DNA of 32,765 nt, taken from the IMG/VR virus record IMGVR_UViG_3300028384_000932, positions 1 to 32,765 of that record. One strand, 5' to 3'. The translations under genes and the position numbers were made by a program. The number at the start of each line of letters is the position of its first letter. Position 1 is the stretch's first letter. The DNA comes from a virus. Shown here piece after piece: positions 1 through 32,765 of this stretch. Below the pieces are notes generated by a model, which saw nothing but the letters and a program-made list of their open reading frames with translations, was not told where the DNA came from and did not search any database.

Positions 1-11
1 CTCCCACGTAA

Positions 12-30
12 CTCACTGAGAATCAGTGGG
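12..30. other. short perfect hairpin near the left end
   Basis: CACTGA (14-19) and TCAGTG (23-28) are exact inverted repeats around a GAA triloop, and the stem extends by a T-G and a C-G pair (12-13 with 29-30). No T-tract follows, so a classical intrinsic terminator is not supported. It sits directly upstream of the candidate promoter at 35-65 and could be an operator or the end of an upstream transcript. Confidence 0.4.
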
Positions 31-34
31 CCTG

Positions 35-65
35 TTTGCATGGGAGACATGGAGACATATATTCA
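35..65 (+). promoter_or_regulatory. candidate Bacteroidota-type promoter for the late operon
   Basis: TTTG at 35-38 is followed after 19 bases by TATATTCA at 58-65, which matches 6 of 8 positions of the Bacteroidota -7 element TAnnTTTG. The 19-base spacing fits the known 19-21. It lies just upstream of the first gene of the + strand operon. The match is imperfect and the sequence is AT-rich, so this is only a candidate. It is weaker than the perfect copy on the - strand at 29757-29788. Confidence 0.35.
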
Positions 66-147
66 GAGAAAGTATGTACACACATAAGGGGGTAGGTTGA
101 CGCTACAATTTTTCCGATTCCTATCTCTCCTCATCTCCCCATCTCCC

Positions 148-555
148 ATGAACATCAGACGTAAGGCCCGGCGAAAGCCCTGGATGGCAAAGGCCAAAAG
201 CCGCCTCGATCGTAGGCGCAGCAACTTCACCGGCGCTGAACACTCCAACACCAATCCACTCTACAAGACGGCACGATGGAAAGCGGTACGTGAAGGCGTT
301 CTGTCCCGGCACCCCATCTGTTTTTGGTGTCAAGCAATTGGCAAGGTCACAGAGGCCACCGATGCGGACCACGTGCAACCATCTTCCAGTCTCGACGACA
401 CACAATTCTTCGACCCCGACAACTTGGTCGGAAGCTGTCGCAGTTGCAACTCCCGACGAGCCAGTTACACTGCCAAAGGCGTGAACTTCCAAACCAAGGA
501 AGAGTGGGCGGAGTACCTTCGTCAGAAGTCCATCGGTAAATTCTTCGGCTTATGA
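148..555 (+). CDS. HNH endonuclease
   Basis: Small HNH-family nuclease, 135 aa from this start. It shows the zinc-ribbon style HNH layout: CFWC (C-x2-C), then the ADHV core with the catalytic DH pair, an NL pair, and SCRSCN (second C-x2-C), where the usual final His is Asn. HNH proteins beside the terminase genes are widespread in HK97-like phages and in some cases are needed for terminase cleavage at cos or pac sites; that role here is inferred from position. The reading frame is open back to a TTG at 97, preceded by AAGGGGG, but that extension is an odd hydrophobic stretch. ATG 148 and ATG 184 are both plausible. Its TGA overlaps the next ATG (ATGA). Confidence 0.82.
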   Translation: MNIRRKARRKPWMAKAKSRLDRRRSNFTGAEHSNTNPLYKTARWKAVREGVLSRHPICFWCQAIGKVTEATDADHVQPSSSLDDTQFFDPDNLVGSCRSCNSRRASYTAKGVNFQTKEEWAEYLRQKSIGKFFGL

Positions 556-935
556 CATTCACGACACTCATCCCACAGGCCCGCACCGCACTTACCGGAT
601 TTGCAAACCTGACCTCGGTCGTACCTGCGGACAGAATCACTTTTGCTAGACGCCCACAAGGTGACTTAAAGCCGGGCATCACTCTGGAAGTCGGAGCCGT
701 GGACTACAACCCCGTGATGGGAAACTCTCAGGGTGAGATTCGATACCGCATCGATTACAACGCGTTTTCAGAAAGCGCCGCACAGGCCGCTCAAATCCAT
801 GAGCTGATGAAAGACGCAATCAACGCGGCTTCTCCTGCTGATTATGACATGACTTTCTTCGATGAGTCGTATTTTGTGGATGTCGATGATGTGCACCGTA
901 CAACCCTTATGGTCGACTTCATCAAGTTCACATAA
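552..935 (+). CDS. DUF3168-like neck/tail completion protein
   Basis: 127 aa. The pattern of a short N-terminal helix (QARTALTGFANLTSVV), then an R-I-x-F-A-R-x-P-Q-G-D strand and a C-terminal beta-hairpin ending in ...LMVDFIKF resembles the DUF3168 / tail terminator family, which caps the tail tube at the neck. This is fold-level recognition by eye, not a search. Oddly, it lies before the small terminase rather than after the gp10-like gene at 8657, where this family usually sits. It overlaps the HNH stop by ATGA and is followed one base later by terS. If the assignment is right, it completes an otherwise missing tail terminator for this virion. Confidence 0.55.
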   Translation: MTFTTLIPQARTALTGFANLTSVVPADRITFARRPQGDLKPGITLEVGAVDYNPVMGNSQGEIRYRIDYNAFSESAAQAAQIHELMKDAINAASPADYDMTFFDESYFVDVDDVHRTTLMVDFIKFT

Positions 936-936
936 T

Positions 937-1416
937 ATGACCGCGGACAAAAAGGACATTCTTGAGCAGATGCGACAGGCGGCCAAGGCTGCTGTTGAAC
1001 CCAAGCAATCTGACGCGGTAAAAGACACGAGCTCTGACTTACGGCCAATTTTCGAGCTGGACCAAGACGGTGACCGCCTCTTTCGCTCTGTCATCGACTA
1101 CTTGGAGAGTCGTGGATTGATTGAAGCTGTGGACGTAATCACGGTCACCATGTTGGCCAAAAGCTTGGCGCTGTACATCGCCGCGGCGCGTCAAGTCCAA
1201 GGTGCTGACGACATGATTCAGATTTACCAAAACGGAACGAGCAACGTCAGCGGAGCGTTTACCGCTTTGGCCAAGGCCCAGGATCAAGTTATGAAGCTGT
1301 CAGCCAAGCTCGGACTGTCTCCGATGGACCGCACTCGCATCTTGGGCGCTACCGCTAATTCCGGCGCGGCCAACGACAAGTCTGCGGAGGGCGACGACAT
1401 TGACGCACTGATGTAA
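937..1416 (+). CDS. terS: terminase small subunit (P27-like)
   Basis: 159 aa. It lies directly before the large terminase and ends in TAATG, overlapping that start by one base. The body is helical, with a central segment LFRSVIDYLESRGLIEAVDV and a later KLGLSPMDRTRI motif that matches the conserved C-terminal 'LGL(T/S)Pxx(R)xRL' signature of the P27 family. Small terminases bind the packaging site and regulate the ATPase and nuclease of the large subunit. The frame is open upstream to 862, but that part overlaps the preceding gene and does not look like protein; ATG 937, one base after the upstream TAA, is chosen. The C-terminus is acidic and Asp/Ala rich. Confidence 0.78.
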   Translation: MTADKKDILEQMRQAAKAAVEPKQSDAVKDTSSDLRPIFELDQDGDRLFRSVIDYLESRGLIEAVDVITVTMLAKSLALYIAAARQVQGADDMIQIYQNGTSNVSGAFTALAKAQDQVMKLSAKLGLSPMDRTRILGATANSGAANDKSAEGDDIDALM

Positions 1417-3167
1417 TGACGGGAGGCGTGGACACAACCGCGCTCAACAGAGTTTGGGATTACGTGGAACAGGTGGATTCGGGGGAGATTGTCACCGGAT
1501 ACTACATAAAAAAGGCATGCGCTCGCTTCGTCTCCGATCTGGAACGCGATGATTGGGAGTGGACCTTTAACATGCCCGCGGCTGCCCGCTACCTTAATTT
1601 CATCGAGCGTGTGTGTGTGCATACCCGTGGTGAGTTGGCCAACAAGAAGATGGTCTTGGAACCATGGCAGTGCTTCTTTGTGGCTCAAATGTTTGGTTGG
1701 GTAAGCAAGGAAGACCCTGAACTGCGGCGATTTAACACCGCACACCTCTTTGTGGCCCGAAAAAACGGCAAAACCCAGCTTGCGGCCGCTATTGCCCTGG
1801 CCATGGCTGTCCTTGACGGTGATGGCGCTCCGCAGTTGGTTACCGCCGCGACTAAGCGGGACCAAGCCCGCGAGGTGTTCGATGAGGTTTGCCGATGCGT
1901 GAAAAGCAGCGCACCCCTATCCAAGCGATTTAAGGTGCAAAGAGCCGAGGTACAGTGCCCAAACAACGGTGTCATCAAGCCTTTGAGCTCGGATGCCAAC
2001 ACTTTGGACGGATTGAACCTCAATTTGGCCATCGTTGACGAGTTCCACGCTATGAAGAATGGCGACCTCTACCGAGTCCTTGCTTCGTCTATGGGTAGCC
2101 GAAAGAGCCCCTTAATGTTGGCAATCACCACTGCCGGCTTTGTTGCTGACGGCCCATGTGCTCAGTTCATTAGGGCCGGAAAGGAGGTGCTAGATGGGGT
2201 CAAAAGCAACGATAGGCTGCTGATTTTGCCGTATGAGATAGACGCTGAGGATGAGTGGGACGACGAATCGGTGTGGGCGAAAGCCAACCCCAACCTCTCA
2301 GTCAGCGTTAGTGCGGAACACTTGCGGAGTCAGTTTGCCAACGCAAGCATGTACGGAGGGCGGAGCATCACCGAGTTCATGATTAAGCACCTCAACATTT
2401 TTGTTGGCAGTGAGAGTGTTTGGGTGGACGATTCCGTGTTTTGGTCGGAGCAAAACCGTCTTCCTGGACTTCAATTCGCCGATTCTGACCGTACCACCGG
2501 CAAGCCCATCGCATACTTGGGTCTTGACCTTGCAAGCACCGACGACATCACCTCGCTGTCCATCTGCACCGGTGACGAGGAGAAGGGGTGGGGTGTCCTC
2601 AACTACTACTTCCTGCCCGAAAGAGCCATCATCAAGCGTCTGGAACGGGACGAAACCTCGATTTACGCTGATTTCCGCAAGATGGAACACGTAATCATCA
2701 CAGAGGGCAACGTAACGGACTACAATTCTATTCGCAGGTTGATTAGCGGCCACTACGTTCAGGACGGGGTGGTTAAGTATGATCCTGACAATCTCAGCGA
2801 GCAGTACAAAATCCGGGGATTGGCCTACGACCGGTGGAACAGCCTCAACCTTATCCGCGATTTGGAGGGTGATGGCGTCACCTGTGACCCTTATGGACAG
2901 GGATTTGCTTCTATGAGCTTCCCTTCCAAGGAATTTGAAAAGGCTTTGCTCCAAGATAAGTTGCATCATGGCGGCGATGAGGTTCTTCGTTGGATGATGT
3001 CCAATGTAACGCTTAGAACCGATCCAAGCGGCAACATCAAGCCAGATAAGGGTAAGTCCGGCGATAAAATCGACGGTGTGGTCAGCACAGTCATGGCCAT
3101 TGGAGAGGCATTGACCTTTGAAGAGGGCGAAAGCTTTGATTTCTTCATGGCTGTCGTAGACATGTAG
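1416..3167 (+). CDS. terL: terminase large subunit (HK97-like)
   Basis: 583 aa, a normal length. It is the DNA-packaging motor ATPase plus nuclease at the portal. Visible motifs: Walker A VARKNGKT at about residues 113-120, Walker B LAIVDEF at 204-210 with the catalytic D-E pair, coupling motif ITTAG near 237-241, and the start of the RNase H-like nuclease domain at YLGLDLAST (367-375, metal-binding Asp 371). A further acidic nuclease residue is likely in the GLAYDRWN segment, and the SGDKIDGVVS segment near the C-terminus matches the last acidic motif. The VARKNGKT type of Walker A groups it with the Terminase_1/HK97 branch, which in characterised members packages from cos ends; cos here is not shown. 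The start overlaps the terS stop. Confidence 0.96.
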   Translation: MTGGVDTTALNRVWDYVEQVDSGEIVTGYYIKKACARFVSDLERDDWEWTFNMPAAARYLNFIERVCVHTRGELANKKMVLEPWQCFFVAQMFGWVSKEDPELRRFNTAHLFVARKNGKTQLAAAIALAMAVLDGDGAPQLVTAATKRDQAREVFDEVCRCVKSSAPLSKRFKVQRAEVQCPNNGVIKPLSSDANTLDGLNLNLAIVDEFHAMKNGDLYRVLASSMGSRKSPLMLAITTAGFVADGPCAQFIRAGKEVLDGVKSNDRLLILPYEIDAEDEWDDESVWAKANPNLSVSVSAEHLRSQFANASMYGGRSITEFMIKHLNIFVGSESVWVDDSVFWSEQNRLPGLQFADSDRTTGKPIAYLGLDLASTDDITSLSICTGDEEKGWGVLNYYFLPERAIIKRLERDETSIYADFRKMEHVIITEGNVTDYNSIRRLISGHYVQDGVVKYDPDNLSEQYKIRGLAYDRWNSLNLIRDLEGDGVTCDPYGQGFASMSFPSKEFEKALLQDKLHHGGDEVLRWMMSNVTLRTDPSGNIKPDKGKSGDKIDGVVSTVMAIGEALTFEEGESFDFFMAVVDM

Positions 3168-3197
3168 TCTCACGTAAACAATTGAAAATTTGCAGAC

Positions 3198-4436
3198 ATG
3201 GCAGAGAGCAAGCCAAATATTATTCAGAGGGCATTTCGGGCTCTCTTCCCCAAGGAGAAGCGAAACTTTGCTGACTACATGTTGGCTCAGGGGCAGAACT
3301 ACATGCGCCTGTATGGTGACGGGTATAGTGGTGGCGCTGCCGCACTTCAACTTTCCGCCGTCTATGCTTGTGTGAGCAAGATTGCAGACACCATTGCCAG
3401 CTTGGAGCCGCACATCGTAGAGTACGAGGGCAACAGTCACTCGTCTCGGAAGATGCGCCATGACCACCAAGCGTACAACATGATTGCCAAAGAGCCCAAC
3501 CCAATGATGGGTTCCTACGAGTTCTGGCAGATGATTATTAGTGACGCTCTGCTCTACGGCGTGGGCCTAGCCATCATTGACCGCGAGCGTGCCGAGATGT
3601 ATTACCTGCCCGCATCACGGGCCACCATGACCACCAACAAGGACACGGGCGACCGGTTCTACACCTATGAGAACGCACCGAAGCCGGTACCACACACTGA
3701 GATTTTGGAAATCCGCGCCTTCCGAGGCGTAAATCCCACTCAACAGCAATTACAGAACATGTCTACCGCCAAGGCCGTCCAGGACTTTGGCAGCAAGTTC
3801 TTCGAGAACGGTGGAATGATGGGGGGCATCCTGTCTACCAAAGAGCATTTGAGCGTGGAGCAAATGCAGGAAGCCAAAGACATGTGGCAAAGGGAGTACG
3901 CCGGCATCACCAACGCCCACAAGATGGCCATCCTCGGAGGCGGCTTCCAATACCAACCACTCACGGTGCCTCTTGAGCAGCTGCAATTCTTGGAAATGCG
4001 CAAGTACACCACCGAGGAGATTGCCCGCATCTATGGCATCCCGCCGGCCATGATTGGAATGGAGGGCAACACTGCATACAGCAATTACGAGCAACAGGTT
4101 CTTCAGTTCCAACAGGGGTGCATCCTCCCGTGGGTCCGTAGAATCGAGTTGGAGATTGAGCGAAAGTTGCTTGGTACTAACACTAAGTACGGATGCTTCT
4201 TTGACGTGGCCACCCTGCTTCGCGCAGACACTGAGTCTCGCGCTAAGTACTATCATTCCCTGCTCCAAGACGGAGTCCTCAGTATCAATGAGGTCAGGGA
4301 AAAAGAGGGGCTGGGCCCCGTAGAGGGAGGCGATGCGCACCACCTCCAAGTCAACATGATACCTTTGGATGCAATGCCGGCTTTTGCGGCGAAAAACACA
4401 CAAGAAAATGGCACGATTGGCAGTTTGGATCGGTAA
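3198..4436 (+). CDS. portal protein (HK97 family)
   Basis: 412 aa, close to the usual 400-450. It forms the dodecameric ring at the capsid vertex through which DNA passes. Family signatures are the N-terminal SAVYACVSKIADTIASL (about residues 53-69), the YTTEEIARIYGIPPAMIG segment (about 269-286) and the following YSNYEQQVLQFQQGCILPW stretch, all typical of phage portal proteins. A 30-base gap separates it from terL, one of the larger gaps in this operon; AATTGAAAATTTGCAGAC precedes the ATG, without a Shine-Dalgarno motif, as expected for a Bacteroidota-type host. The last 29 bases overlap the next gene. Confidence 0.95.
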   Translation: MAESKPNIIQRAFRALFPKEKRNFADYMLAQGQNYMRLYGDGYSGGAAALQLSAVYACVSKIADTIASLEPHIVEYEGNSHSSRKMRHDHQAYNMIAKEPNPMMGSYEFWQMIISDALLYGVGLAIIDRERAEMYYLPASRATMTTNKDTGDRFYTYENAPKPVPHTEILEIRAFRGVNPTQQQLQNMSTAKAVQDFGSKFFENGGMMGGILSTKEHLSVEQMQEAKDMWQREYAGITNAHKMAILGGGFQYQPLTVPLEQLQFLEMRKYTTEEIARIYGIPPAMIGMEGNTAYSNYEQQVLQFQQGCILPWVRRIELEIERKLLGTNTKYGCFFDVATLLRADTESRAKYYHSLLQDGVLSINEVREKEGLGPVEGGDAHHLQVNMIPLDAMPAFAAKNTQENGTIGSLDR

Positions 4437-4896
4437 CGTCCGCAACCGGACGACAGGCATTGTTCAGGATGAAACTGGTGCTCGCGTCACCACCGCAGTG
4501 GAGCTTGATGAGGGCGTGAACAACATCACTCACGCATTCCCCATTTACATCAGTGCGAACACGAGCAACAACGAAACGTCTTTTGACCTGAAGGTGGCTG
4601 AGGCTGTAAGCGCCTGTATTTCTGATCGAGCAAGTGTCGAGGCCGCAAGTTTGGGAGATGTCACATTGGTGGCCACCGATGAAGACCCCGTCCGAGCCGC
4701 CATGGACGTGAACGCTATTGCCCTTGCTTTAGCGGAGATGACCGAGCTTGGTTTTGTATCTGAGTCGGGCAAGGGTGACTATCGGTGGACTTTCGGCAAG
4801 GGCATCTACGCTATGGGCTACGCTTGGCTTACTTCGGGTAGCGCCTCGGTTTCCTTGGCTCAGGCCAATGACATTTCGAACGTCCACTGGAAGTAA
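4408..4896 (+). CDS. unknown protein between portal and protease-capsid
   Basis: 162 aa; no family recognised. The ATG at 4408 gives MARLAVWIGNV and overlaps the portal end by 29 bases; an earlier in-frame ATG at 4369 would overlap the portal further and adds a basic stretch that looks like a shadow. The protein is Ala/Val/Thr rich, with a predicted helical middle (AAMDVNAIALALAEMTELGF) and a glycine/serine-rich C-terminus (GYAWLTSGSASVSLAQ). It has no signal peptide, no convincing membrane segment and no Cys cluster. It ends in TAATG with the next gene. Position suggests a head-assembly or minor virion role, but that is inference only. Confidence 0.7.
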   Translation: MARLAVWIGNVRNRTTGIVQDETGARVTTAVELDEGVNNITHAFPIYISANTSNNETSFDLKVAEAVSACISDRASVEAASLGDVTLVATDEDPVRAAMDVNAIALALAEMTELGFVSESGKGDYRWTFGKGIYAMGYAWLTSGSASVSLAQANDISNVHWK

Positions 4897-5510
4897 TGGC
4901 TGAAACTTACGGTGGATACCCGGACTCTGCGAAGGCTGCCGCCCGCAAAGCTCTTCGCCATAAAGAGAAGAATGGCTCCTCTTGCGGAACGAATGTCGGT
5001 TGGCAGAGGGCTAACCAAATTTCGTCTGGCGAGAAGTTGAGCCTGTCAACTATAAAAAGAACGTTTAGCTTTCTGAGTCGTAGTGAGACCTACAACCAGG
5101 GAAAGTTCTTTGACAAGGACGGTCGCGAGATTTGCGGCAGTGTCATGTACGCCGCTTGGGGAGGTAGCTCCATGAAGAGTTGGTGTAGCGGCGTCATCAA
5201 TAAGGTGGAGGGTCGCAAAGCCGCTATCACCGGAGACGTCAAGAAGGGTTTGGAGAAGAAGGTCAAGGACCATAATGATTCTGACCCCAAGCATAAGGCT
5301 ACGTATTCGATGTTGGCGGAGTGCTTTCGCCGTGGGGTGGGCGCATACAAGACCAACCCTGGATCCGTCCGACCCAATGTGAAGTCCCCTGAGCAGTGGG
5401 CTTATGCGCGGTGCAACAGCCTGTTGTACTGCCTTAGAAATGAAAAATTCCGTAGCGGCAAGCACGATCAAGACCTGCTTCCGTCTGCACACCCCTTAAG
5501 CACGAAATAA
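4896..5510 (+). CDS. conserved two-part phage protein of unknown function
   Basis: 204 aa, basic. It has two conserved-looking parts. The N-terminal part (about 8-50) reads as Ala/Lys helices followed by CGTNVGWQRANQISSGEKLS, then a tryptophan/glycine box AAWGG near 85-89. The C-terminal part (about 140-195) carries RRGVGAYKTNPGSVRPNV, SPEQWAYARCNSLLY and FRSGKHDQDLLP, motifs I recognise from many tailed-phage proteins close to portal or protease genes. Function is not known to me. It starts in the stop of the previous gene (TAATG) and its TAA overlaps the ATG of the protease-capsid gene, so it is coupled to head assembly. Possibly two once-separate modules now joined. Confidence 0.72.
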   Translation: MAETYGGYPDSAKAAARKALRHKEKNGSSCGTNVGWQRANQISSGEKLSLSTIKRTFSFLSRSETYNQGKFFDKDGREICGSVMYAAWGGSSMKSWCSGVINKVEGRKAAITGDVKKGLEKKVKDHNDSDPKHKATYSMLAECFRRGVGAYKTNPGSVRPNVKSPEQWAYARCNSLLYCLRNEKFRSGKHDQDLLPSAHPLSTK

Positions 5511-7369
5511 TGGAGAACAAAGAAATCCGAATCCTGTCGAGCTCTATCGACGTCCGGCAGGATAGCGACAAGCCCACTGTGGTGGAAGGCTACGCCGCCG
5601 TCTTCAATGAAGAGACGGTCATTGGCGGGCAGTTTGCAGAGCGCGTTGCTCCGGGAGCATTTGACAATGCCGACATGAAAGACACGGTCGCTCTGTTTAA
5701 TCACAACATCGACCAACCCCTTGCCCGCGCAGGTCACGGCCTTGATGTGACTGTGGACTCACGCGGACTTAAGTACCGTTTTGAGGTTGGCAATCAGTCT
5801 TACGCCAAGGACTTGGTGGAAAATATTCGCATGGGCAACGTGAGCACCAGCTCCTTTGGATTCACCGTGCGTGATGATGAGTGGGAGCGCCGCGACGACG
5901 GTCTTAACTTGCGAACCATTAAAGAAGTAGGACTGTTGTTTGACGTTTCTCCCACGACCCAAGGAGCGTACCCCACCACCGATGTGGGGCTTCGTAGTAT
6001 GGAGGCTGCTTTGGCCAACGAGGACGTCACCCTGATTGAACAGGAGGAGGTCCGTGCAGAGCAAGAGGAGGAAGAGGAGAAGGAAGAGAAGGCGTATGGC
6101 GCCAAGGATGAGGACGAAGACAAGGAGGAGAAGTCCGAAGAGGAGGAAGAGGACAAGGAGGAGAAGATGATGGACGAAGAAGAAGAGAAAGAAGAGGACG
6201 AAGAGGAGCGGGTCGATCAACTCATCGACCAAAGCATCCTGCCTCATCCTTTTGGCATTGAAGAAAACCCTGAGCCGGAGGCTCGCATTTATAACAATTC
6301 AAACTCCACTACCATGGAAAACGAAAAGAAAGCTCCGGCCATCATTCAGAGCCGGGGTGACAAGCAAGACAACGCCGTTCAGCGGTTTAGTCTCGGAAAG
6401 GCCATCCGCGAAGCGGCCCAAGGTCGTCTGACCGGTCTCGAAGCAGAGATGAACCAAGAGGCTCGTGGCGAGTTCACCTCCGCCAAGGTCAACGTTAGCG
6501 GTGGCATCAACATCCCGTCCGCTTTCTTGACTCAGCGTGCAGCTCTTCCGCTCTCCGTTGGTGGGGATGTTACAAATGTCCAAACCGGATACGATGGTAT
6601 CGTCGGTAAGCAGGATGACGGTTTCGTTCCGTTCATGCAGCCGCGCGATATCGCCACGCAGATGGGCGTCCGCTCCATCAACGGTGTGTCCGGAGACATC
6701 GTCTTCCAGGTCAGCAACCCGGAGGCCGCCGTTATCCCGACGAACGAGGCAACTCCCACGACTGTTGCTTCCGGCAACTTCACGGGTGTGACCCTGAGCC
6801 CGACCCGCGTCTCTGCTCACGTGCAGGTGACCGAGCAGCTCATGGCCCAAACCTCTGAGGATCTGGGCGCCTTCATCGGTGCTGAGATTCGCAAGGCTTG
6901 CGATGCCAAGTTCAACGGCACGATTGTGGGCGCCATCGACACGGCCGCTGACACGAACGTGACCCTGGCCGCCTACAACGCTTCCAGCAACAACGCCCTC
7001 GACGCTGAGGCCGCTCTGCTTGCGGACAACGTTGAAGTCGGTGACATCCGGGTTCTCTGTAGCCCCTCCGCTTACCGCACGGCCCGCGCTCTCAGCCTCG
7101 ACGCTGGTAGCGGCATGCTCTTCGCCACGTCCCCGGCAGAGCGCAACTCCGTGCTGGGCTACCAAACGGTCATCAGCTCCTCCTCTGAGGATGCCAACCT
7201 GTACATGATGGACGTCACCAAGATGGTGTCTGCTCGTTGGGGTGGTTTGAACCTGATTATCGACCCGTACACCGATGCCGACAAGGGTGTCGTCCGGATT
7301 ATCGCCAACATGTACCGCGGCTTCGCTTGCCTCGGCACCAAGGGTTTCGCCGGATACGAGGCTTCCTGA
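5510..7369 (+). CDS. prohead protease fused to HK97-fold major capsid protein
   Basis: 619 aa in three parts. (1) Residues about 1-165 are an HK97-type (S78) prohead protease: VVEGYAAVFNE, then LFNHN with likely catalytic His 65, then STSSFGF with likely nucleophile Ser 115. (2) Residues about 176-236 are an extremely acidic Glu/Asp/Lys linker, probably helical and scaffold-like. (3) From Met 269 (ATG at 6314, MENEKKAP...) follows an HK97-fold major capsid protein of about 351 aa, with a helical N-arm (about 290-320) and a typical C-terminal part ending in GFACLGTKGFAGYEAS. In HK97 these are separate genes, and the protease removes the N-terminal delta domain of the capsid protein. Here self-cleavage near residue 270-330 would release both. 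An extra internal start at 6314 is possible, but no Shine-Dalgarno motif precedes it. Confidence 0.93.
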   Translation: MENKEIRILSSSIDVRQDSDKPTVVEGYAAVFNEETVIGGQFAERVAPGAFDNADMKDTVALFNHNIDQPLARAGHGLDVTVDSRGLKYRFEVGNQSYAKDLVENIRMGNVSTSSFGFTVRDDEWERRDDGLNLRTIKEVGLLFDVSPTTQGAYPTTDVGLRSMEAALANEDVTLIEQEEVRAEQEEEEEKEEKAYGAKDEDEDKEEKSEEEEEDKEEKMMDEEEEKEEDEEERVDQLIDQSILPHPFGIEENPEPEARIYNNSNSTTMENEKKAPAIIQSRGDKQDNAVQRFSLGKAIREAAQGRLTGLEAEMNQEARGEFTSAKVNVSGGINIPSAFLTQRAALPLSVGGDVTNVQTGYDGIVGKQDDGFVPFMQPRDIATQMGVRSINGVSGDIVFQVSNPEAAVIPTNEATPTTVASGNFTGVTLSPTRVSAHVQVTEQLMAQTSEDLGAFIGAEIRKACDAKFNGTIVGAIDTAADTNVTLAAYNASSNNALDAEAALLADNVEVGDIRVLCSPSAYRTARALSLDAGSGMLFATSPAERNSVLGYQTVISSSSEDANLYMMDVTKMVSARWGGLNLIIDPYTDADKGVVRIIANMYRGFACLGTKGFAGYEAS

Positions 7370-7371
7370 TA

Positions 7372-8298
7372 ATGTTCTATGAGGTCAATCGCACATCGTC
7401 TGTAGACGACACGTTCGTGAGCTCCGCTACCATGCGGGCTCACGTTCGTGCGGTTGATGATTCTGAGGACGATCTTTTGGATAGCTACCGCGATGCCGCG
7501 GTGGACTATCTGCAAAATCTTTCGGACCGCGTTCTCGGTCTGTCTACTGCGAAGGTGCTCTTGGACTACTCTGAGTTCAAGGCACCTTTTCGCATTCAGA
7601 AGCTGCAGGAGATTACTGCGGTGAACAAGCTGGAGTACTTCAAGAACGGAGAGTACATCAAGCACATCCCGGAGCTCCCTGACGACGAGGAGCACGGTCA
7701 CCACACTACGTCATTGGCCTTCGTCAACGGCGATGCTGTGGACCGAGTCGTGGAGGTTGACGCTTACGACACCACGGTCAACGTGCGTATGACCGGCGCT
7801 GATTCAGATGGCGCTACCGTGGCACACTTCACGGTTGACAAGTACAACTTTTGGAGTAAAGAGTGGAACCAGGTCGCCACCTCTTCGTTGGGTACGCTCC
7901 TTACCAACTACACGTACACTTCCGTTCCGGCCGGTTTGTATCGGTTCAACTACACGGCTACTGTAGACCTCCAACACACCCACACGAGCCGTCGATACTT
8001 TGCCATCAACAATGGCACCTTGTTTCAGAACAAGGTTATGTCGGACCAATACCCGGCCCGATTTGACTTCTCCAAGCTCTGTGATCTTGTCGAGTACGAC
8101 AATGACATGGAGACGCCATTCCGCATGGAGCTCATGTGCGGAACCCGTTTTAACAGTCTGCCCAAGCAGTACACTCAGGCCGCTCTACTTTTGATTGGCC
8201 ACTACTACAACATGCGCGAAGCCGAAAACATTGGTGGTATCACCAGTGAGGTTAAGGAGGGCGTCCGTCGATTGGTTGCGAGTGTAAGGCAGTTCTAA
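7372..8298 (+). CDS. head-tail connector (gp6-like) with beta insertion
   Basis: 308 aa. The N-terminal helices (DDSEDDLLDSYRDAAVDYLQ, about 20-45) and the C-terminal LPKQYTQAALLLIGHYYNMRE (about 260-285) are the two halves of the HK97 gp6 / QLRRG connector family, which sits under the portal. Between them, residues about 110-225 form a Thr/Tyr/Val-rich beta segment (for example YRFNYTATVDLQH) that usual 100-200 aa family members lack. The ATG at 7372 lies two bases after the capsid TGA; an upstream extension to 7237 is a shadow of the capsid gene. The stop overlaps the next ATG (TAATG). Confidence 0.78.
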   Translation: MFYEVNRTSSVDDTFVSSATMRAHVRAVDDSEDDLLDSYRDAAVDYLQNLSDRVLGLSTAKVLLDYSEFKAPFRIQKLQEITAVNKLEYFKNGEYIKHIPELPDDEEHGHHTTSLAFVNGDAVDRVVEVDAYDTTVNVRMTGADSDGATVAHFTVDKYNFWSKEWNQVATSSLGTLLTNYTYTSVPAGLYRFNYTATVDLQHTHTSRRYFAINNGTLFQNKVMSDQYPARFDFSKLCDLVEYDNDMETPFRMELMCGTRFNSLPKQYTQAALLLIGHYYNMREAENIGGITSEVKEGVRRLVASVRQF

Positions 8299-8657
8299 TG
8301 AGGGCGGGAGATTTATTCGATAAGATTGACATTTACAGCGTAAGCCGCACCATCACCAACTTTGGTGATGTGACGCTGGAGCGCACCATTTGGAAGGAAG
8401 GCGTCCGGTGCAAGGTCACGCACTTGGGAACGCCCTCTGTCGGCGGTTCGGAGTTTTCCGACGACAACCAAGAGGTAGGTGAGATGAAGATTGAGTTCAA
8501 GACTCGATACCTCTCCGGCATCACCTTCGATATGGAAATCGAGTACAATGGCGGGGACTTCAATGTCTACTCCATCTTGCCGATTGGTCGCCGTGAGGGC
8601 ATGCGCATCCGTGCCAAGCGCCGCGACAACCAAGACGACTCTAACCCCGCACTGTAA
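8298..8657 (+). CDS. head closure / head-tail adaptor protein
   Basis: 119 aa. Small beta-barrel neck protein of the SPP1 gp16 / HK97 gp7 type, binding under the connector to close the filled head. Evidence is the N-terminal MRAGDLFDKIDIYSVS, the central IWKEGVRCKVTHLG and the MKIEFKTRYLSGIT...YNGGDFNVYSI...RRE pattern, which match the head-tail adaptor family, where a strand with an 'R(Y)xxxI' motif precedes the 'Y/W-NG-xYxV' hairpin. Length is usual. It is coupled on both sides by TAATG overlaps, in the canonical order connector, closure, gp10-like protein. Confidence 0.8.
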   Translation: MRAGDLFDKIDIYSVSRTITNFGDVTLERTIWKEGVRCKVTHLGTPSVGGSEFSDDNQEVGEMKIEFKTRYLSGITFDMEIEYNGGDFNVYSILPIGRREGMRIRAKRRDNQDDSNPAL

Positions 8658-9154
8658 TGGCTCAGAGGGGAAGAAACAGCTTGCGCATTGACTTGGTAGG
8701 ATTCAAGCGCAATGACCCTGCGATGCGAATGCTGCGTAGTGGGTTCACGATGAAGAAGCGACTGTCGGAGTTGAATAAGATTGTCAAATACTCCGGTGAG
8801 CCCATGCTGAAGAAAATGAAGCGCGGATCCCCAAGGGACACGGGGGCGCTTCGGAACAGTCTTGGTATTGAAAAAGCTCGTCGCAAAAAGGGGCCCTTCT
8901 TTATCAGCTACTTTGTCGGCGCGAGAACAGGTAGATACATCAGTGGCGGAGAGATTAAGGCGCGGGCTGGTTGGCGACTTCACTGGGCTGAATTGGGCAC
9001 GGTAAAACATCCGGGACGTTATTTCATGGGCCCTGCCATCCGATATGGCATGCCTGTGGCAAAACGCCTAATTAGAAATGGACTGCGTAACTTGCTCCGC
9101 AACGCCGCAAACCGGTTTAGTCGAGGCAAGTTAGGCTCTGTCATAAAACTTTGA
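8657..9154 (+). CDS. HK97 gp10-like tail completion protein
   Basis: 165 aa, strongly basic. The RGSPRDTGALRNSLGIEKAR segment (about 55-74) and the later WRLHWAELGTVKHPGRYFMGPAIR pattern (about 99-122) are hallmarks of the HK97 gp10 family (P-x-D/R-T-G-x-L, then E-x-G-T...P-x-x-F/M-x-P-A). These proteins help join tail to head. The C-terminus is Arg/Lys/Asn rich (LRNLLRNAANRFSRGK), longer and more basic than average. It is coupled to the head-closure gene by TAATG and followed three bases later by the first tube gene. Confidence 0.85.
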   Translation: MAQRGRNSLRIDLVGFKRNDPAMRMLRSGFTMKKRLSELNKIVKYSGEPMLKKMKRGSPRDTGALRNSLGIEKARRKKGPFFISYFVGARTGRYISGGEIKARAGWRLHWAELGTVKHPGRYFMGPAIRYGMPVAKRLIRNGLRNLLRNAANRFSRGKLGSVIKL

Positions 9155-9157
9155 GTT

Positions 9158-9811
9158 ATGAGTAATATTCTGAAGGCAAAAGTCGTTGGTCTGTACAGCC
9201 TGAAAAAGGACGGCAACACCGATAGTGCACGAACCCCTTTCAAGGTAGCGACTGGATCGAACTTGGCTAATACTGTCACTAACCTCACGTCGAGTGGTGT
9301 TTCTGATGGTGATTACGCCTTGCTTGCTCGTGACAACATGCCGTATGTGTGGAATTACACGGACGCAGGCAGCAACAATTACCCGGCCTTCATTCAGGTC
9401 TCGGACTCCACTACGAACCCAATTACTTATGACCAAGCTTTGGATGACTTGAGCTTGTTCTTGGCTGCCACGAATACCAGCCTTGACATGAGTAACTCCA
9501 ACACCGAAGTCGTGGCCACGGATGGTGATGGCGGTAGCGAGACCTACATCATTGGTGGGGCTCAATCTTGGAGCATTCAGGCTGATGGCTTCATGACCGT
9601 CAATGACTATAAGATTGCGGACACGTTCATTGCATCGGCCATCAACTCTTACGTCATTGTGCGCATGGTCATGGATGTGACCGGTACTCTCAACCAAGAG
9701 TATTGGGGCCAAGGAATCATTGAAAGCCTGTCGCTTTCCGGTGGTTTTGATGACAATGTCACATACTCCGTAAGCGTGCAGGGCTACGGTCGAATCCTCA
9801 CATACGAATAA
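9158..9811 (+). CDS. major tail (tube) protein, copy 1
   Basis: 217 aa, beta-rich, acidic, without Cys. Its position after gp10 and before the chaperone and tape measure genes, and its pattern (SLDMSNS near 108-114, SWSIQADGFM near 137-146, YVIVRM, GIIESLSLSGGFDDN and a final beta hairpin) fit the TP901-1-type tail tube family, whose members stack as hexamers around the tape measure. The protein at 9814-10419 repeats the same landmarks in the same order, so the two are probably paralogues. Which one builds the tube and which is a terminal or decorating variant cannot be told from sequence alone. Confidence 0.75.
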   Translation: MSNILKAKVVGLYSLKKDGNTDSARTPFKVATGSNLANTVTNLTSSGVSDGDYALLARDNMPYVWNYTDAGSNNYPAFIQVSDSTTNPITYDQALDDLSLFLAATNTSLDMSNSNTEVVATDGDGGSETYIIGGAQSWSIQADGFMTVNDYKIADTFIASAINSYVIVRMVMDVTGTLNQEYWGQGIIESLSLSGGFDDNVTYSVSVQGYGRILTYE

Positions 9812-9813
9812 TC

Positions 9814-10419
9814 ATGGCAACCGTACTTAATAGCAACAACATCTTCGTCAAGTTCTTTGATTTGACGACGACCAAGCCGGAAACCCTTACGGTGACGGAC
9901 GCTTGGGCCAACGATGGCATCGAAGCCGGAGACCTGACCGATGGCGGCAACTTGGAACTCTCCTTGGGGGCCGATCAGGCCAACGGCACGTACATCATTC
10001 TAAACGGTAGTGGTAAGTGGGCAGGAGTCGTCCAATACAACAAAGCCACCGGTAGCAACCTGTATGCCTACTCCACGGTAACCGCGGCCACGTCTGCAAC
10101 TTTGGACATGACCAATAGCCAAAACGATGTTGCCCGCGATGCCGGCCTTGGTGGCTTGATTCAGGAGTCCGACAACGAGTGGTCAATCAGTATCGATGGA
10201 TTGGTTCAGGACGCCAACCAAGATACGGGCCGAACGCTCCTTGATGAAGCCATTGACGACCCCTACTTGGTGGTCAGCTTTGAACTTGACGGCGACAACC
10301 CGAAGAACTACGTTGGCTTGGCTAAGATTGACAATATCTCCTTTAGCGGCAGCGTAGACGAAGCGGCCACTTACTCCGCCACCCTTCAGGGGGTCGACAA
10401 GCTTTACGAGCAAATTTAG
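9814..10419 (+). CDS. tail tube-like protein, copy 2
   Basis: 201 aa. Residues about 94-201 align by eye with residues 105-217 of the preceding protein: ATLDMTNS, EWSISIDGLV, YLVVSFELDGD, GLAKIDNISFSGSVDE and a final ATYSATLQG hairpin all have counterparts. The N-terminal 90 residues are less alike but share the beta-rich, Asp/Asn/Gly-rich style. It follows copy 1 after two bases (stop TAA, then ATC, then ATG). It could be a second tube protein, a tube-terminating ring, or a component of the tail tip. No Ig-like domain is fused at the C-terminus; a separate beta-rich protein follows instead. Confidence 0.72.
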   Translation: MATVLNSNNIFVKFFDLTTTKPETLTVTDAWANDGIEAGDLTDGGNLELSLGADQANGTYIILNGSGKWAGVVQYNKATGSNLYAYSTVTAATSATLDMTNSQNDVARDAGLGGLIQESDNEWSISIDGLVQDANQDTGRTLLDEAIDDPYLVVSFELDGDNPKNYVGLAKIDNISFSGSVDEAATYSATLQGVDKLYEQI

Positions 10420-10422
10420 CCC

Positions 10423-11220
10423 GTGGCGGTTGTTGAGGAATCTCCGGTCTTCAGCGTTCAACTCAACACCCCGGACTATCTTGATGCCGGTAGCGCCGAC
10501 TACATCATTATGCATGATGGTATTGGCTCCGACCCCGCTATGTCCATTACCCTCAGTGGGGCGGGGGTTATTGCTGGTAACACGTACAGTATCAGCGTCA
10601 TTCTCGATCCGGCCGACATTGGTACCGGCAACGTTCAGGAAACTGTCGCTACGGCTACAGGAACCTTTGCGGGTGCCAGTCCGCAGACCATTGACATCTC
10701 CAGCCTCAACGTGCCTACGGTTTACACGACCAAGTCTGTTCACAGTAGCGACAGTCAATTCCCTCCAGGATTGAGTGCTACGGTCACCACTCCAGTAGAG
10801 TCTCTGTCTTCGACAGTTACCACGTTTTCTTATGAATTGGCTGGAGCTGACACGTTCCATTTGGTTTATGGTCCGACCGTTGCGTTCTCCGGAACGACCA
10901 GTGCCACCACGGCCTCTGTGGGGGAGACAATTTCCGCAACCTACACCGGAGTTAGCGGCGTCAGTCTGTCAACGGGTATCACCGGTAGTGACCTCCATTA
11001 TGAACTGGAAGTTACCAAGGATTCAGATGGAACTGCTGCCGGCACAAACACGAATAACAACCCGCTGCCATATGGAAACACGTCGGTTTCAGGGCTAACT
11101 CTGAGCAATTTGAGTGTTGCGGAGACTATCACCGCAAGGGCCATTCTGCGTACCGGAACCACGGCCTCTCCGGGCGATACTTCGGTCGTCATTAATGAGC
11201 AACAATACACCATAGTATAA
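10423..11220 (+). CDS. beta-rich, Ig-like virion protein (unknown)
   Basis: 265 aa, starting at GTG 10423, three bases after the previous stop; no in-frame ATG precedes it. Rich in Ser, Thr, Gly and Val, with alternating beta patterns and repeated 'TTxxVxETIxAxYTGVSG'-style strands; residues about 150-265 look like one or two Ig-like or carbohydrate-binding-like beta sandwiches. No Cys and no hydrophobic segment. It lies between the tube proteins and the chaperone genes, where many phages carry an Ig-like domain fused to the tube protein. Here it would be a free-standing version decorating the tail. Function is inference. The stop overlaps the next ATG (TAATG). Confidence 0.68.
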   Translation: MAVVEESPVFSVQLNTPDYLDAGSADYIIMHDGIGSDPAMSITLSGAGVIAGNTYSISVILDPADIGTGNVQETVATATGTFAGASPQTIDISSLNVPTVYTTKSVHSSDSQFPPGLSATVTTPVESLSSTVTTFSYELAGADTFHLVYGPTVAFSGTTSATTASVGETISATYTGVSGVSLSTGITGSDLHYELEVTKDSDGTAAGTNTNNNPLPYGNTSVSGLTLSNLSVAETITARAILRTGTTASPGDTSVVINEQQYTIV

Positions 11221-11582
11221 TGTCAACAAACGATTTTCGCGGAGAACACATGTTGTCCATCGCCGGACGACAGTATCCAATCCTGATTAACTATAATAGT
11301 TTAAGGATTATGTGCCGCGAGGAGAAGATGGAATTCTCTGATCTTGATGCGGCGATGACCGACAGGGCCTTGGACACCGTCCCCATGATTGTTTATTATG
11401 GGTTGCGTAATTACTGCATCAAAATGTCCAAGAAGGTTCCCTTTGAGGACTACGAGGTGTTCTGTGCCAACGCCCTCGATGAGCCCGGTGGGTTTGAGGC
11501 AATGTTGGAGATGGTCACCGGGAGCATGGCGGTGCAGAAGCCTGCGCCAAAAAAAAAGGCGACAACCCGGACGCGGAAGTAG
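11220..11582 (+). CDS. tail assembly chaperone, 0-frame product (gpG-like)
   Basis: 120 aa when read without frameshift. Small helical protein (DLDAAMTDRALDTVPMIVYY, then DYEVFCANALDEPGGFEAML) in the exact slot of lambda gpG, just before the tape measure. It ends with a Lys/Arg tail after AVQKPAPKKK, where the nine-A tract at 11549-11557 allows a -1 shift into the ORF that follows. Chaperones of this kind coat the tape measure during tail assembly and are absent from the finished virion. The start overlaps the preceding stop by one base. Confidence 0.8.
   Translation: MSTNDFRGEHMLSIAGRQYPILINYNSLRIMCREEKMEFSDLDAAMTDRALDTVPMIVYYGLRNYCIKMSKKVPFEDYEVFCANALDEPGGFEAMLEMVTGSMAVQKPAPKKKATTRTRK
11549..11557 (+). 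other. programmed -1 ribosomal frameshift site (A9 tract)
   Basis: Nine A residues follow CC and precede GGCG. In the 0 frame the codons 11550-11552 and 11553-11555 are both AAA with an A before them, so A-AAA-AAA is a perfect X-XXY-YYZ slippery heptamer. Slipping back one base continues as K-G-D-N-P-D-A-E-V-E-L-L-W-E-D-I-F-L-R-G, open to 11890. The sequence between the slip site and the first usable start of the second ORF is protein-like, which argues that translation enters from upstream. Confidence 0.8.
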
Positions 11583-11890
11583 AGCTGCTTTGGGAGGACA
11601 TCTTCTTGCGGGGCATGGAGGTGGGCCTGACCCCTGAGCAGTTTTGGTCGATGACCCCAAGGGAGTTTCACTTCGTAGTAAAGGGCTACGAGTTCCGCCT
11701 TGCGCGATCCTGGGATATGACGGCGGCGTCTATGTCTTTGTTGGCCAACATCAACAGTGCCAAGGGTAAGAAGTTTAAGCCCGCCGACTTCCACCCCCTA
11801 CTGGACGTAACTTCGTCTGCGGATGATGTGCGCGAAGCCCTAAAGCTTCTGCGCGATTATAATCAGCAGGAAGATGGCGTTAATCAGTGA
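11555..11890 (+). CDS. tail assembly chaperone, -1 frame extension (gpT-like)
   Basis: The -1 frame adds 111 aa after the slip, giving a fusion of about 223 aa from 11220. It contains LTPEQFWSMTPREFHFVVKG, the typical 'PxxFWxMTPxEF' signature of the second chaperone domain that contacts the tape measure in G/GT systems, and a helical C-terminus (DVREALKLLRDYNQQ). There is no ATG before 11615, only a TTG at 11606, and the segment between 11555 and 11606 looks coding, so independent initiation is less likely than frameshifting. It overlaps the tape measure start by 17 bases. Confidence 0.8.
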   Translation, partial: KGDNPDAEVELLWEDIFLRGMEVGLTPEQFWSMTPREFHFVVKGYEFRLARSWDMTAASMSLLANINSAKGKKFKPADFHPLLDVTSSADDVREALKLLRDYNQQEDGVNQ

Positions 11891-14243
11891 TTTTAGTAGG
11901 CTCTCAGCCATTCTGTCTCTCGACATTACGAACTTCCTTCGTAATTCCGAGATTGCCAGTACAAAGCTTGGCCGCCTACAAGCACAGTTTCGTCAGGCAG
12001 GTCAAAGTTTAGTTCGTGGTCCTGGCTTGGCGTTTGGCCTAATCGGAGTAGGCGCCGTACAAGCAGCTGAGGGTTTTGACCGACTCTCGTTTCAACTTCA
12101 GGCTCTTGCCGGTGAAACCGCCACGGCGGCGCTAACCAAAAACGCCAAAGAGCTGGGTCTAAGTAGCGCGTTTACCGCCACTGAAATCCAAAAGCTTCAG
12201 CTCGAATTGGGTAAGCTGGGTTTGAGTGCTACCGACATTCAATCTGTTGCTCAATCGGTCACGGATATCTCCACGATTTTCGACACTGACTTGGCTCAGA
12301 CCGGTGCCGGTTTTGCGGCTACCATCAAGCAGTTCACATTAGACTTTGATAGTGCGGCACAGGTGTCTGACATTTTCGCAACGGCAGTGGGCAAGACCCA
12401 GCTCACCGTTCCGGAATTGCAGGAGGCTCTGAAGAACGTAGGCCCTGTCGCGGCACAGTTGGGATTCTCTCTTGAGGAGACGGTCGCGGTTTTGGGTACG
12501 TTTGCTGATGCCGGCCTGAAAGGTGGTATCGCAGGTACTAAGTTCAAGTCTGCCTTGAATAGCTTGGTCAAGAAGTTCCCTGATGCCAAGGCCAAGTTCT
12601 TGGATCTTGTCACCGGTCAAGCCAGCTACAATGAAATCTTGGATTCCACCAATTCTCGTGGTGGTATTGGAATACAGATTATTCAAGACAACATCACTGA
12701 GTATCAAAACTTGGTAGGCGCACTGAACCTCGCAGAAGGTGCGACTGAGCGCCTGACTGACGGCATGCAGGACAGGTTGTTCTTCAGTTTGGAGCGAGTC
12801 AAGAACTCATTTCAGGCTTTGGGTATTGCCATTGGTGAGGGGTTTGGTCCGTTCCTTACCCGGCTTGCAGATCGGCTTGGCTTCTTGGTCAAGTCTTTGA
12901 CCGATGGTGGCACGGCAACATCAAGGTGGATTGCCGAGCTCATGGTGATTACCGTTGAGTCTTCCCTGATTATTTTTGCAATCAGTCAGATTGGTGGTGC
13001 AATTACAGGACTCATTGCCAACCCGGCTTTTGCCGCCGCAGCTGCGGTAGCTTCTATTGCCGCGGCATTCTTCAAGGCTAAAATCGACGCGGACATTTTC
13101 GCGGCAAACATGGAGGAGGCCAACTCCAGTTTCGAGGACTTGGTTGGCTATGCAGATAGCTTGTCCAAGGGCAACGAAGTCATTTTGACTACGGTTCAGG
13201 ATTACGCCGCTCTCCAACGCGATGCCGAGGCGTCCATCCGGGCTCAAGAAACCGCAATTGCGGCCCTTATTGAAAAGGAAAAAAAGCTCAATCTAGAAAG
13301 GGAACAGGCAGGTGCTCGGTTCGACGAGACAAGTTCGATTGAAGTCGCAAGACTGGATAAGGAGATTGCAGACAACCAGGCCAAGCAGAGTGAGTTTACG
13401 CAAAGAATCTTTGCTCTCCAACCTCTAATCAAGGAGTCGAAGTTTCAAATCAGTAAGATTGAAGCCGAGCAGCTCAAAGCTCTGCGTGAACGGTACAAAA
13501 TTGAGCTAGACAACCTTGGTGCGGGCGATGAGGACTTGAAGTTGGCTAGGGAAAAGCACCGCGAGTACCAAAAGCAACTGAAGGCCCTTAACGAGGTCAA
13601 TAAGGCGCTTCAAAAGCAAACCATCAAGTCTGACGCGGGTGCGTTTGGTATTGATGGGCAGGAGCAGACTCAGAAAATCGTTGATCTGTACGGCGAGCTC
13701 ACGGTTTTGGGCGTGACCATAGATGAGGCCAACCAAAGCTTGGCAGAGCTTATGTCGAGCAAGGAGCTGTTGGTTCCCGAAGGCGGAGGATACGTCTTCA
13801 TTCCGCCAGAGGGGCTCGACGAGTTCGAGCGTTTGGGCAACCTCGCAAGTTTGGCTCAAGGATTCACGGATGGTTTTGGTCGGGCTATGAGTGCCGCTAT
13901 CACGGGCACTCAAAAGTTTGGTGAGGCATTGAAAAACAACTTGATTCAGGCTTTGCAAGCAGTGATTTCGAAGGTCATATCACTCATTGCCCTGTACGGA
14001 ATCTTGGCCATCGTAAGTGGCGGAACATCAGTTGGTCTTGGCGCATTTGTAAGCTCAGGATTTGGCTTGGGCTCTCAAAGCATGAGCGAAATCTTTAGTA
14101 CCGGCTTTGCGCAGGGCGTTGGGCCAGCTTTCCGTAGCGGGTCGGCCGGCGGCGGCACGGGCTCTGCCGGATTCCGTCTGCAAGGACAAGACTTGGTGCT
14201 TTCTGCCGAACGTTCCGGTAGGGCATTCTCACGAATTGGATAA
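11874..14243 (+). CDS. tape measure protein
   Basis: 789 aa. It sets tail length and is packed in the tube lumen; at about 1.5 Angstrom per residue this would give a tail of roughly 110-120 nm. Residues about 60-280 match the TP901-type tape measure core (FDRLSFQLQALAGETATAAL, then ELGLSSAFTATEIQKL and later a GTFADAGLKGG segment). Two hydrophobic stretches, about 348-400 (VITVESSLIIFAISQIGGAI and an Ala-rich run) and about 690-735, fit the membrane-inserting parts of such proteins. Residues about 440-610 are Lys/Glu/Gln-rich coiled coil. No lysozyme or peptidase domain is visible. The stop overlaps the next ATG (ATAATG). Confidence 0.92.
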   Translation: MALISDFSRLSAILSLDITNFLRNSEIASTKLGRLQAQFRQAGQSLVRGPGLAFGLIGVGAVQAAEGFDRLSFQLQALAGETATAALTKNAKELGLSSAFTATEIQKLQLELGKLGLSATDIQSVAQSVTDISTIFDTDLAQTGAGFAATIKQFTLDFDSAAQVSDIFATAVGKTQLTVPELQEALKNVGPVAAQLGFSLEETVAVLGTFADAGLKGGIAGTKFKSALNSLVKKFPDAKAKFLDLVTGQASYNEILDSTNSRGGIGIQIIQDNITEYQNLVGALNLAEGATERLTDGMQDRLFFSLERVKNSFQALGIAIGEGFGPFLTRLADRLGFLVKSLTDGGTATSRWIAELMVITVESSLIIFAISQIGGAITGLIANPAFAAAAAVASIAAAFFKAKIDADIFAANMEEANSSFEDLVGYADSLSKGNEVILTTVQDYAALQRDAEASIRAQETAIAALIEKEKKLNLEREQAGARFDETSSIEVARLDKEIADNQAKQSEFTQRIFALQPLIKESKFQISKIEAEQLKALRERYKIELDNLGAGDEDLKLAREKHREYQKQLKALNEVNKALQKQTIKSDAGAFGIDGQEQTQKIVDLYGELTVLGVTIDEANQSLAELMSSKELLVPEGGGYVFIPPEGLDEFERLGNLASLAQGFTDGFGRAMSAAITGTQKFGEALKNNLIQALQAVISKVISLIALYGILAIVSGGTSVGLGAFVSSGFGLGSQSMSEIFSTGFAQGVGPAFRSGSAGGGTGSAGFRLQGQDLVLSAERSGRAFSRIG

Positions 14244-17200
14244 TGGCAACAGTTAGATATACTTCGCACTTCAAGGGGGCTGCGGGAAACGAGTTCTTGG
14301 TCCGCATTTACGACTTGGAGTACACCCACTCACCGTTGGGATGGGGTTTTTCGGGCTCTGTACCACTGACGATTCAGGGTGACGGCCTTGAAATCAATTA
14401 CAAGGGCAAGACGGACACCCATTTGGACCCTATCATCCCGTCAACTTGCGACCTGAAGTTGATCATCACCAACGACGATCAAGAGAAGCTCATAACCAAC
14501 ATTGAGGCCGGGTCTGAGTTTCAGTTGGCCTTGGAGATTCTGCACAAGACGCAAGCCACTTCCCAGGGCGAGTGGGATCCGTATTGGAGGGGTGTTTTGG
14601 TCCCGGAAACGGTGTCTACGGACATCGGAATCCACCCATATGGGGTCGCCTTGACGTTCACCGACGGTCTATCTTTGCTCAAAGACGCTCCGTACCGGGT
14701 CACCGAGCACGAGCCCTTTGAGGGCGGTGCAAAGCTCCGTAAGCATATCGGTCGGTGTCTGTCGTACCTGCCGCACGCTGACTTATGGGATTACACCAAT
14801 GCCGGAGACCCATTCTTCGTCAGTTTAAGTGACCTGTACCACAAAAATCACATTGTTGGTAGTCTAAGTGGCAATCAGGTTTACACCGACGACCCTCTCT
14901 TCTACTCAGGAGCGGACTCCGCTGCTTTCTACGAGCCCTCTGCACGAAAGAACCCTTATGGGCGTCACTTCATTGAGGAAGGGGCTTATTACAGTTGCTA
15001 TGACGTCATCCGTGACATCATGGTTACTATGGGGTTGCGCATGAATCACGCTTACGGCCGATTCTTTGCCGTTTCTCCTACGATTATGGCCGCTACGGGC
15101 CAAGCTACCCAATATCAAATCCACGGCAGGAAATCTGATGCGAGAAGCCTCCTGAACACCAGCTTTCAGGACAGCGTATCGACTCTGCTGAGTACCACCG
15201 ATCACACCTACCGCATCGGCAAGGAGGAATTCAGTGACAGGTATCACATTGCGGTGGGTAGTCAGGAAAGTTGGCTTCCAGCCGTCAATTCAGCCACTTA
15301 CGTGCACCGTGACGCAGGTGTCAAGGGTGTATTCGCGAGAAAATCGGCTTATTACCTGGATCTTGCGTGCTACCCGCCACCTCCGCCCGCTCAAAGGAGG
15401 CCCAATAACGGATTTCTCGGCTTCTCATCAGGACTGGTCGATGCGGACATCCCCGCCAATGGCTTGGTAAATCCTGATGCGACTGTAGGCGAAAACACCG
15501 GACTTCGCATCAAGGGCGAGCTTAAAGTTCGACTTAGAAACCCTCGAAACGGCGCTTCCGGGGATGTAGGCACCGGATATGGTCAAGTGCGCGTTGCAGA
15601 ACAGTGGCTTGGGTGCAAAATCGTGTGTGATTTGACCATCAAGGTCGGGTCTTACTACTTGGTGCAGACCATCACTCAAACAGGAGCTGCTGACTTCACT
15701 GACGAGAACGATTTTGGTGAAATCACCCTCAACGCCACCGCGCCCGGCGTTGCTGGAGGAACTGACCGCCAGTACTACCCCCTTGAGGCGAGCACAGCAG
15801 AGTGGACCACCAATCCTGGCACTTTCGCCTTCGATATGGCGAATTTTGAGCTTACAACACCCCTGGTTCAGGGCATTGAATACGACGATGAAAACGGAGA
15901 GGTGCAAAGCTACCCGGTTGGATGTTGGACTCGTCGCCGAAATCACAACAACTTGCGGTACGATCAGGAGTCATATGACCACTGGACGTCCGATCAACCC
16001 GCTGAGTTGGACATCATTACTGCGGACCAAACAATTAGTTTTAGCTACCCCAACCCCTATCTAAGCATTGAGTTGGACTTGCAGACCCCGCCGTTGCCCG
16101 ACGGAGTCTCTGAGCAAACGGGGGTTACTTTCGATGTAAACCTTCGTGGTTTTACTGCTGAGGGTGACTCGCTTCCTGACGAGGACCGCGCTGATGTAGC
16201 TGTCGGTGACGATTGGTTGGGCAATGTTTTGGCGGGCTCGGCCTACATCAGAGACCTCAATGTTTTCATTGGTAGCGGAAGCGACGACATTGACACCTTC
16301 TATCGGGTGTCCGAGGAGAATCCTCGTGGAGGCGAGCACTTCCTTGCCGGACGCTCAATCTTGGGCGCTCGATACAGGTCAGCCAATGGCGCTGTCGGAT
16401 ATCTGACCCACAGCAACTCCGACACCCCGCCCACAGAGGGTATGGGTCTTGGGTACAAGATGATTACTGAGGACACTGACACCAACTTCAGGGGCAACTT
16501 TGAGGAGTTGGCCGCAAGTGCATATCAGTTTCGTAGCAAGAACCGACACCTGTACAACCTGCGCCTGATTCGCAAGGAAGGAAGTCCGAACTACCTCATC
16601 GCACCGCACACGCTGTTCCACTACAACTATCCGAACCCCGACGAGGACTTATTGGTGTTGGAGTCACGGCACAACCTGCACCGGGAAGAGATTGAAGTCA
16701 CCGCTATTGAGCTCACAACGGAGCCCAGGACCATCACCGAGGTGACCAACTCTGACGATCGCGGCACACCGGGCATTGCGGGCGGGGGCTTCCCTGCGGA
16801 TGTTTTAGGGGGCAAGTTGGCCACCACCAACACCGGTGGTGTAGCCCCTGCGGACATAACGAAGCTCAGTTTCCTCAACACCAACTCTGCCGGTGACGGG
16901 ATTGATACTATTGATGGGTTCACAGGTGGGAGTGGTAGCGTTTCGGCTGACGACCAGCTAAAGTTGGACGCCATTACCATTGATGCGAGCGGCAACATCA
17001 CGGACTTTACGGTCGCGGGCCAACCCCTGACTTCCGACGAGATTGAAGACGCCGGTTCAAGCCACAAGTTCGCCACTGCTGGACAACTGACTCAGATTGC
17101 CACCAATCAGAGTGACATTAGTACGAACGCGACCAATATCACGAGCGTATCAAATGGATTGTCCGACATTCAGTCCTTCTTCAAGGATGAGAACACGGGT

Positions 17201-19348
17201 GATGGTGTGGGCGTGTACGTTGACACCACAGACACGGGCAAGAGTCACGTCTCGGTGACAGAGACGGCGGGTAAGCTGCAGGTTGGTCAGCGCACGGTAG
17301 TCGATATGTCGGAGACAAGTCCTGGATCAATCGCCATGAAGGTTCAGGCCGGAGCAACGGGATCTGAGGCACAGGTGACCGCTGTTCAAATCAGCGGCAA
17401 CCCCACGGTCAATAACAAGGCCACGGTCAACATCACAAGCGGCGACTTCCGGGTCTCTTCGCCCACTCAGTTCAGTCAGAACGTTGCCTTCGCAGGAGGG
17501 AGCAATACTATTACGTTCACAGCGGGCACTTCTGGCATCGACTACAATGACCTTGACAACCTGCCTACCATTGGCACGGGCACGGCAAGTGAGGCGCTCT
17601 TTGTAATCGACAGCACCGGGGGCACAGACAACGTGACAAGCACAGCGAGTACGCTCACGCTCGACTCCACTCAATTCATAAGCACTGCAAGTAAGTTTAC
17701 GGTCAGCAACAGCATCGTCACCGTCAACATGAATATGCGAGCCGTCATCGCATTCTATGTAGGCTTTGACGACCCAAACGGTGCCGACCGCACAAAAGGC
17801 GAGGCTTTCCTTGAAAAGAGCACTAACAGCGGCACGACTTGGACCCTTGTGACCGGAAGTAACGCATTCGCCTACCTGCGTAACGGCAACAACAACGACA
17901 CTGACACAGCGACCAGCGGAAACTTGATTATGGACGTGAGCAGTGGCGACCAGTTTCGGGTTCGTGTCAAGACTCAAGGCTCTGCTTTGACCACTTCCAC
18001 AGTCGCTAACATGAGCGGCTTCAGCATTTTTGATTTGCTTGGTGGGGCTGCGGGCGCAGACGGTGCCGATGGCGCTCCCGGTGCAGATGGCGCAGACGGC
18101 GCTCCGGGTACACCGGGCGCTGATGGCTCCGACGGCACTGGATTTACTGGAGGTACTTACAACCCCTCTACTGGCATCGTAACATTCACTTCGGATGACG
18201 GCCTTGGCTTTAGCACAGGCGACCTGCGTGGGGCAGATGGTGCAGACGGCAGTGACGGAACGAACGGAACGAACGGAACGAATGGCGCTGACGGGCTGGG
18301 CTTCACAGGTGGCAGTTATAACGCAGGCACGGGCGTTGTTACGTTTACCTCCGACGATGGCCTTGGCTTTAGCACCGGAGACCTACGGGGAGCAGATGGT
18401 GCAGACGGAGCAGACGGAGCGGATGGCAGTGACGCGAACGCCTTAGCCGGAGCCGACCAAACCTTGACGGCTGACAGGACGATTGACGGCAGCGGAACGA
18501 ACGATCTGGTCATTCACGACGTAAGTGAGTTCAAGGTCACGGGCAGCAACAATGAAACCATTTTCTCCGTAGACCCCGGCTCACCATCCACCGTGTCTGT
18601 AGCAGGCAACTTTACGGTTGACTCTGCGCAAATCCAAGGTGGAAGCATACGGTTGGAAGAGGCGAGCCTGGTGGGTAGCAATTACATTGACCTGCGTGCC
18701 CCCGTCAGCGTCACATCCAACACGATTCTGACACTGCCGGACGGTGCTGGCAGCGATGCACAAGTGCTGACAACTGACGGCTCTCAAACGTTGCGCTGGA
18801 CAAGCCCTGCGTATGTGGTGGCAAACGTCAGCGGACGGTGGCAATGGTCCTCTGCGGATTCCGGAGAGCGCGTTTGGACGGGTAGTTCGGCATACGGTCC
18901 GTTTAATTGGTACTCACACAGCCATGAGCCAAGCAACACCACCCTGCGCAATTACAGCACGAGTCATATAGTCAACACTACGACTGCAACGGAGAGCAGC
19001 TACAAGCTCTTTGCATACGGCATCCGAATCCCGACAACTGACCGCAAGGTCAAGGTGGTCTACAGCTTCCGTCTTCAGAACGCTCCAAACCCAAGCACCT
19101 GGGGTATCAGCATTTGGGGCGGAAGTCCCGGCACTGTTCAGGAGACGGGCAGCGTAACCTTGCGGTTGCGAGCAGAGTCTCCGGACATTAATCGAACTAC
19201 AACGAGTACTGTCGCACACTACTTTGGCGAGTTTGAAACGCCTCAAAACTTCAATCACGATTTCGCCATGATTCTGATGGAGAACAGGAGCGGAACTCTG
19301 ACGACGAACACCTATATGTACGGACAATTTCAAGTACTCCTCGTATGA
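14243..19348 (+). CDS. giant tail-tip / fibre protein with collagen-like repeats
   Basis: 1701 aa, and the only large gene after the tape measure. The N-terminal about 650 residues begin FLVRIYDLEYTHSPL, then GLEINYKGKTD and YWRGVLVPETVS; this recalls tail proteins of Bacteroidota phages that serve as distal tail/hub. A beta-rich middle part follows (about 650-1000). Residues about 1000-1265 carry a coiled-coil-like stretch (QLTQIATNQSDISTNATNIT) and a jelly-roll-like domain. Residues about 1271-1397 are collagen-like Gly-Ala-Asp / Gly-Thr-Asn repeats with two copies of a 37-residue module. The C-terminal about 250 residues are a Ser/Thr/Trp-rich beta domain, likely the receptor-binding tip. 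It thus seems to merge distal tail, hub and fibre roles in one chain. Confidence 0.85.
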   Translation: MATVRYTSHFKGAAGNEFLVRIYDLEYTHSPLGWGFSGSVPLTIQGDGLEINYKGKTDTHLDPIIPSTCDLKLIITNDDQEKLITNIEAGSEFQLALEILHKTQATSQGEWDPYWRGVLVPETVSTDIGIHPYGVALTFTDGLSLLKDAPYRVTEHEPFEGGAKLRKHIGRCLSYLPHADLWDYTNAGDPFFVSLSDLYHKNHIVGSLSGNQVYTDDPLFYSGADSAAFYEPSARKNPYGRHFIEEGAYYSCYDVIRDIMVTMGLRMNHAYGRFFAVSPTIMAATGQATQYQIHGRKSDARSLLNTSFQDSVSTLLSTTDHTYRIGKEEFSDRYHIAVGSQESWLPAVNSATYVHRDAGVKGVFARKSAYYLDLACYPPPPPAQRRPNNGFLGFSSGLVDADIPANGLVNPDATVGENTGLRIKGELKVRLRNPRNGASGDVGTGYGQVRVAEQWLGCKIVCDLTIKVGSYYLVQTITQTGAADFTDENDFGEITLNATAPGVAGGTDRQYYPLEASTAEWTTNPGTFAFDMANFELTTPLVQGIEYDDENGEVQSYPVGCWTRRRNHNNLRYDQESYDHWTSDQPAELDIITADQTISFSYPNPYLSIELDLQTPPLPDGVSEQTGVTFDVNLRGFTAEGDSLPDEDRADVAVGDDWLGNVLAGSAYIRDLNVFIGSGSDDIDTFYRVSEENPRGGEHFLAGRSILGARYRSANGAVGYLTHSNSDTPPTEGMGLGYKMITEDTDTNFRGNFEELAASAYQFRSKNRHLYNLRLIRKEGSPNYLIAPHTLFHYNYPNPDEDLLVLESRHNLHREEIEVTAIELTTEPRTITEVTNSDDRGTPGIAGGGFPADVLGGKLATTNTGGVAPADITKLSFLNTNSAGDGIDTIDGFTGGSGSVSADDQLKLDAITIDASGNITDFTVAGQPLTSDEIEDAGSSHKFATAGQLTQIATNQSDISTNATNITSVSNGLSDIQSFFKDENTGDGVGVYVDTTDTGKSHVSVTETAGKLQVGQRTVVDMSETSPGSIAMKVQAGATGSEAQVTAVQISGNPTVNNKATVNITSGDFRVSSPTQFSQNVAFAGGSNTITFTAGTSGIDYNDLDNLPTIGTGTASEALFVIDSTGGTDNVTSTASTLTLDSTQFISTASKFTVSNSIVTVNMNMRAVIAFYVGFDDPNGADRTKGEAFLEKSTNSGTTWTLVTGSNAFAYLRNGNNNDTDTATSGNLIMDVSSGDQFRVRVKTQGSALTTSTVANMSGFSIFDLLGGAAGADGADGAPGADGADGAPGTPGADGSDGTGFTGGTYNPSTGIVTFTSDDGLGFSTGDLRGADGADGSDGTNGTNGTNGADGLGFTGGSYNAGTGVVTFTSDDGLGFSTGDLRGADGADGADGADGSDANALAGADQTLTADRTIDGSGTNDLVIHDVSEFKVTGSNNETIFSVDPGSPSTVSVAGNFTVDSAQIQGGSIRLEEASLVGSNYIDLRAPVSVTSNTILTLPDGAGSDAQVLTTDGSQTLRWTSPAYVVANVSGRWQWSSADSGERVWTGSSAYGPFNWYSHSHEPSNTTLRNYSTSHIVNTTTATESSYKLFAYGIRIPTTDRKVKVVYSFRLQNAPNPSTWGISIWGGSPGTVQETGSVTLRLRAESPDINRTTTSTVAHYFGEFETPQNFNHDFAMILMENRSGTLTTNTYMYGQFQVLLV
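18053..18435 (+). repeat. collagen-like G-x-y repeats with two 37-codon direct repeats
   Basis: Within the fibre gene, Gly-Ala-Asp / Gly-Ala-Pro / Gly-Thr-Asn triplets alternate with two 111-base modules at 18140-18250 and 18299-18409. Each module encodes GFTGG(T/S)YN...GVVTFTSDDGLGFSTGD, then LRGADGADG. The DNA copies differ mainly at third codon positions, so the duplication is old or kept by selection on protein. A short 9-base tandem (GGAACGAAC-like) lies between them near 18257-18283. Such repeats form trimeric stalks and are hot spots for length change by recombination. Confidence 0.8.
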
Positions 19349-19476
19349 AGATTCCTGACACACCAATAACCGAACTTGACAGCAGAGCCACCTTAGAGGA
19401 CATCATTGCCAAAATCAATGAGCTGGTTCGCGCCTTGAATGATATGTGGAACCCGGATGACGGCTCACAAGAATGA
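19345..19476 (+). CDS. small helical protein (43 aa), unknown
   Basis: Short gene starting at ATG 19345 inside the fibre stop (ATGA). Product of 43 aa, starting MKIPDTPITELDSRATLEDI, then a Leu/Ile/Asn helix IIAKINELVRALNDMW with heptad spacing, and an acidic tail. Its TGA overlaps the next ATG (ATGA), so it is flanked by coupled starts on both sides, which is the main support for it being real. It could be a small coiled-coil partner of the fibre; there is no membrane segment, so it is not an obvious holin. Confidence 0.6.
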   Translation: MKIPDTPITELDSRATLEDIIAKINELVRALNDMWNPDDGSQE

Positions 19477-19658
19477 CTTTAGATTTACGCGATGTGGGAC
19501 GAGATGAAATGCCGGCTACTGAATGTCGCAAATGTCGGATGGCTGACGATTGCCACCCAGGATGTGGTCAGTTTTTCGTTAGAGGTAGTTGGTGTATGCA
19601 CCCTGATCTGGTTCAATGTGGAGAGGGCTGTAGCTGCTCGAAGGAAGAGGATGAATGA
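19473..19658 (+). CDS. small cysteine-rich protein, probable zinc binder
   Basis: 61 aa with eight Cys (positions 18, 21, 27, 31, 41, 49, 53, 55), arranged as C-x2-C-x5-C-x3-C and then C...C-x3-C-x-C, enough for two zinc sites. Otherwise charged and without a signal peptide or membrane segment. ATGA overlaps join it to the 43-aa gene before and the amidase after. No family recognised; a regulatory or lysis-accessory role is open. Confidence 0.65.
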   Translation: MTLDLRDVGRDEMPATECRKCRMADDCHPGCGQFFVRGSWCMHPDLVQCGEGCSCSKEEDE

Positions 19659-20071
19659 GAAGAATTGACTACATCGTCATCCACTGTGCCGACACCAAGC
19701 CGAGCATGGACATTGGCGTCAAGGAGATTCGCAATTGGCACACCCGAATTAACGGGTGGTCAGACGTGGGATACCACTTTGTCATCCGTAGGGACGGTAG
19801 CGTTGAACAAGGCCGGGATATCACCCGTATTGGAGCCCACGTGAAGGGGTTCAACAATCACTCCATTGGAATCTGTTGGGTCGGAGGGGCCAATGAAGAG
19901 ACCATGAAGCCTGAAGACAATCGAACTGAGGAGCAGAAGGTGGCTTTACGGGCAATCATCGACCGCATGCTTTCGGCTTTCCCGGATGCGGTCCTTATGG
20001 GTCACAACGACTTTCCGCGTGTGAAAAAGGACTGCCCTTGCTTCGACGTTTGTAAATGGTACTATGAGTAA
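19655..20071 (+). CDS. endolysin: N-acetylmuramoyl-L-alanine amidase
   Basis: 138 aa, close to T7 lysozyme (about 150 aa). Amidase_2 / PGRP fold, cutting the amide bond between N-acetylmuramic acid and L-Ala in peptidoglycan. Visible landmarks: IVIHCADT with zinc ligand His 10, GYHFVIRRDG with Tyr 40, NNHSIGICWVGG, MGHNDF with second zinc ligand His 117, and K125 and C127 in KKDCPCFDV, matching the Lys/Cys pair of T7 lysozyme. There is no signal peptide or wall-binding domain, so it should need a holin. It starts in the stop of the Cys-rich gene (ATGA) and overlaps the following nuclease by eight bases. T7 lysozyme also inhibits its RNA polymerase; no such polymerase is seen here. Confidence 0.93.
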   Translation: MRRIDYIVIHCADTKPSMDIGVKEIRNWHTRINGWSDVGYHFVIRRDGSVEQGRDITRIGAHVKGFNNHSIGICWVGGANEETMKPEDNRTEEQKVALRAIIDRMLSAFPDAVLMGHNDFPRVKKDCPCFDVCKWYYE

Positions 20072-20453
20072 TGGGTCGTTTCAACTTCAGCCGTCTAAGA
20101 CAGGCCGCAAAAACAAAAGTCCTGAGCATGATATTCAAGTGGCTATTACGCGCCATCTTGAGAATCATCCGGAGGCGCCGCTCTTCTCGGCCACGGTTGG
20201 AGGAGTAAGGCTCGCCATGCACACGGCCAAGAAGATGAAACAGGCCGGATATAAAAAAGGAATACCCGACCTGCTCATCTTTGAGCCCAGAGGAATGTAC
20301 TCCGGGCTTGCCATAGAGGTCAAAACCCTGAAGGGTCGACCCAGTCCCCACCAAAAAAAGTGGATTGCACAACTTAACAGCAAGGGATGGCGTGCGGAGA
20401 TCTGCTACGGTCTCCAAGAATGTCTTGACGTCATTGACGAATACTTCCGGTAG
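20064..20453 (+). CDS. VRR-NUC domain nuclease
   Basis: 129 aa, basic. The whole protein is one VRR-NUC (PD-(D/E)xK) domain: Glu 21 and Gln 25 in SPEHDIQVAI, Gly-Ile-Pro-Asp-Leu with Asp 69, the E-x-K pair Glu 85 / Lys 87 in AIEVKT, and GRPSPHQKKW with the conserved Gln 97. Phage VRR-NUC proteins act on branched or flap DNA, such as Holliday junctions before packaging. It is the last gene of the late operon, next to lysis rather than replication genes, which fits a late job of resolving DNA for packaging. It overlaps the amidase by eight bases. Confidence 0.88.
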   Translation: MSNGSFQLQPSKTGRKNKSPEHDIQVAITRHLENHPEAPLFSATVGGVRLAMHTAKKMKQAGYKKGIPDLLIFEPRGMYSGLAIEVKTLKGRPSPHQKKWIAQLNSKGWRAEICYGLQECLDVIDEYFR

Positions 20454-20557
20454 GGCGGTGTTTCACTAAGGCATCTATCGGGCCTCGTTACAGGATCTCC
20501 CTGTACACCATGCCGCCCACCTGGAAGTAGGGCCCCACCAACGTCTTGATGAGGCCC
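20453..20557. other. structured convergent junction, possible bidirectional terminator
   Basis: The 159 bases between the two convergent operons hold several inverted repeats: TACAGG (20489-20494) with CCTGTA (20500-20505) around five bases; GGCAT (20470-20474) with ATGCC (20510-20514); GGGCGG (20453-20458) with CCGCCC (20513-20518); and GGGCCTC (20480-20486) with GAGGCCC (20551-20557). Some pairings exclude each other. No T-tract follows on either strand, so a classical intrinsic terminator is not clear, but the position makes termination the first hypothesis. The - strand also has a 23-codon protein-like open stretch at 20491-20559. Confidence 0.45.
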
Positions 20558-20612
20558 CCCTATACATGAACCAATGCTGACTTGCCTTCAGCAGTCGAAA
20601 TATAAGAAAGAA

Positions 20613-20846
20613 TTACCGAAAGGCAATGACCGAAATGCCGGTGCCGGTGGTAATCTTCGCTTCCCGCATATCGGCTTCGAAAACCACACCCGAAGCCAAG
20701 GGGATGTCAACGGCCGTAGCCGACCCGTACAGCTTGCAGTTGAGGGTTGCTGTATTCGCACCGGTGCTAATGACCTTGAACACTGCGGTAGATTGCGCCG
20801 ATTCCGTGAGCGGAAAGGCTTCTGAAAGGGAAAAATCTCGTGCCAT
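20613..20846 (-). CDS. small beta-rich protein, unknown
   Basis: 77 aa from ATG 20846, which overlaps the phosphoesterase stop (ATGA). Begins MARDFSLSEAFPLTESAQS and continues with alternating Thr/Ala/Val/Gly strands (ISTGANTATLNCKLYG, then SGVVFEADMREAKITTGTG). It reads like a small virion or decoration protein rather than a replication protein, but it sits at the distal end of the - strand operon. No signal peptide or membrane helix. An upstream in-frame start at 20906 lies inside the phosphoesterase gene and is not preferred. It is the last gene before the convergent junction. Confidence 0.7.
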   Translation of the reverse strand: MARDFSLSEAFPLTESAQSTAVFKVISTGANTATLNCKLYGSATAVDIPLASGVVFEADMREAKITTGTGISVIAFR

Positions 20847-21553
20847 CAGAGGATGTATGTTTGAACTTGTGCTTTGCCTGACTTGGGTACGGTCACGATA
20901 GCACACCCGTGTTGCCAGTCGTTCCGGGGCATATACTCCGGTCGACTTTCACCCAAGTGTCCTAATACGTGACACTGCAGCAAGTTACCAGCTCCATCGC
21001 GTGTGTAGTAGCTATCCGGACGGTGCAAATGTCCGCAAATGGCGCTCTTTTTCATCTTGCCAAAGAGCTTTCGAGCCGGATCCAGGCCGCTAATTCTGCA
21101 CTCGTGTCCGTGCAGGAAAGTCATGTCTCCGCAATGAATAAAGCCCTCCACAAACTGACACTTGTTCTCCTCCAGAGCCAAGAGTCGGTCAAGACGTAGC
21201 TCATCAATACCAGTTAGGCTTGGGGCGTTGTCTATGATGTAGTTCGAGAGCCGATCTTCGTGATTGCCCGGCACAAAGTACATCCGAGCGAATTGCCAGC
21301 TAAATTTCTTCAGCCACTGCTTGGCAACCTCAATCTCTTCCTCAATTTCTACGGCATCCTTACTGTGCCGATACTTGCTGACTTTATGGAAGTCCAACAT
21401 GTCGCCAAGGATGATGAGCTCCGTGCACTGTTGGTTGAGGCCAAGGGCAAGGGCCTTTTCAATCGCCGCCTTGTCGTGATAAGGGATATGAAGGTCGCTC
21501 ATGACCAAAAACTTGCGCTTTCGGCTCAGGAAGAGGTCTTTCTTATATGCCAT
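20846..21553 (-). CDS. calcineurin-like metallophosphoesterase
   Basis: 235 aa from ATG 21553. Complete metallophosphoesterase motif set: SDLHIP (D-x-H, Asp 20 / His 22), LGDMLDF (G-D, Asp 51), PGNHEDRL (G-N-H-E, Asn 97 / His 98), FLHGHE and CGHLHRPD. The family binds two metal ions and cleaves phosphoesters in nucleotides, nucleic acids or proteins; the substrate here is unknown. Its place next to the helicase-primase and SSB suggests nucleic acid metabolism. The C-terminus ends in short beta strands (AQVQTYIL). The upstream gene overlaps the start by 11 bases; a longer start at 21613 would lie inside that gene. Confidence 0.9.
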   Translation of the reverse strand: MAYKKDLFLSRKRKFLVMSDLHIPYHDKAAIEKALALGLNQQCTELIILGDMLDFHKVSKYRHSKDAVEIEEEIEVAKQWLKKFSWQFARMYFVPGNHEDRLSNYIIDNAPSLTGIDELRLDRLLALEENKCQFVEGFIHCGDMTFLHGHECRISGLDPARKLFGKMKKSAICGHLHRPDSYYTRDGAGNLLQCHVLGHLGESRPEYMPRNDWQHGCAIVTVPKSGKAQVQTYIL

Positions 21554-22067
21554 TGTATTCGACGTAATAATCCGAGCAAATCTTGGCAACCATCTCGTTC
21601 GTCCAAGCCACACCGATAGATGTCAGTAGCATCTGTACAGTGGCGTGCTGATTGCCCTCGCCGCAACTGTCAAAAACACCGGCCGACTTCTGTGACTCCC
21701 ACAAGAGGTAGTCCTTCTCCTTGTCGCTCACCATTTGCAGATCAAGGTTTTTAAGGCCGTATTTGTCGCGGTACAGGTCATCAATGATTTCCAAAGGGAT
21801 TCTGTAGGCCGGATTCATGCTGACCGGAAGTCCGGATTGCTCTACTGACAACTGCAGCCGCTCCAGGGTCTGTCTTACATGCCATGGCTTGCGGTCCAAG
21901 AGCTTCGCGATGGCCCCGTAGGGCAAGTACAGGTAGTTGCGCAGGTAAAACTGCAGGGCGGCTCCCGCTTGATTGTTTTTGCAATCTATGTTCGACTGCA
22001 CTCTTCGTACTGACTCCTCGCACTGTTCCCACGTCAACAACTTGCATCGTTTGACCCTATCCCGCAT
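21543..22067 (-). CDS. unknown protein with helix-turn-helix-like segment
   Basis: 174 aa. The N-terminal half is Arg/Gln/Leu-rich helical; LPYGAIAKLLDRKPWHVRQT (about 48-67) reads like a helix-turn-helix (short helix, turn, recognition helix). The C-terminal half is acidic and helical (LEIIDDLYRDKYGLKNLDL), ending with VAKICSDYYVEYNG. It overlaps the helicase-primase stop by 11 bases and the phosphoesterase start by 11 bases. It could be a replication accessory or DNA-binding protein; the family is not recognised. Confidence 0.75.
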   Translation of the reverse strand: MRDRVKRCKLLTWEQCEESVRRVQSNIDCKNNQAGAALQFYLRNYLYLPYGAIAKLLDRKPWHVRQTLERLQLSVEQSGLPVSMNPAYRIPLEIIDDLYRDKYGLKNLDLQMVSDKEKDYLLWESQKSAGVFDSCGEGNQHATVQMLLTSIGVAWTNEMVAKICSDYYVEYNGI

Positions 22068-23523
22068 GAAATGGATTGATTAATTGGGCGGATCGGCATA
22101 GTTGCATGTCAACTAAAAAGAACTCATAGGAGTGCTTGCCGCCGCGTTTGCCCGTTTCTAAAAGGTTTAGGCTCCTAAGCCTTGCCTTAAATTTCCGAAC
22201 AGACCAATTATTGTATCCATTTTCCACGCAGTACATCCGGAAGCTGTTGTACGCCTCGTCCTGATGTACCTCTACAGTACCACTGCCATGCTTCTCCGTG
22301 CTGATTCCACTGCTCTGCATCCACGCGCTGAACGGGTCGCCCTCTGCCTTGAGGCGGTCGAGCTGCTCTTGTAGAACGGCAGGTCGGAGCAGACGACCCT
22401 GCTCCTTAAGAGAGAGGTCAAGAGCATCGCAGAGTTCCTGAGCAATCGTCGCCCTTGAGTCCTCGGTGGCCAACTTCAAATGCAACTGCCCGTCCATCTT
22501 GTCTGCCGCCTTGGCATTATTGAAGGTGATGATGTCGAACCTTCGGGCCACGCCAGGATCGCTCAGGCTGTATGTGAATCCCATTTCGTTCGAAGCCACA
22601 ATCAGGCTTGCCCTTGGCTTGACCTCGATGGGTTCCTGATACAGCTTGCGGGCGATAATCGGCTCCTTGGACACAATCATCTTCAGGGTGTCCTTGTCGC
22701 CGAGGTTGTCGCTTGCGTCCGCTGAGATACACAGGGTGGCCTGAGCCAATCTCATACGGTGACGGCTGTCATCCCTGGTCAGTTGCGCAAGGTTGTCTGT
22801 ACGCATCACATTACCGGGCCCAATGCATCCTGCCACTGCCTCAATCAGCGTAGACTTGCCGGCGCCAGCTGCGCCCACCAACAACAGGATTTTCTGTACG
22901 TTAAGCGGGTCCCCAGCTATGCTGTTAGCCAACATGCCCAACACGTACCGGCGGATGTCCGGATCGGGCAAAACCTCGCCAATGAACTTTTGCCAAGCAG
23001 GGCTGTTGCTCTTTTTCTTGAACCACCCCGGAATGCAATATGTACACAGATCACGTGGGTCATGGCCCGCATGGAACTGCGCCCCATCCACATTGAACGT
23101 TACCAAGCCGTCAAGAAAGTTGATGCCCCTACGCGGCTCATTGTCGTACAGGATGTCGCTGTGGCCGTGGTTGGCAAAGCTACGGTCGAACTCTCTCTGG
23201 AAGTCGCTTGTCAGGATGCTTGGCTTCAACAGCCCACAGGGCTTGGCAAACGCTTGGAGGATAGACTGCTTCTCACGAGCAGTAATCGGCTCGAAGTGGG
23301 TGTCTGACCACATACATGGTACGCCACCGATGTGCGTGACAGGAATGCCAAGCTCCTTGCTTAGTTGCGGGATGGCAAGACCCAAGATTGCCGCTGCGCT
23401 CTTCGCAGAGCACTTCTCCGGGTCGTAGGGCACGCCACACAGGTCAATTACCGCGTCTACAGAGACCAACTTCTCTGCCAACGCCGATAGCTGTGTGATT
23501 TGCGGATTATTCTTGCTTGTCAT
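22057..23523 (-). CDS. SF3/D5-type helicase, putative primase-helicase
   Basis: 488 aa. The C-terminal ATPase domain is clear: Walker A GAAGAGKST (217-225, Lys 223), a Walker B-like ATLCISADASD (262-272), sensor-1 SNE (311-313) and the arginine pair VARRFD (325-330), in the order of superfamily 3 / D5 viral helicases. The region just upstream (about 135-205: FLDGLVTFNVDG, then HDPRDLCTYCIPG, then LPDPDIRRYVLGMLANSIAG) matches the D5_N-type helical domain that precedes it. The first about 110 aa may be a degenerate primase part; no classical primase Asp-x-Asp is evident. The C-terminal about 90 aa contain a winged-helix-like segment. It is probably the replicative helicase, loaded onto SSB-coated DNA. 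Confidence 0.88.
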   Translation of the reverse strand: MTSKNNPQITQLSALAEKLVSVDAVIDLCGVPYDPEKCSAKSAAAILGLAIPQLSKELGIPVTHIGGVPCMWSDTHFEPITAREKQSILQAFAKPCGLLKPSILTSDFQREFDRSFANHGHSDILYDNEPRRGINFLDGLVTFNVDGAQFHAGHDPRDLCTYCIPGWFKKKSNSPAWQKFIGEVLPDPDIRRYVLGMLANSIAGDPLNVQKILLLVGAAGAGKSTLIEAVAGCIGPGNVMRTDNLAQLTRDDSRHRMRLAQATLCISADASDNLGDKDTLKMIVSKEPIIARKLYQEPIEVKPRASLIVASNEMGFTYSLSDPGVARRFDIITFNNAKAADKMDGQLHLKLATEDSRATIAQELCDALDLSLKEQGRLLRPAVLQEQLDRLKAEGDPFSAWMQSSGISTEKHGSGTVEVHQDEAYNSFRMYCVENGYNNWSVRKFKARLRSLNLLETGKRGGKHSYEFFLVDMQLCRSAQLINPFHAG

Positions 23524-23878
23524 GCCCAGACCCCCTCTCCATGTCGTTGAGACGGGTGTTCAGAGCATATATACAAGCCTCAAGGATTTCGACGCGAGTT
23601 TCGAGCGGCCAACTTTTGAACACACCATTGTCCATAGATGCCCCATACTCGAAAGCAATGTTCAATCCCTCGCCTTCGACGTTAACCACCCCTGGAGTTG
23701 TCCACTCCGGAGGTGGCCCGCTGACGTTCGTTGCGTCAGTCGGTTCGTCGAGGCATTGTTTGATGATGGTCATAACCGTCGAGACATCGCTTGCGCCAAT
23801 CGGACTGCGATCTGCATCGAAGTAAATCTCCAATGCCTTTTGAATGCGATTCAGTTGATTGTCTCGACCGTGTGCCAT
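23507..23878 (-). CDS. unknown protein between SSB and helicase
   Basis: 123 aa from ATG 23878, which lies one base after the SSB stop. A longer start at 23905 overlaps the SSB acidic tail and is not preferred. The N-terminus is helical and charged (NQLNRIQKALEIYFDAD), the middle is Pro/Thr/Val rich, and the end is helical (VEILEACIYALNTRLNDMER). No motifs recognised. It overlaps the helicase start by 17 bases, so it is translationally coupled to the replication genes. Confidence 0.72.
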   Translation of the reverse strand: MAHGRDNQLNRIQKALEIYFDADRSPIGASDVSTVMTIIKQCLDEPTDATNVSGPPPEWTTPGVVNVEGEGLNIAFEYGASMDNGVFKSWPLETRVEILEACIYALNTRLNDMERGSGHDKQE

Positions 23879-23879
23879 A

Positions 23880-24185
23880 TCAGAAAGGTAGGTCGTCGTC
23901 TCCACTTGGAGCGGAAGTGGTCACAGACTGAGAATCAGTCGCTTGACGCCCATCGGCAACATCGTAAGCCTTTGCGTTGCCCAGGATTGGGAACTGCTTG
24001 CCGGTCTCGCGAATCTCCTTCGGGACGTCATGGGTCACCATGTAATCCTTGTTGTACTGCGAGTCAGGAGTGTTGACCATGCGCATGCGCAGCCACTTGC
24101 GGCCCTTTTCATCGGTTTGAATCAGGGACTTGTCGATTTTCGTCAGGTCGATGCTGAACGAAATGTTTTTAGGGATGGTACTCAT
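23880..24185 (-). CDS. single-stranded DNA-binding protein-like
   Basis: 101 aa. The N-terminal core (ISFSIDLTKIDKSLIQTD, then RKWLRMRMVNTPDSQYNKDY and FPILGNAKAY) resembles small SSB-like proteins of Bacteroidota phages, as I recall them. The C-terminus ends Ser-Gly-Asp-Asp-Asp-Leu-Pro-Phe, the classic acidic SSB tip that recruits partner proteins. The core is shorter than bacterial SSB (about 110 aa OB domain). It sits between the Rad52-like candidate and the helicase, as in a replication and recombination set. It overlaps the preceding gene by 17 bases. Confidence 0.8.
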   Translation of the reverse strand: MSTIPKNISFSIDLTKIDKSLIQTDEKGRKWLRMRMVNTPDSQYNKDYMVTHDVPKEIRETGKQFPILGNAKAYDVADGRQATDSQSVTTSAPSGDDDLPF

Positions 24186-24480
24186 CGATACTTATTTGCT
24201 TTACCCACTTGGCGATTTGTTTCTGAGAAGGCGCGTACATGTCCACTGGACGCAATTGGTTCATCTTGAGCATACGGAATAGGCTACCCCATTCCTCGTG
24301 TGTCATGTCTTCATGTTGGTCGATTAAATCAAATTCAAAACGTTGTGAGCCTTGCCTAAGAGTGCTGCTATCAAGCAAAGCCAAAGCATAATTGAGACGA
24401 TTGTAGGCGTCAGGTTTTCTCTGCTCCTCCTGTTCGGCGAAGAGTTCATCAACCCACGCAAACTCATCATCCGACCTCAT
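24169..24480 (-). CDS. unknown acidic protein upstream of SSB
   Basis: 103 aa, helical and acidic, rich in Glu/Asp/Gln at the N-terminus (FAWVDELFAEQEEQRKPD), with a later HEDMTHEEWGSLFRMLKMNQ and a C-terminal IAKWVKQISIDEYHP. No family recognised. It overlaps the Rad52-like candidate (14 bases) and SSB (17 bases). It may be a partner of one of them. Confidence 0.7.
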   Translation of the reverse strand: MRSDDEFAWVDELFAEQEEQRKPDAYNRLNYALALLDSSTLRQGSQRFEFDLIDQHEDMTHEEWGSLFRMLKMNQLRPVDMYAPSQKQIAKWVKQISIDEYHP

Positions 24481-24850
24481 CCTCGCCGTAAACTCCGATT
24501 TCGTACAGGTCGGCCAGCTTCAGGACTACGCGGCTCAAGGCTCGCTTTTCTGCCATGGCGATTGGATACGCAACCTTACAATTCTTCGGAGAGGCTTCAC
24601 CAAAGCTTTCCACTCGGTGCTTGGTGTCCTGAATCCATCCGCATGCCTTGATGCAGTAGAGACCCATACTAGGATCACTCAACACAGGTACTACCTCATA
24701 GTTGACACGGACGTTAAGCCCGCGCTGAATTTTCTCGATTCCTGTGCGGTTGATGCACACGAATCCCTGTGGGGCCTTAAAGAAGTCGCTTTTGGTAAGA
24801 CCATACTTCTCTGCCAGCTCCTTGAACTTCTTGACTTGTTCTCTTGTCAT
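24467..24850 (-). CDS. Rad52/Erf-like single-strand annealing protein candidate
   Basis: 127 aa. The stretch VRVNYEVVPVLSDPSMGLYC, then SFGEASPKNCKVAYPIAMAE and KRALSRVVLKLADLYEIGVY resembles the core of short phage annealing proteins (Erf/Rad52/Red-beta-like, with 'G-E-A...M-A-E-x-R-A-x-x-R' patterns) that anneal ssDNA during recombination-dependent replication. Assignment is from pattern memory, and the protein is shorter than typical members (170-250 aa). Its place immediately before SSB supports a recombination role. It ends with an acidic tip GEDEVG. Confidence 0.5.
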   Translation of the reverse strand: MTREQVKKFKELAEKYGLTKSDFFKAPQGFVCINRTGIEKIQRGLNVRVNYEVVPVLSDPSMGLYCIKACGWIQDTKHRVESFGEASPKNCKVAYPIAMAEKRALSRVVLKLADLYEIGVYGEDEVG

Positions 24851-25116
24851 AGGATTGTCTCTGCTAACTTGTCGAATCGCTTGCGCAGGGCATCGGCCTC
24901 CAACCTCAGCCTCTTGATTTCAACCATCATCTGCTCCATCTGCCTATGCTGCTTCCAAAGACCGAGGTCGGCCTCGTTCATCAGGTTGGCATGACGGCGC
25001 AGACTTTCTTCCCGCTTCGCAGGGAGCTTACCGGGATTGAGGTCTAACCAAAGGAGAATAGTGTCGGCCTCTGTGGCCAACCGCCCGCTTAAGTGTATTC
25101 GTTCAAGACTTGTCAT
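24847..25116 (-). CDS. small coiled-coil protein, unknown
   Basis: 89 aa from ATG 25116 (MTSLERIHLSGRLATEAD). The second half is a long charged helix (RQMEQMMVEIKRLRLEADAL, then RKRFDKLAETI) with heptad-like Leu/Met spacing, probably a coiled coil. A longer frame to 25167 runs through the neighbouring gene and is not preferred. It overlaps the candidate holin gene by 14 bases and the annealase candidate by ATGA. No function assigned. Confidence 0.68.
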   Translation of the reverse strand: MTSLERIHLSGRLATEADTILLWLDLNPGKLPAKREESLRRHANLMNEADLGLWKQHRQMEQMMVEIKRLRLEADALRKRFDKLAETIL

Positions 25117-25273
25117 TCTTACGCCGATCACCGGTAATGGCGGTGATGAGCATGTCAATGTAACCAAAAACCTGGTTATCAGCCTCAGTTGGGGTGATGT
25201 TCACGATGACTTTAATGAAAGCCAAGGCCGCAATGGCGAGCTCACCCCAGTTGTCGAGAATAAATTCGAGCAT
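25103..25273 (-). CDS. small membrane protein, holin candidate
   Basis: 56 aa from ATG 25273, one base after the previous stop. One hydrophobic helix (WGELAIAALAFIKVIVNI, about residues 9-26) is followed by the PTEADNQVFGYIDMLITAI segment and a basic tail (GDRRKNDKS). The combination of one membrane helix, a TPT/TPTE turn and a Lys/Arg tail recalls small phage membrane proteins proposed as holins. It lies on the strand opposite to the amidase, about 5 kb away, so a holin role is only a candidate. Confidence 0.6.
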   Translation of the reverse strand: MLEFILDNWGELAIAALAFIKVIVNITPTEADNQVFGYIDMLITAITGDRRKNDKS

Positions 25274-25274
25274 G

Positions 25275-25598
25275 TCAATAAATGTTACCGGACTTGTCAT
25301 ACATGATATCGAACTCGCCTTTCACCTCCCCGTCATTCAGGGTGATGATGAGAGACCACATCGGTATGGCAGTCTTGTCAACGAAGATAGGAGTACACCG
25401 AGCAGACATGGACATCCCATCACGCATGGTGTATTCACGGGGGATGCACAGCTTGAGCGAATCCGGGACTCGCTTGTGATTGATGAGCCACATGGCGTCA
25501 GTCACCTGCTTGGGAGGGGTGGCCATCCTGATGTGGTATTGGCGCATGATGAACACGCCAAGCGCACCGGCAATGACCAAGTAAATCAGAATCATCAT
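25275..25598 (-). CDS. membrane-anchored protein, unknown
   Basis: 107 aa. N-terminal hydrophobic segment MMILIYLVIAGALGVFIM (about 1-18), probably a single anchor with the rest outside the membrane. The remainder has beta-strand patterns (PMWSLIITLNDGEVKGEFDI) and two Cys (about 51 and 68). The start is ATG 25598 or ATG 25595; ATG 25598 overlaps the previous stop as ATGA. Its neighbour is the holin candidate, so a lysis or envelope role (spanin-like) is conceivable, but no family is recognised. Confidence 0.65.
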   Translation of the reverse strand: MMILIYLVIAGALGVFIMRQYHIRMATPPKQVTDAMWLINHKRVPDSLKLCIPREYTMRDGMSMSARCTPIFVDKTAIPMWSLIITLNDGEVKGEFDIMYDKSGNIY

Positions 25599-25849
25599 TG
25601 TTCTTGAGCTGCTTCGAGAACCCAGTGCCGCTCGGCGAAGTCCTCAATCTCATTCAGCAACCGAATGCCGGCGGTGATGTCGACACGGAGTTGGTACTCA
25701 TAAGCCTCGGCCAAGAACTTGATGAGTCGGTTGCGGCTGATGGCCAAGCCTTGCATTGCCAAGGTTGGGGCCGTGTCGTACCGCCGGTCGAAGAGCCCGA
25801 TCGTGTGGTACATGAAGCGAACATCGTCGCCAAGCTGCTGTGCTTGCAC
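25595..25849 (-). CDS. unknown helical protein (start uncertain)
   Basis: 84 aa from GTG 25849, helical (IKFLAEAYEYQLRVDITAGI, then RLLNEIEDFAERHWVLEAAQ). The same frame is open and protein-like for 15 further codons up to the TAA (25895-25897) that ends the upstream gene (residues RFIGSIQCRPDHFTEV), but it holds no ATG, GTG or TTG there. So either GTG 25849 is used, or a rare ATT/ATC start, or the upstream gene and this one were once continuous. No family recognised. Confidence 0.6.
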   Translation of the reverse strand: MQAQQLGDDVRFMYHTIGLFDRRYDTAPTLAMQGLAISRNRLIKFLAEAYEYQLRVDITAGIRLLNEIEDFAERHWVLEAAQEQ

Positions 25850-25894
25850 TTCGGTGAAGTGGTCGGGCCGGCACTGAATGCTACCGATGAATCT

Positions 25895-26158
25895 TTATGC
25901 ATGGGTGATATGATTTGAAATGAGGGTCATGATCTTTTTCATTGCGGGAGAGGCGACCTCGCCTACCCGGAGGTGTCTACCAAAGGGCTTGCCAATCAGG
26001 CCAATCTCACCTTTGGGCCACAGGTTGCCGACTTTGCGACACATGGCTCCAGGGCTCGGCTCTTCGTGGTGATTCAGCTCCCACACTTCGTCGTGTTGGA
26101 GGACCACATAGTAGTGTGCGGCCCGATCATGGTCAAAGATGTCTACGTTAATGCTCAT
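25895..26158 (-). CDS. unknown protein
   Basis: 87 aa, MSINVDIFDHDRAAHYYVVL at the start, then His/Glu-rich (ELNHHEEPSP), Gly/Arg-rich, and a helical end (SPAMKKIMTLISNHI). It overlaps the membrane-protein gene upstream by 11 bases. Its TAA is directly followed, in the same frame, by the open sequence of the next ORF. No motifs recognised. Confidence 0.65.
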   Translation of the reverse strand: MSINVDIFDHDRAAHYYVVLQHDEVWELNHHEEPSPGAMCRKVGNLWPKGEIGLIGKPFGRHLRVGEVASPAMKKIMTLISNHITHA

Positions 26159-26513
26159 AGAGGTTTCCGTTTTTGTACACCGGGATGGTGATGAACTTGT
26201 GGGGCTTGCTCTGCGCAGTCTCCTTCAGGCCGATGACGTAAGCGAAGATGTGCTCACGGTGGGCAACATGAGGGCGCACATGGCAGGACAGCCGACCGGG
26301 GACAAGGTTGTAGTGCTCAAGGAATCCGGGGACTTGAGCCTTGAGGATGTTCCTGACGTTGGTCGGAACCCGACCTTGCTCCATCTTCTTGGCCTTGTTC
26401 TCCAACCCCTTGGGGATAGAGGGCTGCTCGAAGAAGTCGAACAGATACTTGACGCTATACGAGAAGGCGATGAACAGGAAGGTGTAAATCACCAAGTAGT
26501 CTTCAATTCCCAT
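26148..26513 (-). CDS. membrane protein, unknown
   Basis: 121 aa. N-terminal membrane helix YLVIYTFLFIAFSYSVKYLF (about 6-25), then a basic, His-rich domain (HVRPHVAHREHIFAYVIG) and a C-terminal strand ITIPVYKNGNLYEH. The topology looks like one N-terminal anchor with a cytoplasmic or periplasmic domain. It overlaps the small HTH gene by 11 bases upstream. No function is assigned; it is one of three small membrane proteins in 25.1-26.5 kb. Confidence 0.68.
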   Translation of the reverse strand: MGIEDYLVIYTFLFIAFSYSVKYLFDFFEQPSIPKGLENKAKKMEQGRVPTNVRNILKAQVPGFLEHYNLVPGRLSCHVRPHVAHREHIFAYVIGLKETAQSKPHKFITIPVYKNGNLYEH

Positions 26514-26733
26514 GATTCTTATTGGTTTGACGCATGGCCTTCATGCGCTGGTACTTTTTAGTGGTGGGGCAGGAGCCGCAGGGAACCTTGAGCAGTCGCC
26601 GGCGGAAGTAGATGGTCAGCTCCGTGCGGCCCAGCTTCTCAGCGATGACCCAGTTTGCGTAACCTTGCTTACTCATCTCCTTGATGAGCTCGTCCTCTTC
26701 GGGGAGATAGTGTTGGTTGGTGTTTCTAGCCAT
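26503..26733 (-). CDS. small helix-turn-helix / Myb-like DNA-binding protein
   Basis: 76 aa. The first half is a SANT/Myb- or GcrA-like three-helix pattern: LPEEDELIKEMSKQGYANWV, then IAEKLGRTELTIYFRRRLL, with an acidic first helix and a short turn before the basic third helix. The tail has a Cys pair (CGSC) and many Lys/Arg. It is likely a DNA-binding regulator of the operon or of the host. The start codon ATG 26733 follows the previous stop after 12 bases. Confidence 0.7.
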   Translation of the reverse strand: MARNTNQHYLPEEDELIKEMSKQGYANWVIAEKLGRTELTIYFRRRLLKVPCGSCPTTKKYQRMKAMRQTNKNHGN

Positions 26734-26745
26734 GGTGTTGGGGGT

Positions 26746-26988
26746 TTAGAAGGTGTCGTAGACTTTGTCAGTGTCGAGGGTGTGAACACTGCCGCCGTAA
26801 TACTCGAACCGGTTCTTGAAGATGTGTTCCGGGGCACAGTTGTTCAGGTGGATGTAGGTCCGGATGTAGGCCATCTTGACCTTGTACAGAGCGTCCGACT
26901 CACTGATGTGAGAGAACGCGACCAACCCGTAGCCGAAGACTTCGGGCATGCGGGCCATATAGATAGGGGGTTTAGGCTTGTCGCTCAT
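26746..26988 (-). CDS. unknown protein downstream of cytosine methyltransferase
   Basis: 80 aa from ATG 26988 (MSDKPKPPIYMARMPEVFG), overlapping the methyltransferase stop by 17 bases. Mixed alpha/beta composition (YGLVAFSHISESDALYKVKM, then AYIRTYIHLNNCAPEHIFKN). A longer frame to 27045 lies inside the methyltransferase gene and is not preferred. No family recognised. Confidence 0.65.
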   Translation of the reverse strand: MSDKPKPPIYMARMPEVFGYGLVAFSHISESDALYKVKMAYIRTYIHLNNCAPEHIFKNRFEYYGGSVHTLDTDKVYDTF

Positions 26989-28003
26989 AGCGTTGGATAG
27001 TTTCGAAGATTTGATGTACGAGGGGCACAGCAACGGCATTGCCATACGCCTTCACTGACTCTCGTCGCCACTTTGGAAAGGTGATTCCGTCCAGTTCGGG
27101 GGGAAACCCATCATCTCGGCGACAAAGCGCGGGTTGAGTTGGGAAGTCTGCCCATCGTAGGTATGATTCGGCTCCAGGTGGTAGACATTGCGTAGCAAGT
27201 TCCTCCTTGCCGGGTTGTTGTCCAAGCTGCTCGGAGGGTACGCCCCCTTGAAGTCCGTGGCCGTGGGTGTCGGGAGCATCCCGTTCCGGGCCAAGTCCTT
27301 GAGGCGAGGACTGTAGCCCTTGCCCGTGGTCGGCTTGCCGTCCTTCAAGATCCTGGCGCCGCCCCCTGTCCCATCCCAAGCCACCGGGGTCGGAAGGAAG
27401 TCCCCGTACAGGACTTGACTCAACAGAGAAGACCACTTCGTGCCATTTCTGTAGCCGGCTTTTCGGGAACGTTCCCACATCGACTCCGGAGTCTCGGCAC
27501 GCTCGGTTGCGGTCGGAGTAAGCAATAAACCAGACCCGGTCCCTTTTGTGTGGGCAAGAGGCCGCACCAGCAGCAGGAAGTACGGCCGGGAAGACTTCGT
27601 AGCCTTCACTGTGAAACGCATCGAGCACCTCGTCGAATACAGCCCCGGCATTCCAACTAAGAAGCCCGCGAACGTTCTCTGCCACGACCCAAGTGGGGCG
27701 AACCTCTCGGATAACTCGGTGCATTTCCGGCCAGAGATGTCTATCGTCGGCCGTTCCTCGCCGTTCACCGACTGTTGAGTACGGTTGGCAAGGAAATCCG
27801 CCAGTGAGGACGTCGATACGTCCAGCCCAAGGCTTACCTGAGAACTTTTTGATGTCTTCATATGATTTGGATTCGGGGAAATGGTGTTTCAGCACTCGGC
27901 GGCAGAACTCGTCGCGCTCGACATGGAAGACGTTGTTCCATCCCATCCATTGCGCGGCAAGATCAAAGCCACCGATGCCGGAGAAGAGACTTGCGTGATT
28001 CAT
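26972..28003 (-). CDS. dcm: C5-cytosine DNA methyltransferase
   Basis: 343 aa. All landmarks of a 5-methylcytosine methyltransferase are present: motif I ASLFSGIGGFDLA (4-16, S-adenosylmethionine binding), motif IV GGFPCQPYS with catalytic Cys 72, motif VI AENV (108-111), motif VIII KRDRVWF (153-159), and motif IX/X near the C-terminus (ESVKAYGNAVAVPLV). The Gly/Arg/Gln-rich, poorly conserved stretch between VIII and IX is the target-recognition region, so the recognised sequence cannot be predicted. It probably protects phage DNA from host restriction; no partner restriction enzyme is visible. ATGA overlaps join it to the upstream small gene. See the nested ORF at 27052-27861. Confidence 0.94.
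   Translation of the reverse strand: MNHASLFSGIGGFDLAAQWMGWNNVFHVERDEFCRRVLKHHFPESKSYEDIKKFSGKPWAGRIDVLTGGFPCQPYSTVGERRGTADDRHLWPEMHRVIREVRPTWVVAENVRGLLSWNAGAVFDEVLDAFHSEGYEVFPAVLPAAGAASCPHKRDRVWFIAYSDRNRACRDSGVDVGTFPKSRLQKWHEVVFSVESSPVRGLPSDPGGLGWDRGRRQDLEGRQADHGQGLQSSPQGLGPERDAPDTHGHGLQGGVPSEQLGQQPGKEELATQCLPPGAESYLRWADFPTQPALCRRDDGFPPELDGITFPKWRRESVKAYGNAVAVPLVHQIFETIQRYERQA
27052..27861 (-). CDS. long ORF nested in another frame of the methyltransferase gene
   Basis: 269 aa without a stop, entirely inside dcm and one base offset from its frame, starting at ATG 27861. Unlike a usual shadow it has repeated, ordered motifs: three PTP(T/V)A boxes (LLLTPTATERAETP, FLPTPVAWDGTG, MLPTPTATDFKGAYPP), then NPRFVAEMMGFPPNWTESPF. 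I recall proteins with LPTPTA boxes and an MMGFPxxW end from other phages, associated with cytosine methyltransferases; this is unchecked memory. It spans methyltransferase motifs IV to VIII and the target-recognition region, so both frames would be constrained. It may be a true overprinted gene, a source of a frameshifted methyltransferase variant, or a by-product of conserved methyltransferase codons. Confidence 0.4.
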   Translation of the reverse strand: MKTSKSSQVSLGLDVSTSSLADFLANRTQQSVNGEERPTIDISGRKCTELSERFAPLGSWQRTFAGFLVGMPGLYSTRCSMRFTVKATKSSRPYFLLLVRPLAHTKGTGSGLLLTPTATERAETPESMWERSRKAGYRNGTKWSSLLSQVLYGDFLPTPVAWDGTGGGARILKDGKPTTGKGYSPRLKDLARNGMLPTPTATDFKGAYPPSSLDNNPARRNLLRNVYHLEPNHTYDGQTSQLNPRFVAEMMGFPPNWTESPFQSGDESQ

Positions 28004-28176
28004 TCTTTTGCGGTTGGCTCCTTGAGCTGGGCCTGATTAAAGTCAGGGTAAGAGACCATGGGCACCCAATACCCATGACCGGTCGTGCGGTCGACATAAA
28101 GCCGCCACTCGACTCCGAGGATGTCGTGCTCCCAAATCTCTTGGTACACGAGGTTCTGTTGGTTTGGAGGGGTCAT
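28000..28176 (-). CDS. small protein upstream of methyltransferase, unknown
   Basis: 58 aa from ATG 28176 (MTPPNQQNLVYQEIWEHDIL), with aromatic-rich beta strands (VEWRLYVDRTTGHGYWVPMV) and a charged end. The stop overlaps dcm's ATG (ATGA) and the start lies in the stop of the preceding 51-aa gene (ATGA). The coupled junctions support translation. No family recognised. The frame is open upstream to 28263, inside that gene. Confidence 0.62.
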   Translation of the reverse strand: MTPPNQQNLVYQEIWEHDILGVEWRLYVDRTTGHGYWVPMVSYPDFNQAQLKEPTAKE

Positions 28177-28328
28177 TCGTACATCAGTTTGAAGAAGTCG
28201 ATGGAGTCCGGGTGCATCTTCTGTGCATGGGCCCGGCCCACAGTCATGTCGGCAGCTTGCCACTTGACTACGTTGGCGATACCGAAGCGCACGATGGCCT
28301 CGGACAGTTTGTGCTTGGGGTAAGTCAT
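28173..28328 (-). CDS. small protein (51 aa), unknown
   Basis: Short gene from ATG 28328 to TGA 28173-28175; product 51 aa, starting MTYPKHKLSEAIVRFGIANV, then a helical, His/Met-rich end (GRAHAQKMHPDSIDFFKLMY). ATGA couples it to the next gene at 28176. It fills an otherwise unexplained gap between 28176 and 28337, and the helical amphipathic pattern is protein-like. No function assigned. Confidence 0.62.
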   Translation of the reverse strand: MTYPKHKLSEAIVRFGIANVVKWQAADMTVGRAHAQKMHPDSIDFFKLMYE

Positions 28329-28336
28329 ATCAGGGG

Positions 28337-28636
28337 TTAACAGGAAACTTCGTCATTCCACCGCAGTTCGTCCTCGATGGCGTCCAGGACGACCTTCTTG
28401 ATGTCACCGTCACAGGTGGCGGTCAGGACATCGCGAGGCATCACGTCGACGCACTCGCAGGGCATGGGGTTGGGCACTTGCATATCGAACTGCTCGTAAA
28501 TGTGGCGGATATGCGTGAACGGCACCAACTCCTCGTTGGCGACACGGACCGTGATGGTCTTGTAATTGCCCTCGTGGACAGTCGTCCAGAACTTGTTGCG
28601 CACAAGGGCGAGGTTGGCTTTCTTCAGGTAACTCAT
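28337..28636 (-). CDS. unknown protein
   Basis: 99 aa from ATG 28636, which overlaps the previous stop as TGATG. An alternative GTG at 28639 adds one residue. The protein is mixed alpha/beta (LALVRNKFWTTVHEGNYKTI, later VPFTHIRHIYEQF), with a Pro/Met/Cys segment (PNPMPCECVDVMPRDVL) and an acidic helical tail. It may bind metal through its Cys residues, but only three are present. No family recognised. Confidence 0.68.
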   Translation of the reverse strand: MSYLKKANLALVRNKFWTTVHEGNYKTITVRVANEELVPFTHIRHIYEQFDMQVPNPMPCECVDVMPRDVLTATCDGDIKKVVLDAIEDELRWNDEVSC

Positions 28637-28881
28637 CACTGCTTGGGGTTCAGTTGGAAGGGTGAATCCGGTGCGTTCTCGCGATCGCGGAGGTAGCGGG
28701 TGACCAAGGTCTCAACCTCCTCGCGAACCCGCCAATACAGTTCGTTGGCCGCGTGGGTCATGTGAAGTTCGCCGGTGTGGATGTCCTCCACCCACATGTC
28801 GGCGCCTGCCACGCCTTCCACATACTTCTCGGTGAGGTCGTCCACAAACATCATGTCGATGTTATTCTTATCGATAGGCAT
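28636..28881 (-). CDS. unknown acidic protein
   Basis: 81 aa, MPIDKNNIDMMFVDDLTEKY at the start, then WVEDIHTGELHMTHAANELY and a helical end (RVREEVETLVTRYLRDREN). Acidic and without hydrophobic segments. It is joined to its neighbours by one-base overlaps (TAATG or TGATG type) on both sides. No family recognised. Confidence 0.66.
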   Translation of the reverse strand: MPIDKNNIDMMFVDDLTEKYVEGVAGADMWVEDIHTGELHMTHAANELYWRVREEVETLVTRYLRDRENAPDSPFQLNPKQ

Positions 28882-29279
28882 CAGTCGTTGGGTTTGTTGA
28901 TGGACTCCATGATGGACTCGCTCCAGTCAAAGAGGATGCCCCGGTCTTCGGGGGTGAACTCGTTCCAATTGCCGGTCTCGATGAGGCCGTATTGGTCGAG
29001 CAGACGAGCGCACTCGCTGACGACCTTGTCGTGGATGCGCCACGTAGAGCCGTAGACTTCCCACACCTCGTCCCAAGACATGACCTCCTGATCGTGGAGG
29101 ATGCTTGCGTTGTCGGTGATGAGCCGCAGGGTCTCCTTGTCAGGAGGGGTGCCGGCTCCGTCCCACTCGATTTCGAGGGGATGGTCGTCGATGTGGTAGG
29201 CGTACCGGTTGGACGCCAGCTGCTTGAGGTACTTGGTGATGTCCTCCTTGGTGCTGTCGGTATTCAGTCGATGGAACAT
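28881..29279 (-). CDS. unknown acidic protein (132 aa)
   Basis: 132 aa. Helical N-terminus (STKEDITKYLKQLASNRYAY), a central acidic and Trp-rich part (WDEVWEVYGSTWRIHDKVV) and an acidic C-terminus (GILFDWSESIMESINKPND). Net charge is strongly negative, a feature shared by several DNA-mimic or anti-defence proteins, but that is suggestive only. It starts one base after the gene at 29281 ends and overlaps the next by one base. Confidence 0.68.
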   Translation of the reverse strand: MFHRLNTDSTKEDITKYLKQLASNRYAYHIDDHPLEIEWDGAGTPPDKETLRLITDNASILHDQEVMSWDEVWEVYGSTWRIHDKVVSECARLLDQYGLIETGNWNEFTPEDRGILFDWSESIMESINKPND

Positions 29280-29280
29280 A

Positions 29281-29721
29281 TCAGGCGGGGGTTTCGGTGT
29301 TGTCAGTGGTAGCAGTGGGCTCCTCGGACTTGGGGAGCCAGTCCTTGAGCTCGGCCTTGACCTCTTCGAGGTCCATGTCCAAGCCTTCGATGTACTTGAT
29401 TTGGCCCTCGTGAAGCGGGGTGCCCCAACCGACCTTGTTGCACACCAACTGGCGGACCGGGTTGAAGTGGACCGTGATCGAGCAGTCGCTCGACTCGTCG
29501 TCAGACTCGACGTTGACGTTGACGGTCTCTTGGAAGTACTCCTCCTTCAAGACCTCCAACATATGGTTGGCGCCCGCACGGAAGGCAGCGGTGAGCGTGG
29601 CATCGTCCACCGCTTGGGGTGAATCCTGCACATCGGATTTGATAGAGTTAGCGATGGCCTTGATGGCATCAGCCGCATCGTTGATGATGGCGGCGCGGGA
29701 GGGGATAGACATGTTGTCCAT
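29281..29721 (-). CDS. unknown acidic protein with own promoter
   Basis: 146 aa from ATG 29721 (MDNMSIPSRAAIINDAADAI); ATG 29712 is an alternative. An Ala-rich helical N-terminal half (ATLTAAFRAGANHMLEVLKE) is followed by a beta strand stretch rich in Asp/Glu/Ser (VNVNVESDDESSDCSITVHF) and an acidic C-terminus with Thr/Pro repeats. The frame is open upstream to 29787, but a perfect Bacteroidota promoter lies at 29757-29788, so that extension would not be transcribed from it. The transcript start near 29750 leaves a leader of about 30 bases. Confidence 0.72.
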   Translation of the reverse strand: MDNMSIPSRAAIINDAADAIKAIANSIKSDVQDSPQAVDDATLTAAFRAGANHMLEVLKEEYFQETVNVNVESDDESSDCSITVHFNPVRQLVCNKVGWGTPLHEGQIKYIEGLDMDLEEVKAELKDWLPKSEEPTATTDNTETPA

Positions 29722-29756
29722 GATAGAGATTTGTGGTTTGATAGATTCTGTGGTCA

Positions 29757-29788
29757 CAAACTTATAGGAACTTGAGATAGTGACCAAA
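29757..29788 (-). promoter_or_regulatory. perfect Bacteroidota-type promoter (TTTG-N20-TAnnTTTG)
   Basis: Reading the - strand, TTTG (29788-29785), 20 bases, then TAAGTTTG (29764-29757). This matches the Bacteroidota primary sigma consensus TTTG-N19-21-TAnnTTTG exactly. It lies in the only sizeable non-coding gap (29722-29811) of the - strand block and points at the gene starting at 29721. Scanning the - strand block by eye for TAnnTTTG found no other case with a correctly spaced TTTG. Expected transcription start is near 29750. Confidence 0.75.
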
Positions 29789-29811
29789 TTCTCAGTTCAG
29801 GTCGTGGCGCT

Positions 29812-30060
29812 TTACTCGGCCGGCCTTTGGATTTGCAGGTTGATATCGACCTCGATGTCCTCAAGCGGGATATTGAGGTGTTCACTGATGGCTTTCTTGA
29901 TAGCCCTGGTCGTGCCACTGAAGGCAGTCCGCTCCATCAGGAGGGCGTGGGTGTCGACCTCCACAAAGAGTTCGAGTTGGGAGTGGGTACACTCAGAGTG
30001 GGTCTCAGGAGCTTGGAGTTTCCAAGCATCGTATCCGGGGATGTGGTTGGGGTCGGGCAT
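29812..30060 (-). CDS. unknown acidic protein
   Basis: 82 aa from ATG 30060, one base after the stop of the RadC-like gene. It has a Cys/His/Thr segment (ETHSECTHSQLELFVEVD) and a helical middle with a beta end (TTRAIKKAISEHLNIPLEDI, then EVDINLQIQRP). The last part resembles a small ribosome- or nucleic-acid-associated alpha/beta fold only vaguely. It is the last gene before the 90-base gap holding the promoter at 29757-29788. Confidence 0.66.
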   Translation of the reverse strand: MPDPNHIPGYDAWKLQAPETHSECTHSQLELFVEVDTHALLMERTAFSGTTRAIKKAISEHLNIPLEDIEVDINLQIQRPAE

Positions 30061-30061
30061 G

Positions 30062-30514
30062 TCACATGAGGTTTGCGGTGGCGAAGCTGAAGGAGGAGTC
30101 GCTCGTCACGATGATGTGGTCGAGCATCGGCAGGTCGAGGGCGTTGCCGGCCTTGACGAAGTTGTTCGTCAGGTTCTTGTCAGCCATAGACGGCTGCCTG
30201 TTACCGGACGGGTGGTTGTGCGACAGGATGAAGGCCGCGCAGTTGTCGAGCAGGAGTCGACTGAAGACAATCTTCGGGTCAATCACCGTGCCGGACGCCC
30301 CGCCTGTCGACACCCTGAAGATACTGCGGATGTTGTTGGCGCGGCTCAGGCCGATCACGAACGCTTGCTCCATGACCTCGATGGTGTCCCCGTAGCAATC
30401 GCGCAGGGTCTGCACGAGGTGGTCGGGGTTGGTGACTTTCTTGCCGTCAGGCTCGGTTCGGTTGTAGGTCAGGGCAAGTTCGCCCGCCTTCCAGATGGTG
30501 GTGGTGTTGTTCAT
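30062..30514 (-). CDS. RadC-type JAB/MPN domain protein
   Basis: 150 aa. The JAMM signature H-x-H-x7-S-x2-D is complete: His 99, His 101, Ser 109, Asp 112 in SHNHPSGNRQPSMADKN, with an upstream Glu (Glu 49 or nearby) in MEQAFVIGLSRAN and a downstream LDHIIVTSD. It is shorter than bacterial RadC (about 220 aa) and lacks the N-terminal helix-hairpin-helix domain, as is common in phage and plasmid copies. The domain is a metal-dependent fold related to deubiquitinases. In plasmids and phages the family is often tied to anti-restriction or DNA repair, but the reaction is not established. Confidence 0.9.
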   Translation of the reverse strand: MNNTTTIWKAGELALTYNRTEPDGKKVTNPDHLVQTLRDCYGDTIEVMEQAFVIGLSRANNIRSIFRVSTGGASGTVIDPKIVFSRLLLDNCAAFILSHNHPSGNRQPSMADKNLTNNFVKAGNALDLPMLDHIIVTSDSSFSFATANLM

Positions 30515-30515
30515 G

Positions 30516-30704
30516 TCAGTAGCTCAGTTTGGCTTTGTAAATCATGCGGTACTCTTCGGCATCGTTGAACTGCTCCATGGTGGTGTAGCTCGTTCCGAAG
30601 CACTCGTTGTGCTCGTTCAGGATCACCTGCAACTTGGGGGAGGCGAAGTGGATATCGCCACGAGAGGGGCTCTCGTCGGTTTCTATGAGGACAAAGATTT
30701 CCAT
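30516..30704 (-). CDS. small protein (62 aa), unknown
   Basis: 62 aa from ATG 30704, one base after the stop of the upstream Cys-rich gene. Product: MEIFVLIETDESPSRGDIHF, then FASPKLQVILNEHNECFG and a helical end (MEQFNDAEEYRMIYKAKL). The frame stays open upstream for 236 codons to 31412, but that part is a Ser/Thr/Pro/Arg-rich shadow of the Cys-rich gene, so ATG 30704 is preferred. One base separates its stop from the RadC-like start. No family recognised. Confidence 0.68.
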   Translation of the reverse strand: MEIFVLIETDESPSRGDIHFASPKLQVILNEHNECFGTSYTTMEQFNDAEEYRMIYKAKLSY

Positions 30705-30705
30705 G

Positions 30706-31446
30706 TCAGTGCTGATTGATTTTGATGTTCTTGCGACCCTTGCCTGTGACACCTGAGCACAGGCCGCACGCGCTGCAGGTGGTGAGGGAAAGCTCCTTGG
30801 ATGCGGGGCACTGCACCGCTGTGGAGGTGTCGTTAGGCTCGACACATACGAAGGATCGCCATCCGGTGATAGAGGCGGCGTCCTTGTCGCTATGCGCAGA
30901 GGCCATGAAGTAGTCCTTGAAGGGTTGGGCGAACTCCTTGCGGGCTTGGTGGGTGTAGCCCGTCCAATTGCCGGGGCACACCTCGACCATGTCGCGGACG
31001 AGGTCGATTGGCAGGAGCGATGGCTCGCCGTAAGTACCGAACCGCAGGTAGTCGGAGTTGGCGCACATTTCGAGGATGTTGGTCCTGTCCTCGCCACACA
31101 GGCCGACATACACGCCGCCGGACTTGATGATGGACTTGAGCATGGACACGAAGCCGGAGAACTGCATGTACTTGTGGGTGTAGCACTTGCCGGACCCGGA
31201 GTTGCCTGACAGGGGGCAGTCGAGGCAGTTGGCCTTGTCGAGCTCGAAGAACCGCTTGCGCTTGATTTTCTGCCCACAGGCGACTTGGTCATAGACATAG
31301 CGGTATTGGTCACCGCTGAAGGTGTAGGTCTGCACGACCTGGTCGGTGGGCTTGGCAATCTTGGCGTTGGTCGTCTTGCCACGCCGGATGACGTAGATGC
31401 GGTCGTTAGCATCGGCCCACACGATGCGGGAGGGAAGTCTACTCAT
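30706..31446 (-). CDS. cysteine-rich conserved phage protein (Gp88-like)
   Basis: 246 aa from ATG 31446, which overlaps the previous stop by eight bases; a start at 31479 lies inside that gene. The N-terminal half has NCLDCPLSGNSGSGKCYT, a Cys/Gly cluster; the middle has DYLRFGTYGEPSLLP, then NWTGYTHQARKEF and YFMASAH; the C-terminal part has GWRSFVCVE, a Cys-Pro-Ala-Ser box and CSACGLCSG, a second Cys cluster. This order (C-P-L-S...C-Y, R-x-G-x-Y-G-E/D-P, T-G-Y-T-H, M-A-S, C-P-A-S, C-x2-C-x2-C) recalls a widespread phage family, one member of which is mycobacteriophage Gp88, whose role is unknown. Metal or Fe-S binding is likely. Confidence 0.72.
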   Translation of the reverse strand: MSRLPSRIVWADANDRIYVIRRGKTTNAKIAKPTDQVVQTYTFSGDQYRYVYDQVACGQKIKRKRFFELDKANCLDCPLSGNSGSGKCYTHKYMQFSGFVSMLKSIIKSGGVYVGLCGEDRTNILEMCANSDYLRFGTYGEPSLLPIDLVRDMVEVCPGNWTGYTHQARKEFAQPFKDYFMASAHSDKDAASITGWRSFVCVEPNDTSTAVQCPASKELSLTTCSACGLCSGVTGKGRKNIKINQH

Positions 31447-31642
31447 GATGAGGGATTGGGATGTTGCGGATTCGGGCATACCGGACGAGGGGCGCCATGT
31501 GGCGGTGCATCAGGTCCAAGTCTCCCTTGTGGTCTGCTCTCAGGAAGAGCTTGCATAAGTGGTCGGCCCACTCACGATCACGGCGCAGTTCGTCGAGTTC
31601 CTTTTGAGGAACCATGCGCCAACCTCTTGTCGGGTTACTCAT
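31439..31642 (-). CDS. small Arg/Leu/His-rich protein, unknown
   Basis: 67 aa, helical (QKELDELRRDREWADHLCKL, then FLRADHKGDLDLMHRHMAPL) and rich in Arg, Leu and His, ending PIPHHE. It may be a small regulator or a partner protein; no family recognised. It overlaps both neighbours by eight bases. Confidence 0.64.
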   Translation of the reverse strand: MSNPTRGWRMVPQKELDELRRDREWADHLCKLFLRADHKGDLDLMHRHMAPLVRYARIRNIPIPHHE

Positions 31643-31844
31643 ACTTGCGCTTAGTCATGTCGAGGGATGGGAAGGCCATCACAAGCCTCGACTTGTTGAA
31701 GGTGTCGGCCTTGAAGAAGGCGTCAATCAGGGCCACTCGGAATGAGCCCGCGGTGATGCGGTCCTCATGTAACAGGTGGTAGTTCTCGCCGGTGTTCCAA
31801 CTCGGCTCCGGCAGGGGTGCCGTCCATTGGGGGTCTTGACTCAT
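31635..31844 (-). CDS. unknown protein
   Basis: 69 aa from ATG 31844 (MSQDPQWTAPLPEPSWNTGE), overlapping the previous stop as ATGA. It has a central helix (SFRVALIDAFFKADTFNKS) and a basic end (SLDMTKRKYE). The longer frame up to 31901 lies in the neighbouring gene and is not preferred. No family recognised. Confidence 0.64.
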   Translation of the reverse strand: MSQDPQWTAPLPEPSWNTGENYHLLHEDRITAGSFRVALIDAFFKADTFNKSRLVMAFPSLDMTKRKYE

Positions 31845-32269
31845 GCTTTCGGGGTTTGCTTGGTGAAGTAGGGGCGCTCGGCCTCGATGATGTCGGACCA
31901 CTCGTCCTTCATCAGGTGCTCACGGTTGATGTGGGCGTCGACAGACTTGTTGTGCATCTTCGAGAACCACAGCTCGACCATGACCTCCTGATCGTTGGAG
32001 ATGCATCCCCATTGGAAGACGACCACGCCCTCGACAATCAGGGAGACGATGCTTTGGTGCACGGTTTGGCCGGGGATGGGGTTGTCATCCTTGTCGAGGT
32101 ACACCGGCCCGGTCTTGACGCGGCGGTGCACCTTGGCGTTGAGGTGGTCGCCACCGCATGCACGGAGGAGGACGCCTTCGAGGGTCGGGGCGCGTTGGAT
32201 TTCGTCAGAGTTGACGATGAAGCGGGAGTCGAGGACTGCGAAGAAGTCCTTCAGCTTGCTGATGTTCAT
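31841..32269 (-). CDS. unknown protein (142 aa)
   Basis: 142 aa from ATG 32269 (MNISKLKDFFAVLDSRFIVN), overlapping the previous stop as ATGA. Beta-rich middle (PVYLDKDDNPIPGQTV, then HQSIVSLIVEGVVVFQWGCI) and a helical C-terminus (EVMVELWFSKMHNKSVDAHI). The upstream extension to 32407 is an Arg/Pro/His-rich shadow. Family not recognised; there is no catalytic motif, signal peptide or membrane helix. Confidence 0.7.
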   Translation of the reverse strand: MNISKLKDFFAVLDSRFIVNSDEIQRAPTLEGVLLRACGGDHLNAKVHRRVKTGPVYLDKDDNPIPGQTVHQSIVSLIVEGVVVFQWGCISNDQEVMVELWFSKMHNKSVDAHINREHLMKDEWSDIIEAERPYFTKQTPKA

Positions 32270-32556
32270 GAGAGGTTGAGGATGTTGCGAAGGGTGATGA
32301 TGAGTCGGGTGGGATGGATGCCGTCTGCGACGAGCTCCGGGTCGGGGGGCAGGGCGCCGTACTTGCGCTTGCCCATCTCGTAGACCACGCACGTCTTGCT
32401 CACGCAATTGGGAGGATAGACGAGCAGGTGGCGATTGGCGGACTTGAGGTGTGCGTACACCCCAAACTTGGCTTGGACCTCGTCGAGCACGAGGGCGTTA
32501 TCATCTGCGAAATGCCGAAGCTTGCGCAGACAGGTGAGTTGCGTGGTGATGTTCAT
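32266..32556 (-). CDS. unknown protein (96 aa)
   Basis: 96 aa from ATG 32556, which overlaps the previous stop as ATGA. Helical N-terminus (MNITTQLTCLRKLRHFADDN), then strands (HLLVYPPNCVSKTCVVYEM) with two Cys (51 and 55), and a final helix (RLIITLRNILNL). MNIT here and MNIS in the following gene may mean a shared ancestry of starts, but no wider similarity is obvious. No family recognised. Confidence 0.66.
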   Translation of the reverse strand: MNITTQLTCLRKLRHFADDNALVLDEVQAKFGVYAHLKSANRHLLVYPPNCVSKTCVVYEMGKRKYGALPPDPELVADGIHPTRLIITLRNILNLS

Positions 32557-32750
32557 GATGTGCGGGCGTTGAGCTCGTCGCGGACAATCGAGCGACTGTC
32601 GATGAGCGTCTGCTTCTCAATCTTCGCGGCCATCGGGAAGATCCCCTTGCGGCGGCTTGAGTTGAGGACTTGGATGCGCTCGGTGAGGGCGCGATCGGTG
32701 ACCTGCAACCGGGTGGTCGAGGCTTGGGAGACGAGGGCTTGGTACGTCAT
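32553..32750 (-). CDS. unknown protein (65 aa), first gene visible of the - strand block
   Basis: 65 aa, MTYQALVSQASTTRLQVTDR, then ALTERIQVLNSSRRKGIFPM and a helical, charged end. The ATG at 32750 is only 15 bases from the window end, so an earlier gene or promoter may lie just outside. It overlaps the next gene by ATGA. No family recognised. Confidence 0.62.
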   Translation of the reverse strand: MTYQALVSQASTTRLQVTDRALTERIQVLNSSRRKGIFPMAAKIEKQTLIDSRSIVRDELNARTS

Positions 32751-32765
32751 GCTTTGGGGAATCGG

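Follow-up and report, generated by a model that had tools for sequence, protein, structure and literature searches.

Does a phage DNA methyltransferase gene that contains a second long open reading frame (ORF) on the same strand encode one protein or two, and, if two, what might the hidden protein contribute? The stretch in which this question arises, referred to here as the window, spans the 32,765 bases of a virus record and has terminase, portal, head protease/major head and tape-measure genes of the usual tailed-phage type. The window also carries, at 30062-30514 (-), a gene whose product has a RadC-like JAB domain (Pfam PF04002, 6e-30) and belongs to a family frequent in mobile elements, and, at 14243-19348 (+), a 1701-aa ORF that follows the tape measure gene and has one marginal PHROG match only.

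A preliminary description of this DNA had placed a 269-codon ORF, one base offset from dcm, at 27052-27861, and both the coordinates and the frame are correct (Table 1). We refer to the methyltransferase gene as alpha and to the nested ORF as beta. Beta begins with ATG, and its first base lies 142 nt after the first base of alpha, which places it in the +1 frame. The description had also listed three PTP(T/V)A boxes followed by MMGFPPNW. Boxes 2 and 3 agree with this pattern, the first reads TPTA and not PTPTA, and MMGFPPNW is present after the boxes as beta residues 250-257.

Table 1. Positions of the two overlapping genes and their sequence features in the window.
Feature	Position	Strand	Basis
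Beta: nested +1 ORF, 269 aa, PTP-box recognition region and motif IX (putative)	27052..27861	(-)	phrog_1008; openness; selection in overlap
Beta N-terminal conserved region, residues 43-101, overprinted on alpha between motifs IV and VIII	27559..27735	(-)	conserved columns, alignment A4; SN/SS 0.32
Beta box 1, LTPTA, residues 114-118	27508..27522	(-)	T115 and P116 nearly invariant in alignment A4
Beta box 2, LPTPVA, residues 156-161	27379..27396	(-)	read from beta translation
Beta box 3, LPTPTA, residues 196-201	27259..27276	(-)	L196-P199 nearly invariant in alignment A4
Beta motif IX-like LNPRFVAEMMGFPPNWT	27088..27138	(-)	pattern in 173/186 betas, 0/186 alphas; constant spacing
Alpha: C5-cytosine methyltransferase catalytic chain, 343 aa, motifs I-VIII and X	26972..28003	(-)	Pfam PF00145, phrog_363, Foldseek
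Alpha motif I, LFSGIGGF, outside overlap	27965..27988	(-)	mostly invariant, alignment A5
Alpha motif IV with catalytic Cys, GGFPCQPYS, within overlap	27776..27802	(-)	mostly invariant, alignment A5
Alpha motif VI, ENV	27671..27679	(-)	invariant, alignment A5
Alpha motif VIII region, HKRDRVWFIA	27521..27550	(-)	conserved, alignment A5
Alpha residues 183-296, predicted disordered linker at the expected place of the recognition domain	27116..27457	(-)	pLDDT <50 throughout; near-neutral alpha frame
Alpha motif X, ESVKAYGNAV, mostly beyond the end of beta	27032..27061	(-)	GN[AGS] pattern in 186/186 alphas

Openness of the nested frame

Similarity to either alpha or beta was used to pick 236 homologous loci from IMG/VR and phage genomes. 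An open +1 stretch of 200 codons or more is present in 98% of these loci and a +2 stretch of that length in 0%, and the beta match lies in the +1 frame at every locus where one was found. Homologues carrying stops in the nested frame, which had been named as a refutation of the nested gene, were not encountered. Among scored beta-like ORFs, 332 of 333 overlap an alpha in the +1 frame.

Codon shuffles that preserve the alpha protein and the alpha codon usage reach at least 269 open +1 codons in 225 of 20,000 cases for the window gene alone (probability 0.011). For the window gene by itself, chance is only moderately unlikely. Across 186 non-redundant relatives, the median open +1 length is 271.5 codons versus 101 in shuffles, and the observed length is reached by 0 of 200 shuffles in 84% of the genes. 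Openness alone is weak evidence, because ordinary single-chain enzymes also have a rather open +1 frame: in 73 genes for single-chain phage C5-methyltransferases, it is open for a median of 102 codons, and for at least 200 codons in 15%. The coding question is decided by the comparison across relatives and not by the window gene alone.

A second pair of long same-strand ORFs in the window, at 30516-31412 (-) and 30706-31479 (-), overlaps by 707 nt in different frames. This pair was dismissed as a dual-coding candidate because homologues exist for the 257-aa frame only. The 298-aa ORF, which is Ser/Pro/Thr-rich and has no homologues, looks like a chance ORF and offers a useful contrast to beta.

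Selection on the two frames

Alpha codons 1-46 and 319-340 lie outside beta and served as control stretches. The ratio of third- to first-position variation in alpha is 2.79 before the overlap and 2.97 after it; within the overlap it is 1.83 (motifs IV-VIII), 0.71 (variable region) and 0.65 (end). A comparison of synonymous variation in both frames had been recommended in the preliminary description, and it reveals that alpha third positions are suppressed, not free, at the PTP boxes.

Isolated substitutions were also classed by their effect in both frames, using 58 disjoint gene pairs and bootstrap intervals. The ratio of beta-changing, alpha-silent substitutions to doubly silent ones (SN/SS) is 1.74 (1.10-3.36) outside the overlap, 0.32 (0.25-0.44) in the first overlap segment (alpha codons 50-165), 0.13 (0.07-0.38) in the variable segment and 0.09 (0.06-0.12) in the end segment, the intervals for the controls and the variable segment being wide because their doubly silent counts are small (10 and 8). 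For alpha, NS/SS from the same pairs is 0.11 outside the overlap, 0.09 in the first segment and 0.16 at the end; in the variable segment (alpha codons 166-285) it is 1.27 (0.71-3.81). A set of 122 non-independent pairs gives the same picture. At the two ends of the overlap both frames are constrained, and in the middle beta is constrained and alpha looks near neutral. Judged by the criterion for dual coding, that both frames be conserved and that selection on the nested frame be confined to the overlap, both features are found at this locus. That beta is a real coding sequence under purifying selection, within the overlap only, is strongly supported, and the earlier suggestion of a real overprinted gene is thereby upheld by openness, shuffles and overlap-limited selection.

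Distribution of motifs between the two chains

Pfam PF00145 matches alpha at 1.6e-45 over residues 1-167, phrog_363 (PHROGs) matches it at 2.5e-62, and M.HaeIII is the top Foldseek match of the alpha model (2e-15). An alignment of alpha with M.HaeIII and M.HhaI covers residues 1-164, with a second, weak stretch at 291-337, where motif X lies. AlphaFold predicts folded structure at residues 1-165 and about 310-343, and disorder at 183-296. By pattern, motif I is present in 182 of the 186 genes, motif IV (PCQ) in 184, motif VI (ENV) in 185 and motif X in all. Canonical motif IX was found in none of the 186 alphas with a strict pattern that recovers just 20 of 77 single-chain enzymes. Motif IX and a recognition domain in one chain, taken as a criterion for a C5-methyltransferase, are thus not found in alpha, given this pattern result and the predicted disorder of residues 183-296.

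A search of the nested protein against phage proteins, also recommended earlier, returned phrog_1008, labelled 'DNA methyltransferase' (PHROGs v4), at 3.4e-21 over beta residues 14-262 of 269. No Pfam or NCBIfam family and no PDB sequence matched beta, and PADLOC gave no match. The beta structure model is weak (pLDDT 64, pTM 0.34); Foldseek found no PDB structure with this model, which is too uncertain to rely on, and returned only weak matches among viral models, one of them a phrog-like protein of phage KM23-C739.

The sequence L-N-P-x-F-V-x-x-M-M-G-F-P-x-x-W ends 173 of the 186 betas. Its GFP lies exactly 65 nt before the GNA of alpha motif X in at least 90% of loci, and the equivalent interval between motifs IX and X in single-chain enzymes is mostly 57-69 nt. 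Because hhalign detected no similarity between the whole beta profile and single-chain methyltransferases, the motif IX assignment rests on the 17-residue pattern, on this spacing and on Ramsey-type fusions, described below. The DNA order of the pieces is that of an ordinary methyltransferase gene, except that the frame changes for the recognition region and motif IX. Most likely, beta is the DNA-recognition half of a split C5-methyltransferase and would supply target recognition and motif IX, a reading that is favored because a single-chain relative carries the pieces of the nested protein within its own chain.

Relatives and gene layouts

The most informative relative is gp69 of Mycobacterium phage Ramsey, a single 447-residue chain in which motifs I-VIII are followed by four LPTP boxes (LLPTPVARD, LLPTPSAAS, LLPTPKSSD and YLPTPSASD, in this order), PRLAAAFPEWMMGWPAGWVT and motif X. 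The profile matches of this chain are 1.1e-11 for beta, 2.3e-72 for phrog_1008 and 2.9e-79 for phrog_363. The first 100 residues of beta, which are conserved and lie over motifs IV-VIII, have no counterpart in Ramsey gp69; our guess is that they may serve assembly.

In Arthrobacter phage Abidatro the halves are separate adjacent genes (gp40/gp41), with PTP boxes, IX and X in gp41. Partial overlaps occur in Alma gp83/gp82 (50 nt) and Firecracker gp6/gp5 (209 nt). In Rhodococcus phage ReT1v-2 and Streptomyces phage Darolandstone, the alpha frame carries both IX and X, and +1 encodes a PTP-box protein. Five layouts are seen: a single chain, two genes side by side, genes with a partial overlap, nesting with IX in alpha, and nesting with IX in beta. 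Besides the window beta, phrog_1008 matches Diva gp50, K1ind3 ORF29, Abidatro gp41 and, in its C-terminal part, Ramsey gp69.

Most of the bacterial relatives come from genomes of Bacteroidota. Paenibacillus bovis (L245, 2540-2941) has a second, shorter beta-like ORF of 133 aa directly after alpha, with no alpha frame across it, which is perhaps a duplicated or alternative recognition subunit. In Bacteroides plasmid/phage loci (L246, 1416-2486; L005, 2-790; L004), the alpha frame is interrupted by a stop in its variable region or is truncated ahead of motif X, and beta is intact. Gene decay, errors of assembly or another cause may lie behind these loci, which count against our preferred explanation because a strict two-subunit enzyme does not predict them. 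As a separate observation, an intein seems to interrupt the alpha ORF of L004 (MT835926.1, 1908-3401) at the catalytic PCQ (...NGIVVHN, then CQPFS).

A proposed two-chain methyltransferase

We consider it very probable that alpha and beta are the two chains of a split C5-cytosine methyltransferase encoded by the same stretch of phage DNA. For this enzyme we infer translation of beta, assembly, reading of DNA by the PTP region, methylation and protection. The computed support consists of the coding character of beta and the purifying selection on it, an alpha without motif IX, a near-neutral alpha middle, and a single-chain relative with the same pieces in order. Alpha would provide SAM binding and the catalytic cysteine (motifs I-VIII) as well as the closing motif X, and would have only a disordered linker where the recognition domain and motif IX normally sit. 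Beta, started inside alpha in the +1 frame, would bring the recognition region with its PTP boxes and motif IX, and so complete the DNA-binding side of the cleft. The two chains would then be expected to form one active, sequence-specific enzyme, whose methylation of specific cytosines in the phage DNA would probably protect it from host restriction. Because of the overlap, recombination would not separate the halves, and both could be made from one message.

Alternative explanations

The alpha amino acids and codon usage might by themselves hold the +1 frame open and protein-like, with no product made. The rather open +1 frame of single-chain enzymes, the shuffle median of 101 codons and the window-gene probability given above are all compatible with such a shadow, as is the weak score of some single-chain enzymes with the beta profile. 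This score is at most 17 bits, however, versus 84-250 bits for most relatives, and the spurious but conserved shadow that the preliminary description had offered as its second option is rejected on these grounds. Moreover, selection on the beta frame is confined to the overlap; alpha cannot cause the constraint on that frame in the variable segment because alpha is near neutral there; and beta-like sequence also exists without an alpha frame, as in Paenibacillus bovis. We therefore regard a shadow as extremely improbable.

Beta could instead be a separate regulator or modifier, such as a repressor, chaperone or specificity modulator, acting on an alpha that is a complete enzyme. Its own start and its conserved N-terminal part, absent from Ramsey gp69, would suit such a role, but motif IX is missing from alpha in all 186 genes, the AlphaFold model of alpha lacks any folded recognition domain, and single-chain relatives hold the beta pieces inside the enzyme. 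This reading is improbable, and the earlier idea that the nested protein perhaps regulates the methyltransferase finds no support, given that a single-chain relative contains its pieces. Programmed frameshifting from alpha into the +1 frame would join motifs I-VIII to the PTP region and IX in one product without independent initiation. It would accord with the rarity of Shine-Dalgarno-like sites before beta starts (8 of 181), and the Ramsey-type fusions establish that such a chain exists. That rarity also weighs against our preferred explanation; the sites are uncommon before alpha starts too (30 of 181), and initiation in Bacteroidota depends little on them. Against frameshifting, the +1 frame is open and selected far upstream of a useful shift site (SN/SS 0.32 at alpha codons 50-165), the first usable beta start is ATG in 157 of 186 genes and lies most often 142 nt into alpha, and the fusion product would be without motif X. 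We judge it very improbable, and retain the split enzyme, its chains probably started independently, as the preferred explanation.

Implications

Whether prokaryotes and their phages have long overlapping genes on the same strand is disputed, and open frames are the sole basis of most such claims. In the 810-base overlap described here, both frames are under selection, the flank on each side acts as a clean internal control, and a single-chain relative hints at the identity of the hidden protein. The overlap gives phrog_1008 a function hypothesis. For many phage methyltransferases that are annotated as a single gene, it also implies a missing recognition subunit; in Xanthomonas phage PhiXhv-7 (L252, PV764599.1, ORFs 415-1398 and 587-1393) the opposite is found, the nested ORF being annotated and the methyltransferase ORF unannotated. 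The nested arrangement is kept in hundreds of phages and is mostly absent from annotations. An alpha cloned alone with recoded codons would probably be an inactive enzyme.

More tentatively, and with somewhat less than even confidence, we propose that phages have, on more than one occasion, moved the recognition half out of the alpha frame into the overlapping +1 frame, or in the reverse direction. The linker would thereby have become near-meaningless, specificity could evolve almost free of the catalytic protein, and the five layouts would be stages of this process. The PTP-box region might then be a type of recognition domain that is structurally undescribed.

Comparison with known systems

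The phrog_1008 profile matches most of beta, and its label is silent on overprinted subunits among its members. Diva gp50 and Shelly gp56 of Paenibacillus phages have the same nesting and are annotated 'g49/g55 internal gene', and in Escherichia phage K1ind3 ORF29 lies inside ORF30 in the same manner with both frames annotated; a recognition-subunit role is unstated in these records. The nested arrangement has thus already been seen by annotators, and our literature search found no article on the phage overlap or stating its nature. The hidden HNH frame of mycobacteriophage methylases was rejected as an instance of the same thing because it is a homing insertion (PMC11855218).

M.AquI (CYCGRG) is a split C5-methyltransferase with catalytic and recognition halves on two polypeptides, the small chain carrying motifs IX and X (PMC3404938). 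The window pair likewise places a catalytic and a putative recognition half on two polypeptides, but its motif X remains with alpha. Closer to M.AquI are Firecracker gp6/gp5 and Abidatro gp40/gp41, which have IX and X in gp5 and gp41.

In M.EcoHK31I the smaller chain is also encoded inside the gene of the larger one, in a different frame, and enzymes of this type need both polypeptides for methylation in vitro. The work of Lee, Kam and Shaw 1995 on this two-polypeptide C5-methyltransferase (YGGCCR), as outlined in PMC3404938, places motifs I-VIII and X in the larger chain and IX in the smaller, and the predicted recognition domain is placed in the larger. The window pair appears to split its motifs alike, I-VIII and X versus IX, with 65 nt from beta GFP to alpha GNA. 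Compared with the literature description, it differs in that the variable region of alpha is near neutral and predicted to be disordered, and in that the recognition-like region lies in the nested chain (NS/SS 1.27 for alpha versus SN/SS 0.13 for beta). M.EcoHK31I is the closest precedent, and the window pair would represent a variant of its layout.
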